A stretch of DNA of 64,000 bases from a bacterium (GTDB lineage: Bacteria; Planctomycetota; Planctomycetia; Pirellulales; Pirellulaceae). The notes beneath the pieces are model-generated. The model saw only the letters and a list, made by a program, of their open reading frames with translations. It made no database searches and had not been told where the DNA came from. This document shows positions 1 to 64,000 of the stretch, one piece after another (within the stretch, counting starts at the first letter, position 1; the number at the start of each line of letters is the position of its first letter). A program made the translations under genes and the position numbers. The DNA lies in NCBI GenBank assembly GCA_030430075.1, contig JAUIGN010000001.1, positions 248,001 to 312,000 on the forward strand, given 5' to 3'.

Positions 1-1238
1 TGCGGATGCATTCCGACCGGCGTGCAGTTGGCCAACAGGTCGCAACGCACCTTATGCCGGGCCGCCCATTCGACCGACTCGCAGTGAAACTGCTTGGCCA
101 ATTCATCCGCCCGCTCCTTCTTCCTGGCAGCCACGACCACCTTGGTCCCGCGCGATTGGAGAGCGTGCGTCACCGCTTTCGCAGCGCCTCCCGCTCCCAG
201 AACCAAGGCCGTTCGCCCGGTCAGGTGATCGATGTCCTGGCCGCGACTCAGGTCGGCGGTGATGCTGTCCAGAGCCGCGCTATGGTCCGTGTTGTAGGCA
301 CGGCGATCGAAGCCATCGATGACGACCGTGTTCGCCGCGCCGATATGGTCCACCGCGTTGTCGGTCTCCGTCACCAGGGGGATCACCTCTTCCTTGTGCG
401 GAATGGTCACACTCAGCCCCTTGATGCTCAACTGCCGGCACATCCCCATAAAGTCCGCCAACTCTTCACGCGGCACACGGAAGGGAATGTAGACCGCATC
501 AATGCCCAGTTCCTTGAAGACGGCATTGTGAATAATCGGGCTCAGGCTGTGCCCGATCGGGTCGGCGATCACACCATAGACATCGGTATCGACATTGATC
601 GAATCGTACCGATAAAGGTTCTTCATATCAGCGTAGCTAAGCTGCCCGGGGGCAAGTGCCCGCTCCTGGTGAAACGACGCATAAGTGAACGGCGCGCCGA
701 ACTTGCCGGCCAGGATCCGCGACGGAATCCCCATCTCGCCCATGCAAAAGGCGACCGTCGGCTTTTCGCTCTCGCCAATCAGGGACAACAATCGCAAATT
801 GTCACGCGGGCTGTGGGCCATCGTGACGATCTTGACGATATCGGGATCGGCTTCGCAACAGCGGTCGTGAATCTCACGCAGATTCTCTGGTGTCTCTTCA
901 AAGTTGTGGTAGCTGACAATCCGTTTCGTCTTCCCAAAGCGGGGAATATCGTCGGCAATATCTTCTTCCAGGTCGACATAGTCGACCCCCTCGGCGATCG
1001 CCGTCCGAAGCAGGACGATCCGTTCCTGTTCCGTCCCCTTCCAGTTCCCGCCATCCTGCTCGCGGCGACACGTGATGATCACGGGGCACTGCTTATCGGC
1101 CAAGAGGCGCTTCAGATTGACCGTGCGGACGATGTAGTCGAGCCGCAATTCGACCATCTCTGCACCAGCCTCGGCCAGGTGACGAAGTTCGGCAATCATC
1201 ATCTTGTGACGACCGCGACCAATGCTGACAACAATCAT
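1..1238 (-). CDS. aroDE: Bifunctional 3-dehydroquinate dehydratase (type I) / shikimate dehydrogenase, 3' end outside window
   Basis: Catalyses two consecutive steps of the shikimate pathway in the cytoplasm: 3-dehydroquinate to 3-dehydroshikimate, then NADPH reduction to shikimate. The first ~215 residues are a type I dehydratase: ELRLD near residue 30, the catalytic His in VSYHNF (H111) and the Schiff-base Lys in DIVKIVTMA (K136). From ~220 a shikimate dehydrogenase follows: GHSLSPIIHN (230-239), VTIPHKE, GAANT and the nucleotide-binding LGAGGAAKA. The frame is open to base 1, so roughly the last 70 residues are missing. The start is the first ATG after an in-frame TAA 36 bases upstream. 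Only antisense frames look long here; the real frame is on the minus strand. It may share a transcript with the flavin reductase upstream. Fused AroD-AroE proteins are known in plants and some bacteria. Confidence 0.93.
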   Translation of the reverse strand, partial: MIVVSIGRGRHKMMIAELRHLAEAGAEMVELRLDYIVRTVNLKRLLADKQCPVIITCRREQDGGNWKGTEQERIVLLRTAIAEGVDYVDLEEDIADDIPRFGKTKRIVSYHNFEETPENLREIHDRCCEADPDIVKIVTMAHSPRDNLRLLSLIGESEKPTVAFCMGEMGIPSRILAGKFGAPFTYASFHQERALAPGQLSYADMKNLYRYDSINVDTDVYGVIADPIGHSLSPIIHNAVFKELGIDAVYIPFRVPREELADFMGMCRQLSIKGLSVTIPHKEEVIPLVTETDNAVDHIGAANTVVIDGFDRRAYNTDHSAALDSITADLSRGQDIDHLTGRTALVLGAGGAAKAVTHALQSRGTKVVVAARKKERADELAKQFHCESVEWAARHKVRCDLLANCTPVGMHP

Positions 1239-1437
1239 GGCGACTTCAAGGCGATGGGGTTAGTGAATGAGCCACACGGGGAAACCACCGTGGTTGACTT
1301 TGGATGAGGAACGCAGGGGATGCCCGAGCGGCGAAGGCTCGGGGCTGATCGGGCCCGCAGATCGCGACTTATTCTGTCATTCCGGCTGCGGCGATTCAAT
1401 CCGGCGCGTCGAATTTGCACCTCCTGACGACCGCTGG

Positions 1438-1911
1438 TCAGGGCGCCAGACTGCCATACTTGCCGCCGAAGTACAGCAGCGGCTCGCCGCTCCCCACGCC
1501 GCCGGCCACGATCTCTCCAATGAAGATGTCGTGGTCGCCGCCATCGAGGACCTGGGTAACCCGGCAATCAACCCAGCCCAGCGTATCCGGCAAGATCGGC
1601 GCCCCGGTCTCCGCCGTGGTGAAGTCGAGCCCGGAAAAGTCCTTGGGACCTTGGAAGGCAAAACGATCGGACAGTTCGCGCTGCTGGACGGTCAGAATGT
1701 TCAAGGCAAAACAGGCCCCTTCGCGAAACTTGCCATGCGAAGCGCCCTCTTTCTGTACGGCCAACAAGACCAGCGGCGGGTCAAGTGAAAGCGAAGTGAT
1801 GCCGTTGGCCGTCATACCCCACGTCTGGTCGCCGACCCGGGTACTGGCGACCGTCACTCCGGTGGCAAAGGCGCCCATGATCTTCCGCTGTTGTTGCGAA
1901 TCAAAACTCAC
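1438..1911 (-). CDS. Flavin reductase-like (FMN-binding) domain protein
   Basis: A 157-residue single-domain protein of the flavin reductase-like, FMN-binding split-barrel family. These reduce free flavin with NAD(P)H or serve as the reductase of two-component monooxygenases. Typical features are the N-terminal MGAFATGVTVAS segment, WGMTANGITSLSLDPPLVLL (substrate and FMN contacts), FALNIL, and the C-terminal LLYFGGKYG. I chose the GTG at 1911 because an AGGGAGA ribosome-binding site lies 7 bases upstream and the protein then starts where the family does. A further in-frame GTG at 1965 would add 18 residues. No partner monooxygenase is adjacent; the upstream minus-strand gene is an SDR dehydrogenase. 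Substrate unknown. Confidence 0.88.
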   Translation of the reverse strand: MSFDSQQQRKIMGAFATGVTVASTRVGDQTWGMTANGITSLSLDPPLVLLAVQKEGASHGKFREGACFALNILTVQQRELSDRFAFQGPKDFSGLDFTTAETGAPILPDTLGWVDCRVTQVLDGGDHDIFIGEIVAGGVGSGEPLLYFGGKYGSLAP

Positions 1912-2126
1912 TTGAAAATCTCCCTGTTGAACGGAACGCCGCTCATCTAATGGTTCCCTGTCCACGTTTTCTTAGGCGTGTGTTCCCGGTTCCCGGCGAC
2001 CCGGCCGCCGCTTGGCGTTCCGCCCAGGCGCGTTCGCGACAGAGCACATGCCACCTTGCGACACCGTGCGCGGCGTTGCGTCCTGCCGGTTCAGAAGCGG
2101 TTACCGTGCCGACCTTGCGATCTCGA

Positions 2127-2906
2127 TCACCGCGCTGTCCAACCACCGTCGACCGTCAACAAACTCCCCGTCATGTAGCTCGACGCGTTGCTGGCCAGGA
2201 GTATTGCGGCTCCCTGAATCTCTTCCATCTGTCCCCAGCGCTCCAGGGCCACCGCCCCGACAATGAACTTCTTGGTCTGCTCGTCGTCGGCGATGGGAAC
2301 ATTCATCGGAGTCAGAAAGGGCCCCGGGCAGATGGCGTTACAGGTGATGCCGGTGGACGCCAATTCGAGCGCCAACGCGCGTGTCATCTGAACGACGGCC
2401 CCCTTGCTGGTCGCGTACGGTGTCCGGTTCGCCAGTCCCACCACCCCCAAGGTACTCGCCATATTAATGATCCTTCCGTAGCCCGCCTCTTTCATGTGGC
2501 GAACGACGGCCCGCGTCATCAGCCAGACGCCGTCAACGTTGACGCGTTGCACCTCTCGAAACGATTCGTAACTCAACTCGTCAATCGGGCCGCGAATATT
2601 GATCCCGGCGTTGTTGATCAGGATGTCAATCTTCCCAAAGCTGGCCATCGCCTTCGCGACCACCTCTTCGCAGTCGTCCGGATCACAGACATCCGCCTGC
2701 AGACCGATGGCCTGCTTCCCGAATTGCTCGCGAACTTCCGCAGCAGCCGCCTCCACCTCGTCCCGCTTGCGGCTGGTCAAGAGCACGTCGGCGCCGGCGG
2801 AGGCGAGCCCGGCGGCCATGGCCAGCCCCAGTCCTTTCGAACCGCCGGTGATGACGGCTGACCTTCCCGTCAAATCGAACTGTTGTATTCCCGGTAGTGG
2901 AGACAT
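2127..2906 (-). CDS. Short-chain dehydrogenase/reductase (SDR), classical type
   Basis: A 259-residue cytoplasmic NAD(P)-dependent oxidoreductase of the classical SDR family. It has the Rossmann cofactor motif TGGSKGLG (residues ~20-27), NNAG in the middle, a catalytic Ser in NMAST, the catalytic YATSK pair, and the C-terminal CPGPFLTPM and LTVDGG segments. The sequence resembles gluconate 5-dehydrogenase and 3-oxoacyl-ACP reductase subfamilies, but the substrate cannot be fixed from sequence. The ATG at 2906 has a GAGAGG-type ribosome-binding site just upstream. It is the first gene of a probable minus-strand run with the flavin reductase (about 215 bases downstream) and aroDE. Confidence 0.93.
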   Translation of the reverse strand: MSPLPGIQQFDLTGRSAVITGGSKGLGLAMAAGLASAGADVLLTSRKRDEVEAAAAEVREQFGKQAIGLQADVCDPDDCEEVVAKAMASFGKIDILINNAGINIRGPIDELSYESFREVQRVNVDGVWLMTRAVVRHMKEAGYGRIINMASTLGVVGLANRTPYATSKGAVVQMTRALALELASTGITCNAICPGPFLTPMNVPIADDEQTKKFIVGAVALERWGQMEEIQGAAILLASNASSYMTGSLLTVDGGWTAR

Positions 2907-3339
2907 TCGGTCCTCTCTCTTTCGGCTGGGCAGCCGTTGGTCGACTTGGCACCACCATCCTGGTGCCGCCGACCTGGCAACGACTCGTAAACAACGTGCT
3001 CAACGTAGCTACCCACGCCCCCCGGTGGAATACCGGACCCGTCGCCCGGCAGCGGCAACGACGATCTGCGGGACGCTTCGGGAAGACTCTGAAGGACTCG
3101 CGAAAGTCTCTGCTCAGCCGCTCATGTGGCCCGCTCCGCCGAGCCCCACGCCCTCTCCGAACCAACATTTACACAACTTTTACATAACCGAGACGGCTCG
3201 AAAACCGGGCTGGCTCCGATACCCGTTACAATTCCCAGCCACATCGAGATGAACTCGCCAGGCCACGGTTTGGCGTTGCAAACGTTCCGAGCGGCACCGA
3301 CCGGGTGTCGCACTGCTTGAGATTGAGGAGGCCACCACG
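2907..3339. other. Intergenic region between divergent SDR and desaturase genes
   Basis: This 433-base stretch separates two divergent genes, so it should hold both promoters. Short open frames on each strand lack family features and ribosome-binding sites, and I reject them. The last part has an AT-richer segment (about 3165-3190) and a TACAAT -10-like hexamer near 3227. The desaturase start is preceded by GAGGAGG. I see no repeat or RNA structure here. Confidence 0.5.
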
Positions 3340-4380
3340 ATGGCGATTGCACCCGAGGAAAAAGATCTGCTGGCTGACGACTCCCTTGACGGGGACGGAG
3401 TCGCCGTGGCGGAGATGCCGCTCACCGCAACCGACGGTGCCGCCGACGAGTCCCTCTGGCAGGAAGACACGGCGACGGCCATGGATCGGGAGCAGCACGA
3501 AGTCGAGCAAAAAAGGCGTACGCAGCAGGGCCTCAACTACGCGGTGATGTTCTGGCTGGTCCTGCTTCATGGCGGGGCACTGGCCGCACCGTTCGTCTTC
3601 AGCTGGCAGGGCCTGGTCGTCTGTCTGGCCCTGTATTGGTTTAACGGATCCATCGGCGTCTGCCTCGGTTACCATCGTCTCCTGACGCATGGCTCGTTCA
3701 AAGTCCATCGAGTGACCCGGTACATCATTGCCTTTCTGGGTGGCTTGTCGGGTGAAGGCCAGGCCATCGATTGGGTGGCCAATCACCGCAAGCATCATGC
3801 CCACAGCGATCATGCGGGCGATCCCCACACGCCCCATGACGGCGGCATCTGGGCACACATTCTGTGGCTCTGCTGGTCGCTCCGCGGCCAGGACTACACG
3901 GACCACGTCAATCGGTGGGCCCCCGACCTGGCAAAAGACCCGGTGATGCGGTGGATCGGCCACATGTTTCTGCCGTCGCACATTCTCAGTGGCCTGGCCC
4001 TGCTGGGCATCGGCTACTGGATGGGTGGCTGGTACATGGGAGCCTCCCTGTTGGTCTGGGGATTGTTCGTTCGCCTGATCATCGTGCTGCACGTCACCTG
4101 GTTCGTGAATTCGTGGGCCCACATGTGGGGTTATCGCAACTACGAAACGACGGACGACAGCCGCAACAACTGGCTGGTCGCCATCCTGGCATTCGGCGAA
4201 GGCTGGCACAACAACCATCACGCCTACCCGCGGATGGCCAGCCAGGGGCACAAATGGTGGGAATTCGACGGCACGTACATGATCATCCGCATGATGAAGT
4301 GGACCGGCCTGGCGTGGGACGTCGTTGACTACAAGAAAATCAGCGAAAAGAAGAACCAAGACCGCCGCCGACACAGCTAA
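3340..4380 (+). CDS. Acyl-CoA (stearoyl-type, delta-9) fatty acid desaturase
   Basis: A 346-residue integral membrane di-iron desaturase that inserts a cis double bond into saturated acyl chains to adjust membrane fluidity. The three histidine boxes of the acyl-CoA desaturase family are complete: HRLLTH (residue ~112), HRKHHAHSD (~149) and GEGWHNNHH (~287). Hydrophobic segments flank the boxes as expected, starting at about residue 65. The first ~60 residues are acidic and variable, with no signal peptide. A GAGGAGG ribosome-binding site precedes the ATG. It appears monocistronic, with a terminator-like hairpin just downstream. Chain-length and position specificity are inferred from family only. 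Confidence 0.95.
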   Translation: MAIAPEEKDLLADDSLDGDGVAVAEMPLTATDGAADESLWQEDTATAMDREQHEVEQKRRTQQGLNYAVMFWLVLLHGGALAAPFVFSWQGLVVCLALYWFNGSIGVCLGYHRLLTHGSFKVHRVTRYIIAFLGGLSGEGQAIDWVANHRKHHAHSDHAGDPHTPHDGGIWAHILWLCWSLRGQDYTDHVNRWAPDLAKDPVMRWIGHMFLPSHILSGLALLGIGYWMGGWYMGASLLVWGLFVRLIIVLHVTWFVNSWAHMWGYRNYETTDDSRNNWLVAILAFGEGWHNNHHAYPRMASQGHKWWEFDGTYMIIRMMKWTGLAWDVVDYKKISEKKNQDRRRHS

Positions 4381-4411
4381 CACGCGTCTCCCAACTCAAT
4401 CATGATCGGCA

Positions 4412-4443
4412 ACGGCCCGGTGCTGGGAGCAGCGCCGGGCCGT
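4412..4443 (+). terminator. Terminator-like hairpin after desaturase
   Basis: A perfect 9-bp stem, ACGGCCCGG (4412-4420) pairing with CCGGGCCGT (4435-4443), encloses a 14-base loop containing a further TGCT/AGCA pairing. It lies 32 bases after the desaturase stop. The following bases (GGTTCGTTCTT) are only moderately T-rich, so Rho-independent termination is plausible but not certain. Confidence 0.5.
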
Positions 4444-4658
4444 GGTTCGTTCTTGCCCTCACCGACTCCACACCGCGTCTCAAACTCCCGCACATCCTCG
4501 TTGCGGCGTTGGCCAAGACGCCGGTCGCCGCCACGCTGACGATGGCATCTCCGACAATCGGCCCCTCCGAACGACGGGGCAAATGTTGTGGCCGATCGCT
4601 CGCCCCTGCTACAATGAACCGTCCCACCTGAATCGCAAACCTCTTCCTGCCTGCCGCC

Positions 4659-7403
4659 ATGCGAAATCAACCCAACCCGACCTGTCGGCCCCCCCTTCAA
4701 CACCCCACGTCAGCGCTCGTCCGTGTCGGCAGCCGGCTCTCGAGTTGCCGAGGCTGGCTGGCAACCGCCACCGCGGCGCTCCTGGTCGTCGGCACCTGGG
4801 CGCTTACTCTTCCTTTGGCAGTTCGCGCGGAAACCGCACCGGCACGCCCGTCGCGTGCGGAGCCGCTCACTTACGAGCGGCACATTCGCCCCTTGCTCAA
4901 GACGCACTGTTTTCATTGCCATGGGGAAGGCGGGGAACTGGGCGGCGGTTTGGACCTGCGATTGCGGCGGCTGATCACCGCCGGCGGAGAGAGCGGCGCC
5001 GCCGTGGTGCCCGGTGACGGGTCGGCCAGCTTGCTGCTGGAGAGAATGGCGGCCGGAGAGATGCCGCCCGAAGATGTCGAGATTCGCCCGACCGCCGCGG
5101 ACATCGAGTTGGTTCGTGACTGGATTGCAGCGGGTGCGGCAGGGCGTACCGAACCGGACGACCTCGATCCGGCCAACTACATCACCGAGGAAGAGCGCGG
5201 ATACTGGGCCTTTCAAGCGGTCCAGCGGCCACCGCTGCCGACGGTCACAGAAACTGTTCGAGCCCGCACGCCGATCGACCACTTCCTGCTGGCTCGCCTC
5301 AGCCGGGAATCACTCACCTTCGGCCCGGACGCGGATCCCATCAGGCTGCTGAGGCGCGTCTCCATCGATTTGACCGGCCTGCCACCCACCGTGGCGGAAA
5401 TTGAAGCGTTCGTTGCCGACCAGGCTCCGGGCGCCTACGAACGGCTGGTTGACCGGCTCCTGAATTCGCCTCGCTACGGCGAACGCTGGGGCCGCCACTG
5501 GCTGGACGTCGCCGGCTACGCGGATTCCGAAGGTTACGTTGATGCGGATCCGGTTCGGCCCTACGCGTACCAGTATCGCGATTACGTGATCGCTGCCTTT
5601 AACCAAGGCAAACCGTTCGACCAGTTCATCACCGAACAATTGGCCGGCGATGAACTGGTCGGTCAGCCGTTCTCCAACCTCTCACCGGAGGATGCGGAGA
5701 AGCTGATCGCCACCGGATTCCTGCGGATGTGCCCCGACGGCACGGCAGCCGGTGATGTCGACCAGGGGGTCGCCAGAAACGCTGTTGTCTCCAAGACGAT
5801 TGAGATCGTTTCGACGTCCCTGTTGGGTCTCACGGTCGGATGTGCCGAATGCCACAATCATCGCTACGATCCGATCTCGCAGTCCGACTACTATGCCTGG
5901 CGGGCCATTTTCGAGCCCGCTTTGGATTGGAAGAACTGGCAGGTGCCGACCAAACGCCGCGTGTCGTTATACACGGATGCCGACCGTGCCGCCGCGGCCC
6001 AGATCGAAGCGGAAGCGAAGGCCATCCTGGCGGAGCGGACGGCGAAGCAGGAACAGTTGATCCAGGAGACCTTTGCCAGGCAGCTCAACAAACTGGCCGA
6101 AGAATTGCGTGAGCCCGTCCGCGAGGCCTACCAGACGCCGGCCAAGCAGCGCACGGCCGAGCAGCAGAAGTTGCTCAAGCAGCACCCCAGCGTCAACGTC
6201 ACGGCAAGTTCGCTCTATCTGTACGACAAGAAGGCGGCCGCGGAACTCAAGGCCCTGGCGGACAAGGCCAATGCGCTGCGGCAGACCAAACCCGAAGAAC
6301 GGTTTGTGCGCGCGTTGTGGGAACCGGCCGCCAAGACTCCGCCCAAGACGTTCCTCTTCATCCGCGGCGATCATGAACAGCCGGGAGAAGAGTTGGCCCC
6401 CAACGGTCTGCCGATCCTGGCAACCGCCGACCAGGCCCCGCTGCCAGTCAACGACGGGGACCTGCCAAGCAGTGGCCGCCGGCTGGCTTACGCCCGGCAA
6501 TTGACGTCACCGTCCCATCCGCTGGTGGCCCGCGTGATCGCCAACCGCATCTGGTTGCATCATTTCGGGAAGGGACTGGTCGAAACGCCGGGGGATTTCG
6601 GCCAGCTGGGCGTGCCGCCAACCCACCCCGGGTTGCTGGATTGGCTGGCCGCGGAATTGCAGGCCGGTTGGGACGTGAAACACCTGCAGCGGCTGATTGT
6701 CACCTCAACCGCCTATCGGCAAGCGTCGCGCAATCGGGACCGCGCCTTGCAGGTTGACGCCCAGAATCAGCTCTACTGGCGGATGCCGATTCGCCGGCTG
6801 GAAGCCGAAGTACTCCGCGACAGCCTGCTGGCCGTCTGCGGGCGGCTCGACCTGGAAATGGGCGGACCAGCGGTGCCGGTGATGGCGGACCGGGCGGGCC
6901 GGTTTGTGATCGGCAAAGAGAACCTCAACGCCGGGCGTCCAGGGGCCGTGATCGACATGCACGGCGCCCAGTTCCGCCGCAGTGTATTCATTCAGGTTCG
7001 ACGCAGCCGTCCGTTGGGCGTCATGGATCCGTTCGATCTGCCGATCCCTTCGCCCAACTGCACGCAACGCGCCTCCTCGACGGTGGCCCCCCAGTCGCTG
7101 ATGCTGATGAATAGTGACTTTGTGACGGAGGTGGCCCGGCGCTTCGCCGACCGCATCCAGTCGGAAGCAGGCAAGGAAATGACGGAACAGATCCGTCTCG
7201 CCTGGCTGGCCGCGTTCGCTCGACAGCCGACCGCCCGGGAACTGGCCGACGCGACGAAGTACGTGGCCGAGCAGCAGGAGGTCTTCGCCGCCTCGCCGCC
7301 GGCAAAGACCGCAAAGCAAACGTCCGCTGGGTCGCGGCACGAAGCGTTATCCAGCCTGTGCCACGCACTGCTTAGTTCAAACGAGTTTCTCTACGTCGAC
7401 TAA
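4659..7403 (+). CDS. Planctomycete cytochrome c / DUF1549 / DUF1553 (PSD1-type) exported protein
   Basis: A 914-residue exported protein of a family hugely expanded in Planctomycetota. It has an N-terminal signal segment (hydrophobic ~36-56) and then a planctomycete-type cytochrome c domain with one haem-c motif, CFHCH (C84, C87, H88). A DUF1549 domain follows (~190-410) with the conserved CAECHNHRYDP segment (C394-H398), which may be a second haem or metal site. A long coiled, Lys/Ala/Gln-rich linker (~440-540) precedes the DUF1553 domain (~610-860), which contains NRIWLHHFG. The DUF1501 gene starts 22 bases downstream, the usual pairing. The biochemical role is not established; proposed roles involve polysaccharide breakdown or redox chemistry in the periplasm. 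Confidence 0.93.
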   Translation: MRNQPNPTCRPPLQHPTSALVRVGSRLSSCRGWLATATAALLVVGTWALTLPLAVRAETAPARPSRAEPLTYERHIRPLLKTHCFHCHGEGGELGGGLDLRLRRLITAGGESGAAVVPGDGSASLLLERMAAGEMPPEDVEIRPTAADIELVRDWIAAGAAGRTEPDDLDPANYITEEERGYWAFQAVQRPPLPTVTETVRARTPIDHFLLARLSRESLTFGPDADPIRLLRRVSIDLTGLPPTVAEIEAFVADQAPGAYERLVDRLLNSPRYGERWGRHWLDVAGYADSEGYVDADPVRPYAYQYRDYVIAAFNQGKPFDQFITEQLAGDELVGQPFSNLSPEDAEKLIATGFLRMCPDGTAAGDVDQGVARNAVVSKTIEIVSTSLLGLTVGCAECHNHRYDPISQSDYYAWRAIFEPALDWKNWQVPTKRRVSLYTDADRAAAAQIEAEAKAILAERTAKQEQLIQETFARQLNKLAEELREPVREAYQTPAKQRTAEQQKLLKQHPSVNVTASSLYLYDKKAAAELKALADKANALRQTKPEERFVRALWEPAAKTPPKTFLFIRGDHEQPGEELAPNGLPILATADQAPLPVNDGDLPSSGRRLAYARQLTSPSHPLVARVIANRIWLHHFGKGLVETPGDFGQLGVPPTHPGLLDWLAAELQAGWDVKHLQRLIVTSTAYRQASRNRDRALQVDAQNQLYWRMPIRRLEAEVLRDSLLAVCGRLDLEMGGPAVPVMADRAGRFVIGKENLNAGRPGAVIDMHGAQFRRSVFIQVRRSRPLGVMDPFDLPIPSPNCTQRASSTVAPQSLMLMNSDFVTEVARRFADRIQSEAGKEMTEQIRLAWLAAFARQPTARELADATKYVAEQQEVFAASPPAKTAKQTSAGSRHEALSSLCHALLSSNEFLYVD

Positions 7404-7425
7404 CCTTCCTCACGCGGACGGAACG

Positions 7426-8874
7426 ATGACGCCCTTTGATCGCCTGCAATCCAATCGACGCCATTTCCTGGCTACCCATGCCTTCGGAATCTGTTCGACG
7501 GCGCTCGCCTGGCTGCTGCAGCAGGATGCGGCTTCGGCCGCGCCTCCCAAGCCGAACCTGGCGCCCGAACACTTCGATTTGAAGCCCAAACCTCCCCAGC
7601 ATCGGCCGGCCGCGCAGGCGATGATCTCCCTCTGGATGCAGGGTGGCCCCAGCCATATCGATCTGTTCGACCCCAAGCCGGAGCTGACGAAACGCGATGG
7701 CCAGCCCTTTCCGGGTGACATCAAATACGACAACGCCGCGCAAGCCAGCGCCACCATGCTGGGAAGCCCTTGGAAATTCCAACAGCACGGCGAATGCGGC
7801 ACCGAACTCTCCGAACTGCTACCGCATCTGGCGGAGATTGTCGACGACATCTGCCTGATCCGCTCGACCCGCACAGGGGTCAACAACCACGGCCAGTCAA
7901 TTCGAGCACTCAACACGGGTCAGATCGTCGGCGGACAACCGGGCCTGGGGAGTTGGCTGACCTATGGGCTCGGCTCGGAGAGCCAGGACCTGCCGGCCTA
8001 CCTGGCACTGACCGATCCAGGCCAACTGCCGGTGCTGGGAGTGGAGAATTGGAATAACGGCTACCTGCCGTCCGTCTATCAAGGCACCGTAATTCGACCT
8101 CAGGAGCCGCGAATTCTCAACCTCACCCCACCCGCTCGCCTGGCAGGCACCGCGCAGCAGCGGTACCTGGGTTACCTCGAGAATCTCAACCGCCGGCATC
8201 TGGCACAACGGCCGGGCGAGCACGACTTGGAAGCTCGGATTGCCAGCTACGAACTGGCGGCCAGGATGCAAACGGCCGCCAAGGAAGCGCTCGACCTGAG
8301 CCAGGAGTCTGCCGCGACGCAGCGGATGTACGGAATGGAAGACAAGGCGACGCGGGACTACGGGTCACGCTGCCTGATAGCCCGCCGCCTGGTCGAGCGG
8401 GGCGTCCGTTTTGTGCAGGTATTTACGGAGAATCAACGCTGGGACCACCACAACAGTATCCGCTCGGGACTGCCGTCTGCGTGCAAGAAAGTCGACCAGC
8501 CTTCGGCGGCCCTGGTGAAGGACTTGAAGCAACGAGGGTTGCTCGATTCGACCCTGGTTCACTGGGGCGGCGAAATGGGACGGCTGCCGGTGATCCAGAA
8601 CGACGCCGGCCCCAAGAAGGTCGGCCGCGACCACAACACGTACGGGTTCAGTATGTGGCTCGCCGGCGGCGGAGTCCGGGGCGGCATGACGTTCGGCTCG
8701 ACCGACGAGTTCGGTCACCAGGCGGTCGAGAATGTCGTTCATCACTACGACTACCATGCGACACTCCTGCACCTGTTCGGCCTCGACCCCGAACTGCTGA
8801 ACTACGAACAGAACAACCGCGTGCGGACCTTGCTGGAAGGCCGCGGACGGGTGGTCAAAGAGATCCTCGCCTGA
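7426..8874 (+). CDS. DUF1501 family protein with Tat-type signal
   Basis: A 482-residue DUF1501 protein, the habitual partner of DUF1549/DUF1553 proteins in planctomycetes. The N-terminus NRRHFLATHAF (R11, R12) followed by a hydrophobic stretch looks like a twin-arginine signal, suggesting export in folded form. DUF1501 proteins share an alkaline-phosphatase/sulfatase-like fold. Visible conserved features are SLWMQGGPSHIDLFDPKP (~70), WGGEMGRLP and the C-terminal DYHATLLHLFGLDP, the histidines being typical metal-site candidates. It lies 22 bases after the DUF1553 gene and is probably cotranscribed. Substrate unknown. A 20-bp direct repeat runs across its stop codon. Confidence 0.93.
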   Translation: MTPFDRLQSNRRHFLATHAFGICSTALAWLLQQDAASAAPPKPNLAPEHFDLKPKPPQHRPAAQAMISLWMQGGPSHIDLFDPKPELTKRDGQPFPGDIKYDNAAQASATMLGSPWKFQQHGECGTELSELLPHLAEIVDDICLIRSTRTGVNNHGQSIRALNTGQIVGGQPGLGSWLTYGLGSESQDLPAYLALTDPGQLPVLGVENWNNGYLPSVYQGTVIRPQEPRILNLTPPARLAGTAQQRYLGYLENLNRRHLAQRPGEHDLEARIASYELAARMQTAAKEALDLSQESAATQRMYGMEDKATRDYGSRCLIARRLVERGVRFVQVFTENQRWDHHNSIRSGLPSACKKVDQPSAALVKDLKQRGLLDSTLVHWGGEMGRLPVIQNDAGPKKVGRDHNTYGFSMWLAGGGVRGGMTFGSTDEFGHQAVENVVHHYDYHATLLHLFGLDPELLNYEQNNRVRTLLEGRGRVVKEILA

Positions 8875-8900
8875 GAGACCGAGATCCTCGCCTGAGAGAC
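8860..8900 (+). repeat. Two-copy 20-bp direct repeat spanning the DUF1501 stop codon
   Basis: GAGATCCTCGCCTGAGAGAC occurs at 8860-8879 and again at 8881-8900. The first copy contains the last codons and TGA of the DUF1501 gene, so the second copy is a duplicated gene end in the 3' untranslated region. It looks like a recent small tandem duplication. Confidence 0.85.
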
Positions 8901-8936
8901 ACTGCGAGGAAACACGGCAAAGAGACACAGCATTTC

Positions 8937-8953
8937 GTCATGCACAACATGAC
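8937..8953 (+). repeat. GTCATGC/GCATGAC-type hairpin element, single copy
   Basis: GTCATGCACAACATGAC forms a short inverted repeat and differs by one base from the hairpin triplicated at 33613-33711. Flanking bases (ATTTC before, CTCCGC after) also resemble those copies. It lies in the 3' region of the DUF1501 gene and may act as a weak terminator or be a dispersed palindromic repeat. Confidence 0.6.
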
Positions 8954-9054
8954 CTCCGCAAAGGCGAACGTCCGCGGCATCACACCTGTCGCCGCTCACC
9001 GGACGGTCGTCCGCTTTCCAATGAGAAGCTCACTCTGTTCCGAACTCAGCCGCC

Positions 9055-9669
9055 ATGACCATCCCGTCATCTCCCTTGCGCGTCGACGCACACGGCACGG
9101 CTCGATGCTGGTGGTGCGGCGAGGATCCCGAGTACATTGCGTACCACGATCTCGAATGGGGCCGGCCCGTATCTGACGACATCCGTCTGTTCGAGAAGCT
9201 TTGCCTGGAAGGATTTCAAGCCGGCCTCAGTTGGCTGACGATCTTGCGAAAACGGGAGAACTTTCGGCAGGCCTTCGCGAGTTTTGATTTTCGGGTCCTT
9301 GCGAAGATGGGCGACTCAGACGTGAAGCGGCTCTTAGCGGATGCAGGAATCGTTCGGCATCGGGGCAAGATTGAAGCCACCCTGAACAACGCCAGGAAGG
9401 CGGTCGAACTGGTCGACGAAGCGGGCTCGCTGGCCCGCTTTGTGTGGCAGTTCGAGCCGCCTCAGCGATCTTCCCAGCATGAACTTCCCGCGGTCACGCC
9501 GGAATCGAAGGCGCTGAGCAAAGAACTGAAGCGCCGCGGTTGGCGATTCGTCGGCCCCACCACAGCGTACGCCTTCATGCAATCGATGGGCCTGGTCAAC
9601 GATCACCTGCCGGGCTGCGCCTCGCACCAGGCCGTGGAAGACGCTCGCTGTCGCTTTGTCCGGCCCTGA
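9055..9669 (+). CDS. tag: DNA-3-methyladenine glycosylase I
   Basis: A 204-residue cytoplasmic base-excision repair enzyme that removes 3-methyladenine from alkylated DNA. It follows Escherichia coli Tag closely: the N-terminal CWWCGEDPEYIAYHDLEWG with the zinc ligands Cys and His, LEGFQAGLSWLTILRKREN containing the active-site Glu and Trp, AGIIRHRGKI-like AGIVRHRGKIEAT, and the C-terminal RRGWRFVGPTTAYAFMQS plus NDHLPGC, which supplies the remaining zinc His and Cys. Length matches the family. It is preceded by a 180-base gap and converges on the gene at 9712, so it is probably a single-gene unit. The start ATG is the first one in register with the family N-terminus. Confidence 0.96.
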   Translation: MTIPSSPLRVDAHGTARCWWCGEDPEYIAYHDLEWGRPVSDDIRLFEKLCLEGFQAGLSWLTILRKRENFRQAFASFDFRVLAKMGDSDVKRLLADAGIVRHRGKIEATLNNARKAVELVDEAGSLARFVWQFEPPQRSSQHELPAVTPESKALSKELKRRGWRFVGPTTAYAFMQSMGLVNDHLPGCASHQAVEDARCRFVRP

Positions 9670-9711
9670 CGAGGCACGCGGCGACGAGTCGGCCGTTTGA
9701 CAAACTCGGCG

Positions 9712-10344
9712 CTAATAGGTTGGCTCGGGATTCACATCCACAACGGCCCAGTCTGACATCAGGGCCACGGCATTGGGGCGAAACACCGAGTCGATCCAAA
9801 CCGGCACGGAATCGATCGTACCGCGCATGACCAGCAGGTCGCGTCGCCGTAGTTTCTTGGCCACTTCAAATGAGATCTCTTCGCCGATCCGCAGTCCGAC
9901 CGGCGCGGAAAAGATATGAAACCGGCTGGCGGAGGGAACGCCACCGTATTCAATTGTTCGCAAGTTGCCGAACCTCGGGGGGCGGGCATGCATCAGGACG
10001 ATGCGGGTCTTACCTGCGGGTTCGATCTCGACCAGCACTTCCGACGGGCAGACACGTGCCACTTTGGCGTGAAACTCGAGTCCCCTGCCCTTCAAGGACT
10101 CGGCCAGATTACAGAGTTCGGCCGACCGCTCGGCGTAGCGAAACACGTTGTCCCGCTCATACGGCATGGCGGCCACAGCGGCACCCAACGCGGCAAGCTG
10201 TTCCTCGTCAACCGGTTCGGTGACCAGTGTGCCTGGCACGACCGACTCGGTCTCCGCGGCGGGTTGATTCGGCTGGTCAGCCAGCCCCGACACCACACTC
10301 CCCAACCAACTGATCGTAACGACCATCAAGCTAAGCATCCGCAT
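9712..10344 (-). CDS. Exported protein of unknown function
   Basis: A 210-residue protein that I do not recognise. The N-terminus MRMLSLMVVTISWLGSVVSG is a good Sec signal peptide, so it is probably periplasmic. After an acidic Pro/Glu-rich linker (~25-45) come a helical segment and a beta-rich C-terminal half with no haem, metal or catalytic motif I can name. I chose the ATG at 10344, with GGGAG 8 bases upstream; the open frame extends ~120 residues further upstream, but that part reads through a dispersed intergenic repeat (10373-10420). It converges with tag, the ends being 42 bases apart. Confidence 0.7.
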   Translation of the reverse strand: MRMLSLMVVTISWLGSVVSGLADQPNQPAAETESVVPGTLVTEPVDEEQLAALGAAVAAMPYERDNVFRYAERSAELCNLAESLKGRGLEFHAKVARVCPSEVLVEIEPAGKTRIVLMHARPPRFGNLRTIEYGGVPSASRFHIFSAPVGLRIGEEISFEVAKKLRRRDLLVMRGTIDSVPVWIDSVFRPNAVALMSDWAVVDVNPEPTY

Positions 10345-10372
10345 GATCCAACTCCCAAAACCTGACCAATTG

Positions 10373-10420
10373 CTCGGCGCGGGTCTCCGACCCCGCCGAA
10401 ACGGCCGACCGAAGGTCTCC
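10373..10420 (+). repeat. 48-bp dispersed 'cap' repeat, copy 1
   Basis: Begins CTCGGCGCGGGTCTCCGACC and ends GACCGAAGGTCTCC. Near-identical copies lie at 49282-49329 and 63157-63204 (one to three differences). It contains two tiny inverted repeats, GGTC-TCC-GACC and GACC-GAA-GGTC. This copy stands alone, without the tandem units that precede the other two. It lies 29 bases upstream of the minus-strand gene start at 10344. Confidence 0.9.
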
Positions 10421-10762
10421 CATCCACCCATGCATGTCCCCAAACGGCACGTCCGAAACATCAATGTCACAATCGTCCCTGCCACGTGAAGAACGCCGAA
10501 CAACAACGCGAAGTTCGCGGCACGCCAGGCAGCGCGACAAACGATCCCACCGAGCGATCCCGAATCACTCGCCCGCTGCGGCACGAGCTTCCCATCTATT
10601 GTAATTGGGGGTACCGACAGTTTCTTGCAATTTCGCAGCAGGCACAGGACGGCAGGCGTTCCGGCGCGGTTCCGCTGCGCACCGGCCGACGTTGCGTCGG
10701 TCACGTTGCGCATGGCAAAGCAACTCGGTTCATCTTCACGACAAAAAAATCTCGATTGCCTA

Positions 10763-10790
10763 TTTACTAAGCGCTCGCACGGAGTATGAT
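10763..10790 (+). promoter_or_regulatory. Putative sigma-70-type promoter for the His-rich gene cluster
   Basis: TTTACT (10763-10768) and TATGAT (10785-10790) are separated by 16 bases in an AT-rich pocket, 67 bases before the ATG at 10857. The -10 match is good and the -35 match partial. I saw no clear Zur- or Fur-like palindrome around it. Confidence 0.4.
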
Positions 10791-10856
10791 GCTACCGCCA
10801 ATCGCGGCTGGCAGGACCGCTCAGCATTCGTTGTCCCATTCAACGCACCGCGGATC

Positions 10857-11234
10857 ATGACATCGACTCGACGCATCTATCTGGTCACCACCTTGGTGCT
10901 CTACGTCGCCCTAGCTTTGGGCGGACGGGTGGTCCATGTCTGGCAACATTCAACGAGCGTCGATTCTCCGTGCCACCATCATCACCATGCGCACTCCCAC
11001 GACGCGGACGAGCATGCGAGTGATGCTTCGCTCGGTTCGAAGCCACACGATTCGTCGGACTGCTGGATCTGCCATATTCTCGGTCAGCCTGTAGAACCCC
11101 CTACCACGTGCGAGTTCAATTTTGTTGCACTGGTGTCAGCAACCGCAACCGTCTCGCTGCCCAGTGTTTACCCCTCTGAGCGCATCTCTTGCTTTAATTC
11201 TCGGGCGCCCCCGCTGCCGCTCGGCAGTGCATAG
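10857..11234 (+). CDS. His-rich exported/membrane protein, putative metal binding
   Basis: A 125-residue protein starting at an ATG followed by a hydrophobic segment (about residues 8-22: LVTTLVLYVALALGG), so it is exported or membrane anchored. Directly after comes a histidine cluster (CHHHHHAHSHDADEH, ~39-53), then DSSDCWICHIL, a Cys-x2-Cys-His that could bind metal. The C-terminal third has a second hydrophobic stretch and ends Pro-rich. Size and layout resemble small DUF2946-type proteins of metal-related loci, but I am not certain of the family. A longer frame exists upstream, but this ATG places the hydrophobic segment at the N-terminus. It is the first gene of the block with an AztD-like protein, which favours a zinc link; that is inference. 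Confidence 0.7.
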   Translation: MTSTRRIYLVTTLVLYVALALGGRVVHVWQHSTSVDSPCHHHHHAHSHDADEHASDASLGSKPHDSSDCWICHILGQPVEPPTTCEFNFVALVSATATVSLPSVYPSERISCFNSRAPPLPLGSA

Positions 11235-11598
11235 AGGCCTGAAGAACGTGAGTGTTAGCGGTTGAGGCGACACACGCCTTGCTGCGCGACACTCTCCAGG
11301 CCTCTCGTCATTCTCGACCTGTGCATCCCTTGCTGCGCGTCTGCTGCGACGCGTTGTCGCCCTCGGCATCCTTGGTCGTCTTGCTGCGCTAGATGAATCG
11401 AGGCGCTCGGGCTGCCTTGCAGGATCGAATGGCCTCCGAACTACGGCGCGGCTCATGGCCCTGCTTGCCAAGTCGCTGCTTGCCAAGTGGCTGCGCGCCT
11501 CACGGCTCACCATGCCTCGCAGCGTGCGCGTCGCACGCGAGCGCGTGGGACGCTATCGACTCACAACGAACCACTCATTCAATACAGAGATATCAACG
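11235..11598. other. Intergenic region with CTTGCTGCG-rich short repeats
   Basis: This 364-base gap between the His-rich gene and the DUF1559 gene contains several copies of CTTGCTGCGC (about 11279, 11331 and 11381) and a doubled CTGCTTGCCAAGT (about 11460 and 11475). A frame runs through it into the DUF1559 gene, but the protein N-terminus clearly begins at 11599. I see no gene. Confidence 0.5.
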
Positions 11599-12570
11599 AT
11601 GCGTCAAAACAAACAACGTGGCTTTACACTCGTCGAACTGTTGGTGGTGATTGCAATCATCGGAATTCTCGTCGCCTTGCTGCTCCCGGCGGTTCAGTCG
11701 GCGCGCGAGGCAGCCCGGAGAATGCAATGCTCGAACAATCTCAAGCAGTTGGTGCTTGCAGGCCATAACTACCACGATACGTACAAGTCTTTTCCGCTGC
11801 CGGCGAGCGGCTCACTCGAGGCTTACTCAGCCCAAGCGAAGTTGCTGCCGTTTATCGAGCAAGGCAACTTACAGGACTCGCTTGACTTCCGACGGCCGCT
11901 GTTGCAGGGAGTTGCCTGGAACCCTACCGTTGATCCCGCCATGGTGGACATCGTCGGCACGCGAGTGCCGGTATTCGAATGTCCCAGTGACGCGGGCATC
12001 GTCTACTACGAGGCAAACGGGGCGCGCTGGGCCGGAACGAACTACATGGCCAACGCCGGTCCGGGCGTTGGCGACACGTACTGCAGTCGCGGCGATAATC
12101 GCGGCCTCTTCTGGAAAGGCTCATCCGTTCGGTTTCGCGATATTCTCGACGGCACCAGCAACACGATGTTCCTGGCCGAGACTCTCTTCGGCAACCCGCG
12201 TACCGACACCACTGACCTGCAGGACGCTCAGACCCAAACCAAACGCGTCAGCGGCGGCGGACCTTGCACGGTCACCGCCGACGTTCTGGCAGCGCAAGCG
12301 GCGACGCGCTACGAAGGCCGGCGGTCCGGGCAGTGGATTCGCAACATTACCTATCACACGTTCATCAACGGCTTCTTTCCTCCCAATTCCCCGCTCCCCG
12401 ACGTCGCTCACCATGGAGAGAGCGTGATGGGAGCGAGGAGCCGTCATCCCGGTGGCGCACAAATCGCCCTCTCGGATGGCAGCGTTCGGTTTGTCGCGGA
12501 AACGGTCGAGTTGCCTTCGTGGAGGAACCTCCACGCGCGCAATGACGGTCAAGTACTAGGCGAATTCTAG
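11599..12570 (+). CDS. DUF1559 protein with prepilin-type N-terminal cleavage/methylation domain
   Basis: A 323-residue member of the DUF1559 pseudopilin-like family, which is vastly expanded in planctomycetes. The N-terminus has the prepilin peptidase motif (RGFTLVELLVVIAIIGIL, cleavage after Gly8) followed by LLLPAVQSAREAARRMQCSN, which continues the N-terminal helix. The body is the DUF1559 domain, with the C-terminal signature SRHPGGAQIALSDGSVRFV. The product is probably processed by a prepilin peptidase and held on the cell surface or in a pseudopilus. The ATG is chosen because the charged leader is then seven residues long, as is normal. Its function within the surrounding block is unknown. 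A 71-bp direct repeat begins at its stop codon. Confidence 0.95.
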   Translation: MRQNKQRGFTLVELLVVIAIIGILVALLLPAVQSAREAARRMQCSNNLKQLVLAGHNYHDTYKSFPLPASGSLEAYSAQAKLLPFIEQGNLQDSLDFRRPLLQGVAWNPTVDPAMVDIVGTRVPVFECPSDAGIVYYEANGARWAGTNYMANAGPGVGDTYCSRGDNRGLFWKGSSVRFRDILDGTSNTMFLAETLFGNPRTDTTDLQDAQTQTKRVSGGGPCTVTADVLAAQAATRYEGRRSGQWIRNITYHTFINGFFPPNSPLPDVAHHGESVMGARSRHPGGAQIALSDGSVRFVAETVELPSWRNLHARNDGQVLGEF

Positions 12571-12752
12571 CGAGGCAGGGCCTCGGACCCATTGCGAGCT
12601 GACGCTCGCTGTAGGACAACCCGCTCCCGCTGGTCGCTGGAAACTTGGCTCAAAATGAACGAGGTTCGCCCCATAAACAAGCTAGCGAGGCAGGGCCTCG
12701 GACCCATTGCGCGCTGCCGCTCGCTGTAGGACAGCCCGCTCCCGTCGGTCGC
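12567..12752 (+). repeat. 71-bp direct repeat, two copies
   Basis: Copies lie at 12567-12637 and 12682-12752, both beginning CTAGCGAGGCAGGGCCTCGG and ending GGTCGC, with about six differences and 44 bases of unrelated sequence between. The first overlaps the end of the DUF1559 gene. Each contains short internal palindromes (GAGGCAGGGCCTC; AGCTGACGCTCGCT-like), so they could fold in RNA. Confidence 0.85.
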
Positions 12753-12821
12753 GCAACCTTGACTCATTCGTAACGCCAGGCCTGAAACAAGCCATTCAGA
12801 TCACAGAAAGAAATCCGAACC

Positions 12822-14384
12822 ATGAAGAAAATTTCGTACCTCCTGATCTTACTGAACTGTAACATCGCGATGGCATCCTGGGATAGTTTTCGCGACGGTG
12901 GATCGTCGGAGTCGGCGAGTCCCCTCCCCTTGCACTGGACGCCCGGCTCAGGCATCCGCTGGCAGCGAGAACGGCCGGGCTACGGGCAGTCATCTCCGGT
13001 CGCCCGCGACGGGCGCGTCTACGTGTCCGCGGTGATCGGACCGGAAAAAGATGAATGCTGCGTTGTGTCCCTGGAGCTTTCAACGGGCAACCAACGATGG
13101 ATGCAGAAGATCGACGCCACCGCAACGGCCCCTTCCGACTATATGCACGCCAGGGCCGCTCCCACCCCCGTTGTGGACGGACACCGTGTATACGCCTTTT
13201 TCGAAAGCGGCGACTTGATGGCGGTGGATCGCAACGGCGCGCTCTGCTGGCAGCGGAGCCTGACCGAAGCTTACGGTCCCTTCGAAAACGGCCACGGGCT
13301 GGGATCCTCACCGGCGCAAACGCCTGACACGATCATCCTCAATATCGAGCATCGCGGCCCGTCCTACCTCATCGCGATCGACAAGGCCACCGGCCAGACC
13401 CGCTGGAAGGTCGCACGTGACTCGTCCATGTCGTGGACGTCGCCCGTCGTCGTGGAACGAGGAGGAGACCAGGTGGTCGTTGTGAGCTCCGGGGGGTCAG
13501 TCAAGGGCTATCGCGCAGAGACAGGAGAAAGCCTCTGGTCGCTCGACGGCCTGTCGGGCAACTCCGTTTCGTCGCCAACGCCTGCGGGCGACCAGTTGAT
13601 CATCGGGGCCAGGCTGCCGGAGTTTGGAACTACGGCGGACGCCGCCGGGTCGAACCTCTGCCTAAGGCTAGATCGTTCCTCGCACGGCTTCGAGGTCACC
13701 TGGCGCGCCTCCAAAGCCGTGTGCGATTACGCAAGCCCGATCGTGGCGGGCAAGTGCGTTTACCTCTTGACGAAGATCGGCGTTCTCCACTGCCTGGATC
13801 GCGAGACGGGCGCATCGCATTACTCCGCACGCCTGGGAACGCAATGCTGGGCGACGCCGATTGTCGCGAACGAGCGTCTTTACTTCTTTGGAAAGGATGG
13901 CCGGACCCGCGTCGTCCAGGCGGGACCGCGTTTCGCGATCCTCGCGACAAACGACCTGTGGGACCAGGAGGCCCCTCCGAAACCGGAATCTTACACGGAG
14001 ACCTCACGTGCGTCGTCCAGCGAGAACGGAGTGCCGTCGCGCGGCAGCGCGGACCGCCGCCGGCAGGCCAATCCATCGTCGCGAGGCGGCATGGTGGCGG
14101 CGCTGCTGGAGAACGACGCCGACGGGGACGGCGTGCTATCGAGCGATGAGATACCGAACCAGTTCAGATCGGTTCTGCAACGCATCGACACCAATGGCGA
14201 CGGTGCGCTCGACCAGGAAGAAATGAAGGCGATGGCAGCCAGTTTCCGCGCACGCCGGGCAGGTTCACGTGAATCGTCACGCGATCCGATAGTCTACGGC
14301 GTTGCCGCAACCGACGGTTCAATCGTGATTCGGACCGGGACACGATTGTATGCGATCAGCGAATCAGCAGGAGAGACCCCATGA
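12822..14384 (+). CDS. PQQ-type beta-propeller protein with C-terminal EF-hand pair
   Basis: A 520-residue exported protein. After a short signal peptide (MKKISYLLILLNCNIAMA) it has an eight-bladed propeller of the PQQ-like/BamB type (~20-390), with repeated segments such as ATGQTRWK, TGESLWSLDG and CLDRETGASHY. These propellers usually scaffold protein interactions and need not bind PQQ. The C-terminal part carries two EF-hand calcium loops, DADGDGVLSSDE (~433-444) and DTNGDGALDQEE (~456-467). The final blade strand follows (YGVAATDGSIVIRTGTRLYAI), so the EF-hands are inserted before the last strand. It overlaps the next gene by ATGA, so the two are translationally coupled. Confidence 0.9.
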   Translation: MKKISYLLILLNCNIAMASWDSFRDGGSSESASPLPLHWTPGSGIRWQRERPGYGQSSPVARDGRVYVSAVIGPEKDECCVVSLELSTGNQRWMQKIDATATAPSDYMHARAAPTPVVDGHRVYAFFESGDLMAVDRNGALCWQRSLTEAYGPFENGHGLGSSPAQTPDTIILNIEHRGPSYLIAIDKATGQTRWKVARDSSMSWTSPVVVERGGDQVVVVSSGGSVKGYRAETGESLWSLDGLSGNSVSSPTPAGDQLIIGARLPEFGTTADAAGSNLCLRLDRSSHGFEVTWRASKAVCDYASPIVAGKCVYLLTKIGVLHCLDRETGASHYSARLGTQCWATPIVANERLYFFGKDGRTRVVQAGPRFAILATNDLWDQEAPPKPESYTETSRASSSENGVPSRGSADRRRQANPSSRGGMVAALLENDADGDGVLSSDEIPNQFRSVLQRIDTNGDGALDQEEMKAMAASFRARRAGSRESSRDPIVYGVAATDGSIVIRTGTRLYAISESAGETP

Positions 14385-14779
14385 ATCCATTGAACGCACC
14401 TCAATCTGCCGTTCTGCTGCTGTCGTTCATTGCCTGCTGGGTCACCGGTGGCTGTTCGCCAGCGGTCTCGTTGCCAGATCCCGGTCAGGAGCCGGTAAGT
14501 TTTCCTGATGCGTTTGAAGAGGCAGGAGTCACGTGGACCTCAGCATCCGAAGTGCCGAAGGCCGATCTCCGTCAACTTGAAGCCTATTTCAAGTTGAATC
14601 CCTCGATTGCAGAAGGCTCGTTAGTGCACGGTGACCCGACACTTTACACAAGCCCGCATAGAGCTAAACGCTTCTACTGGGGCCGCTCGGGAGCCGAACA
14701 CGTGGACTGGTTATTCATTCAATTCGAGGGTCGCAACGTGACACTTCACGAGGGAAGCGGAGCACCGTTCACCGAGTGA
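14381..14779 (+). CDS. Small lipoprotein of unknown function
   Basis: A 132-residue predicted lipoprotein. The N-terminus has a hydrophobic segment ending in VTGGC (lipobox, Cys25). The mature part is small and mixed alpha/beta with no motif I recognise; it ends with aromatic strands (FYWGRSGAEHVDWLFIQF). The start codon overlaps the stop of the propeller gene (ATGA), suggesting that the two proteins are made together and may work together at the membrane. Confidence 0.75.
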   Translation: MNPLNAPQSAVLLLSFIACWVTGGCSPAVSLPDPGQEPVSFPDAFEEAGVTWTSASEVPKADLRQLEAYFKLNPSIAEGSLVHGDPTLYTSPHRAKRFYWGRSGAEHVDWLFIQFEGRNVTLHEGSGAPFTE

Positions 14780-14953
14780 ACCTCGGCGACGATGGTTCCC
14801 AAGTTGCGGCCGTGTACCGGTCGCTCTCCGCAGTGTGCCAGCGCTGATTGATCCAAGACGATTCCCAGCACGCAGGACGCAGGACGCATATTCTCCCAGG
14901 AATATCCGCGCTCAATTTTCTCACGAACAAGAATCACTCCAGCATCACGAGGC

Positions 14954-16357
14954 ATGATGATGACGACTTACCGAATTCAGCGAGCCCGGAGGCTCGCCAC
15001 GCTGTTCGTACTTGCGATGATGTCGACCTTTGCCATCCCGGCAGGCTTCGCTGCCGCGGCCGGTCCAGAGCCGATGACCCGCATCGTGTGGCAGGACCGG
15101 AAAAACAAGACGCTCATGTGGGGCGAGTTGGTTCAGGTGGGGTCGGGGCTGCTGCTGCAACAGGGAGGGACAGTCGAAGGCGTACCGAAGCTGGACAAAG
15201 ACCGCAACGAACTCGTGCAGATGCAGCGGGTCGGAAGCGTGCTCGTCGTGGGAGTGCGGGATGATGATGACGGTAAACTGCTCAGCGGATGGTTCGCCGT
15301 CGATCTGGGCGTCGACGAAGTCCCACATGGTGACCATTCCGACTTCAAGTATCGCAATCCCCCCAAAGTCCTTGCCAGTGTACTCGACAAATCACAGGGC
15401 AATCCGGCACACCTCTACGTCTACGACAAGACTTTTTACCTGGCCAACGATCGACTGAACGGCTACACGTTGCTGAATCCCACCGAACTGACGCGTTCTG
15501 CCCGCGATTGCAAGGGAACCTTTCATCGGGGAGGAGGCGGACACATCACCCTGGCTGCCGTCGACCGGACGATCGGTTATGGAACGTGGATCCAGGGAGG
15601 TGGGCCCGAGAAAGGCCGGATTGATGTCTCCGATCTGACAAAGACTGGCGAGGATGCCCTGGCCTATACTTTTCATCTTCCGGCAGGCGGACTTCACGGC
15701 GCGACCGCAAATCATGGCCGCGTGTTCTTTGCCCCGTCCGACGGCGTGTACTGGGTCGACGCGGACCTGGAGCTGAACAAGTCGTCGGAAACCGTCGTCA
15801 GCAACCACTTGTCGCTGGGCAAAGATGAAGAAAGTGATCGCCCGTTGCGGACCGGTGCTTTCGTCAATCATCGAAACTGGGTCCTCTTCACGACCGGGCC
15901 GCGGGAACACTCGGCACTAGGCCTCATCGACGCTACCGCCCCTCAGCCCACGATCGTGCGGGTTCCGATTGACGTGGCGGACGGACTCTCGCTCGTCACG
16001 CCCAAAGTGATCGCCGCGGCGAGCGGCAAGCGGTATGCGTTCATTTTTCAGAATCGCAAGGAAGGAGACGTCCAGGAAACGCTAACGATTGTCGACCTCG
16101 ATCCGAACGGCGACCGCAATTTCTCCGACGCCGCGATCGTGAAGTCGCTCGACGTCGGCCCCAGCCGTGTGGATGGACACTACGGTCATCACTCGATCAG
16201 TTTCGATGATGACGCCAGGTTTGGCTTGTTTTCCAACCCTGGGAGCGGAGAGCTATGGGTCCTGTCGTTGGCCGATCTGAAGATCGTGGGCAAGTACGAC
16301 GTGGGCGGGATGCCGACCAAGGTGACCGCTGTCGGTGGCGAAGAAAGCAAGCACTGA
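14954..16357 (+). CDS. Exported beta-propeller resembling zinc metallochaperone AztD
   Basis: A 467-residue exported protein with signal peptide LFVLAMMSTFAIPAGFAAAA. The sequence looks like a seven-bladed propeller. From memory it matches the layout of AztD, the periplasmic zinc chaperone of aztABCD loci: HGDHSD (H125, D127, H128, D130) followed by a Pro-rich strand, then PAHLYVYDKTFYLAN, GGLHGATANHGRVFF, a late GHYGHHSIS, and the terminal GMPTKVTAVGG. In AztD the His/Asp cluster near HGDH binds zinc. If the match holds, this protein carries zinc in the periplasm. No znuABC/aztABC-type uptake genes are adjacent; instead an ABC-2 type exporter set follows 240 bases later. Three ATGs in a row leave the start uncertain by two residues. 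Confidence 0.72.
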   Translation: MMMTTYRIQRARRLATLFVLAMMSTFAIPAGFAAAAGPEPMTRIVWQDRKNKTLMWGELVQVGSGLLLQQGGTVEGVPKLDKDRNELVQMQRVGSVLVVGVRDDDDGKLLSGWFAVDLGVDEVPHGDHSDFKYRNPPKVLASVLDKSQGNPAHLYVYDKTFYLANDRLNGYTLLNPTELTRSARDCKGTFHRGGGGHITLAAVDRTIGYGTWIQGGGPEKGRIDVSDLTKTGEDALAYTFHLPAGGLHGATANHGRVFFAPSDGVYWVDADLELNKSSETVVSNHLSLGKDEESDRPLRTGAFVNHRNWVLFTTGPREHSALGLIDATAPQPTIVRVPIDVADGLSLVTPKVIAAASGKRYAFIFQNRKEGDVQETLTIVDLDPNGDRNFSDAAIVKSLDVGPSRVDGHYGHHSISFDDDARFGLFSNPGSGELWVLSLADLKIVGKYDVGGMPTKVTAVGGEESKH

Positions 16358-16498
16358 TCGGAAGCGTTCGGGAACGACCACGTTTCAGTGCAACTCGCGG
16401 CGGTGCGATCGTTCGCAGTGAACTTGCCCGCAGCGCCGGGTGTATCCGTCGAAACACGTCAGCGCCCGTTCTGCTCTGTTACCACCGGAACCACCACC

Positions 16499-16538
16499 GG
16501 AACCGGGGCTAACGCCCAACGGCTGATGAATCATCCGG
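16499..16538 (+). repeat. 40-bp dispersed GGGGCTAACGCCC repeat, copy 1
   Basis: Starts GGAACCGGGGCTAACGCCCA and ends ATGAATCATCCGG. A copy with two differences lies at 23904-23943, and a clearly diverged one at 63439-63478. Weaker similarity extends about 85 bases upstream in both good copies (GTGAACT... GTCGAAAC... GCGCCCG). GGGGCTAACGCCC includes the inverted pair GGGCT/AACGCCC. Confidence 0.8.
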
Positions 16539-16599
16539 GCCGACGATCGTGCCCCGCAAGCGACCGGGCAAGGGAACGGCCCTGCTAAACTGAGAATGA

Positions 16600-18024
16600 A
16601 TGCCGATGCTACAAACGATTGTTCGCAAGGAGTTGCGTGAAGTTGGCCGAGACGCTTGGGCTGTCGGCGTGATGGTCGCTTTCGTCGTGATTCTAGCGCT
16701 AATCTGCCTGGCGTCGCGATGGACCTGGGCACGGCAGGCTGCCATCCAGGTAGCGCGTCAGCGGTTGGCGCGAGAAGTATGGCTGACCCAGGCCAATGAT
16801 AGCCCCCACCAGGCGACACATGATGGCACGACGGTTTATAAGCTCCCTTCGCCTCTGGCCGCCGTCGACCCGGGAGTTGACCCCGAACTTGGTACGGCCA
16901 TCCGGCTTGAATCCCACCGGCGGCACGAATCGACGAACTCTCCCAGGCGCGACCGGGTGAAACTGCTGCCGCTGGATCTGACCAATCCTGCGGTGACGGT
17001 CCAGGCATTGCTTCCGCTGGTGGTCATTCTGGTAGGTCATGCGATAGTGGCGCGGGAGCGTGAACAGGGGACGTGGAGCCTCCTTTGCAGCCTAGGTGTG
17101 TCGCGGCGCCAGGTCGTGATCGGCAAATTGATTGCCATGTTGTTGCTCACCATCGTGCTCAGTGCCCCCGTGCTTATCACGCTCTCCTGGACCGTGTTGC
17201 CAGCGGCACCGCAGACAGGGGTGACGACGCCGGGGATCTTCCATCGCGCATTCACCCTCTATGCCGTAAACCTGCTCTACCTGGTAGGGTGGTGTGCCGC
17301 TGGACTGACGTTGTCTTCACGTTGTTCGTCCGCTGTCTCGCTGGTGCTCTTGATCTCCTGCTGGGCCGGATTCACCCTGATCATTCCACGTCTGGCGGTC
17401 GACCTGGCGTACTCTCGATTCCCTCTTCCCAGCCAACTGAGCATGAGGGAATCAAGAGATGCTGCGATTCGCCACGGATCGGACGGCAATGATTCCCTGG
17501 ACGAATTCAACGCTGCCTGGGAGCAGAAGCTTCTCAAAGAGTACGGCGTTTCACGTGTACAGGACATGCCGGTCCACCTCAATGCTGTCCGCCTGCTCGC
17601 CATGGAGGAGTTTACAGACTCGATTGACGACCGTGCCAACTCGCAACTGACCGACATCCATCGGAAGCAGAATCGCTTTCTTGACTGGTTTGGGGCGTTT
17701 TCCCCATACCTCACGGTCCGGTCGGTCTCCGAGTCATTCGCGGGAACGGACCGCCATCACCATGCTGCGTTTGTCGCCTCCGCCGAGCAGTATCGGCGAT
17801 CCCTTGTGAAGATCATGAACACTGCCGAAGTGAAAGGAAGCCGTCCGGGGTCGACCGCGGAAAAGGCGCGCCGTTTCTGGAATCAAGTTCCCGAATTCCA
17901 GCAGCGTCTTCCCTCGCCGCTGAGCACCACAGATACCATCGGATGGTCGATCGGCGTGCTGCTGGTCTGGTGCCTTTCCATGCCGGTCATCGCAGTGCTA
18001 TCCGCAACCGGGAGCCATGCGTGA
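16600..18024 (+). CDS. ABC-2 type transporter permease, DUF3526-like (subunit 1)
   Basis: A 474-residue inner-membrane permease. The first transmembrane helix (~20-38) is followed by a large extracytoplasmic region, then a helix at ~140-155 with the conserved VAREREQGTWSLLCSLGVSRRQVVIGKL cytoplasmic element of ABC-2 permeases and several further helices (~195-275). A long hydrophilic insert (~290-440) and a final helix end the protein. This is the layout of DUF3526 permeases, which usually occur as adjacent pairs with one ATPase. It overlaps the second permease by one base (TGATG) and is therefore cotranscribed. Substrate is unknown. Confidence 0.85.
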   Translation: MPMLQTIVRKELREVGRDAWAVGVMVAFVVILALICLASRWTWARQAAIQVARQRLAREVWLTQANDSPHQATHDGTTVYKLPSPLAAVDPGVDPELGTAIRLESHRRHESTNSPRRDRVKLLPLDLTNPAVTVQALLPLVVILVGHAIVAREREQGTWSLLCSLGVSRRQVVIGKLIAMLLLTIVLSAPVLITLSWTVLPAAPQTGVTTPGIFHRAFTLYAVNLLYLVGWCAAGLTLSSRCSSAVSLVLLISCWAGFTLIIPRLAVDLAYSRFPLPSQLSMRESRDAAIRHGSDGNDSLDEFNAAWEQKLLKEYGVSRVQDMPVHLNAVRLLAMEEFTDSIDDRANSQLTDIHRKQNRFLDWFGAFSPYLTVRSVSESFAGTDRHHHAAFVASAEQYRRSLVKIMNTAEVKGSRPGSTAEKARRFWNQVPEFQQRLPSPLSTTDTIGWSIGVLLVWCLSMPVIAVLSATGSHA

Positions 18025-19514
18025 TGCTTCGATTCGCAGCAACCGACCTGCGGCGTGAATGGCGGCTGGCACTTACCCAGCCATGCGTGTCGACAACATT
18101 TGTGGTCATCGGTTGTCTCACAATGCTGGCACTCTTGACCGGATGGTTACGAACCAACTCCCGAATCGAACGCCTGCAGACGCTGGCGGGCGAGAATGCG
18201 CAGCAGCAGCGATTTGTTGAATCGGCATTCCTCGAGAGGCCGTCGACCGACTCTGCGGCTGCCGAGTTGGCGGGCGAACTGACACCGGCTGAGCATGATC
18301 GCCGGTTGTCACTCCAGATGTCGGCGCGGTCTCCCGATCTGATGAGGTACACCGAGGGGCTCTGGCGGTCCATGCTGCCCACGACGCCATTGACCGGGCT
18401 GTCGCAGGGGGCCGGAGGCGAGTGGCCGGATCACTATTACCATGCCGGTCCTTCAACAACTCAGACATTGGCTCGGACGATGCGGCCAAATCCTCTGCTC
18501 ACTACGATGGGAGCATTTGACCTGACGCTGGTGGTCGGGGTCGTTCTCCCCTTGGCGGTTATCGTGCTGACCTATGACGTCACCGCGGCGGACCGGGAAC
18601 TGGGTCGTTGGGAGTTCGTCCGCTGTCACACCTCCTCGATTCACCGCCTGATTGTTGCGCGATGTCTCGTCCGAGTGGGAGCGTCGTCGCTGCTTGTCAT
18701 CATGTTGACGGCCCTTTTCGTGATTGTCCTTCCCACCGGACACTGGGACTCAGCGATGATCCGAAATTTCCTGATCTGGAGTGCCTGGGTGTCCGCCTAC
18801 CTGGGGTTCTGGGCGGCACTGTCCATCCTGGCAAACTCGCTGAAACTGTCTTGGGCAGGCGCCGGATTGCTGCTGCTCCTCTGCTGGTGCATCTTCGTGT
18901 TCGCAATTCCGGCCCTGCTGCAATGCGCCGTAAACTGGCGTATCCAGATGCCGCGGCAAGCGGAACTCACGGCATTGGAAGAAGATGTCCGCAAGCAGGT
19001 CGAGCGGGAAGCAGACGACGTCTGGGCCGATTTCCTGCGGGAGCACCCGCAGATTGAGATCGACGACGAAAAGCCGCAGCAAGAGGTCATGCTTCGCGAC
19101 GTCGCCTTGAACAAAGCTGCCCGATCAGAGGTTGAGGCACGAGTTGAGACTTACCTTCAGCGTTTTCTGCACCGAGAAGACCTGCTGGATCGGTCGCAAC
19201 TCTTGACACCGCTGCTCGCCTGGCGAACCGCTGCCGATCAGAGCGCGGGGACAAGTCTCCGGCACTTCGTCGAGTTCGCTCGACAAACGGGCGACTTTCA
19301 TGACGAACATGCCGCCTACTTTGAATCCAAGTCGCTGGCCGGACAGGAGCTGTCGTTCCTGGACATCCAGGGAATTCCACGATTCGACGACCGCCAATTC
19401 TACACGCAGCTCGATTTGTCTCCCCTGCTCCTGTCGGCAGCCTCGCTGCTGATGTGGACCAGCGTTTGCGGCCTGCTGAGTTGGTGGTGCCTTCGACTCG
19501 GCACCATTCAGTGA
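18024..19514 (+). CDS. ABC-2 type transporter permease, DUF3526-like (subunit 2)
   Basis: A 496-residue paralogue of the preceding permease with the same plan: N-terminal helix (~30-48), a large extracytoplasmic loop, PLAVIVLTYDVTAADRELGRWEFVRC at the cytoplasmic coupling helix, a cluster of helices (~230-310), a second long hydrophilic loop and a final helix near the C-terminus. The ATG at 18024 overlaps the upstream TGA; a GTG one codon earlier is an alternative. The ATPase starts 41 bases downstream. The two permeases and the ATPase together make a complete exporter-type ABC complex. Confidence 0.85.
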   Translation: MLRFAATDLRREWRLALTQPCVSTTFVVIGCLTMLALLTGWLRTNSRIERLQTLAGENAQQQRFVESAFLERPSTDSAAAELAGELTPAEHDRRLSLQMSARSPDLMRYTEGLWRSMLPTTPLTGLSQGAGGEWPDHYYHAGPSTTQTLARTMRPNPLLTTMGAFDLTLVVGVVLPLAVIVLTYDVTAADRELGRWEFVRCHTSSIHRLIVARCLVRVGASSLLVIMLTALFVIVLPTGHWDSAMIRNFLIWSAWVSAYLGFWAALSILANSLKLSWAGAGLLLLLCWCIFVFAIPALLQCAVNWRIQMPRQAELTALEEDVRKQVEREADDVWADFLREHPQIEIDDEKPQQEVMLRDVALNKAARSEVEARVETYLQRFLHREDLLDRSQLLTPLLAWRTAADQSAGTSLRHFVEFARQTGDFHDEHAAYFESKSLAGQELSFLDIQGIPRFDDRQFYTQLDLSPLLLSAASLLMWTSVCGLLSWWCLRLGTIQ

Positions 19515-19555
19515 TCGTTTCGCACCCTGACCGTCGAACCCTGACAGGCACTCCT

Positions 19556-20281
19556 ATGTTGGAAGCACAGGATCTTTCCAAGACTTACGGCACCCATGTC
19601 GCCCTGCACGGGCTCAATCTGCACGTCCCGGCGGGCGAGGTGTTTTGTTTGCTGGGCGCCAATGGGGCCGGAAAATCCACAACCATCAAGCTGTTTCTGG
19701 GGCTGATCCGTCCGACGTCAGGCGGCGTCCGTATCAACGGCCTCGACCCTGCGGCGCAACCGGCGAAATCTAAGTCTCTGATCGGCTACATTCCGGAACA
19801 GGTCGCCCTCTATCCCCGACTCTCGGGGCTGGAGAATTTGCAATACTTTGCCTCGCTGGCCGGCGGATCTGAACTGAATCGCCAGCGACTGTGGGACGCA
19901 CTGCTCAAAGCAGGATTGCCGGAAGATGCCATCGATCGACGTGTCGCCAACTACTCGAAGGGCATGCGCCAGAAGGTGGTGATTGCCTTGGCGATCGTTC
20001 GTCGGGTCAAGGCGTTACTGCTGGATGAACCAACTTCCGGCTTGGACCCTCAGGCGGCTCACGAGTTTTCCAAGCTGCTAGTCCTCCTGAGTGAAGAAGG
20101 TGTCGCCGTTTTGATGGCGAGTCACGACCTTTATCATGCCCGCGAGTCGGCGACGCAGATTGGCATCATGCGGCAGGGAGTCCTTGTCGAAACGTTCCCG
20201 GCTGCGGATGTCAGCCATGCGGAACTGGAATATCGGGCCCTCCGGTCCATGGAGAGGAATGTCGTGCAACGCATGACCTAG
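19556..20281 (+). CDS. ABC transporter ATP-binding protein
   Basis: A 241-residue cytoplasmic ATPase that drives the two DUF3526-like permeases upstream. It has a complete nucleotide-binding domain: Walker A GANGAGKST (~36-44), Q-loop IPEQ, the signature in an NYSKGMRQK variant, Walker B LLLDEPTSGLDP, and the switch His in MASHD. It belongs to the ABC-2/CcmA-like exporter ATPases. I chose the ATG at 19556, where the domain begins (MLEAQDLSKTYG); a longer frame from 19454 overlaps the permease and adds non-family residues. It is the last gene of the plus-strand block, and pyrB converges on it. Confidence 0.93.
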   Translation: MLEAQDLSKTYGTHVALHGLNLHVPAGEVFCLLGANGAGKSTTIKLFLGLIRPTSGGVRINGLDPAAQPAKSKSLIGYIPEQVALYPRLSGLENLQYFASLAGGSELNRQRLWDALLKAGLPEDAIDRRVANYSKGMRQKVVIALAIVRRVKALLLDEPTSGLDPQAAHEFSKLLVLLSEEGVAVLMASHDLYHARESATQIGIMRQGVLVETFPAADVSHAELEYRALRSMERNVVQRMT

Positions 20282-20400
20282 GGAAGCCCGAAAGAACGAC
20301 GGCTTTGTGGGGGACGTGGTTGATGCCCCTTGCCTGCGACTTGAGTCAAGCTGAACGACCTTGGTCTCATAAGCGAGCCGCCGGCGGCGAGCCAACCCGG

Positions 20401-21897
20401 CTACTTCGCGGCCGGGGCGGCCACCACCGGATCGGGAGGCGGACTCTTGCTGCCGCCCTGCCGTTGATGACCGGCGTCGATCGCATCTTGCTCGCTGGCG
20501 AAGAGGACCAGATCCTTCGGGTTGCGGTCGTAGATTTCTCGCCACTCGGAGAGATCGTCCGTGTACCGCTTCTTGGTCGACCTGCTGACGATCTGCGGCG
20601 CGTACTCCACGTCACAGTAAGCACATCGCAACGTCAGCGGGGACTCGTCGACAATCGCGAACTTGGGCACCAGGTAACGTCGTTCGTTGACCTCGCGAGT
20701 TACGCAACGCGAATTCAGGCACCGCACGCCTTCGATGTTGGAAAATATGGGGTAGCGCCGCGTGGCACTTCCCTTCAGCAGCGAAGGGAACAGTTCGAGC
20801 ACCGCGGCGATCAGGGCCATGCGGACCGGCACCCCGTACGCGGCTTGTTTGAAGTAGACGCCGCGCGGGTCCTGATCGAGTTCATAGCTCAGTTCGTCCA
20901 CGCGCGGCAGTGGGTGCATGACCTGTGTCTGCCGATACCTTTTTTCCTTGAGCATTTCGACATCAATCGCCGGGTAATCGTCCGTCGCGTCCTGGCCGTC
21001 GACCGGCTCGTGGCGTTCTCGCTGAAAGCGGGTCGCGTAAAAGAAGTCCACGGTCTTCATTTCACGGAGCGCTTTCCGCTGTTCCAGGCTAAGCCGGAAC
21101 CAGACGTCGGCTTCGGCACCGGTCCAGAGCGTCCGCTGGTGGGGCTCCTGCGGCGTAACGTAAACGAACTCCGGAAAATCGTCGCTACTGACTTCGTCGC
21201 CGCCCAGCTCGTCGATTTCCTGTTTCCGCAACAGCAGGCAGTTGTAGTCGCGAGCCAGTCGTTGGGTGACGTGCTTTGGCAAGTCGCAGCCGGGTGCGTG
21301 CGAAGGGATGATCCGCGCCCCAAAGCGGGCCAGGGCGTAGACCAGCGAATGAACCGTGCGGCCGTGCTTGAGATCCCCCCGCAGCTCGATCGTCACGTCA
21401 TTGAAGGAAAGATCTTTGCCCTTGTTCTTCTGACGATGGGCGGCCCGCAGCGTGTAGAGATCGCAGAGTGTCTGCGTGGGATGCTCGTGCCCCCCGTCGC
21501 CGGCGTTGATGACGGGGAGATCGGTGTAGTCCGCCGCGACCATCGCTGCCCCTTCGCAGGCATGGCGGATCACCATGATGTCGGCATAATTCTCCACCAC
21601 GCGCACGGTGTCGGCGATCGTTTCGCCCTTGGAGGCCGACGAAGACGAGCCTTCCGCCGAGGAGATCACTTGCCCGCCCAGCCGCAGCATGGCGGACTCA
21701 AAGGAGAGGCGCGTCCGCGTGCTCGGCTCGTAAAACAACGTGGACAGAATGAAATCCCGGGCCAACGTCCGCCGCCCCCGGACCCGGTAGGGCTTGCCCG
21801 GCGTCGCCATTTCGTCAAGAAAACGATCCGCCAACTCAAAGATGGCTTCGATTTCGTCGTTGCTCAAGTCGTCAATCGAAATCAGGCTGCGCGCCAT
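20401..21897 (-). CDS. pyrB: Aspartate carbamoyltransferase fused to a PyrI-like zinc-binding domain
   Basis: Catalyses carbamoyl phosphate plus aspartate to carbamoyl aspartate, the first committed pyrimidine step. The catalytic domain has EPSTRTRLSFE (57-67), HPTQ (~138) and VMHPLPR. An unusual insert lies between ~215 and ~290. After the catalytic C-terminus (~360) the chain continues with CLNSRC (C393, C398) and LRCAYC (C425, C428), the Cys-x4-Cys / Cys-x2-Cys pattern of the zinc domain of E. coli PyrI (C109, C114, C138, C141). The N-terminal allosteric domain of PyrI is absent. At 498 residues it is far longer than a normal PyrB (~310). The tail is Pro/Ala-rich. A promoter-like pair lies 40-65 bases upstream. 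Confidence 0.93.
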   Translation of the reverse strand: MARSLISIDDLSNDEIEAIFELADRFLDEMATPGKPYRVRGRRTLARDFILSTLFYEPSTRTRLSFESAMLRLGGQVISSAEGSSSSASKGETIADTVRVVENYADIMVIRHACEGAAMVAADYTDLPVINAGDGGHEHPTQTLCDLYTLRAAHRQKNKGKDLSFNDVTIELRGDLKHGRTVHSLVYALARFGARIIPSHAPGCDLPKHVTQRLARDYNCLLLRKQEIDELGGDEVSSDDFPEFVYVTPQEPHQRTLWTGAEADVWFRLSLEQRKALREMKTVDFFYATRFQRERHEPVDGQDATDDYPAIDVEMLKEKRYRQTQVMHPLPRVDELSYELDQDPRGVYFKQAAYGVPVRMALIAAVLELFPSLLKGSATRRYPIFSNIEGVRCLNSRCVTREVNERRYLVPKFAIVDESPLTLRCAYCDVEYAPQIVSRSTKKRYTDDLSEWREIYDRNPKDLVLFASEQDAIDAGHQRQGGSKSPPPDPVVAAPAAK

Positions 21898-21935
21898 CGT
21901 GGTTCCACCTCACTTGTTGTGACGAATCACCCCTG

Positions 21936-21963
21936 ATTCTATCAGGACCTTCGAGACCAACAA
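21936..21963 (-). promoter_or_regulatory. Putative promoter of pyrB
   Basis: On the minus strand TTGTTG (21963-21958) and TAGAAT (21941-21936) are separated by 16 bases. The -10 hexamer lies about 40 bases before the pyrB ATG. Both hexamers match the sigma-70 consensus at four or five positions. Confidence 0.42.
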
Positions 21964-22030
21964 GTTACTTTCCGCCGTGCGAATATGATCGGACCGTGCG
22001 AAATCGATTCGACCGTGTATATTGAGATAG

Positions 22031-22948
22031 ATGAGCTCTCAAATACAGATTTACTTACGCACCGAATCTGCGATGCGCCGCGAACTGTGGCGGACCGTTC
22101 TCTCGACGGCAACCCGGCACTGCTTCGCGAACTTCGACGATATCCCGGCGGAATCTCCCATCGACGTCGTGGTCACGGACCAGGAAATGGACGACGAGGC
22201 GCAAGCCCGCCTCGCACCGGCCGGGGAGACCGTTTACTCGGGTGGCCTGATTACGGTCGGCCTGGCCGACCAAGACGCGGAAAACGATGTCGCGCCCCAG
22301 GACCCGGTCGTCGGCCCCGCTTCGATTGCCTTGCCGGCAAACGCCACCGCCCGCGAAATGAAGCTGGGTGTCCTGCTGGTTCATCAGATTGTCCAACTGC
22401 AGCGTGATCGAGGCGCCCAGAACCAGCTCAAACAGACCTACCGGCAGTTGGCACTCGAGGATCCGTTGACGAAGGTCGCCAACCGCCGGGCCTGGGATGA
22501 CGAACTGGCTCGCCGCTGGGACGCGCGAGCGGCGACGGACAACGCCTTCTGCCTGGCCCTCCTGGATGTCGACCAACTCAAACAGGTCAACGATTCCGCC
22601 GGCCACGACCAGGGAGACCGCGTCCTCCGCGGCGTGGCTGGAGCCCTGGTCGCCAGCGTGCGGGACCGGGACTTTGTCGCCAGATTGGGCGGCGACGAGT
22701 TCGGGCTGTTGCTCGCTCAACTCGATCCGGGCTGCGCCCAACAAGTTGTCGACCGCATCCGCCGCTCGACGAGCCGCTACCTCGCCTCCGGCGAAACGTC
22801 TGCGGATGAAGTTCCGGTGACCACCAGCGCCGGCTACGCCTTTCCCCTTCCGGAAGAATCGGCGGACGACCTCTATCGCCGCGCCGACGAAGCCCTGCGG
22901 GCGGCAAAACTGGCCGGGAACAACACCACCGTCGGTGCCCCCGGTTAA
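22031..22948 (+). CDS. GGDEF-domain diguanylate cyclase
   Basis: A 305-residue cytoplasmic protein that should make cyclic di-GMP from two GTP. The C-terminal GGDEF domain (~145-300) is intact: DPLTKVANRRAWD, the metal-binding Asp in LDVDQLKQVND, and the active-site LGGDEFG. An RxxD inhibitory site (RDRD) sits five residues before GGDEF, so product inhibition is likely. The first ~110 residues resemble a degenerate receiver-like domain (VVVTDQEMDD) without a clear phospho-acceptor set, and a short coiled coil links the two. No membrane segment. It is divergent from pyrB and has no obvious operon partner. Confidence 0.93.
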   Translation: MSSQIQIYLRTESAMRRELWRTVLSTATRHCFANFDDIPAESPIDVVVTDQEMDDEAQARLAPAGETVYSGGLITVGLADQDAENDVAPQDPVVGPASIALPANATAREMKLGVLLVHQIVQLQRDRGAQNQLKQTYRQLALEDPLTKVANRRAWDDELARRWDARAATDNAFCLALLDVDQLKQVNDSAGHDQGDRVLRGVAGALVASVRDRDFVARLGGDEFGLLLAQLDPGCAQQVVDRIRRSTSRYLASGETSADEVPVTTSAGYAFPLPEESADDLYRRADEALRAAKLAGNNTTVGAPG

Positions 22949-23131
22949 TCCATGACGTCGATCGCCCCGATCATCCGGAATTTTTTTCTCTGCAAGCGGT
23001 TTGGGCTGAAGTCTGCCGTCGATCAGGTCGATATTGCCGGTGGTAGGGATTAGGGGGACCAGGCTAGCGGCCTTCACATGGAAGGGAATGCCGAGGGATT
23101 CCTGCCGGCATTGCTATCAGGAGTTCGATCC

Positions 23132-23773
23132 ATGTGCCGCCCCTTCACCCGCGCGCTGTTCGGTCTGTCTTGCGCCACATTGCTGCTGATCGCGCCAGGT
23201 TGCAGCCTGTTCCGCGCGGAGGTCGCCGACAGTTATCTCTCCGCACCGACCCGGCATCTTCCGGCGATCGATGAATTGGCCGATTCACCTCCGCCGCCGG
23301 CGGATCCGCTGGCAGCCGGTCCCGTACCTGCGGCAGCCGAGACCGCCCCGCCCAGGACAACTCTCGCCGCTGCCCGTTCGTCGGCCCCCTTGCCGCTGGC
23401 GGGCGGCAACGTCGCGAACGCCCCTGACGAACCGGCCGCCGCCGAGCCAGAAAGCTGCTACATCGAAATCCACGAGGCAGGCAAGGAACCCGAACGTCTC
23501 CGAATGTTGCTGGAAGACGCACCATACGTCCAGAAGGTCTTGACGCAGACCGGCCTGATAAAACGATTTCGCAAGATGGACATCCAACTCTCCCGCCAGT
23601 TACCCGACGGCGGTCGGCACAAATTGGATATTCGCTACGACCGGAAGTCAAAACGGGTTCAGTCAGCGTTCGACTACGCCCTCCACGCCGACGACCTCTT
23701 GGTCATTCGCGAGAACACCGAGTCCTCGTTTGACGAAATGCTGAAGAAGCTGGCCGGACCGCTGGGACGCTAG
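23132..23773 (+). CDS. Lipoprotein with SLBB-like C-terminal domain
   Basis: A 213-residue predicted lipoprotein: hydrophobic LSCATLLLIAPGC (lipobox Cys24), an Ala/Pro-rich linker (~40-110), then a folded domain (~115-213). That domain has an SLBB-type look, with a strand (CYIEIHEAGKEP), a helix with ML and TGLIKRFRK, and a terminal strand in ALHADDLLVI, similar to the outer-membrane polysaccharide export lipoproteins. The ATG at 23132 is chosen because AGGAG lies 8 bases upstream; the frame extends 18 codons earlier. The SLBB assignment is tentative. It may act in surface polysaccharide export, perhaps under the c-di-GMP enzyme upstream. Confidence 0.7.
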   Translation: MCRPFTRALFGLSCATLLLIAPGCSLFRAEVADSYLSAPTRHLPAIDELADSPPPPADPLAAGPVPAAAETAPPRTTLAAARSSAPLPLAGGNVANAPDEPAAAEPESCYIEIHEAGKEPERLRMLLEDAPYVQKVLTQTGLIKRFRKMDIQLSRQLPDGGRHKLDIRYDRKSKRVQSAFDYALHADDLLVIRENTESSFDEMLKKLAGPLGR

Positions 23774-23903
23774 GCGCGGAGATCCGTGAACGAACGACCG
23801 TTCAGGGTAAGTCGCTGTATCTCAGTCGTTTGCGGTGAACTCACTCAAGACACCGCAGATCGCAGTCGAAACGGGCTAGCGCCCGATCTGCTCAGCTTTC
23901 AAG

Positions 23904-23943
23904 GGAACCGGGGCTAACGCCCAACGGCTAATGAATCATGCGG
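23904..23943 (+). repeat. 40-bp dispersed GGGGCTAACGCCC repeat, copy 2
   Basis: Matches the copy at 16499-16538 with two differences, in the same orientation. It lies between the convergent lipoprotein and permease genes. The similar upstream flank (GCGGTGAACT near 23832; GTCGAAACGGGCTAGCGCCC near 23865) shows that the element is longer than its conserved core. Confidence 0.8.
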
Positions 23944-24056
23944 ACTAGCAATCGGATTGCGCCGCGATTAACGGCAGCTACCGACAATCTGGCGACATTC
24001 ATTCGGCCCTGGTTCACCCGCGGCCGAGTGGTGGCGCACGGGACGGTCGGGTGCGC

Positions 24057-25682
24057 TTATCCGGAGACCCGCCAGCGGACGTTGAACAGCCAGATCATGG
24101 TGCTCAGCAGAAAGACATTCAGGCAGATGGTAAATGCCACGTAGCTGCCGAACAGGGGCCAATTGCCGTAATCGATGTCGTCGAGGTCAGGATTGAGTTC
24201 CATATTGAGCGGCACGGAGAAGGCCGCTGCAAAGGGGCTCGTCAGCCCCACCCACTCGATGTGCGCCGTCAAGGGATGTGCCTCGAAAAACTCGACTGCG
24301 AAAAAATTGACGGCGATCGGAACACAGAACAGCAAGATGATCAGCAGATACGACGTCATCAGGCTGATGGATGTCTTGTGAAACAGGACGGAGCAGAAGA
24401 GGGCGACGTGGGCGCTGGTCAAACAGGTCAGCAGCACGATCACCAGGTAAGCGAGGATGCTCAGCAGGTTCGTCCAGTACGACTGCACCATGACGCAAGC
24501 CAGCAGCACGGGCCAGAGCAGAAACATCGTGAGAACGCTGGAAACGCGCAGCCCGGCAACCAGTTTCCCCCAGAGAATCTGCCAGGGAGTAATCGTGGTG
24601 GTCAGCAGCAGGTCGAGCGTCTCGCGTTCGCGTTCGCTGGTCACACTGCCGGCGGAGAAGACGGGCCCGACCAACATGTTGAAGACCATCGCATAGCAAA
24701 TATACCAGGCAGCGTATTCCGCCCAGATGTAAAGGCAAACCGCCATCAGGGGGATCGCCAGGACCATGCTGACCTGGATCACGAGGCGCAGCATCAGCGT
24801 CCCCTGGCTGAAAATCTCGCTGCGAATTTCCTTGTCGTAGACGGGGTTGGCGCCATCTTCCAGCATGCCTTCCCTCTTCGCCGGCGCGAACAGCCGATCG
24901 GGGAACTGGTCGCGCTGGATCACCAGCCCGACGGCCTCCTGGGCTTCTTGCTCGAGGTCCACCACCTCCTGACCTTCGCTGCCCACGTCGGGCGGATGCA
25001 TCAGCCTGCCGCTGGTGTTGGCCAACAGGGCGACCGTTATCGCCGCGCCCAAGACCGGCACGACGGTCACGGTCAACAAGAGCCGGGTGCCGCCGTTGTC
25101 GCGGAGCACGTACCAGGCGATTACGGCCAGCATCGCCAACGGCAGGATCAGCATGTAAGAAACGGCCAACGACGCCGCCGTCCGCTTGAAATAACTACTG
25201 CAGGCGACGCTGATCGCACCAAAGGTGATCACGGAGACAATCAGCGCCAGGTACGCTGCCAGCACCTCGTAAAACGAGACGCCTCCCAAGGGGAGGCAGA
25301 GCATGACAATCGGCAGCGAAGCAAACACCAGCACCCCGATATGCGTCAGTGACGCAACCATCTTGCCGAACACGATGGCGACCGGCCGGAGCGGGCTGGC
25401 TAACAGCATCTCGTAGGTCTTGCGTTCCTTCTCACCGGTAATCGCGCCGGCTGCGAAGCTGGGCGCCATCATCGACGCCAGAATGTACTGCCCCAGAAAA
25501 AACATGTTGACGAGCGCTCGAGCCTCTTTCTCGTTCGGGTCGAGCCGCGTGTCCTGGGGCCAGGCAAAAAAGACGAGTGCCGCGAGAATCGCCTGATAGA
25601 CGAAGAGCAGGATGAACGCCCGCGGCATCCGCAGGTTCACCAGCAGTTCGCGCTGCAAGACCGGGTTTTCCAAAATGTACAT
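24057..25682 (-). CDS. ABC-2 type transporter permease, tandem-duplicated
   Basis: A 541-residue membrane protein made of two ABC-2 permease halves. The first half (~15-235) has ITGEKERKTYEMLLASPLRPVAIVFGKM, the second (~300-541) SVTSERERETLDLLLTTTITPWQILWGKL, each the cytoplasmic coupling element after a transmembrane helix. About a dozen hydrophobic segments are visible. A polar linker (~240-290) joins the halves. No ATPase is adjacent on this strand, so its partner is encoded elsewhere or upstream units are used. The start MYILENPVLQRELLVNLR matches the usual N-terminus of gliding/NosY-like permeases. argG lies 40 bases upstream, so cotranscription with argG is possible. Confidence 0.88.
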   Translation of the reverse strand: MYILENPVLQRELLVNLRMPRAFILLFVYQAILAALVFFAWPQDTRLDPNEKEARALVNMFFLGQYILASMMAPSFAAGAITGEKERKTYEMLLASPLRPVAIVFGKMVASLTHIGVLVFASLPIVMLCLPLGGVSFYEVLAAYLALIVSVITFGAISVACSSYFKRTAASLAVSYMLILPLAMLAVIAWYVLRDNGGTRLLLTVTVVPVLGAAITVALLANTSGRLMHPPDVGSEGQEVVDLEQEAQEAVGLVIQRDQFPDRLFAPAKREGMLEDGANPVYDKEIRSEIFSQGTLMLRLVIQVSMVLAIPLMAVCLYIWAEYAAWYICYAMVFNMLVGPVFSAGSVTSERERETLDLLLTTTITPWQILWGKLVAGLRVSSVLTMFLLWPVLLACVMVQSYWTNLLSILAYLVIVLLTCLTSAHVALFCSVLFHKTSISLMTSYLLIILLFCVPIAVNFFAVEFFEAHPLTAHIEWVGLTSPFAAAFSVPLNMELNPDLDDIDYGNWPLFGSYVAFTICLNVFLLSTMIWLFNVRWRVSG

Positions 25683-25722
25683 GTCGATGGGCGGCCCGCC
25701 GCGGCGCGGCCCTCCTCTGGCA

Positions 25723-26937
25723 TCAGTACGAGCGGGGCGTCACTCGGCCTTGAACACGAGACGGCAGGCCCTGAATTCGCAGGAATCCCTCGGCGTCGTT
25801 CTGATTGTACGAACCGCCGCCCTCCATCGTGGCAATCCCTTCGTCATAGAGACTGTTGGGGCTCGAACGACTGGCCACGATCATGTTCCCTTTGTACAGG
25901 TTGAGGGTCACGTCACCCGTAACCGTTTTTTGCGTTTCCCGGTTGAAGGCCAACAGCGCGTCGAAGCGGGGCGTGTACCAGAACCCGTTGTAGACGATCT
26001 CGGCGACCTCGGCGGACAACCGGTCGCGCAAATGAATCAGGTCACGATCGACGGCCAATTGTTCGATCAGCAGGTGGGCTTCGTACAGGACGGTCATGCC
26101 CGGTGCTTCATAGACACCCCGACTCTTCATGCCCACAAACCGGTTCTCAACCATGTCGATCCGGCCGACCCCGTTTCGCCCGCCGATGTCGTTCAACGTC
26201 TTGACCACTTCCAGGGCGGTGCAGGCCTGGCCGTTGACATGGGTCGGCACCCCCTGCTCGAAGCGAATCGAAACCGACTCCGCCTGGTCGGGCGCCTCTT
26301 GGGGAGAAACCCCCATCCCGAACTCGACCTTTTCCACCCCATTGACCGTGAGATCCTCCAACTCGCCCGCCTCGTAGCTGATGTGCAAGCAGTTCTCGTC
26401 CGAGCTGTACGGTTTGGAGACAGACGCCTTAACCGGGATCCCTTTCTCCTCGCAATACGCGATCATCTCCGAACGCCCCGGAAACGCCTGCCGAAACGTG
26501 TCCATCCGCCACGGTGCGACCACGCGCACGTTCGGATCGAGGGCTTCGGCGGCAAGCTGAAATCGGCACTGATCATTCCCCTTGCCGGTCGCGCCGTGGG
26601 CATAGGCGTCGGCCCCGACTTCGCGGGCCACTTCCAGGCAAACCTTGGAAATCAGGGGGCGGGCGATCGACGTTCCCAGCAGGTAGATCGATTCGTATTT
26701 CGCATTCCACTGCATGACCGGAAAGGCGAAATCGCGGCACAATTCCTCCTGCACGTCGACGATCCTCGCGCTCGCCGCGCCGTTACGCCGCGCCTTTTCG
26801 AGTATTGCTTCGCGATCCTCACATGGCTGGCCCAGATCGACGTACACGCAGTGCACGGTATATCCCTCATCCTGCAGCCAGCCGAGAATGACTGACGTAT
26901 CCAAGCCGCCGGAATAGGCGAGTACGCAACTGGGCAT
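25723..26937 (-). CDS. argG: Argininosuccinate synthase
   Basis: ATP-dependent condensation of citrulline and aspartate to argininosuccinate in arginine biosynthesis; cytoplasmic, usually a tetramer. At 404 residues it has the family length. Visible features are the N-terminal PP-loop AYSGGLDTSV, VYVDLGQ, AHGATGKGNDQCRFQ (citrulline/aspartate site), PWR, the SSDENC segment with ISYEAG, and GRIDMVENRFVGMKSRGVYE. The ATG at 26937 follows a GGAGGATC ribosome-binding site, and the domain begins at once (MPSCVLAYSGG), so the longer frame to 26967 is rejected. It is divergent from larB. Confidence 0.97.
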   Translation of the reverse strand: MPSCVLAYSGGLDTSVILGWLQDEGYTVHCVYVDLGQPCEDREAILEKARRNGAASARIVDVQEELCRDFAFPVMQWNAKYESIYLLGTSIARPLISKVCLEVAREVGADAYAHGATGKGNDQCRFQLAAEALDPNVRVVAPWRMDTFRQAFPGRSEMIAYCEEKGIPVKASVSKPYSSDENCLHISYEAGELEDLTVNGVEKVEFGMGVSPQEAPDQAESVSIRFEQGVPTHVNGQACTALEVVKTLNDIGGRNGVGRIDMVENRFVGMKSRGVYEAPGMTVLYEAHLLIEQLAVDRDLIHLRDRLSAEVAEIVYNGFWYTPRFDALLAFNRETQKTVTGDVTLNLYKGNMIVASRSSPNSLYDEGIATMEGGGSYNQNDAEGFLRIQGLPSRVQGRVTPRSY

Positions 26938-27112
26938 GTCGATTGATCCTCCGGGTTTCCTCTGCAAGGGGCGCGGCCAGCCGCCGACGCTGAATTCAGA
27001 TTGTGGTTCCCCCGCGCAGCGCTGGCAAGGCCCACCCCCGCCACCTGACGAGCCAACCGGGCGTCCCCGGGGCTACTTCCGTCGCTCGACGCTGGTGAAT
27101 AGGATAGGGACC

Positions 27113-27805
27113 ATGCAAGACGAACCCCAGGAACCGTTTACGCTCGATTTCGACCGCCAGCAGCGATGCGGTTACCCTGAGGTCGTTTACGGGGAAGGGA
27201 AAGATCTGGCCAACCTGACACAGATCGTTGCTCGCTTGCGAGATCACGGCACCGACGTGCTCATAACCCGGCTGGATCAGGAACCGGCCGAACAACTGCT
27301 GACCACCTATCCTGCCGGCCGGTTCAATCCCGTGGCCCGCACCTGGCGATTGGATGTGGCGTCTCCCCCTTCGGACGGCCCCGGCGTCGGTCAAGTCACG
27401 ATTGTCACGGCGGGAACCAGTGACCTGCCGGTGGCGGAAGAGGCCCGGGAAACCCTGCGTTGGATGCGGATCGAACCGCTCATGGTGCACGATGTGGGGG
27501 TCGCCGGACCGCACCGCCTGCCCGCCAGGCTGGACGATCTGCGCGACGCTGATGCGGTGGTCGTGGTCGCCGGCATGGAGGGGGCCTTGCCGAGCATCGT
27601 GGGGGGCTTTGTCGATTGTCCGGTCATCGCGGTCCCCACCAGCGTCGGCTACGGGGCCAACCTGGGAGGCATCACGGCACTGCTCGGGATGCTGAATAGC
27701 TGCGCCGCGAATGTCACGGTGGTCAACATCGACGCGGGATTCAAGGGCGGTTACGTGGCCGGCATGATCGCCAGACGCGGACAACGGCGGAACGAGAGGT
27801 CATGA
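27113..27805 (+). CDS. larB: LarB-type pyridinium carboxylase (nickel pincer cofactor biosynthesis)
   Basis: A 230-residue protein of the PurE-related LarB family. LarB carboxylates and hydrolyses nicotinate adenine dinucleotide as the first step to the nickel-pincer nucleotide cofactor of lactate racemase and related enzymes. The N-terminal half has RCGYPEVVYGEGKD. The C-terminal PurE-like half has VTAGTSDLPVAEEA, DVGVAGPHRL, VVVAGMEGALPSIVGG and PTSVGYGANLGGI. The start follows AGGATAGGGA. It overlaps the next gene by ATGA. No larC, larE or racemase gene is near, so the cofactor route must be completed from other loci or the product is used otherwise. Confidence 0.92.
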   Translation: MQDEPQEPFTLDFDRQQRCGYPEVVYGEGKDLANLTQIVARLRDHGTDVLITRLDQEPAEQLLTTYPAGRFNPVARTWRLDVASPPSDGPGVGQVTIVTAGTSDLPVAEEARETLRWMRIEPLMVHDVGVAGPHRLPARLDDLRDADAVVVVAGMEGALPSIVGGFVDCPVIAVPTSVGYGANLGGITALLGMLNSCAANVTVVNIDAGFKGGYVAGMIARRGQRRNERS

Positions 27806-28668
27806 CCGAGCAAGAGACGACGTCGGATCTGCCGGGGCTCGGGCCACGGGCGACCGATAGTCATAAGGGCGACTTTGGCCGAGCCCTGTTGGTCGGCGGG
27901 TCGCGCGGGATGGCGGGTGCCATCGCCCTCTCCGGCATGGCCGCCCTCCGCAGCGGCGCCGGCACGGTCACGCTGGGTGTCGCCGACTGCTGCCTGGAAA
28001 CCGTGGCCGGATTCCATCCCGCGTATATGACGGCACCGCTGGCCTGCGATCCCCAAGGCCGGCTGACGGTGGCCGCCAAAGACACGCTCGCAGCGTTGGC
28101 CTCCCGAGCAACCTGCATCGGCTGCGGTCCGGGGTTGGGGCGGTCCCCACAAGTCACCGGCCTGGTGACCTGGATGTATCAGGTTCTGCCGCAGCCGATC
28201 GTCTTCGACGCCGACGCACTTCACGCGTTGTCGGAACAGCCTGAGGTGCTGGCGGAACCTGGCGGCACGCGGATTCTGACGCCTCACGTGGGTGAGTTCC
28301 GCAAGCTGGCCAAGGTGGAGGCGTTACCTCGCGAGGAACACGAACTGCGAGCCGCGATGATGGCGGCTGCCCACAAGCTGGTCATCTGCCTCAAGGGATC
28401 ACGGACGTTGGTGACCGACGGACAGCAGTCCACGCATAACACCACGGGCAATCCGGGCATGGCCACCGGGGGGAGCGGGGACGTGCTGACCGGCATCATC
28501 ACGGCCCTGATCTGTCAACAGTTGCCGGCGTTTGACGCCGCGAGGCTGGCGGCCCACGTGCACGGTCTGGCGGGCGACCTGGCCGCTCGCCAACTGGGGA
28601 CCGTCTCGCTGACCGTCGTCGATCTCCTGGAGCATTTGCCGGCCGCCTTCCTGCAACTCGAAAGCTGA
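27802..28668 (+). CDS. nnrD: ADP-dependent NAD(P)H-hydrate dehydratase
   Basis: Repairs damaged (hydrated) NADH and NADPH by ADP-dependent dehydration. A 288-residue ribokinase-like cytoplasmic protein: HKGDFGRALLVGGSRGMAGA at the N-terminus, CIGCGPGLG, FDADAL, LTPHVGEF, KGSRTLVTDG, and the family hallmark GNPGMATGGSGDVLTG (~217-232). The epimerase half (NnrE) often fused to this domain is absent. The start overlaps the larB stop by four bases, and ribF begins four bases after its stop, so larB-nnrD-ribF form a tight operon with a nucleotide-cofactor theme. Confidence 0.95.
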   Translation: MTEQETTSDLPGLGPRATDSHKGDFGRALLVGGSRGMAGAIALSGMAALRSGAGTVTLGVADCCLETVAGFHPAYMTAPLACDPQGRLTVAAKDTLAALASRATCIGCGPGLGRSPQVTGLVTWMYQVLPQPIVFDADALHALSEQPEVLAEPGGTRILTPHVGEFRKLAKVEALPREEHELRAAMMAAAHKLVICLKGSRTLVTDGQQSTHNTTGNPGMATGGSGDVLTGIITALICQQLPAFDAARLAAHVHGLAGDLAARQLGTVSLTVVDLLEHLPAAFLQLES

Positions 28669-28672
28669 TGCC

Positions 28673-29617
28673 GTGGAACTCGTCCGTTCGCTGAATTTCG
28701 AGACCTCCGCCTGTCGAGGTGGTGCCGTCACGATCGGCAATTTCGATGGCGTTCACCGGGGTCACGCACGGATCATCAAGGAGCTGGTGACGTTGGCCAG
28801 GGAAGTCGACGGACCCGCCGTGGTGTTCACCTTCGACCCGCACCCGGTGCGGTTGCTGCGACCGGACAAGGTGCCGCCGCCGCTCACCTGGACCGACCGC
28901 AAAGCCGACCTGCTGGCAGAACTGGGCGTGGATTCGATGGTCGTCTACCCAACCGACGCCGCGCTCCTGGCGCTCGAACCAGGCGCCTTCTTCGCGCAGA
29001 TCGTGCGGGAGAAACTGGATGCTCGAGCCATGGTGGAGGGCCCCAACTTCTTTTTCGGCCGCCGACGTGCCGGTGACATTGGTCTGCTGTCCGAATTCTG
29101 CCGCGATGCGGAGATCCGCCTGCAAGTCGTCACGCCCCTCCAGGAGGCGGGCGAGTACGTCTCCAGCAGCCGCGTCCGCAGTCTGATCGCCGCCGGCGAC
29201 GTGGCCGCGGCCAACACGCTGTTGACCCGCCCCTATCGGATCCGAGGCATGGTGACGCACGGCGCCGGACGAGGTGCCAAGATCGGGTTTCCAACCGCCA
29301 ACGTCGACGCCATCGACACCCTGCTTCCGGCTGAGGGGGTATACGCGTGCCGGGCCGTTCTTCCCGCAGCCGCATGGCCGGCCGCGGTCAACATCGGACC
29401 GAATCCGACCTTCGGAGAAGCAGGACTCAAGGTGGAAGTTCACCTGATCGGTTACCAGGGGTCGCTCTACGGGCAACCGCTGGAGGTTGACTTTCTCCGG
29501 CGCCTACGCGACATTCGACCCTTCGATTCGGTCGATCAGCTAACAGCGCAACTCGCGTGCGATGTCGAGGCCGCTCGACAGGTGACGGCATCGCCGCCTG
29601 AGGACGGATGCACGTGA
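28673..29617 (+). CDS. ribF: Bifunctional riboflavin kinase / FAD synthetase
   Basis: Converts riboflavin to FMN and FMN to FAD. 314 residues, the normal length. The N-terminal adenylyltransferase half has TIGNFDGVHRGH (~20-31), FTFDPHPV and SSSRVRSLIAAGDV. The C-terminal kinase half has GRGAKIGFPTANV (~200-212), GVYA, NIGPNPTFGE and EVHLIGYQGSLYG. The start is a GTG; the nearby ATG is in another frame. It lies four bases after nnrD. A product needed for flavoproteins such as the flavin reductase and PyrK in this window. Confidence 0.96.
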   Translation: MELVRSLNFETSACRGGAVTIGNFDGVHRGHARIIKELVTLAREVDGPAVVFTFDPHPVRLLRPDKVPPPLTWTDRKADLLAELGVDSMVVYPTDAALLALEPGAFFAQIVREKLDARAMVEGPNFFFGRRRAGDIGLLSEFCRDAEIRLQVVTPLQEAGEYVSSSRVRSLIAAGDVAAANTLLTRPYRIRGMVTHGAGRGAKIGFPTANVDAIDTLLPAEGVYACRAVLPAAAWPAAVNIGPNPTFGEAGLKVEVHLIGYQGSLYGQPLEVDFLRRLRDIRPFDSVDQLTAQLACDVEAARQVTASPPEDGCT

Positions 29618-29807
29618 CCGCAGCCACGGTCGTCGCCTTGCGCGGGTCAACGGAACGTGTCCTGGGAGTCGTGGCCTGTTGCCGGCCGGCGGACAGCGAC
29701 CAAGACGCGGGGGGCTGGCGACGTGCGATTTCGTCCACCTCCGCAGGCGGCCCGCGGCTGACTCGATTTTCTCCATCCACACCACTTTTCGCCGACGGCA
29801 AATTCCC

Positions 29808-30791
29808 ATGACAATCGACTGGCCCCGCTTCGTTGACCTTGTCAAATCCAGCCAACGTTTTCTGCTGACCAGCCACATCCGGCCCGACTGCGACGCCTTG
29901 GGCAGCGAACTCGGAATGTGCCGTGTTCTGGAGGCGCTCGGCAAAGAGGTCATGATTGTCAACGGGCACCCGACGCCGCCTAACTTGGCTTTTATTGACC
30001 CCCAGAAGAGAATTCAGGTCCTGGGCACCGACGTCCAGCTCGACGAGTTGCTCGACGTGGATGTCATGATGGTGTTGGATACCAGCGCCTGGGCCCAGTT
30101 GGGGCCGATGGGAGAGGTGATTCGCGCAACCAGGGCCAGAAAAATCATTGTGGACCACCATGTCGGCGAGGACGACCTGGGGGCGGAGCTGTTCAAGAAC
30201 ACGACCGCCGAGGCGACGGGCCGCTTGGTGGTCGAAGCGGCGGAGCACTTGGGCGTGGAGCTCACACCGGAGGCGGCGATGCCCGTCTTTGCGGCGATCG
30301 CCACCGACACCGGCTGGTTCCGCTTCGGCTCGACGACCAGCGAGACGTACCGCGTGATCGCCAAGGTGGTTGATGCGGGCGCCCGGCCGACCGACATCTA
30401 CCGCGAATTGTACGAACAGGACACGGCCGGGCGGGTCCGCCTGCGGGGCCTGATCCTTTCACGGATCGAAAGCGAACTGGATGGCAGGCTCCAGCACACA
30501 TTTGTCCGGAAGGAGGACTTCGCGCAGACCGGGGCCTTGCCGAGCGACACGGAGGACGCGATTAACCTGGCGCTCGCCATCAAGAATACCGAGTTCGCGG
30601 TGATCTTTGTGGAGCAACAGTCGGGGGGCGTGAAAATCAGTTTTCGCAGTCGTTGCGATCTCCAGTGCAACACGATTGCAGCGAACTTCAACGGCGGCGG
30701 CCACAAAGCGGCCGCGGGCGCGTTCGTGGAGGGCTCCCTGGAAGACGCGCAGCGCCGCGTTCTTGACGTTGTGCGCTCGGCCATGCGATAA
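29808..30791 (+). CDS. nrnA: DHH-family phosphoesterase, NrnA-like
   Basis: A 327-residue cytoplasmic DHH/DHHA1 phosphoesterase. The N-terminal DHH domain has SHIRPDCDALGSE (H23, D27, D29), VLDTS and VDHH (~115), which bind two Mn ions. The C-terminal DHHA1 domain ends with the substrate motif NGGGHKAAAG (~293-302). Such proteins act as nano-RNases or as pAp/c-di-AMP-derived pApA phosphatases. The start ATG is the first in register with the family. It follows ribF after a 190-base gap in which I see no gene (a 67-codon frame overlapping the ribF stop has no support). Confidence 0.9.
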   Translation: MTIDWPRFVDLVKSSQRFLLTSHIRPDCDALGSELGMCRVLEALGKEVMIVNGHPTPPNLAFIDPQKRIQVLGTDVQLDELLDVDVMMVLDTSAWAQLGPMGEVIRATRARKIIVDHHVGEDDLGAELFKNTTAEATGRLVVEAAEHLGVELTPEAAMPVFAAIATDTGWFRFGSTTSETYRVIAKVVDAGARPTDIYRELYEQDTAGRVRLRGLILSRIESELDGRLQHTFVRKEDFAQTGALPSDTEDAINLALAIKNTEFAVIFVEQQSGGVKISFRSRCDLQCNTIAANFNGGGHKAAAGAFVEGSLEDAQRRVLDVVRSAMR

Positions 30792-30921
30792 TCACGCCAC
30801 CCAACCCCGCCCGCCTTCCACTGCCTACCTTGGCCCGGGCTCGCCGCAGCGCGAGGACTCGCCCGGCGCATCTACTTCCCGTTCCCCAAAATTCTCAATC
30901 CGCAAGCGTGGAGTTATTGCG

Positions 30922-31563
30922 ATGGACTCGAACCAATCGTCAGTCCCGGACGAACCAGCGGCGGATGACGTCGCGACGGGCGATCCGGATACGGAGCCTC
31001 GCCGCAATTTTGTGTTTGAAATGGGTTCGCTGATCATCGGCGGCCTGGTCGGACTCGTTCCCCTCCTCGTCGGGCTCGTCAGCTTCCTGGATCCCCTCTT
31101 CGGCAGCAAAAAGAAGCCCCGGTTGTACGCGGATGCCGGAGGGGGCGATGACGACTTGATTCGCATCTCGTCGCTGGGGGCGTTGGAGGTCGACGGCGAG
31201 CCACAGCGGTTCCCGGTAATTGCCGACAAGCAAGACGCCTGGAACTACATTCCCGATCAGCCGATCGGCGCCGTCTTTGTACAGCGTCTGGCCAACGACG
31301 AAGTTCGGGTCTTCAACGCGACCTGCCCGCACGCCGGCTGCAGTGTCTCGTGTGTCGGCACCGCCTTTCATTGCCCTTGCCACAACAGTGCCTTTGCCCT
31401 GGACGGCTCCAAACTGGTCAGCGATTCCGGTCGCACGAACCCTAGCCCCCGCCCCCTGGATTCCCTGGAAGTCGATTCTCAGCGATTGAAAGAGGACCAG
31501 GAAGTCTGGGTCAAATTTCAGAATTTCTATACCGGCAAACACGAGAAGAAGCCCAAATCATGA
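30922..31563 (+). CDS. Rieske [2Fe-2S] protein of a cytochrome bc-type complex
   Basis: A 213-residue iron-sulfur subunit of quinol:cytochrome c oxidoreductase, anchored in the inner membrane with its cluster on the periplasmic side. One transmembrane helix (~33-58) follows a short acidic N-terminus. The Rieske domain has CPHAGC (135-140) and CPCHNS (151-156), giving cluster ligands C135, H137, C153 and H154 and a disulfide pair C140/C151. The twin-Arg in EPRRNFVFEM before the helix fits Tat export, as for other Rieske proteins. A GGAG site precedes the ATG. Its stop overlaps the cytochrome b start (ATGA). Confidence 0.95.
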   Translation: MDSNQSSVPDEPAADDVATGDPDTEPRRNFVFEMGSLIIGGLVGLVPLLVGLVSFLDPLFGSKKKPRLYADAGGGDDDLIRISSLGALEVDGEPQRFPVIADKQDAWNYIPDQPIGAVFVQRLANDEVRVFNATCPHAGCSVSCVGTAFHCPCHNSAFALDGSKLVSDSGRTNPSPRPLDSLEVDSQRLKEDQEVWVKFQNFYTGKHEKKPKS

Positions 31564-33575
31564 AAGCGATTTTCGCGAAGCTCAGCGACTGGCTCGACGA
31601 CCGCACCGGATATCGAGCACTCGCGCATGAGGGCATGTACGAAAACATTCCCGGCGGGTCGCGGTGGATCTATATCACGGGCAGCATGCTGGTCTTTGCC
31701 TTTGTGACGCAGGCGATTACCGGGATCTTTCTCTGGATGGCCTACAGCCCCGGAAGTCAGAACGCCTGGGAAAGTGTGTATCACATCACGTACGGGATGC
31801 AGGGCGGCTTCCTCCTCCGCGGCGTCCATCACTACATGGCCCAGTTCATGGTCGTCTTGCTGCCGCTGCACCTGGTCCAGGTCGTGGTCTGCCGAGCTTA
31901 CGTGGCCCCGCGGGAAATCAACTACTGGCTGGGACTGGTCCTCATGCTGCTGGTCCTCGGACTGGGCCTGACCGGCTATCTCCTGCCCTGGGATCAAAAA
32001 GGCTACTGGGCAACGAAAGTCGCCACGGAACTCATGGCTCTGCCGCCCGGCGGCGAACAACTGCAGAAGCTGGCGGTTGGCGGCAGCCAGTACGGACACG
32101 CCACCCTGACCCGGTTCTTCGCCATGCACGCCGGCGTGCTCCCGGCCCTGCTGGCCATCGTGCTGGGGCTTCACCTGGCCATGTTCCGCAAACACGGCAT
32201 CACAGCGAAGAGTTCGCCCAAACGGCCCGACGAATACTTCTGGCCGAAGCAGGTCTTCAAGGATGCGGTGGGCTGCCTGTTTCTCCTGATCGCCGCCCTG
32301 GGGCTGGCTATCTGGCGCGAAGCGGAACTCGGACCGCCCGCGGAACCAACCGAATCGTACGGCGCGGCCCGTCCCGAATGGTACTTCCTGTTCCTCTTCC
32401 AACTGTTGAAGAAGTTCAAGTCGGAATTCGTCGGAGCGATCGTCGTCCCCAGTCTCGTGATGGCCTTCCTGTTCGCACTGCCGTTGATCGCCAAGATCCG
32501 TTTCGGTCACGTCGTCAACGTGGTCGTCATGCTGGTGCTGGTGATCGGCGCCGGTTACCTGACCTACGAAGCGATCGAACACGACAACTACGATCACTGG
32601 TACGCCGAACAACCGCCGGCCGACGAAAACTCACCCGAGTACGCGCTCTGGAAGGAACGGGTCGATGCGGCCGAGAAGTTCCACGCCGCCCAGGCCCAAG
32701 CACATCACGAATCCGAACGAATTCATGAACTGATCGATTTCTACGGCATCCCGCGCACCGGCGCCTCCGTCGGACTCGTGCAGAATGATCCCGAAATCCA
32801 AGGACCGCGCATTTTTCAGCGTAGCTGTGCCAGTTGCCATAGCTACCTGGACGAAAACGGCGAGGGCATTGCCGGCCCCGCAGCACCCGCTGACTGGGAC
32901 GGTGAGACGCCTTATGCGGCACCGAACCTGTACGGCTTCGCGACGCCCGACTGGTTCATGCGATTTCTGGAACCCGAGCGAATTGTCAGCGACGAGGTCT
33001 TCGGCCTGACCAAACACAAAACCGGAATGATGGCAGCCGACTTCGTCGAATCGGAACTGGTCGACCTGGACGCCGCAGGGAAGCAGGCTCTGCAGCAGAT
33101 CTCCGAGGCGCTTTCGGCGGAAGCCGATTTGATCTGGCGGCAAGAGTCGGTCGCCAAAGCCCGCCAGGACGGCACCCTGGACAAGGGCGTTGAAGCACTG
33201 GAAATCGCCGTCGATTCGCAGGCCTGCACCGATTGCCACAAGTTCCATGACCTGGGCGACCTTGGCTCGGCTCCGGACCTGACCGACTACGGATCGTATG
33301 ACTGGCTGTACCAGTTTATCTCCAACCCCATGGCCGAACGGTTCTACTACGAGGACAGCAACGATCGCATGCCGGCCTATGCCGAGCACAAAGATAATCC
33401 GGCCCTCAATCTGCTCACCCATCACGAGCTGGATATGCTGGTTCGCTGGCTCCGGGGCGACGATCGCAACCTGGAACTGAAGCTGGAACAGAAGGCGGCC
33501 GCCGACGAGGAACCGGCGGGCGAAGAGACGTCTGGCGAAGAGGCAGCCGCGGAAGAGGCGGCGGCCGAGGCGTGA
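31560..33575 (+). CDS. Cytochrome b with fused C-terminal di-haem cytochrome c region
   Basis: A 671-residue quinol-oxidising cytochrome b. The N-terminal ~350 residues are cytochrome b: haem-b histidines H90/H104 in RGVHHYMAQF..LPLHL and H190/H205 in AMHAGVLP..LGLHL, and the Qo motif PEWYF (~275). Helix D has 14 residues between its histidines, the b6-type spacing. After the last helix (~325) comes a long hydrophilic periplasmic part with two haem-c sites, CASCH (423-427) and CTDCH (556-560), and an acidic Glu/Ala-rich tail. With the overlapping Rieske gene it forms a two-gene bc complex in which the cytochrome c1 role is taken by the fusion. Confidence 0.93.
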   Translation: MKAIFAKLSDWLDDRTGYRALAHEGMYENIPGGSRWIYITGSMLVFAFVTQAITGIFLWMAYSPGSQNAWESVYHITYGMQGGFLLRGVHHYMAQFMVVLLPLHLVQVVVCRAYVAPREINYWLGLVLMLLVLGLGLTGYLLPWDQKGYWATKVATELMALPPGGEQLQKLAVGGSQYGHATLTRFFAMHAGVLPALLAIVLGLHLAMFRKHGITAKSSPKRPDEYFWPKQVFKDAVGCLFLLIAALGLAIWREAELGPPAEPTESYGAARPEWYFLFLFQLLKKFKSEFVGAIVVPSLVMAFLFALPLIAKIRFGHVVNVVVMLVLVIGAGYLTYEAIEHDNYDHWYAEQPPADENSPEYALWKERVDAAEKFHAAQAQAHHESERIHELIDFYGIPRTGASVGLVQNDPEIQGPRIFQRSCASCHSYLDENGEGIAGPAAPADWDGETPYAAPNLYGFATPDWFMRFLEPERIVSDEVFGLTKHKTGMMAADFVESELVDLDAAGKQALQQISEALSAEADLIWRQESVAKARQDGTLDKGVEALEIAVDSQACTDCHKFHDLGDLGSAPDLTDYGSYDWLYQFISNPMAERFYYEDSNDRMPAYAEHKDNPALNLLTHHELDMLVRWLRGDDRNLELKLEQKAAADEEPAGEETSGEEAAAEEAAAEA

Positions 33576-33596
33576 AGCTTCGTATCACCTGCCTGA

Positions 33597-33747
33597 GCTT
33601 GACCCGCATTCCGTCATGCACAGCATGACCTACCCCCGCTTGGCCCGCATTCCGTCATGCACAGCATGACCTACCCCCGCTTGACCCGCATTCCGTCATG
33701 CACAGCATGACCTACCCCCGCATGTCGCAGGTCATGCGGCGCATGAC
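33597..33747 (+). repeat. Three 41-bp tandem units, each with a GTCATGC/GCATGAC hairpin, plus a fourth hairpin
   Basis: Units at 33597-33637, 33638-33678 and 33679-33719 are almost identical. Each carries the palindrome GTCATGCACAGCATGAC (first at 33613-33629) and ends CTACCCCC. A fourth hairpin with the same 7-bp arms, GTCATGCGGCGCATGAC, lies at 33731-33747 in a different context. The array sits just after the cytochrome b stop codon and may act as a multi-hairpin 3' end. The rest of the 317-base gap to 33892 shows no gene. Confidence 0.9.
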
Positions 33748-33892
33748 GGACGAACGTGCTGGCAATGCTAGCCCCACGCCACCGGGGGCTGTCTGCCGGC
33801 GAAGTTCTCGAAATCGGGCACAGTTCGACGAGCGGGGCGACGATACTATCTGACGACGCAGCGGACCTAGGAACCGCATCACCGCGTCCTCA

Positions 33893-34753
33893 ATGCCCCG
33901 AGCCAAGTTCATGTGGTGTCGCAGTTGCCAACAGGATGTGCCGGCCGTTGCGTCGAGTGACGACGCAACCGTCCGCTGCGCGCGGTGCCATGGAAACCTG
34001 GCCGCGGCAGGTTCGTCTCGAGCGGACCGAACGACGACGGATCCGGCAACCGACTCCCCTCCAACACCGCTCGACGACCGGCCTCGGGCACCTGCCCACG
34101 GGTCCCCGGCATCGCCGCATGCGATCGATCCCTGGAACCCGTGGGAACTGGAGGAGGACTTACGGGCGGCAGACCGGATGGTGCAACTGCTGGGGATTTG
34201 CCGGACCGACACGGCCCATTCCGGTCATGCCACGGCCGGTAATTCTGGCGACGGGCAGCCGGCGGGGGACGTCGGCACGTGTGCCGCGCGCGCCGCGGCG
34301 GGACCGGCGACGGTCGTCCCGAGGAGCGGGCGATGCGCGGCGGAGGCTCGCCAGCCCGTTCAGACCGCGCGCGTCGTGAGTGAGGCAGGCCTGCTGGTGT
34401 TCGCCGGCGGGGCCGTGCTGCTGGGTTGGTCGTACCTGATGGATGCCCCGGGCCTCTGGCCGATTGGCCTCTCTCTGGCCCTCGCGGGACAGGCCGGCGT
34501 ACTGGTCGGCCTGGTCTGGCAGCTCGATCGCATGCGACGTTCCGACAAGGACACGACGGAATCGCTGGACGATCTGGATGCGAGGCTCGTCGAACTCCGC
34601 CAGGAGACGACACGTCTGGCTGCGCGTAACGCCGGGCTGCCGAACGCATTTCATTCGCATCTCGCGGCCGGTGCCGGGCCCCATCTGTTATTGGCCGACC
34701 TCAAAAGCCAGCTCGACCTGTTGGCGGTCAAGTTAGCCGAACAGCAACGCTGA
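33893..34753 (+). CDS. Zinc-ribbon and transmembrane protein of unknown function
   Basis: A 286-residue protein I cannot assign. The N-terminus has two Cys pairs, CRSC (~9-12) and CARC (~29-32), forming a short zinc-ribbon-like module. A Pro/Ala/Asp-rich linker (~45-150) follows, then two adjacent hydrophobic helices (~167-185 and ~190-210), and a C-terminal coiled-coil region (~215-286) with leucine/charged heptads. It is probably an inner-membrane protein with cytoplasmic ends. It stands alone between the hairpin array and the convergent pyrK. Confidence 0.7.
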   Translation: MPRAKFMWCRSCQQDVPAVASSDDATVRCARCHGNLAAAGSSRADRTTTDPATDSPPTPLDDRPRAPAHGSPASPHAIDPWNPWELEEDLRAADRMVQLLGICRTDTAHSGHATAGNSGDGQPAGDVGTCAARAAAGPATVVPRSGRCAAEARQPVQTARVVSEAGLLVFAGGAVLLGWSYLMDAPGLWPIGLSLALAGQAGVLVGLVWQLDRMRRSDKDTTESLDDLDARLVELRQETTRLAARNAGLPNAFHSHLAAGAGPHLLLADLKSQLDLLAVKLAEQQR

Positions 34754-34806
34754 TCCGACCTTCGCAGGCGTCACCCGGCTGCCCCCCACCTTAAGGCCTC
34801 GTCCCG

Positions 34807-35685
34807 TCACCACACGATCGACGCCGCATCAAAGACCGGGCCATCGACGCAGGTCCGTTTGTAGTCCCATTCACCGTCGATATCGCGAATCTTCGCGACG
34901 CAGGTGAAGCAGATCCCGATGCCACAGGCCATCGGTGTTTCCAAGGAAACCTGGCAAGCCGTACCCGACCCGGCAGCCACTCCGGCCACCGCTTCCATCA
35001 TCGGCTCGGGCCCGCAGCAGACGATCCGCCGATCTTCGCCCGCTTCGTCGAGCGTCTGCTTGAGCAGGTCCGTCACAAGTCCGTGATAACCGCGCGAACC
35101 GTCATCGGTGGCGATCTTGACGTCGACCCCGGCCCGTTCGAAGTCCTCGATGCCGGCCAACAAATCTGCGCGGCGGGCACCGTAGCACAAGGTGACCCGT
35201 CCAGCGCGGGCCACTTCTCGTGTCATGTCGCCGTAACGCCTCCGGCCGAGTGCCTCGTTGGCCAGCGCGACGAAGGGCGTCTGCCCGATCCCGCCGGCAA
35301 CCATGATCAGGTGGTCGGTGGCCTGCTGAGCGAACCCGTTGCCGAGCGGCCCCCACACATCGAGCCGCTGTCCTGGACGAAAGCCGGCCAAGCGACTCGT
35401 CAACTTTCCCTTCACGAGGTAAACGACGTCCACCGCATCAACATCACCCGCTCCGGCCCCACTAGCGGCGGTGTCGTAGAGGGCCAGCGGTCGACCGATG
35501 AGTGGGTCGGTCAAGTCGGACAGCTTGAGCATCAGGAATTGCCCGGGGACAATTCGTTGGGCCATGTCCGGGCAGCGAAAGCGAACGCGGTATGTATCAA
35601 CCGCCAGTTTCACGTTTTCGACAACTTCGACGGTCTGCTGGACCGCTCGGTCCGCGTAATGCCTGGCGTGCAGCGGATTGCTCAT
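34807..35685 (-). CDS. pyrK: Dihydroorotate dehydrogenase electron transfer subunit
   Basis: A 292-residue FAD/[2Fe-2S] subunit that passes electrons from class 1B dihydroorotate dehydrogenase to NAD. It has an FAD domain with IGRPLALYD (~63-71), an NAD-binding domain with MVAGGIGQTPFVALA and VCCGPEPMMEAV, and the C-terminal cluster cysteines C254, C259, C262 and C279 in the PyrK pattern C-x4-C-x2-C-x16-C. The catalytic pyrD gene is not in the window. The ATG overlaps the rluB stop (TAATG), so translation is coupled to a pseudouridine synthase, an odd pair. Confidence 0.93.
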   Translation of the reverse strand: MSNPLHARHYADRAVQQTVEVVENVKLAVDTYRVRFRCPDMAQRIVPGQFLMLKLSDLTDPLIGRPLALYDTAASGAGAGDVDAVDVVYLVKGKLTSRLAGFRPGQRLDVWGPLGNGFAQQATDHLIMVAGGIGQTPFVALANEALGRRRYGDMTREVARAGRVTLCYGARRADLLAGIEDFERAGVDVKIATDDGSRGYHGLVTDLLKQTLDEAGEDRRIVCCGPEPMMEAVAGVAAGSGTACQVSLETPMACGIGICFTCVAKIRDIDGEWDYKRTCVDGPVFDAASIVW

Positions 35686-36962
35686 TAACGGCGTTTCCTA
35701 CCTGACTTCTTCTTTCCTGCGGGCTTCTTCTTTCCTGCCTTCGAACCGGGACGGCCGGCCGGTTTCTTACCGGTGCGAGGCTTGGGGGGGCGCGTGGACT
35801 TCGTACCCGACTTCTTGCCACCGACGGTGCCGGCCGGCTTATCCGTCGCCTTCGTCCTGGCCGTCTTCTTCCTGACCGTCTTCTTCTTTGCCGCTTTTTT
35901 CTTGACCGCTTTCTTGTCCGGCCGAGCGGTTGTCCGACCTGCCGCATTTGATCCGCTCAACCTGGCACGTCCGGCCGAATTCTTCGTCGGCCGCGTGTAG
36001 CCGCCGAGGGCTGACGAGCCCGACTTGCGGCGGCGGGGTTGGTCGGATTCCGCGTCGGCGTCAGCCCGCGACCGTGATGGCCGCCCTCCACCTCGAGACT
36101 CCCCAGCCTTCGCGTCCGCTTTGCCGCCCGCCGGCGCCACTCCGCTCCGACCGGAGCGCCTCCCGCCAGATCGCTCGGCAGTCTCGCCTGACTTCTTGCG
36201 GCGTCGGGTCGCGCGCCGCAACGCCTGCACCTCGTCACGCCCCAACATCCGGTGCGCGCCGACCGGCATCGTCCCCAACCGAATCGGCCCGATGGCGATC
36301 CGCTTGAGCTGCACGACCTTGTGGCCAATCCGAGCGAGCAGGCGGCGGATCTCGCGATTCAGGCCTTCCTGGAGGACAATCTCCAGTTCCGTACTCTGCT
36401 TGAATCGGCGTTTGGTGCGGATCGAGGAAACGCGGGCCAAACCGTCCGACAAGTAAATTCCCTTGCGAATCTTGGCCAAGTCCTCCGCTGCCGGACTGCC
36501 AACCACCCGCACTCGATAGACCTTCTCGACCCCGAAGCGCGGATGGGTCAGACGATTCGCCAGTTCCCCGTCGTTGGTGACCAGAATCAATCCTTCGCTG
36601 GTCCGGTCCAGCCGACCTACCGGATAGAGCCGCTCGTTAGAATTGATCAGGTCGATGACGCGCGGGCGACCATCAGGGTCAGAGTTTGTGGAGACCACGC
36701 CCACCGGTTTGTTCAAGGCGAAGTAGACCCGTCTGGGCTTCGGCAGGGTCACGCCATCGACTTGAATGCGATGGGCCGTGGGATCGACCTTGCGGCCCAA
36801 TTCCGTCACGAATTCACCGTCCACCTCAACCCGCCCTGCGGTGATCAGGGCTTCGCATTCGCGCCGACTGCCAATCCCGGCCGCCGCCAGAATCTTTTGT
36901 AGCCGGTCCAGACCTTGGTCCGGATCATCGTGAGCTGGCTGAGCGTGGCGTCGCCGCGACAT
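35685..36962 (-). CDS. rluB: Pseudouridine synthase (RluB/RsuA family) with long lysine-rich tail
   Basis: A 425-residue RNA pseudouridine synthase. The N-terminal S4 RNA-binding domain (~17-75, RLQKILAAAGIGSRRECE) precedes the catalytic domain (~78-250) with YFALNKPVGVVST, the catalytic Asp in VGRLDRTSEGL and LNREIRRLL. Family members usually end near residue 250. Here about 160 further residues are highly basic, ending in many KKK/KKA/GKK repeats like histone H1 or the tails of some bacterial nucleic-acid-binding proteins. The tail probably binds RNA or DNA. The stop overlaps the pyrK start. RluB versus RluF/RsuA is inferred from overall similarity. Confidence 0.92.
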   Translation of the reverse strand: MSRRRHAQPAHDDPDQGLDRLQKILAAAGIGSRRECEALITAGRVEVDGEFVTELGRKVDPTAHRIQVDGVTLPKPRRVYFALNKPVGVVSTNSDPDGRPRVIDLINSNERLYPVGRLDRTSEGLILVTNDGELANRLTHPRFGVEKVYRVRVVGSPAAEDLAKIRKGIYLSDGLARVSSIRTKRRFKQSTELEIVLQEGLNREIRRLLARIGHKVVQLKRIAIGPIRLGTMPVGAHRMLGRDEVQALRRATRRRKKSGETAERSGGRRSGRSGVAPAGGKADAKAGESRGGGRPSRSRADADAESDQPRRRKSGSSALGGYTRPTKNSAGRARLSGSNAAGRTTARPDKKAVKKKAAKKKTVRKKTARTKATDKPAGTVGGKKSGTKSTRPPKPRTGKKPAGRPGSKAGKKKPAGKKKSGRKRR

Positions 36963-37116
36963 GATCGACCGTGGGAAAAAGAGGGAACGTCGACACGGCC
37001 CTCATGATAACCGTCCGCCACGGCCCCCAACAGCGGGCACGTTAGCTGCTCGGCCCCGGCACCCTTTGCCATACGCGATCCAGGGCCGCCTGCCGGGAAC
37101 CGTTCGGCCCGCCTGA

Positions 37117-37359
37117 TCAACGTCCCCAGCCGGCATTCGCGGGACGACTGTTGCGGACCGGTTCCGCAAAGGGCTTCTGAAAATCACGAGGGCGTGAACC
37201 GACGACCTCGGGCCCAACATCCGGCTCGGCGTAGGGATCGAAAATCGAAGCCTCCATCTGTCGCTGTTTGATGGTCCCTTGCGGTGCCCACCAACTGCGG
37301 GTGTAGCCACACCCTGACGCGTGGACCAGCAGCATCGTGGCCGCTATGAGTTCAAGCAT
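37117..37359 (-). CDS. Small lipoprotein of unknown function
   Basis: An 80-residue predicted lipoprotein: MLELIAATMLLVHASGC is a signal peptide with lipobox Cys17. The mature part contains YTRSWWAPQGTIKQRQ and FDPYAEPDVGPEV, then a Pro/Arg-rich end. I recall similar short membrane or secreted proteins in other planctomycetes, without known function. The open frame extends upstream to 37629, but that part is not similar to a protein and the ATG at 37359 puts the signal at the N-terminus. No strong ribosome-binding site is visible. Confidence 0.62.
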   Translation of the reverse strand: MLELIAATMLLVHASGCGYTRSWWAPQGTIKQRQMEASIFDPYAEPDVGPEVVGSRPRDFQKPFAEPVRNSRPANAGWGR

Positions 37360-37649
37360 TCTCGCCACGGCAGGGAATTCCTTTTGCAAAGGACTGACAA
37401 GGAGGAGCATGACCAATCGCCGGAACGTCTCCGGGCGACGAGTCAAGTACAGACCGCATGACGTCATGACCTGCGGAATGGCGAAAGAACGGCTGCCTCG
37501 GTTCGCCGGATTCAAACGTTGTTGATGGCTGGTTTTGAGCAGGCCTCTCGCGGTCGGGCCACCCGTTCTGATTCGCGGCCGGATTGTAGGCGCATCCCGG
37601 ATTCGGCAACAGGCGGATTCAACCGTCATCGCAACCGCTCAGTGGATGT

Positions 37650-38681
37650 TCAGGGCAAGTAGATATCAAGGAGCACCGTCTGGTCGCTTGCCCCAATCTC
37701 CGTCCGTCCGCAGACAGAGGGCAGTAGACAGATCTCGCCCGCCGTCACCGGTCGCTCGACAGGATCGCCGGGAAACGTAACCGATCCTGACAGCACTGCT
37801 ACCAGGTGACACCGCTGATCCCCGCCGATGCCGACCGTTGCTGAATTTGGCGGGGCCGAGGAACCTGGGCCCTGGGCGACGGTATCGGCCAGGCCTTGCC
37901 TGGCGAGATCCCACCGATCGAGGATGAATTTGTCGCAGGCCACCAGCCGCTCGACGTCAGGGCGGTCGGTAGGAGCCGGCTGCTGCGGAGCGACCGGTCC
38001 CTGGTCGAAATCGATGACGTCGAGTGCCTGTTCGATATGAAGTTGACGCGGCTGCCCGTCCGCCCCGACTCGATTCCAGTCAAAGATCCGAAACGTGGTG
38101 TCGCTCGCCTGCTGAATCTCCGCGACGACCAGTCCAGCCCCGAGGGCGTGGACGGTTCCGGCCGGAATGAACAGGCAATCTCCGACCCGCGGCTGGAACG
38201 AATGCAAACAGAGCTCGGTGGTTCCCCGGTCCACTTCGCGAGCGAAGGCGGCGCGGTCGAAACCTCGCTTGAGGCCGGCGTAGATCGTGCTCCCGGGTTC
38301 GGCATGCAAGATGACCCACGCTTCGGTCTTCCCCAGGTCGGGAGGCGTTTGCCGGGCCGCCTGCCGGTCATTGGGATGAACCTGCACGGAGAGGTTGCGA
38401 TGGGCATCGAGAAACTTGAAGAGCAGCGGAAACTGTTCGAGCGGCTGATGCCGACCCAGCAGGTCGGGCCCATGCTGTTGTACGAGCCGGCGCAACGTCG
38501 TTCCGGCCAGCGGTCCCGCACGGACAACCGACTGATCCTGACCGTGGTCGACCACCTCCCAGCTCTCCGCATAGTCATCGCCGGGGGGCAACGACTTGAA
38601 CAACCTGGTTTCCAGCCGTCGCCCGCCCCAGAGGTACCGTCGAAAAATTGGCGTAAAACGGAGCGGATAGAGGTCAGCCAT
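37650..38681 (-). CDS. manA: Mannose-6-phosphate isomerase, class I (zinc-dependent)
   Basis: Interconverts fructose 6-phosphate and mannose 6-phosphate, feeding GDP-mannose and surface glycans. A 343-residue cupin-type enzyme of the short bacterial class. It begins YPLRFTPIFRRYLWGGRRL; the zinc site is in LSVQVHPNDRQA (Gln, His) and GKTEAWVIL (Glu), with another His in PAGTVHALG; the catalytic Arg lies in TTFRIFDWNR. The second cupin barrel (~255-343) is present. Start ATG at 38681 matches the family. Nothing in the immediate neighbourhood is a sugar gene. Confidence 0.95.
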   Translation of the reverse strand: MADLYPLRFTPIFRRYLWGGRRLETRLFKSLPPGDDYAESWEVVDHGQDQSVVRAGPLAGTTLRRLVQQHGPDLLGRHQPLEQFPLLFKFLDAHRNLSVQVHPNDRQAARQTPPDLGKTEAWVILHAEPGSTIYAGLKRGFDRAAFAREVDRGTTELCLHSFQPRVGDCLFIPAGTVHALGAGLVVAEIQQASDTTFRIFDWNRVGADGQPRQLHIEQALDVIDFDQGPVAPQQPAPTDRPDVERLVACDKFILDRWDLARQGLADTVAQGPGSSAPPNSATVGIGGDQRCHLVAVLSGSVTFPGDPVERPVTAGEICLLPSVCGRTEIGASDQTVLLDIYLP

Positions 38682-38939
38682 GGTGTCATCCGGTAGTTGT
38701 CAGCAATCAACTGGGCACCAACAATGTAGCGACGTACGAGCGGCAGGGCGAGTTCAACTGGGGTGACAGCCGCTGGGGAAGACCGAACCGGCGTGCAGGG
38801 ACGCACAGGCGAGCGAATTCGCGCAATCCATCGGCGGTGGGCATCGCCGGTCAGGGCTGCCGGGCAGCAATCCGGCCGGGCACTCGATTTGCACTTGCCA
38901 TCCCTGCAGGGAATTCCAACCACGAATTGAGTATTAACC

Positions 38940-39338
38940 ATGTCGCGGACGCTGCTGAATTTTTGGGTCGACGTCGTTTTGCTGGTATTGTTTTTGGCGA
39001 CCCTCTGGCTCACATTCGCGATCCGGTTTGTCTTTCCGCCAGGGACGCTGGCCGCCGGCTGGTCGCTGTGGGGCGCTTCCTACGACCAATGGCTGGAATT
39101 ACAGTTCTGGACGCTTTGCCTATTCGGCGGAGCCGTTCTCCTGCATGTCATGCTCCACTGGACTTGGGTCTGCGGTGTCATCGCAGGCCGGTTTTTCCGC
39201 GCCGCCGACGGCAAGAAGCGGCAATGGAATGACGGGCAGCGAACCCTGTTTGGTGTGGGCCTGATGGTGGTCCTGTTCAATCTTCTGGGGATCGGATTCG
39301 CGGCGGCGATGCTCATGGTGCAAGCTCCCGGATCGTAG
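38940..39338 (+). CDS. DUF4405-like membrane protein
   Basis: A 132-residue membrane protein with three hydrophobic helices (about 10-32, 58-85 and 100-125). The second carries HVMLHWTWVCGVIAG, two histidines four residues apart in a pattern reminiscent of DUF4405 and cytochrome b561-like four-helix proteins that can bind haem. The role is unknown. It lies 130 bases before the TAXI-family gene on the same strand. Confidence 0.7.
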   Translation: MSRTLLNFWVDVVLLVLFLATLWLTFAIRFVFPPGTLAAGWSLWGASYDQWLELQFWTLCLFGGAVLLHVMLHWTWVCGVIAGRFFRAADGKKRQWNDGQRTLFGVGLMVVLFNLLGIGFAAAMLMVQAPGS

Positions 39339-39467
39339 GCCGCTGCAGCCGGCCCGTATTTCTCGTCCCTCACCGTTGGAATAGACTCTTGTTAGGACTT
39401 CTCGTTGTGACATGCGTACGCGGCGCGGATCGGTTTCGGGAGCGGCCAACGGCAGCAGTTCGACGAC

Positions 39468-40868
39468 ATGCTCAAGACATCAACCATCAGATCCTGGATG
39501 ACCGCACTGATGGTGGTCGTCTTTGTCGGCTCGATTCTGGTCTGGTACGCCACCTGGCCACGCCTCTCGTCTGAGCTGATCTTGCTGACGGGGGATCAGG
39601 GCGGCGAGTATTACAAACTGGGACAGGCCGTCCAACCATCGATCCAACGGCGGCTCGACGGTGAAATGGAGGTCCGGGTCGAAGCAACGGCCGGCTCGAA
39701 AGACAATTTCGACCGGTTGATCGCAGCCGATGCATCCGGGAAGAAGGATGCTGCTTACCTGGCCATCGTGCAGGGCGGCAGTGTACCGCTGCAACGCCTG
39801 ACCACCGTGGCCCCCCTCTATCCCGAGTTTGTCCATGTGATCGTGCGAACCGACTCGGACATCGAGACCATTTACGATCTGGCGGGTCGCAAGATCGCCC
39901 TGGGCTTGGAGGGGTCCGGCGAACGGCTCACGGCCAGGAAGCTGCTGGCCTACTACGGCATCGACGCCGACGAGCTGCAATTCAACGACCTTTCGTTCAG
40001 CGAGTTGCTGAAGGAGGATTCGCCGCTGGAAGGCGCCATCGTCACCACCGGGATTCAGCATCCCAGGTTGATCGAAGTGCTCCGTCAGCGGCGATACCGC
40101 ATCCTGTCCATCGATATCGGGCCGGCGATTGAAATGGCGGATCCCTTCTTGCGGACGATCGACGTTCCCAAAGGCCTGTACGCCCAGAATCCTCCCATTC
40201 CCCGCCAGTCCGTCACGACGCTCGCCACCACAGCGTACCTCGTCACCTCCGGGGCAACCGATCCGCGCGTCGTCAACGCGGCCCTTGGCGCCGTCTACGA
40301 AGACAGCCTGCCCATCGAGTTTCCCAGCCTCATCGCGCGCGACGACGCGCCTTCCTGGGTCTCAACTCGCCTGCACCCGATCGCCCATGCCTACTTTCAT
40401 CCGGCCGATCAACTGGGCTACATGGCCACGGTGCTCGAATCCCTGGCCGCCGGGAAAGAGCTGCTGTTGGCCCTGGCCGCCCTCTGCTACCTGATCTCTC
40501 AACGGTGGAGAAAAGCGATCCGCCGTGAACAGGCACAACAGTTCGCCAAGCAAAAAGATCACCTCGATTACCTGTTGCAGAAGACGCTGCAGATCGAACT
40601 GGAGTTGGCCAAATGCACCGATGCGAACCGGCTGAAGCAGTTTCTCCACGATGTAACGGCCATCAAGATCAAGGCCCTCCGTGAATTTACCGACGAAGAA
40701 CTCCGCGGAGACACCACGTTCTCGATCTTCCAACGCCAGTGCGACAATCTGATCAGCCGAATCCAACTGCGGATGCTCGACAGCCAGCATTCGCAGGCCG
40801 TTGCTTTGCAGGACGACGATTCGCGCAACCGGAATTCGCAACGAGCCGACTTGGAGGTGCCAGAATGA
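39468..40868 (+). CDS. TAXI-family (TRAP transporter) solute-binding protein, membrane anchored
   Basis: A 466-residue protein. An N-terminal membrane anchor (~12-30) is followed by a TAXI-type periplasmic binding domain (~36-325): LILLTGDQGGEYYKLGQ, IVQGGSVPLQRL, FVHVIVRTDSDIETIYDLAGRKIALG. A second hydrophobic segment (~330-345) and a coiled-coil C-terminal region (~350-440) follow, so the tail is probably cytoplasmic. Normal TAXI proteins stop after the binding domain and have a fused TRAP permease gene beside them; none is present here. It may be a sensor rather than a transport subunit. Confidence 0.85.
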   Translation: MLKTSTIRSWMTALMVVVFVGSILVWYATWPRLSSELILLTGDQGGEYYKLGQAVQPSIQRRLDGEMEVRVEATAGSKDNFDRLIAADASGKKDAAYLAIVQGGSVPLQRLTTVAPLYPEFVHVIVRTDSDIETIYDLAGRKIALGLEGSGERLTARKLLAYYGIDADELQFNDLSFSELLKEDSPLEGAIVTTGIQHPRLIEVLRQRRYRILSIDIGPAIEMADPFLRTIDVPKGLYAQNPPIPRQSVTTLATTAYLVTSGATDPRVVNAALGAVYEDSLPIEFPSLIARDDAPSWVSTRLHPIAHAYFHPADQLGYMATVLESLAAGKELLLALAALCYLISQRWRKAIRREQAQQFAKQKDHLDYLLQKTLQIELELAKCTDANRLKQFLHDVTAIKIKALREFTDEELRGDTTFSIFQRQCDNLISRIQLRMLDSQHSQAVALQDDDSRNRNSQRADLEVPE

Positions 40869-40937
40869 TCGGTTGCTGCAAACGACTGCGAAGCAGTGAC
40901 TTGCCCTGAACCGTTATCCGGTCATGAATGATTCGGG

Positions 40938-43900
40938 CTATTGCCGGTCCGAGATGGCCTGGGCAACATCCTCGGCTAACAGCAGCAGGACTGAATCCAA
41001 CGATCGGAGGGCGTCCTCGAGCCGCTCGGCGGCATCCCGCCCCGCCGCAGCAGGCGTGCGCCCCGCCTGGCGGACCAGATCGGGTGCTGACGTCGGGATC
41101 GGCCAGTGCCCGTCGCCGGCTGCCACCGACCAGCGAAGTGTCGGCGTCACCCCGTTCGAGGCAAGCTCGTTCTGGCCATGGCGAGCCGCCGCCGTCGGTT
41201 CAAGCGACGTCAACGTCACCCCCACCGCCAGGGCGGATTCACCCTCCCCACCCGCGCCGTTGAGGAAATTGATCACGATCAGGATGTCGCGCGGAGTGGC
41301 GAAGCCGTCGTTGTTCACGTCGTAACGCGGCTGATCGGGGAGATAGGTGTCGAGCAGCCGACCCGACGCATCCGACGACCCAGGGTGGTTGATCTCATTG
41401 ATGACGACCAACACGTCATTCGGTGTCACGAACCCGTCCTGGTTGACATCCATCACGTTGACCGGGTTTTGCCAGGTCGCGGCCACGACGGCGAGCTCGA
41501 ACGTGTCCGCGGCGGACAACGGCGGCTGGCCCAGGTCCTCGGCCACGACGCGCACTCCCCAGGTGCCGGCTTCGGCGTCGGTCGGGTTGCCGGTGAAGGC
41601 CATCGTCGGCGCGTCGAACCGCAACCAGCCGGGCAACGGACTCCCGTCAGTCAGCTCGGCACGAATCGTCAACACATCGCCGGCATCCTCATCACGGAAC
41701 GCCCCGAACGGCAGTGCGAAACCGAGCGGCACATAGGCATGCGAGGTCTGGTCGACCAGGCTCTCTACCAGCACGGGACGCTCGTTCACGTCGCCGACGC
41801 GAACGGTCATCTGCGCCGACGTACTCCGCTGTTGGGAAGCGCTGTCGCTGACCCTCACCAGCAAGTGCAGGTTGGGGTCGGCCAGCGTTTCGAAGTCCAG
41901 CGCCTGCTGACCGACGAACCGAAGGTCGCCGGTCTGGCGATCCACCTCCAGCAAGCCGGTGTCTCCCCCAATCGCCTCGAAGGCCAGCGTTTGCCGTATA
42001 TCGCCATCCGACGCCTCGACCCGTCCGACCATCGTCTCTGCCGGACTGTTTTCCTCAAGTGAAAAACTCTGCGGTACCAGGGTCGGGGCAAATTCGTTCA
42101 CGTCGCGAACATCGACCGTCACCTCGGCGACCGCCATCCGCGGCGGCGTGCCGCTATCGGCAACTTCCACCGTCAACACATACCGGTCAATCGCCTCATG
42201 GTCCAGACTGGCGTTCTCTGCCACGGTCAGATCACCGGTCACTGCGTCGACTTCGATGCCGGGCGCAGTGCTGGCGAGGATGGTGTAGCGCAAGGTGGAA
42301 AGCCGATCCTGGTCGCCGGCTTGCAGGGTCCCCAAGGAAATTCCGCTGGGAAAATTCTCCGCCACAGAGAACGCCTGATCATCCATCGTCGGTGTAAACT
42401 CGTTCACGTCGTCGATCACGATCGTGACGAATCCATCGATCGACTGGACCGGCGCCACACGGTCCGTCACCCGCACAATGGGCGTCACCGATGCTCGCCG
42501 CTCGAAGTCCAACGGTAGCGGGTTGGCGACCGTAATCTCACCGGTCACGGGATCAATGGCAAACGCTCCGTCCGGGTTCGCTCCGACGATTTCAAAGTGG
42601 AAATCGGGCGCCGCGTCGTCATCGATCACGTTAACCGTCCCCACGACGTGGGCGGCGGAAGCGTTCTCTGCCACATGCAGCGTCTGCGTGGGAATCGCGG
42701 GCGCGAACTCGTTGACGTCGCCGATGGTTACGACCAGCGTCGCCTCCGTCTCCAGCGGCGGCACTCCGCTGTCGGTCACCGTCACGCTCAATTCGTAGCG
42801 ATTCTCCGTCTCTGCATCCAGGGGTTCCTCGCCCGCCACGGTAATCAGGCCGGACTGGGCGTCGATCACGAATGGCCCGTCGCCCGCCAAGGCGTACGTC
42901 AGCGTCTGACGATGATCGGCGTCGCTGGCAGCCACCTGGCCCACCACCTGCGGCGCCGAACTCCCTTCGATGATTTCGAATTCCTGATCGTCGACCGCCG
43001 GCTCCGACTCATTGACATCAATTACGTCGACGGTCACCGAACGGACGGTCGACAGCGGCGGACGGCCGTCGTCAAACACTTCGATCTCGAAGGTCAGGCT
43101 GACCGCCTCTTCGTAGTCCAGCGTCCTGTCCGGCGCCAAAGCCAGTTGCCCGTCGACAACCTCAAACCGGTCGTCCGAAACAGTAAACCGATGCTCATCG
43201 CCCCCGTCCGGATCGTAGAACTGCACCGTCCCCACGATGCCCCCTTGGTTTTCGCGAACCGGGGCGACAACCACTTCCAGAGCGCGGGGTGGGTCGTTGA
43301 CCGCGGCCACATCAACGGTCACCGTGGCCGTGTTCGTGCTGCCAAGCCCATCGAACAGCGTGTACTCGAACCGTGCCGTGCCGTGATAATCGAGCTCGGG
43401 AACAAACGACACGCGGCGAGCGGCGGCGTCGATGGAAGCGACTCCCCCCACCTCCGCCCCGACTTCGCTGATCACCCATTCGCCGTACGGCGAGTCGGGA
43501 TCACTGTCGTTTGCAAACAACTGGTCCCATGTGATCTCCAGCGCCTCATCCTCGTCAACGGCGAACTGATCGTTGTCCGCGACCGGTGGCTGCCCGATCG
43601 CCGTGATGGGGGCCATCGCATAGGGGCCAATCAAGGTCGGCTCGCGGAGAACCTCGCCCAAAACGGTCACGCCCGCCTCCGATGCACTCGCATAGTAGGT
43701 GTGCGCGCCGTTGGCGAGGTCCGCCGTCGACACGACCAGCGACCAACCGTCGTCCCCATCTTCGTCGACGCCAAGGTACCGGTCCCCGTTGACCCCGAGC
43801 TGCAGGCCGGAGATTCCGTTCGTCTCGTGGTAGAAACGCACCTGCGGATCGGGGCTATTGGGTGTGGCAAGCGACGTTGCCACGAGCGTCAGATTATCGG

Positions 43901-46900
43901 GCTGGCTGACATTTGAGGGGACACCGGCCAGCGAGCCGATCGTGTTGGGCCGATGAAATCCGGCCGCCCACTGCCAGGGATTCAGCCACCGCTGGCCCGG
44001 ATCGAAGCCGCACGACAAGTACATCGGCCCCCGCGGCCCGCTTCTCCCGAACGCTCCGAAGGTGCACCCTTCGCCGAGTCCCTGAACGCCCCAGTAGCCC
44101 GGATAGAGGAGCCACTCCGGGGCGTCGTCGTCGCCGGCCCGGTTCAACAGGTCGACCTGGACGTTGCGATCGGTTTCCCGCCCTTGCGCCGCGGCAAAAT
44201 CTCCGTTGTGCACTTCCGAATCAAAAGCCCACTGCGTCTCGCCCGGGCCCGGGTAGGTCGCGTGACCTCCCAATCCCACAAACACATGCGTGCGGTCCCC
44301 CTGCCGGCCGTCGGCATCCAGAAGACGGTTGAGCCGATCCCAGGGGACGGTCACCCCACCGGGCGACGATCCGAAGCGGATATGTTGAGCGAAGGCCATT
44401 TGGTAGGGCTGCCAGTCTCCATTCTCCCACTGAAAGAACAGGGTCACGCCTTCCCAGTCTCCTTCGTGTGTGTTGGTGCCGCCCCCGGTCTCCTGCCAAT
44501 CGCTGCGGGGATAGTGAACGTAGTAATTGATCGCAAGCTGGTTGGCGTAGGCGGGGTCACCCAAAGCCTGGCCGGGCAAGACGGCGGCATGGACGACGGC
44601 CGAACCAAGACCCGGATTCGCACCGCCCGGCGCGAAATCGCCCAAGTTCAAGGCGTCGTTCCGGCTGCCCTGCGAGCGAACATCGCGATCGGCGTAACGA
44701 GTGTAAACCGCGGCCGCATCGTACGGTTGATGAAACCGTTCGCCGTGCGTGAAGTGCAGAATCGGCGCGTACCGCGCGGCCAACGCGTCGTAGCTGTCAT
44801 TCCGCGCGTGATCGGCAATAAACAGCGCGTCGTGACGCTCGATTTCGTGAGTCCCCAACAGATTGGACTCGTGGTAAAGACGAAGATCGACCTCCTCGAC
44901 AATCCCCCGCGCCGGCACGTGGAAAGCGTCGATCGTGAAGCGATGGGTGCCGGTCTCCAAGCGCCCCAGGTCGGCGAACCCTGCCGTGCTTAACGGGACC
45001 GATCGCTGCCCCGCCCCCAGGTAGACGTTCTCGATGTTGACTTGCGGTCCGGCGGAATCGCTCCCCGCGCCCAGACTCCAGCTCGCACCCGCGTTCCCTG
45101 GGTCGGCCGCCGAGTCGATGTGAATGCGGAGCGAATGGGGGCCGGCCACGCCGATGCAAACCGTCCAGGTCACCGCTTGCGACTCCAGTTGGCTCGAATT
45201 CGGGCTCTTGGTGGCGTACCAGACGTCAATCCCCTCGTCTTCCAGCAGCCCGCCAATCACGGTCCGCGCCAGATCACGCCCTTCGCCCATGTTTCGGTTG
45301 TTGGTCTCATCCGACTCGGCAACCTGGGCCTGGACGTCCACGATCATCCCGATGGTCACGCCGCAGGTCGTCTCGAAGTCCGCCGGTGGCGTCGCCGGCA
45401 GCGTGACGACGACCGGAACGGCGTACAGCTCGCCGGCCTGGATTGGCGGGACGCCGAGGTTCGCTCGCAGGACCGTGTCATCCGGCGTGATTTCGCCATC
45501 CTCGGACAGGAAGATTGAAACCTGCGATGCGGTGGCGTCCCCGTTGCCGATGTTGGCGATCGCCAGGTCAACCGTGATCGTATCACCCCACTGATGGATC
45601 TGGTCGGGCGTGTCGCCGATCACCTGAAATCGCTCGCCCGTCAGGTCAGGCGCCGTGGGCGGGTCTTCGGTGCGCGTCACGCCCAGATCGTTGCCGCAGT
45701 ACATGGCCCAGGCCAATTCCAGTGAGGCATTGCCCGTGGGGTCAACGGCCGCCAGCGCGAACGACCCGTTGATTTCGTAGTCCCAGTCCCGTGCCGGCGT
45801 CGCGGTGACCTGCATCACCGATTGGCCCGTCACCTCGGTTCCCGGGTCGCGAATGAACGTCGGGTGCTCCTCGACGACAAGGCCCTGGTCGAAGGTGGCA
45901 CCCCGATACAGATTGCCGGCCGTCACGCGCGCCCCGGAGCTCGTCGTGCGATCGTTGACCGCGATGCCCATGATTGTCCCGGTTCCCGTTTCGAAGGAGC
46001 CGTCGACGTTGAGATAGAGGTCGCCGCCGCGGGCCTGCGGGTTGTAGTTGGTGCGAACGCGATACAGAAACTCATCTCCCACGCGGCCCAGCTCGACTTC
46101 CCGCACCTCATACGCCGATCCACCGACCGCGTCCTGCAGCGATTCGGGGTCGGCATAGGCGATGTCGACCATCCGCACGGGGAGCGGATCGCTGTACCAG
46201 ATGTTAGCCGTGTCCGGTTCGAGCAGGGCGGCGAACAGGTAGTACGTGCCGGGCGACAACGTCGGCAGTCGCACGTTGCGGCGGTCGCCTGCGGCACCGT
46301 CGGTATCCTCGTTCAGGCCGGTGACCAACACCTGGTGGTTGAGCTGGTTGGTCGGATCTGAGTCCATATCGATGAACAGTCGGACCTCTCCCGAAAAGTC
46401 TGACGCGATGTCCCGCCAGCCGATCGAGATCGGCGTGCGGCCGTCAACAAACTTCCCCACGTAGGGATCCACCAGTTCCACACCCGGCGTCAACTGGATC
46501 GGCATCGCCAACTGGTTGTTCTCGAAATCCGTATCGAGCTGACGATGCGACACATCGACGTCGACAATCAAGAATGCACTTCCCGACCACTCGGGTTCGA
46601 CCGGCAATTCCAGCGTTAGCTCGGCAGCGTACGATCCACCCGCGGCCAATGCCGGCAGGTGAGCGTCCCAGGAACCGACCAGCACATCGTCCTCGTCGAG
46701 CACTCCGTCGCGAGACAGGTAGATCGCGTCGGACCAGTCAGGCGACCAGTCGATCGTCGAACCAGGTCCTTCATTGCGGCCGCTCCATTGCAGGGTGATG
46801 GAGTCGCCGAGCCCGAATGCGCCGCTGGGCTCGCTGACGGAAAACGTCAATGGATGCAAGTCGGTCGGCGCGGCCGCCACGGAGATGACAATATCGGCAG

Positions 46901-48914
46901 GCAGCCCTTCCGCCGTCCCGTCACTCGCCACAAACGAAATCGTATCCCGGCCTTGGTAGAGCGGATCGGGGGTGTACGTCCAGTCGGCGGAAGTCGCACC
47001 CGGCGTCAACGTGCCGTGCCCCGGCCCGAAAACGACCCGAAACTGCAATGCATCGCCCTCGGCGTCGCTGCCGTCGAGCTGAATGACGAGCGGATCGGTT
47101 TGCAGGGTCGACAGCTCCTGGGGGGCGGCCACCGGCGGCGCGTTGGTGACGTGGAAGTACGAAACAAAGTCGCCGCCGTCTTCACCATCACCGCTGGGGA
47201 GTTGGCCCCGCAAGTCGCCGTCCAGCCGCGCTCCGTAGGGATTCATCACGTCGTCCAGGACAGTCAGCCGGTAGCTGTCACGGGGCAGAAAGGCCGCCAG
47301 TTCCAGCGTTACGGTGTGGTCGACTTCGGACCACACGACGTCGTCGATGGGAATCTCGATTTCATTGCCTTCGCTAAACCGCCGGTCGCCACCGCTGGCT
47401 AGCAATCCAAAACTGGGAGCCCAACGGGTGGCCGGATCGAGGGTCCCGTCGAATTCGATCCGAACGTGCTGGACGCCGCTGCCAATGGCCGCTTGGACGC
47501 CGGGTTGGACAGAAATCACGCGCGGCGCCGGCGGCTCGGCCAGGCCAAAGTTGATGCCGCTGACGTCCGACGTCCCCGTCAGCGACACGGCGCGGGCGGC
47601 GTCATCAGGATCGAGCGGATCCCAACCCTCGCGGACAGCGACGCGAACCACGTAGTCACCCCGCTCGAGATCATCGAACCGATAGATGCCCCGAGCGTCG
47701 GTCGTGGCAATCGGCTCGCCCGCCTGGTGCGCCGCATCGGCGTTCGTGTCCAGGAACACGGTCCAGCCGGCCAACGCCGGATCGGCGAGGTCAAGCGATG
47801 CGCTGCGGTTGCGATCGTGGTAGACGACGCCACTGACAGAGAACCGCTGTTGGTTGCCAAAGTGAATTCGATCCACCGGCTCACCGTCGCTGATCGTGAC
47901 CGCGTGGCGGCCGCTCGCGGCAGCCCCGGGAAACACCTGGATCCAACCGTCCCGTGGTTGCTCGGCTACCGTGTACTCGCCATTCGCCAGTCCGTTGAAG
48001 GCATAATCGCCCTGCGCGTCCGTCGTCGTGCTCAGTTCGTCACTATCAAGTAGGCCGTTGTTGTTGGTGTCGAGGAAGATCGTCCAGTTTGCGACGCCTG
48101 GTTCGGTGAAGGTCACACCGTCGTTGTTGGCTCCGCCGCTGAAGATGTTCAGCAGCTCGTCGGTCGACGTGAAGATGGCGGCCCGGGGATCGATCTGCCT
48201 GAGCTGCGTCAGGCTGGATCCGGTACCGACGCCAAACGCCCGCAGGTTCACGGCCGCGTCCCGCAGCGTGTCCACTTCATCCAGGAACGGTCCCCCGTTG
48301 TTCGCCCCGTCCGAAAGGAAGACCATATTCCCTTCGCCACGGATCGTCCCCAAGCTGTTGAGCGTGTCAATGGTCGTGCTGAGTCCCTCATCAAAGCTGG
48401 TCGAACTGCCGATTCCCTGGTGGCCGACGCGAATCGTGCGCAGCACGTCTTCGACGTCCCGGATGCCATTGCTGTCCGTGTCCGCCAAGGGCGACGTTGC
48501 GAGCTGAACGCCGTCGGCCAACGGGTTCATGTCGAGCCCCGCGGCGCGGGTCCCGAACACCGTGATCGCCACATCGGCAATGTCACCGAATCCGAGGTCG
48601 ACGAGCCGCTGGTTGAGGGCCAGAAAACCGGCCAGTTCGGCGTCTAGAATGGTGTCGCTGCGTGAGTCGCCATTGACGTTGCCGACCGCGCTGCCGCCAA
48701 ACGAACTGTTCGTACTGCTGGAGACATCGACGACGAAAACGACCGCCGGGCGTTCGCCGGACAGCAGGTCCGTGTCGCGCACCCCGTTGCCGTTCAAGTC
48801 GTGCCACTTGAAACCCGTGATCGACGAGAGAACCCGCCGGGGCTCCAACCACTCAAATCGCCCCCGGCGGTGACGCGCACGCCGTATGGACCGTTGGGAT
48901 CGATCTTGACGCAT
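40938..48914 (-). CDS. Giant multidomain surface protein (VWA, Cna-B/SdrD, CARDB, Vps62-like, cadherin repeats, dockerin)
   Basis: A 2658-residue exported adhesin-like protein. Order: basic N-terminus with FEWLEPRRVLSS (~22-33, LEPR motif); SdrD-type segment (~34-48); von Willebrand A domain (FVVDVSSSTNSS, ~50-250); two SdrD/Cna-B-like modules (~265-440); Ig-like region (~460-680); CARDB domains (~685-810 and ~1095-1210); Vps62-like domain (~1375-1650, RYAPILHF.. HEGDWEGVTLFF); cadherin-like Ig domain (~1775-1870); five cadherin repeats (~1880-2380); a dystroglycan-like module; and a type I dockerin with two calcium loops (DVNQDGFVTPND, DVNNDGFATPRD, ~2485-2555). ATG 48914 has GGGGAG 7 bases upstream. 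Likely calcium-dependent cell-surface contact. Confidence 0.93.
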   Translation of the reverse strand: MRQDRSQRSIRRARHRRGRFEWLEPRRVLSSITGFKWHDLNGNGVRDTDLLSGERPAVVFVVDVSSSTNSSFGGSAVGNVNGDSRSDTILDAELAGFLALNQRLVDLGFGDIADVAITVFGTRAAGLDMNPLADGVQLATSPLADTDSNGIRDVEDVLRTIRVGHQGIGSSTSFDEGLSTTIDTLNSLGTIRGEGNMVFLSDGANNGGPFLDEVDTLRDAAVNLRAFGVGTGSSLTQLRQIDPRAAIFTSTDELLNIFSGGANNDGVTFTEPGVANWTIFLDTNNNGLLDSDELSTTTDAQGDYAFNGLANGEYTVAEQPRDGWIQVFPGAAASGRHAVTISDGEPVDRIHFGNQQRFSVSGVVYHDRNRSASLDLADPALAGWTVFLDTNADAAHQAGEPIATTDARGIYRFDDLERGDYVVRVAVREGWDPLDPDDAARAVSLTGTSDVSGINFGLAEPPAPRVISVQPGVQAAIGSGVQHVRIEFDGTLDPATRWAPSFGLLASGGDRRFSEGNEIEIPIDDVVWSEVDHTVTLELAAFLPRDSYRLTVLDDVMNPYGARLDGDLRGQLPSGDGEDGGDFVSYFHVTNAPPVAAPQELSTLQTDPLVIQLDGSDAEGDALQFRVVFGPGHGTLTPGATSADWTYTPDPLYQGRDTISFVASDGTAEGLPADIVISVAAAPTDLHPLTFSVSEPSGAFGLGDSITLQWSGRNEGPGSTIDWSPDWSDAIYLSRDGVLDEDDVLVGSWDAHLPALAAGGSYAAELTLELPVEPEWSGSAFLIVDVDVSHRQLDTDFENNQLAMPIQLTPGVELVDPYVGKFVDGRTPISIGWRDIASDFSGEVRLFIDMDSDPTNQLNHQVLVTGLNEDTDGAAGDRRNVRLPTLSPGTYYLFAALLEPDTANIWYSDPLPVRMVDIAYADPESLQDAVGGSAYEVREVELGRVGDEFLYRVRTNYNPQARGGDLYLNVDGSFETGTGTIMGIAVNDRTTSSGARVTAGNLYRGATFDQGLVVEEHPTFIRDPGTEVTGQSVMQVTATPARDWDYEINGSFALAAVDPTGNASLELAWAMYCGNDLGVTRTEDPPTAPDLTGERFQVIGDTPDQIHQWGDTITVDLAIANIGNGDATASQVSIFLSEDGEITPDDTVLRANLGVPPIQAGELYAVPVVVTLPATPPADFETTCGVTIGMIVDVQAQVAESDETNNRNMGEGRDLARTVIGGLLEDEGIDVWYATKSPNSSQLESQAVTWTVCIGVAGPHSLRIHIDSAADPGNAGASWSLGAGSDSAGPQVNIENVYLGAGQRSVPLSTAGFADLGRLETGTHRFTIDAFHVPARGIVEEVDLRLYHESNLLGTHEIERHDALFIADHARNDSYDALAARYAPILHFTHGERFHQPYDAAAVYTRYADRDVRSQGSRNDALNLGDFAPGGANPGLGSAVVHAAVLPGQALGDPAYANQLAINYYVHYPRSDWQETGGGTNTHEGDWEGVTLFFQWENGDWQPYQMAFAQHIRFGSSPGGVTVPWDRLNRLLDADGRQGDRTHVFVGLGGHATYPGPGETQWAFDSEVHNGDFAAAQGRETDRNVQVDLLNRAGDDDAPEWLLYPGYWGVQGLGEGCTFGAFGRSGPRGPMYLSCGFDPGQRWLNPWQWAAGFHRPNTIGSLAGVPSNVSQPDNLTLVATSLATPNSPDPQVRFYHETNGISGLQLGVNGDRYLGVDEDGDDGWSLVVSTADLANGAHTYYASASEAGVTVLGEVLREPTLIGPYAMAPITAIGQPPVADNDQFAVDEDEALEITWDQLFANDSDPDSPYGEWVISEVGAEVGGVASIDAAARRVSFVPELDYHGTARFEYTLFDGLGSTNTATVTVDVAAVNDPPRALEVVVAPVRENQGGIVGTVQFYDPDGGDEHRFTVSDDRFEVVDGQLALAPDRTLDYEEAVSLTFEIEVFDDGRPPLSTVRSVTVDVIDVNESEPAVDDQEFEIIEGSSAPQVVGQVAASDADHRQTLTYALAGDGPFVIDAQSGLITVAGEEPLDAETENRYELSVTVTDSGVPPLETEATLVVTIGDVNEFAPAIPTQTLHVAENASAAHVVGTVNVIDDDAAPDFHFEIVGANPDGAFAIDPVTGEITVANPLPLDFERRASVTPIVRVTDRVAPVQSIDGFVTIVIDDVNEFTPTMDDQAFSVAENFPSGISLGTLQAGDQDRLSTLRYTILASTAPGIEVDAVTGDLTVAENASLDHEAIDRYVLTVEVADSGTPPRMAVAEVTVDVRDVNEFAPTLVPQSFSLEENSPAETMVGRVEASDGDIRQTLAFEAIGGDTGLLEVDRQTGDLRFVGQQALDFETLADPNLHLLVRVSDSASQQRSTSAQMTVRVGDVNERPVLVESLVDQTSHAYVPLGFALPFGAFRDEDAGDVLTIRAELTDGSPLPGWLRFDAPTMAFTGNPTDAEAGTWGVRVVAEDLGQPPLSAADTFELAVVAATWQNPVNVMDVNQDGFVTPNDVLVVINEINHPGSSDASGRLLDTYLPDQPRYDVNNDGFATPRDILIVINFLNGAGGEGESALAVGVTLTSLEPTAAARHGQNELASNGVTPTLRWSVAAGDGHWPIPTSAPDLVRQAGRTPAAAGRDAAERLEDALRSLDSVLLLLAEDVAQAISDRQ

Positions 48915-49176
48915 CCCGATTCTCCCCTGCCAGACCAACGTGTCGACGCCTCGAAGCGATCGTTTGCCAAGGTTCGTCGATCGGGCTCACCCGCACCCGA
49001 TCCGATGCCACTCGGCCGCCGAGACTTCCTGGCGGAGTTGTACCATGCCGGTCGCCCCAACGCACGCCTCGCAGGCCCACCGGCCTGTCGACCGAAGTCG
49101 GGGCCATTCGGCCATCCGAAATCGGTACGACAACTGCATGCTGCGCGACGAGTGTGGTCAGCGCGGGTCATGTGCA

Positions 49177-49329
49177 TTCGGCGCGGGGCTCCTTCTGCTC
49201 GGCGCGGGGCTTAATCTGCTCGGCGCGGGGCTCCTTCTGCTCGGCGCGGGGCTTAATCTGCTCGGCGCGGGTCTCCATCTGCTCGGCGCGGGTCTCCGAC
49301 CCCGCCGTAACCGCCGACCGAAGGTCTCC
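49177..49329 (+). repeat. Five 21-bp tandem units leading into the 48-bp cap repeat, copy 2
   Basis: Units start at 49177, 49198, 49219, 49240 and 49261 and read CTCGGCGCGGGGCTCCTTCT or the TTAATCT variant in alternation. The 48-bp cap occupies 49282-49329 and itself begins with the unit sequence. A related array of 24-bp units precedes the same cap at 63061-63204. All lengths are multiples of three. Confidence 0.92.
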
Positions 49330-49443
49330 TTCCGCGATCCGTCAGCGCATCAATTCGCATCAACGCGCATCAATTCGCACCAGTGCTGGCGACCTGCGGA
49401 GGAGACCTACGGTCCGGCAATGTGCGGGGTCGGAGACCCGCGC

Positions 49444-49500
49444 ACAGCGCGCCGCGCAGCGCACAGCGCGCCGCGCAGCGCACAGCGCGCCGCACAGCGC
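49444..49500 (+). repeat. Three 19-bp GC-rich tandem units
   Basis: ACAGCGCGCCGCGCAGCGC occurs at 49444-49462 and 49463-49481, with a slightly changed third copy at 49482-49500. It abuts further GCGC-rich sequence and lies just after the end of the minus-strand gene at 49551. Confidence 0.85.
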
Positions 49501-49550
49501 CTAGCACGCCGCGCACAACAAGAACCCGCCGCGCGCACCACGACGCGTAA

Positions 49551-50240
49551 TCACTGGCACATCGGGCAACCTGAACCGCCGAAGACCTCGAGAAATCCCA
49601 TTCCGCGGGCAATCGAAACGACCCCGGTGAGGACGACGCACCAAGCGGCGAGACGGAAGAGGTGTTTGCGGGCGGTCAGGCTGAGCATCGCACCCCCACA
49701 GCCGGCCAGCACCATGACCGGCACGGTTCCCACGCCGAAGACGGCCATGATCGCGGCGCCCCACAAGAAGTCCCCGGAACTGGCCGCCAGCGCCAGAAAG
49801 CCGTACACCAAACCGCACGGCAACATACCGGTGAAGAGTCCGGCCAGAAATACATTCCGCCAGCCCGGCGACTGGAGAAACGTGCGGAGGAACTCGCCGG
49901 AGCAAAGCGAATGCGGGTTGCTCGGTACGCGGCGGCGGATCACGCGCGCTGCCAGCAGACCTTGATAGAGCAGCAAAGCGCCGGCCACCACGGCCAGCAA
50001 TGCCGCCACGTTGACCAGCGCCGGCACATGTTCGTGAAGATAGTGGCCGCCATAACCGGCAACTGCCCCGCAGGTCGTGTACGTAAAGATGCGGCCGATG
50101 CTGTAAACAAGTTGCCTTCCCAGGTTTGACGCCGGCCCACGGGCATCGGCGCCTAATGCCAGCGCAAACGGTCCGCACATCCCCAGGCAATGTGACGAGC
50201 CCAACACACCAGCGATCAAAACCAGCGGCAGTTCGGTCAT
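49551..50240 (-). CDS. Sulfite exporter TauE/SafE-type (UreH-like) membrane protein of the oxidase operon
   Basis: A 229-residue membrane protein with about six helices, of the UreH/CcoH-associated subgroup often found in cbb3 oxidase loci and thought to aid copper or haem handling. The N-terminal helix has SSHCLGMCGPF (H17, C18, C22), a typical metal-site motif; GLFTGMLPCGLVYG adds a helix cysteine; and the C-terminus ends CPMC. The ATG overlaps the stop of the copper-type P-ATPase gene upstream (ATGA). It is the last gene of the operon. Function is inferred from context and cysteine motifs. Confidence 0.88.
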   Translation of the reverse strand: MTELPLVLIAGVLGSSHCLGMCGPFALALGADARGPASNLGRQLVYSIGRIFTYTTCGAVAGYGGHYLHEHVPALVNVAALLAVVAGALLLYQGLLAARVIRRRVPSNPHSLCSGEFLRTFLQSPGWRNVFLAGLFTGMLPCGLVYGFLALAASSGDFLWGAAIMAVFGVGTVPVMVLAGCGGAMLSLTARKHLFRLAAWCVVLTGVVSIARGMGFLEVFGGSGCPMCQ

Positions 50241-52453
50241 GAATTTATCAACTCGGCTTCTCGCGGCACAAACGACGCTGAATCCAGTGGGGCGACCCCT
50301 GCAGCCGGATCCATCGCGCCGGGGATGCTCATCAAGCGTAGCGAATTCCAAATCACCAGCAGACTGCTCCCGACCATCGCCACGGCCGCCCAGATCGGAT
50401 TCAGCCAACCCATCGTCGCCAACCCGATGCCGACGCCATTATAGGCGAACGCCCAGAACAGGTTCTGGCGAATCGTCGTGACCGTCCGCCGGGCCAGGCG
50501 AATGGTCCAGCGTATGTTCGACAACTCATTGCCCAGCAAGCAGAGATCTGCCGCTTCACGACTCACATCGGCACCGCAACCGAGCGCCAGGCCGGCATCC
50601 GCTTCGGCCAGTGCAGGTGCGTCGTTGATGCCGTCACCAACCATGGCAACCGCCCCGAATTCGGCACGCAGTCGCCGAATGGCGTCCAACTTCTCTTCCG
50701 GCAACAAGCCCGCCTCGACGCGAACGCCGAGATCCTCGGCCAGCCGGGCGCCCCGAGCAGCATGATCTCCGGTCAACACGACAACCTGCAAACCGTCCTG
50801 CCGCAACGTCCTCAGCGCCGACCCTGCGCCCGCCCGCATTCGCTCGGCAAAGGCGAACATGCCGCGGACGCGGCCTCCCCAGGCAACGCACGTCAGCGGC
50901 TTACCTTCCGTGTACCATCGTTCCAGCGCCTGCCGCATGGTGTGCGAGAAGGTGACGCCTTCTTCGTTCATCAGTGCCGGATTCCCCAACATCCAGGGCG
51001 GACCGCCCGCGTCGTCCGTCGCGATCAATCCGCGCCCCGGCCTGACTTCTACGTCGGGCTGGAACGGGATGTCGGGGTCGCCGGAATGCTCGGCGACGTA
51101 CCGGCGAATCGCTGCGGAGCACTCGTGGTCCGACGAGGATGCCAGCGCACATGCCCGGGCCAGCAGGACGTCGCCGGATGTCGAGTCGTCGACGGCGAAA
51201 TCGCAGACGGTGGCCGCGCCGTCCGTGAGCGTGCCGGTCTTGTCGAAACAGACCACCTTCGTCGCCGCCAACCGCTCGATCGCATCGCCATGGCGAAACA
51301 GCACGCCGGCTTCGCTCGCCCGCCCCATGGCGGCCCAAATCGCCAGTGGGGTGGCGATGCCCAGGGCACAGGGACAGGCAATCAAGAGAACCGCCAGGGC
51401 GGCCATCAGTCCGCTACCCAGGCCCTCGCCGACGCCGTGAGCAATCAACGTCAGCAAGGCGATGCCGATCACGGCGGGTAAGAACCAATGGGCGATCCGG
51501 TCGGCCGCCGACTCCATCCGGCCCTTGGCCTGCGTCGCTTCGGCAACGGCCTCGACGATCCGCGCCAGGGCACCACGCCGCGGCGCCGCGGTCACTTCGA
51601 GCAGCAAGTCGCCGTCCAAATTAAGCGACCCGGCGAAGACGTGATCGCCTGTCTCCTTGACCGCCGACAGGCTCTCGCCGGTGACAATCCGCTGATCGAC
51701 GGCGGCCCGGCCGCGGCGAATGGTCCCGTCGGTCGCCAGCCGCTGTCCGGGCCGAATGCGCAACCAGTCTCCCGTCCGGACGTCGTCCAGCGGCACGCGT
51801 TCCTCGGCGAGCCGATCGCCGGATCGGAGCCGCACGCGGTCGACGAATTCCGGCAGCAAGCGTTCCAGCGCACGGAGAGCGCGGGTCGTCCGTTCCTTCC
51901 CCATGGCTTCCAGCCAGCGGCCGAGCGTGACACCGACCAGCACCATGCAGGCGACTTCGAAGTACGTATGGCCCGTGCCTCGCAACAACGAGACGACGGA
52001 ATAAAGCAGGGCGGCCACGACTCCCACCACGATCAACAGGTCGGTCGACAGATAACCTCGCCGCAGCTTGCCTAACGAATCATCCAATAGGGGCCCGCCC
52101 AGCATGACCACGACAACCGATGCCAGCAAGAGACTGAGATACCGGAACAGCGAGAACAACGCGTCCGCTTGGGGAGAGACAAGCGGATCATCGCGGTAGA
52201 CGTCCCAAGACCAGAGGGCCAGCGTGAAGACCATCACGTTCATGGCAAAGAAGATGGCCAGCCCCAACCGGGTCAACGCGTGCTGAACACGCTGCTGGCC
52301 ATTACCGTCCGAGGTAATCGCGTCCGCCACGCGACACCCATAGCAACAATACCACCGCTGCGCACCCTCGGCCGGCACTCCGGTCCGACCGGCCGCCTCC
52401 GCCACGGGCAGCCCGCAATAGGCACAGCCCGACTCGGGAGTCTCGGCAGTCAT
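50237..52453 (-). CDS. ccoI: Copper-transporting P1B-type ATPase, CcoI/FixI-like
   Basis: A 738-residue heavy-metal P-type ATPase that should export copper for oxidase assembly. The N-terminus has a Cys cluster, C10-x2-C13 and CCxxC (C36, C37, C40), as in FixI-type pumps, but I see no full HMA domain. Further features: VTGES (actuator), the membrane metal motif CPCALG (~359-364), phosphorylation site DKTGT (~402), and MVGDGINDAPAL. It has eight transmembrane helices. Its start overlaps the small CcoS-like gene (ATGA) and its end overlaps the SafE-type gene. The operon context supports CcoI rather than a resistance pump. Confidence 0.93.
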   Translation of the reverse strand: MTAETPESGCAYCGLPVAEAAGRTGVPAEGAQRWYCCYGCRVADAITSDGNGQQRVQHALTRLGLAIFFAMNVMVFTLALWSWDVYRDDPLVSPQADALFSLFRYLSLLLASVVVVMLGGPLLDDSLGKLRRGYLSTDLLIVVGVVAALLYSVVSLLRGTGHTYFEVACMVLVGVTLGRWLEAMGKERTTRALRALERLLPEFVDRVRLRSGDRLAEERVPLDDVRTGDWLRIRPGQRLATDGTIRRGRAAVDQRIVTGESLSAVKETGDHVFAGSLNLDGDLLLEVTAAPRRGALARIVEAVAEATQAKGRMESAADRIAHWFLPAVIGIALLTLIAHGVGEGLGSGLMAALAVLLIACPCALGIATPLAIWAAMGRASEAGVLFRHGDAIERLAATKVVCFDKTGTLTDGAATVCDFAVDDSTSGDVLLARACALASSSDHECSAAIRRYVAEHSGDPDIPFQPDVEVRPGRGLIATDDAGGPPWMLGNPALMNEEGVTFSHTMRQALERWYTEGKPLTCVAWGGRVRGMFAFAERMRAGAGSALRTLRQDGLQVVVLTGDHAARGARLAEDLGVRVEAGLLPEEKLDAIRRLRAEFGAVAMVGDGINDAPALAEADAGLALGCGADVSREAADLCLLGNELSNIRWTIRLARRTVTTIRQNLFWAFAYNGVGIGLATMGWLNPIWAAVAMVGSSLLVIWNSLRLMSIPGAMDPAAGVAPLDSASFVPREAELINS

Positions 52454-52623
52454 GGCTGCTCAAACAACTCGACTCGAACCGCCGGAAACAGGAAGCGAAT
52501 CGTGTAGGCGATCGCGAAGACCCAGAACCCCAGCCACATCAACCGCACGTACCAGGGGATCCGGTTACCCGTGTAATGGTGGTGTTGATGTTCCCGTTCA
52601 GCGGACGATTCCTGTGATTCCAC
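52450..52623 (-). CDS. Small single-helix protein of the oxidase operon, CcoS-position
   Basis: A 57-residue protein found by reading the gap between oxidase genes. It starts at a GTG with GAGG 8 bases upstream, and its TGA overlaps the ATPase ATG, so translational coupling supports it. The N-terminus is polar with EHQHHHY; one transmembrane helix (WYVRLMWLGFWVFAIAYTIRF, about 24-44, preceded by Arg) and a short tail follow. Size and position match CcoS/FixS, the small assembly protein, but the sequence is not obviously homologous and the His cluster is unusual. An alternative is an extra subunit of the oxidase. Confidence 0.72.
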   Translation of the reverse strand: MESQESSAEREHQHHHYTGNRIPWYVRLMWLGFWVFAIAYTIRFLFPAVRVELFEQP

Positions 52624-52660
52624 GAGTGTACCTCGGCCTGACTGTGTGTTGCGAAGTCGG

Positions 52661-53002
52661 TTAGCGGCGCGACGCGGCCCGTTCCGCGTTCAGCTTGGTG
52701 TCGTTCTCCAGCATGGTGAGCTTAGGTTGCTCGATATCGCGAAACATGCCGTTCGCGGCGGCCCAGATCAAGAGCGAAAAGAAGCCCAGGCTGGCCAGCA
52801 GGTAGTTCAGCATCGGCGTGATTGCGAAGGCCCCATCGGTGCTGTCGCGAAAAGTGCGGATGAACTCCAGAAATTTCATTACAAAACCGGCCATGCTGGG
52901 GACCAGGATCAAGATCGACATGATCACCAGGATGGAAGATTTCAAACGGCTGCCGGTGTGACCGGCCGGCTTGGAATTGTCATGCATGGAGTTAGCTCGC
53001 AT
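52661..53002 (-). CDS. Small two-helix membrane protein of the oxidase operon
   Basis: A 113-residue membrane protein with two hydrophobic segments (~22-45 and ~63-85) and a charged C-terminus (NDTKLNAERAASRR). I recognise no family. It lies 39 bases after the ccoO stop and 37 bases before the small CcoS-position gene, so it belongs to the same transcript. It occupies the place of CcoQ in standard operons but is longer. Starts at 53002 or at the ATG at 52987; neither has a strong ribosome-binding site. Confidence 0.72.
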   Translation of the reverse strand: MRANSMHDNSKPAGHTGSRLKSSILVIMSILILVPSMAGFVMKFLEFIRTFRDSTDGAFAITPMLNYLLASLGFFSLLIWAAANGMFRDIEQPKLTMLENDTKLNAERAASRR

Positions 53003-53041
53003 CGGCAGGTGGTCTCGAGGCCCCGGCGTGGGAATGCCCGT

Positions 53042-53680
53042 CTATTCGTATTCCAACGCGTCCAGCTCTTCGTAGTAAGGATAGGTCTCGTGCCACGAGC
53101 CTAGCCACTGCATGTAGGTGATCAGTGCCAGCCCGCGCTTGTTGGGTTGGTCGGGCGTACCGTCAAACAGCCAGGGGTACTCGGGCATCGGCGAATCGGG
53201 CGAAACCATTTTCGGTCGGTAGAAGTGGACCGCATGCCAGTCGCTTCCGCGCCGTCCACCTTCCCGAGACAGGTCGGGGCCGACGCGGCGCGTGCCGAAC
53301 ATCACTGGACGCTGCAATTCGTTCTGGTACTCCCAGGTCTCCGATACGGCCCCGAATCGCTTGGAATCGTTGGAGACGGGACGCACGAATTGGCTGTGGC
53401 AGTGCCAGCAGCCTTCGCCGATGTAGATCTGGCGGCCTAACCGCAAGGCGTCCGCGCAGTGTTCCTCGGTCGGCTCGCCAAACGCGCTCTCGAACGTGTC
53501 CGGGTACCGGCGGCTCAGTTCCTTGAATTGGTAGAGCACATTGGCATTAACGACCTCCTCGGCCGTGGTCTCGGGCAGATCCTTGTACATCAAGATCGGG
53601 ACCACGGCATTGGAGAGGAAGGCGAAGCCGAAAAAGCCAACCCCGGCGATGAAAAAGATTCCCGCTTTACTTTCAAACAT
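53042..53680 (-). CDS. ccoO: cbb3-type cytochrome c oxidase subunit II (mono-haem c)
   Basis: A 212-residue membrane-anchored c-type cytochrome. An N-terminal helix (~5-27, GIFFIAGVGFFGFAFLSN) is followed by the haem-binding CWHCHSQFVRP (~90-100). Other CcoO hallmarks are YIGEGCWHCHSQ, RRVGPDLSREGG, DWHAVHFYRPKMVSPDSPMPEYPWL (haem Met ligand near SPMPEYP) and ALITYMQWLGSW. It transfers electrons into the haem-copper subunit. A larger frame starts upstream inside ccoN; the real start is the ATG at 53680, eight bases after ccoN. Confidence 0.95.
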   Translation of the reverse strand: MFESKAGIFFIAGVGFFGFAFLSNAVVPILMYKDLPETTAEEVVNANVLYQFKELSRRYPDTFESAFGEPTEEHCADALRLGRQIYIGEGCWHCHSQFVRPVSNDSKRFGAVSETWEYQNELQRPVMFGTRRVGPDLSREGGRRGSDWHAVHFYRPKMVSPDSPMPEYPWLFDGTPDQPNKRGLALITYMQWLGSWHETYPYYEELDALEYE

Positions 53681-53688
53681 GGGTCGAA

Positions 53689-55164
53689 CTACGCTCCTGT
53701 GGCCGGCGCGGAAGCCGGTTGCGAAGATTCCGCGGATCGTCCACGTGCCGTGCGGATGAGATTCCACAAAAAACAAAGGAAGCCGCCGGCGATCATCAGG
53801 CCGGCAAACATCCGCGTGATCCAAAACGGTTGCGATCCGGTCACCGAGACATCCCAAGGCTGCAACGACGACCAGTAATATCCCTGAAATACACCTGCCA
53901 GGCCGAGGTCCAGGAACATGATGAAGACCCCGGCAGCGGACAGCCAGAAGTGCCACTCCAGCAGCTTGCGGCTGTACCATGGCCGGCCCAACAGAATCGG
54001 GAAGAGATAGGTCATCATCCCGAAGATCCACATGCTGAACACGCCGAACATCACCAGGTGGGCGTGGCCGACCACCCAATCCGTGAAGTGAATCAGTTTT
54101 TGGAAGGTCAGCGTAACCTGCAGGGCACATTGGAAGCAGGTGATGAAGTAAAAGATCATCCCGGTGTAGAACCAGCGGATGGGGAGGTTGGAAACCACCT
54201 TGCGTCCGTCTCCCCAGAGCGTGCCCATGAAGTTGATAATGACCGTGGCGACGACAAACTCCACGGCGATCGTGGAAATGATCGCTCCGTACTGGAGGAA
54301 CATGGGAATCGGCGTGTAAAGGAAATGGTGAATCCCCTGGAGCGGATAGAAGAATGCCAATCCCCAGAAGCCGACCAGCGACAGGCCGTGGCTCCAGATT
54401 GGCTTCTGCAAGATGATCGGCACGATGTAGTACATGGTGCCCCAGCCGATCGGCGTGACAAACAGACCGACCAGGTCGTGAATGAACAATCCACCCACCG
54501 CCCCGGCACTGGTTCCCGCCAGGCTGTACTCGGGCAAGAAGTTCCCCATGGCGTAGGTCAGAAACGTCCAGATGAAGGCCGCCATGAAATACCAGAGCGT
54601 GACGTACATCGCCCCTTTCGAGCGGGCGATGGGTGTGAGGAAGTTGGCCGCGACCAAGGCCAGGCCGATCAGGGCGACGGGGTCGATCCAGAAGGGTGTC
54701 TCACCCCATTCGACGCCCTGAGCACCCAGGCCCATCGGGATGTGCAGGCTCTCGCTCAGCGAAGCAACCCATTCCGCCGCTTGGAGTGTCGGACCAAAAA
54801 TGATCCCCGCGGCCGTGCTCAGCACGACCAGTTGCCAGGCAATGAAGATGAAATAAGAGAGCTTCTGGCTGAGGACGCGTTGCAGGGTCAACCGGGGAAC
54901 CGACCAATGCAGCACACCCAGAAAGGCGTTGGCGATAAACCCGTAGGCCACCGCATTGGTGTGGATCATCCGCCACCTCCCCGCCGACAGCCACTCGATC
55001 CCGTTCAACGGGTTCCAGTGGATCAACTGCAAGGCCATCAGGATGCCACCGGTCATGGAGATCGCCAGATAGGCCAGGGCGGCGAAAAAGTACCACCGTA
55101 CAAGCCGCTCTTCGACCAGGTCCGCATGCCGAGGAAGATCTTCAGTCGTCGATACCGAACTCAT
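53689..55164 (-). CDS. ccoN: cbb3-type cytochrome c oxidase subunit I, divergent
   Basis: A 491-residue haem-copper oxidase core with about 12 helices. Aligned to cbb3 enzymes by eye: low-spin haem His H68 (HTNAV), CuB ligands H229, H279 and H280 (HDLV and GIHHF), the cross-linking Tyr candidate Y273 six residues before H279, and H367/H369 in VVGHAHLVMFG. The standard cbb3 motif at the first CuB His is HNAV; here it is HDLV, and GHVHSGALG is replaced by GHAHLVMFG. It catalyses reduction of O2 to water with proton pumping. The ATG overlaps the stop of the 205-residue membrane gene (ATGA). Confidence 0.93.
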   Translation of the reverse strand: MSSVSTTEDLPRHADLVEERLVRWYFFAALAYLAISMTGGILMALQLIHWNPLNGIEWLSAGRWRMIHTNAVAYGFIANAFLGVLHWSVPRLTLQRVLSQKLSYFIFIAWQLVVLSTAAGIIFGPTLQAAEWVASLSESLHIPMGLGAQGVEWGETPFWIDPVALIGLALVAANFLTPIARSKGAMYVTLWYFMAAFIWTFLTYAMGNFLPEYSLAGTSAGAVGGLFIHDLVGLFVTPIGWGTMYYIVPIILQKPIWSHGLSLVGFWGLAFFYPLQGIHHFLYTPIPMFLQYGAIISTIAVEFVVATVIINFMGTLWGDGRKVVSNLPIRWFYTGMIFYFITCFQCALQVTLTFQKLIHFTDWVVGHAHLVMFGVFSMWIFGMMTYLFPILLGRPWYSRKLLEWHFWLSAAGVFIMFLDLGLAGVFQGYYWSSLQPWDVSVTGSQPFWITRMFAGLMIAGGFLCFLWNLIRTARGRSAESSQPASAPATGA

Positions 55165-55778
55165 GCTTGCTCCGTTTGTCGGCGGTAAGGCACGTATAGT
55201 CCCAGGGGATAGATCAGCGCCAGCGTCCACCCGTAGATCAGGTGCGTCACCAAGCCGATCCACCAGGGAATCTGCTCAACAATCCAGGCGCCCCCAAACA
55301 TCATGGGCTGTAACCAGGCCAGAATCAGATAGAAGTGCACCAGCCACATCCCGGCGGCCAGCGCGGTGGCCACAATCAGGCGAAAGCCCAAGCCGGAGTT
55401 CCCGGTAGCCCGCACCAAGAGGGTATGAAAGATCGAACCCAACGCCATCCCGGTCCCGATGTACAGGCAGCAACCGAGCGTCAGGGTCATCCCCCCTTCG
55501 AGCTCCAAGGCACGCTCGCCTAACGGGAACGTCAGATAGACCTGGATCAACCGCAACGGGTACTGCCCCACCAGGGCGGATCCCACGACGTTGAACGAGA
55601 GGCTCGTTACGGCACCGAACATGCCCAGCACCAGCCCCGCCATTGCATAGTATGCCGTGTAAAACTCGGTCGGCTGCCAGCGTTCGGCCGGCGTCTCGAT
55701 CTCTCGTTCCAACTGAGCGATCCGCTCGCGCAGCTCGGCCAGTTCTTGCTTCTTCGTTTCCACGTTGCTTGCCGTCAT
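55161..55778 (-). CDS. Membrane protein with N-terminal coiled coil, oxidase operon
   Basis: A 205-residue protein: coiled-coil N-terminus (ETKKQELAELRERIAQLERE, ~6-25), then five or six transmembrane helices (about 44-62, 95-115, 130-150 and later). I recognise no family. It overlaps the cytochrome c gene upstream and ccoN downstream by four bases each, so it is firmly coupled to the oxidase and is probably a subunit or assembly factor. The conserved-looking residues are aromatic and His in helices (VHFYLILAWLQPMMFGG), so cofactor binding is possible but unproven. Confidence 0.8.
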   Translation of the reverse strand: MTASNVETKKQELAELRERIAQLEREIETPAERWQPTEFYTAYYAMAGLVLGMFGAVTSLSFNVVGSALVGQYPLRLIQVYLTFPLGERALELEGGMTLTLGCCLYIGTGMALGSIFHTLLVRATGNSGLGFRLIVATALAAGMWLVHFYLILAWLQPMMFGGAWIVEQIPWWIGLVTHLIYGWTLALIYPLGLYVPYRRQTEQA

Positions 55779-57073
55779 GAGCCTTCCCCCTCTGTGTCGG
55801 CGGGCTGTGCGGCAGCCGGCGCCTTGACCTGGTCGAGCCCTTCCACATGGCGCCGCTCCACGACACTCTGAACGTAATGCACCAGGTTCCAAAACGTTTC
55901 CGGCTCTTCCGCCAAGGCCTGCTCGAAGGCCGGCATCGGAGTCCCGTTGATTCCGGTGTAGATCCGCCGATAGATGTCGATCGGGCGACGTCCGCCGTGC
56001 AGCATCCCGGCGGTCAGATCGGCGGCAGGCGCGACCTCGCCCCAGGCGTCGTAATTTACCTTGACGCGTTCGGCCTCCGGCAGCGCCTCCTGTGCGGAGA
56101 GAAACTTGCTGCTCAGCCAATCCGTCTGCCCTTCGGCATTCTCGCCGTGGCACTTGGAGCAGCCACGGCTGAGAAACGCCTTGCGGCCCGCCAGGATCGA
56201 TTCGTCACTGTACTTCGGCTGCGCGGTCACCGGCAGCACTTCCTGAAACTCGGCGTTGGCCCAGGTCTGCTGGATCCGGGCCAGTTCCTCGGCAAATTCG
56301 ACCGACTCGATCTCCTCGTCTTCCTCGTAGTCGAACTCGGCGATCCGGGCCACCGCCTGCTCCAGTTCGCCGCGCGTGCTGAGCAAGATCACGTAGTCGA
56401 CCACCGCATCCAGGTCCTCGTCCGGGAGGAAGGGAAATGCCGGCATGGACGTCCCCTTGGCACCGCGGCGGATGACGCGGTAGAGATCTTTGCGGTTCGG
56501 CTTGGCACCGTAAGGCGTCGACGTAAACTTGAACACGCCCTGCCGGTAGTTGCGAGGCTTCGGCTGGAGGTAGGCGGCCGCCTCACCCTTGCCATCTCCG
56601 CTCACACCGTGGCAACCGGCACAGCGGCGGAGGTAAACAGCGGCCCCGTGCTTCAAGCGAGCATTCGCCAACCGCTCGGCGGCCGCCTCGGCCGGATCCA
56701 CGGCAGCCGCCTCCGTGCCCTCTTCCTCATCCTCGTCGCGGACGACCGGCAAGTGCGGGTTGACCGGGGTCCCAAAGAGCTTGGCGAGCTCCTCAGTGAT
56801 CTGCGACTGATGCGATGCGGGCAGCGCGTCAAGCGACTCACCTTTGACGAACGCCGGTGGAGCCTCTCGCGTACAACCGACCAACCCGGCAACCAACGCC
56901 AGCCCCAACACCATGAACGCTTGCCCGGGCCGAACGTGGCACGGCCGCCCGCAACAAGGCAAGGTGCCAAGACCCGGTGTGCCAAGTCCCGGTTCGTTCC
57001 CGCTGGTCGCTGCCGCAACACGACCGTACGGTGCGTGCCCCCCACAACCTAACACTCTGACCATATTTCGCAT
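55775..57073 (-). CDS. Di-haem cytochrome c lipoprotein of the oxidase operon, CcoP-like role
   Basis: About 430 residues with two class I cytochrome c domains: CAGCHGVSGDGKGE (haem 1, ~150) with Met ligand region GTSMPAFPFL, and CSKCHGENAEGQTD (haem 2, ~303) with GINGTPMPAFEQA. It is the first gene of the oxidase operon. A lipobox-like MVLGLALVAGLVGC sits at residue ~54, so the true start may be the ATG at 56914, making a lipoprotein; the upstream part is Gly/Pro-rich and doubtful. Standard CcoP is anchored by helices instead. It overlaps the 205-residue membrane gene (ATGA). Confidence 0.85.
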   Translation of the reverse strand: MRNMVRVLGCGGHAPYGRVAAATSGNEPGLGTPGLGTLPCCGRPCHVRPGQAFMVLGLALVAGLVGCTREAPPAFVKGESLDALPASHQSQITEELAKLFGTPVNPHLPVVRDEDEEEGTEAAAVDPAEAAAERLANARLKHGAAVYLRRCAGCHGVSGDGKGEAAAYLQPKPRNYRQGVFKFTSTPYGAKPNRKDLYRVIRRGAKGTSMPAFPFLPDEDLDAVVDYVILLSTRGELEQAVARIAEFDYEEDEEIESVEFAEELARIQQTWANAEFQEVLPVTAQPKYSDESILAGRKAFLSRGCSKCHGENAEGQTDWLSSKFLSAQEALPEAERVKVNYDAWGEVAPAADLTAGMLHGGRRPIDIYRRIYTGINGTPMPAFEQALAEEPETFWNLVHYVQSVVERRHVEGLDQVKAPAAAQPADTEGEGS

Positions 57074-57918
57074 TGCGTGACCCGTATCCAATTTCGATTG
57101 TCAGTTGCCGGCGACGGTTAACGGAGAACTCAACGGTTAGAGGACTCAACGGTTATACGAATGACTCAACAGGGCCGCATCGCGGCAGCATCACAACGTC
57201 GCACCGGCCACCCTGCACCTGGCAGTGGAACCTTCGCATTGCCGACGAGACACTCAACTCGAATGTTGCCTGTCATCCTGTCTGCTCGCCGCGTTCGCAG
57301 TGCCGGAATCGATCGCCATGCACATCGATCCGCAAGCTGACCCTGCCGGCAACCTCACTTCGTAAACGATTTGACCTGACACAGATGGGACGCTGAATCA
57401 ACCAACCAAGACGGCAACGTCTTCCACGGCAGTTGAAAATACCGTTCAAGCTCGACTTGTCAACGTGCCTCGTCGTCGGCAATACGCGGTCGGTTCTGTG
57501 ATCCCGCGTGATCCAAGACCGGCGCGGCCCCTGGGGAGCGAACCCGCCTCAACCTAACGCCGTGCGTGAACGCACAAGCGCGCGTAATTGCACATACTGA
57601 AACTGGTCGCCAAAGACGGAATGTCGCACCCATTCTGGGAGCACGCGACGCGGCTTGCCCGCCTGGACGCCCGATTCAGGGTCCGAACCGGCAACCTGAT
57701 GCCGACCAACGTTCGAGGCGACAGCGATCGTGCCTGCTGACGCGCGCCCGATCCGAGTGAGCCGCCGGCCGTCGTTTTGCAGCCACACAATCCCGCTCGC
57801 TTTTTCAGGCACGGTCTTTGCAATTCCGGGGCCGTTCTCTACCATTCCTTAATTGCTCGTTGCCCGCCAACGCGGCACGACCCAACACACATAACTTTGA
57901 TCGATTCGGAGAAGGAAA
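57074..57918. other. Divergent intergenic region between oxidase operon and cupredoxin gene
   Basis: An 845-base gap. ACTCAACGGTTA occurs twice (57128-57139 and 57144-57155) with a partial third copy (57164-57173), upstream of the oxidase operon, and could be a regulator site. Short frames of 60-107 codons on both strands lack ribosome-binding sites and recognisable motifs. A good ribosome-binding site, GGAGAAGGA, precedes the cupredoxin gene. No RNA gene is evident. Confidence 0.5.
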
Positions 57919-58842
57919 ATGACTTTAAGGCGACTGATGACCCTCGCACTCGGCGGCTACCTGATGTTCACCCTCGGGTGCGGCGGCGATTCGGGATCAG
58001 CGACGTCCAGTTCGTCCTCGAGTACACCAAGTTCGTCTTCGTCTGCTTCGTCGACGCCGGCGAGCAGCGACAGCAGCGAACCGGCAGCCGACGCGCCGGC
58101 GGCACCGGTTGAAGTCAAAGAGGGTTGGGGCACGCTGAAGGGAAAATTTGTGCTGGACGGCACCCTGCCCAACCCGGCCGCATTGCAGGTGACCAAGGAT
58201 CAGGAATTCTGCGGCAAACACAATCTGGTTGACGAGTCGGTGGTCGTCAATGCGGAGAACAAGGGCATCGCCAACGTCGTCGTCCATCTCTATATCGGCC
58301 GCGGCGACAAGGCGCCGGAGCCGCACGAGTCGTACGCGGAAGCCGCCTCGACTCCGATCGTGATCGACAACGACAAGTGTCGCTTCGAGCCGCACGTGCT
58401 GTTCCTGCAACCTAACCAGACATTGTTGATCAAGAACTCTGACCCGGTCGGACACAATACGAAGATTGACTCCGTCGACAATCCGGCCTTCAACCAGACG
58501 CTGCCGTCCGGTGCCGAGATCGAGCACACGTTCGTGAGCATGGAGCGACGGCCGGCAGGTGTCAGTTGCTCGATTCACCCCTGGATGCGCGGCTGGCTGG
58601 TCATCCAGGACACGCCGTATGCCGTCATCAGCGATGCGAACGGCGAGTTCGAGATCCCCAACTTGCCCGCAGGCACGTGGACGTTTCAGGTCTGGCATGA
58701 GACGGCCGGGATGATCTCCAAGGCGAACGTGGGTGGGAAAGCAGAGACCTGGAGAAAGGGACGTTTTGAAGTCACCATCCAAGGCGACGAAACGAACGAC
58801 CTGGGCACGCTCGAATTGGCGGCCGATCTGTTCAAGAGCTAA
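57919..58842 (+). CDS. Cupredoxin-like lipoprotein with carboxypeptidase regulatory-like domain
   Basis: A 307-residue predicted lipoprotein: signal MTLRRLMTLALGGYLMFTLGC (lipobox Cys21), then a Ser/Thr-rich linker (~24-60) with a run of serines. The folded part (~70-307) has a cupredoxin pattern with VGHNTKID (His ligand) and VSCSIHPWMRGW, where Cys, His and Met are spaced as in type 1 copper sites. It ends with a carboxypeptidase-regulatory-like beta domain (VISDANGEFEIPNLPAGTWTFQVWHE). It probably shuttles electrons or stores copper outside the inner membrane. The neighbouring oxidase operon on the opposite strand makes an electron-transfer role attractive. A Rho-independent terminator follows. 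Confidence 0.85.
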   Translation: MTLRRLMTLALGGYLMFTLGCGGDSGSATSSSSSSTPSSSSSASSTPASSDSSEPAADAPAAPVEVKEGWGTLKGKFVLDGTLPNPAALQVTKDQEFCGKHNLVDESVVVNAENKGIANVVVHLYIGRGDKAPEPHESYAEAASTPIVIDNDKCRFEPHVLFLQPNQTLLIKNSDPVGHNTKIDSVDNPAFNQTLPSGAEIEHTFVSMERRPAGVSCSIHPWMRGWLVIQDTPYAVISDANGEFEIPNLPAGTWTFQVWHETAGMISKANVGGKAETWRKGRFEVTIQGDETNDLGTLELAADLFKS

Positions 58843-58867
58843 GCGCATCGCCAGCCCAATCGACTCC

Positions 58868-58898
58868 ATGGGTGCCAGCAATGGCACCCATTTTTTTT
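58868..58898 (+). terminator. Rho-independent terminator of the cupredoxin gene
   Basis: ATGGGTGCCA (58868-58877) pairs perfectly with TGGCACCCAT (58882-58891) across a GCAA tetraloop, followed by eight T residues (58891-58898). It lies 26 bases after the stop codon and is the clearest intrinsic terminator in the window. Confidence 0.9.
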
Positions 58899-59151
58899 GC
58901 CCCTGCCGGTCGGACGCGCCCGATCGCAGCCGCCGAACCGATCGGTGGCCCGCAAGGAACGGCCGACGGATCCCTGTTTCCTGCCCACAGCTAGGCGAAC
59001 GGGGAACGAAGTTGCTATTATCACCACCGCCGGGCTGCCGTGGTGGGTGCGCCGCCGACGTGGGCCGCCGCCAACCTGGTCCATCGGCATGCCGCCGGGT
59101 GTTCGAGATCGCCCATGGCGCCCCGCGGGTCTGCAATCGCAAGGAAGGACC

Positions 59152-60039
59152 ATGAGAACGCCACTCCTGGAAACATCGCTGGAAGAAACGCCCGTCCGCC
59201 GCGGCAAGGTGCGTGATATTTACGAACTGGACGACCGACTGTTGATGGTCAGCACCGACCGCATCAGTGCCTACGACTGGGTCCTGCCGTCCGGCATTCC
59301 CGACAAAGGACGCGTGCTGACGCAACTCAGCGCGTTCTGGTTTGACCTGCTTGGCATGCCCAATCACCTGCTGTCGCTCGAACTGGCCGGCGCGGACCTG
59401 CCTGCATCGGCGGACCTGGAAGCCCTCCGCGGCCGCAGCATGCTCGTTCGCAAATGCGAAGTCGTTCCGATCGAGTGTGTCGTCCGCGGCTACCTGGACG
59501 GATCCGGTTGGAAAGACTACCAGGCCACCGGCTCGGTGTGTGGGGTCGAATTGCCGCCGGGGCTCACTCAGGGCGCCAAGCTGGAAACGCCGATCTTCAC
59601 GCCGGCAACGAAAGAAGACGAAGGCCACGACGTCAACATTTCGTTCGCGCGGATGGTCGAGCTGATCGGGGCGGAGACGGCGGCCGACCTTCGCGACCGC
59701 AGCCTCGACACCTACCAGCGCGGCGCCGCGTACGCCTTGGAGCGGGGAATCATCATCGCGGACACCAAGTTCGAGTGGGGACGATTTGAAGGCAATGTGA
59801 TCCTGATCGACGAAGTGCTTACGCCGGACAGTTCTCGGTTCTGGCCCGCCGACCAGTATGCCCCGGGCCGCAGCCAGCCCTCGTTCGACAAGCAGTTCGT
59901 GCGCGACTGGCTCAGCGCCACCGACTGGGATAAGAACAGCCCGCCCCCGCTGCTGCCCGACGAGATCATCGCCCGCACACGCGACAAGTACATCGAGGCC
60001 TATGAACGCCTGACCGGTCAGGCATTCGCCTGGAAATAG
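59152..60039 (+). CDS. purC: Phosphoribosylaminoimidazole-succinocarboxamide synthase
   Basis: Joins aspartate to CAIR in purine biosynthesis, forming SAICAR with ATP. A 295-residue enzyme of the longer, yeast Ade1-like class. It has [27 protein letters not shown] near the N-terminus, [42 protein letters not shown], and [11 protein letters not shown] with [13 protein letters not shown] at the ATP/substrate site. A strong AAGGAAGGA ribosome-binding site precedes the ATG at 59152, so the longer frame from 58897 is rejected. It is preceded by the cupredoxin terminator and converges with the TPR gene. Confidence 0.97.
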
Positions 60040-60207
60040 CCAGGAGGAACTGCCGGCCTGCCTGCGTTCCGTCGCGAGCCAGAGCGTCGGCGGTGCGTGA
60101 CGCCGACATGCATCGTGCACTGCTTGACCTGTGGGCCGGGGCGGCGAACGCCGGTCCTGCTGTGCCCGAGGCACCGCGGCGGCAACAGAGCCCGGCAGCG
60201 GAGGCAA

Positions 60208-62094
60208 TCAAGGCTCGGTGGAAAGCCTGGCCAGGTAACGGGCACGCAAGCGATTCCCGTGTTGCTGCGGTGATTCGTCCAAGAGGTACTGTTCGCGAGC
60301 CAGCTCGACGTCCCCCAGCGCTTCGTAAGTCCGCCCCAGGTTATACCGTGCACCGCCTGTCCAGGGTCCGTTGGGGTAGGCTTCCAGGGTGCGTCGAGCG
60401 AACCACTCGACGGCCGCCTGGGGACGACCATCGTCATACTGGGCCAGCCCCAACCAGTAGCTGGAATGCATCTTGCTGTTGGCCACCATCAGCTTGGTGA
60501 TCGCCAGCCGGCCCTGGAAGTAGACCTCCCGCTCGCCCTGCTCTCGCTGTAAACCGAAGCGGGCCTGCACGACCTCGGACGTTGCCAGTTCGGCGAGCTG
60601 TGCATTGGGTACGCGTGCCTCCAGGTACAACATCTTGGCGCCCTTTTCGTCACCAACGTTGTCCAACTGGTTGCGAAAATGAAGATGCCGAGCCCGCACC
60701 AGGCCGCTGCGGATGGTGAAGATAAAGTACTCATCCACCGCGTTGCTATGCTTCATTTCCTGCCCGCTCTCTTCGGCCCGGATCGCCTCGACGTAGATCT
60801 GGGACTTCAGTTGATCGACGTACTTCGGCTCATGGACGGCCGTCTGGTACCAGGTCGTCTCATAGGAAATCGGCCACAGCAGGACATCTTCCAGGCCCGC
60901 ACACTTCTGCAGACGTTCCGCCAACCCTGTGGCATCAACAGTCAGCACCAACCGGTTGTCACCGGTCAGGTTCTCCTGGACCAATTGCATGCGGCGCGAG
61001 AAATCCTGGGCAGAAGCATCGATCATCGCCAGGACCGACTTCAGCTCATCGCCGCTCACTCGATACTCGTAGTCGACGCCGACGTCCAGCGCGTCCAGCA
61101 GGTCAGGATTGGCCTGCACGTCGCTGAGCGTGGCAATCCCCTCGCCGCCCGGTCCCGGAATGGCCAGACCAAGTTCGGCATCAAACAGATACAGTTGGTC
61201 ACGAATCAGGACCGCAGGCACCCAGGGCCGGGGACGCGGCGGGGTGGTGAGACCGGGAAAGGCGAGCATCACGACATCGATGCCCTGCTGGCGGGCCAAA
61301 AGCCCAAAGACTCGCGCCCTGGCCAGCGCGTCTCCGCGCCCGTAAAGCAGCGTCTGCCACGGATAGGTTTGGTACCCAGGGCCGGGAATACCCCGCATGG
61401 GCGGCGGGTCCAACCGCTTCGCGCGGGCCCCCTCCCCCGTCGTCAGTTCGACCGGATCAAAAGGATAGGGAATGGTCTCTTCGAGCTGCACGCTGCGTAT
61501 GGTCCAGTCGAACAGACGCAGGGCGACCGTCAACTGATCGACTTCGTAATCTTTGAGTTCGTCGGCGTGTGCCTGGGCGCGATCGGCCAAGGGCCCGGCG
61601 ACGGGAAGACGCGAGACCCACTTGGCGATGCTCGCACACCAGACCGACTGCATCAGCGACTTGATGTCGTCGAGGAAGAATTGGGGCCGGCCCAGTTCGT
61701 CCACGACGGTGCCCGCGATCGACCGCGGCAATTTGCTGGTGAACGGATCGGGTGACCAGTCCTCGTCCAATTCCAATTCGTCGACCCAGCGGTTCAAGTG
61801 GTATGCCACCTGCACATTCGCCTGCTCCTCTTCAAATTCGTCCATCCGGTTCGCGTAATCGATGGCGGCATTCAGGTGCTTTGTCGACGGGCGGCTCGAT
61901 TTGGCACTGGCTTTCGAGCCACGCGACGTCCGCGGCGTCGAGTCCGGGCAGCCGGCCAGCAAGACGAGGGTCAGGCAGCAAAACGACCAGACGGCCAGCT
62001 TGCCGAGCACCGGCCAGCGACCTGACGGCAACGCTTCGGCCGGCCCGGCCGCCGGCGGTTCGACCACTTCAATCAGACGGTTGCGCACGTTCAC
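60208..62094 (-). CDS. Lipoprotein-like exported protein with C-terminal TPR-type helices
   Basis: A 628-residue protein: a short cytoplasmic N-terminus, then hydrophobic [17 protein letters not shown] (~32-48) that resembles a late lipobox. A Ser/Lys-rich linker follows. The middle (~80-420) has segments such as [37 protein letters not shown] that suggest a transglutaminase-like fold, but I see no clear Cys-His-Asp set. The C-terminal ~120 residues are TPR-like ([45 protein letters not shown]). It starts at a GTG overlapping the kdsA stop (GTGA), so it is coupled to LPS-core synthesis. Function unknown. Confidence 0.8.

Positions 62095-64000: not shown

What the first reader, a model, noticed from the sequence alone, without database searches (positions are those of the whole stretch)
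49177..49329. Modular repeat family: 21-bp array plus 48-bp cap, with sister loci at 10373 and 63061
Seen: the same 48-bp cap occurs three times in 64 kb, in one orientation, alone (10373) or after arrays of 21-bp (five) or 24-bp (four) units that share its first 16 bases. Each cap lies upstream of a minus-strand gene. All unit lengths are multiples of three, keeping frames open. Small palindromes GGTC-TCC-GACC and GACC-GAA-GGTC are conserved. Inference: a mobile or slippage-grown element, possibly acting as an RNA leader or protein-binding array.
Basis: seen in the sequence. Interest (0 to 1): 0.6.

Follow-up and report, generated by a model that had tools for sequence, protein, structure and literature searches.

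The report
Two-hairpin REP element with half-hairpin arrays
The 48-bp "cap" is one of about 377 copies of a small mobile hairpin element (a REP) that belongs to a single-stranded-DNA transposase found elsewhere in the same genome, and the repeats beside it are local duplications that build up on its outer side only.

Summary
The cap is 49 nt: a long hairpin, a linker, a short GNA-loop hairpin, then TCC. About 377 copies lie in this 9.24 Mb planctomycete genome (reversed-pattern control: 0). They are nearly all intergenic and random in orientation to genes. Copies are of two kinds, A (stem TCGGCG/CGCCGA) and B (TGTGCG/CGCACA).

Between two such pairs lies the genome's one gene of this REP-associated tyrosine transposase (RAYT) clade (C8:200476-201021, outside the window). 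Its relatives in Planctomycetota, Hydrogenedentota and Thermodesulfobacteriota are mostly flanked by inward-facing caps of the same design. The cap is therefore the REP, and the A/B pair the REPIN or BIME, of a REPtron: a known kind.

Three features are unusual: a second conserved hairpin; amplification of solo caps rather than pairs (92 of 104 type-A caps, 95% identical); and tandem arrays of the 5' half-hairpin plus copied flanking bases on the outer side only, most likely grown by hairpin-provoked replication slippage (inferred). Frame-keeping and a fixed relation to minus-strand genes are not supported genome-wide.

The parts
10372..10420 (+). Solo type-A cap (REP), no array; hairpin 1 plus GACC-GAA-GGTC hairpin 2 motif plus TCC
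   Evidence: single-strand DNA fold -14.4 kcal/mol, hairpin 1 formed
49176..49280 (+). Array of five 21-bp half-hairpin units (cap 5' half plus locus-specific spacer) on the outer (5') side of the type-A cap
49281..49329 (+). Type-A cap (REP) of the convergent pair
   Evidence: both hairpins in the predicted fold
49330..49400 (.). 71-bp spacer between the two caps of the REPIN-like pair
   Evidence: 3' ends facing, 71 bp apart; the whole 49281-49450 folds at -60.8 kcal/mol, z -8.1
49401..49448 (-).
49449..49515 (-). 19-bp array on the outer (5') side of the type-B cap
   Evidence: (tandem repeat 49440-49515, period 19)
63060..63155 (+). Array of four 24-bp half-hairpin units; spacers copy the flank preceding the array
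63156..63204 (+). Type-A cap (REP), solo
63195..63375 (+). 89-bp direct duplication that begins in the cap's 3' end (GAAGGTCTCC), two copies

Best explanation
The cap is the REP of a REPtron. A 181-aa HUH/Y1 single-strand transposase (RAYT; one gene of its clade in this genome, at C8:200476-201021) recognises the cap's folded single strand and copies or moves it, in trans, into intergenic DNA, both as A/B inverted pairs (REPIN/BIME) and, in this genome mostly, as solo caps. The arrays form afterwards: when the cap's hairpin stalls DNA synthesis, the new strand slips back and duplicates the bases just outside the insertion together with the 5' half of hairpin 1, so units accumulate only on the cap's outer side. 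Shown: the copy number, the two-hairpin anatomy with covariation in hairpin 1, the A/B pairing, the RAYT link across genomes, and the flank origin and polarity of the arrays. Inferred: actual mobilisation by the RAYT, and slippage (rather than RAYT nicking) as the source of the arrays. The confidence below is for the REP/RAYT identity; for slippage as the source of the arrays it is about 0.6.
For: Copy number far above control. Outer stem covaries: own arms 5.18 of 6 pairs, shuffled partners 3.97, at most 4.22. All nine close convergent pairs are A+B. A RAYT lies between two near-identical A/B pairs, with NCBIfam REP_Tyr_transpos at 92.4 bits (cut-off 80), and the AlphaFold model (pLDDT 93) best matches PDB 4er8, TnpAREP bound to a REP hairpin. 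Five close relatives in other genomes are flanked by caps of the same design, mostly with different stems. In named genomes 19 of 37 have strict two-hairpin caps in the flanks, generally facing inward, against 0 of 24 other RAYTs from related genomes. The RAYT clade is well supported at 98/97. 42 of 46 clusters are intergenic although genes cover about 84%. Array spacers match the flank before the array (0.64 against 0.41 shuffled, at most 0.475). Units nearest the cap are more cap-like than the farthest (25 arrays against 8, p = 0.005). The bases before GCTCGG are C/T then T, which fits cleavage at CT by TnpAREP (PMC8266576).
Against: No empty site was found, so movement is not shown directly. 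Two related genomes with many caps (G001 26, G010 59) gave no convincing RAYT of this clade, though both are fragmented assemblies. In this genome the GT[AG]G foot of canonical REPs is missing. Break points of array units are scattered, so they do not point to one cleavage site; array growth polarity is only moderate.
Confidence: 0.9

Rival explanations
1. The same REP/RAYT system, but the arrays are made by the RAYT itself: it nicks in the conserved loop (GGTC|TCC) and the free 3' end primes repeated copying of the cap's 5' half.
For: GGTCTC in the loop and after hairpin 2 is nearly invariant in 31 caps from nine genomes. TnpAREP cuts at CT and its 3'-OH may prime synthesis (PMC8266576). Half-unit arrays on the same side recur in relatives from several phyla (40 hits 5' against 13 hits 3').
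Against: Break points are spread over positions 8-22 of the cap with several peaks, not one CT site.
Confidence: 0.3
2. The cap is a structured RNA (leader, terminator or mRNA-stability element) kept by selection on transcripts.
For: GNA and GNRA-like loops and a covarying stem would also suit RNA.
Against: No Rfam match in the window. Orientation to both neighbouring genes is random. The only gene linked to caps across genomes is a single-strand DNA transposase.
Confidence: 0.04
3. A multi-copy protein-binding or chromosome-organising site unrelated to transposition.
For: High identity among solo caps (95.3%) and invariant core; known REPs bind gyrase, IHF and Pol I (PMC6006769).
Against: Lineage-specific bursts (377, 59, 26, 1 copies; nearly all other phylum genomes 0) and flanking of RAYT genes suggest a mobile family; binding by host factors could be secondary.
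Confidence: 0.05
4. A MITE of some other transposase (for example a TIR element), with the RAYT association a coincidence.
For: Some copies in G010 lie within a longer inverted repeat (about GGCGGTAACAAAAC...GTTTTGTTACCGCC), so other elements do interact with caps.
Against: Caps of the same design flank RAYTs of one clade in several phyla, with stems that differ by genome, and none of 24 other RAYTs.
Confidence: 0.03

Closest known systems
REP / REPIN (BIME) with RAYT transposase (REPtron), e.g. E. coli and Pseudomonas fluorescens SBW25 (PMC2817692, PMC3116915, PMC8266576)
   Same: Hundreds of short imperfect palindromes between genes; two kinds arranged as inverted pairs; the same palindromes flank a single RAYT gene; HUH/Y1 fold closest to TnpAREP 4er8; a bulged stem in many copies; YT (often CT) at the 5' edge.
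   Different: Two hairpins per REP; foot GCTC/GTTG in this genome instead of GT[AG]G; solo copies outnumber pairs and are more alike than the paired ones, whereas in SBW25 singlets are less conserved and read as remnants; arrays of half-hairpins on the outer side.
TIRtrons / TIRYT with double-palindromic terminal repeats (PMC3733652)
   Same: A Y1 transposase gene bracketed by inverted repeats that may contain two palindromes and exist as repeat families.
   Different: The first hairpin here has a GTGG-type REP foot in several relatives, so it is REP-like rather than an unrelated TIR; those sequences could not be compared directly here.
TnpAY1 subclass 2.6 and class 3 with 'atypical secondary structures' (PMC6006769)
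   Same: Y1 transposases whose flanking hairpins lack the canonical GT[AG]G; class 3 is found in Planctomycetes.
   Different: Tyrosine motif here is YLHENP, closer to 2.6 (YIH[QN]NP, Bacteroidetes) than to class 3 (YV..EQ, foot CnGA); class membership was not tested.

Membership tests
REP element | Short palindrome, high copy number, intergenic | tested here: met
   377 full caps; 42 of 46 sampled clusters outside predicted genes; stem covariation
REP element | Conserved GT[AG]G tetranucleotide at the 5' foot | tested here: not met
   In this genome the foot is GCTC (A) or G[TC]TG (B); GTGG occurs in close relatives G025, G029, G044 and G457. So it is filed as a variant that works like a REP, not as a canonical GTAG REP
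REPtron | Cognate RAYT gene flanked by the same repeats | tested here: met
   C8:200476-201021 between two A/B pairs; five relatives likewise; 19 of 37 named relatives by strict pattern; 0 of 24 other RAYTs
RAYT (TnpAREP) | HUH motif, tyrosine motif and Y1 transposase fold | tested here: met
   H59xH61 and Y139 invariant in 34 proteins; NF047646 matched by 34 of 34; best PDB fold match 4er8
RAYT (TnpAREP) | Binds and cleaves the cognate single-stranded REP | not testable with these tools
   Needs purified protein; only the YT edge at the 5' end fits a CT cut
REPIN / BIME | Two REPs in inverted orientation forming one hairpin | tested here: met
   All nine close convergent pairs are A+B; 49281-49450 folds at -60.8 kcal/mol, z -8.1; but only 12 of 103 sampled A caps are paired
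REPIN / BIME | Singlets are degraded remnants of pairs (as in SBW25) | tested here: not met
   Solo A caps are 95.3% alike, paired A caps 90.0%; the caps were picked with a core pattern, which favours intact ones
Structured RNA of a known family | Match to an Rfam model | tested here: not met
   No match at gathering score in the window

The most novel reading that the evidence does not exclude
A single 49-nt cap, with two different hairpins on the same strand, is by itself a complete minimal transposable unit: hairpin 1 and hairpin 2 play the parts of the left and right end hairpins of IS200/IS605 elements, so that no inverted pair is needed. This would explain why solo caps, not REPINs, were amplified in this genome.
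Probability: 0.2. Interest if true: 0.65.

Novelty: new variant of a known kind. Interest (0 to 1): 0.45.

Why it matters
How RAYTs spread REPs is still unsolved. Here is a REP family, linked to one RAYT clade in several phyla, in which the amplified unit in this genome is a solo element with two hairpins. It also leaves a polar trail of half-hairpin duplications beside many copies, which could serve as a record of how the folded strand is handled during replication or nicking. The array lengths may also serve as strain markers.

Tried and rejected
Frame keeping / coding repeats: rejected (unit lengths not multiples of three; intergenic). Fixed relation to genes or to a strand: rejected (no link to GC skew). 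RNA family: no Rfam match. PF01797-type Y1 genes in this genome as the partner: nine found, none flanked by caps; the true partner is missed by the Pfam models but matches NCBIfam. Empty or orthologous sites: genes beside two of the window's arrays searched in four related genomes, with no matching neighbourhood, and no clean empty site among paralogues. A single cut site for array break points: not seen. AlphaFold with only five sequences failed; it worked with 34. A first scan of named genomes with the single protein found nothing; the alignment found 41 loci.

Full report
CHECK. The cap is best drawn as 49 nt, GCTCGGCGCGGGTCTCCGACCCCGCCGAAACCGCCGACCGAAGGTCTCC. The match is far beyond chance in the window and in the genome (358 cores against 4 for the reversed pattern; 377 full caps against 0).

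ANATOMY. Hairpin 1 is TCGGCG-c-GGGTC / TCC or TCT / GACCCCGCCGA with a one-base bulge. After a linker comes hairpin 2, GACC-GNA-GGTC (also GNNA loops), then TCC. The outer stem changes by whole pairs: TCGGCG/CGCCGA, TGTGCG/CGCACA, TATGCG/CGCAT, GTGGCAC/GTGCCAC and others. Over 104 distinct arm pairs the true partners make 5.18 of 6 pairs, shuffled partners 3.97 and at most 4.22. The core GGTCTC...GACC...GACC...GGTCTC is nearly invariant; because the caps were found by that core, its constancy is partly by selection, but columns outside the pattern are just as constant among the solo caps. The 92 solo type-A caps are 95.3% alike over 50 nt, among unrelated flanks. In single-strand DNA folds hairpin 1 forms in all three window A caps, hairpin 2 in the one at 49281.

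WHERE IT LIES. In about 0.84 Mb of two contigs, 42 of 46 clusters fall outside genes predicted with a simple gene finder of my own, although such genes cover about 84%. Orientation to neighbouring genes is random and is unrelated to GC skew. Outside this genome the full pattern is found 26 times in a genome of the same genus, 59 and 1 times in two others of the family, and in nearly none of 392 genomes of the phylum.

PAIRS AND THE TRANSPOSASE. Caps are type A or type B. All nine close convergent pairs in the sample join one A and one B with the 3' ends facing. Only 12 of 103 A caps have such a partner, and the split is sharp. The pair in the window, 49281-49450, folds into one long hairpin (-60.8 kcal/mol, z -8.1). 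Two nearly identical A/B pairs bracket a 181-aa gene at C8:200476-201021. It matches NCBIfam REP-associated tyrosine transposase above its cut-off. Its AlphaFold model (pLDDT 93.4) is closest to PDB 4er8, a TnpAREP bound to a REP hairpin.

THE LINK HOLDS ACROSS GENOMES. The five closest relatives in other genomes (four of them 55-59% identical over their full length, one broken) are all flanked by caps of the same design, mostly with other stems. Of 37 relatives in named genomes, 19 have strict two-hairpin caps upstream and 19 downstream, generally facing inward: Planctomycetota, Hydrogenedentota, Thermodesulfobacteriota such as Desulforhabdus sp. TSK, and two Chloroflexota. Most Chloroflexota relatives have hairpin 1 alone. 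None of 24 other RAYTs from related genomes has such a cap. The RAYT clade is well supported (98/97). One caveat: G001 and G010 carry caps, yet no convincing RAYT of this clade was found in their fragmented assemblies.

THE ARRAYS. Of 114 sampled caps, 87 have at least one unit on the 5' side. A unit is the first part of the cap (most often 8-22 nt) plus a spacer. Spacers are alike within an array (0.83 against 0.49 for random pairs) and match the flank just before the array (0.64 against 0.41, at most 0.475 in 500 shuffles). The array is therefore a tandem duplication of flank plus half-hairpin. Units next to the cap are more cap-like than the farthest ones in 25 arrays against 8 (p = 0.005), as expected if new units arise at the cap. 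The same 5'-sided half-units recur beside RAYTs of this clade elsewhere (40 against 13 on the other side). Scattered break points favour slippage at the hairpin over cutting at one site, but RAYT nicking in the conserved loop remains open.

COMPARISON WITH WHAT IS KNOWN. REPs, their inverted pairs and their RAYTs are a known kind (PMC2817692, PMC3116915, PMC8266576), also in Planctomycetes (PMC3733652). Tandem REPIN clusters with flanking bases were described in SBW25 (PMC3116915), but as whole elements. Different here are the second hairpin, the loss of the GT[AG]G foot in this genome (GTGG is present in relatives), the amplification of solo caps that are more alike than paired ones, and the one-sided half-hairpin arrays. 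I found no paper describing this family, within an open-access library only.

VERDICT. A new variant of a known kind. That the cap is a REP of a RAYT system: 0.9. That the arrays come from hairpin-provoked slippage: about 0.6; from RAYT nicking: about 0.3.

Noticed in passing
window 33597-33721: Three 41-bp tandem copies holding a canonical REP, GTAGGTCATGCTGTGCATGAC (- strand; a degenerate copy at 8937-8957). The same REP flanks a RAYT of another genome of the family (L252), so the host carries a second, separate REP family.
   Followed up: partly
window 16505-16524 and 23910-23929; L127, L128: A third hairpin repeat, GGGGCTAACGCCCAACGGCT, also found beside two Y1 transposase remnants on contig C20.
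   Followed up: partly
L130, L133, L147, L155 (G010): Several caps in G010 sit inside a longer inverted repeat, about GGCGGTAACAAAACT...AGTTTTGTTACCGCC, which would make a three-way junction with the two cap hairpins.
   Followed up: no
L158, L161 (G220): A distant genome of the phylum has a 28-bp tandem repeat GGTCTCCGACCCCGCGCTCACCGACCGC that resembles the cap core without its architecture; probably unrelated.
   Followed up: no
L269: A contig labelled Thermoplasmata archaeon carries a RAYT of this clade close to the Chloroflexota ones, with tandem GGGAGACCTTCGCCCAACGTGA repeats; either transfer or a mis-binned contig.
   Followed up: no
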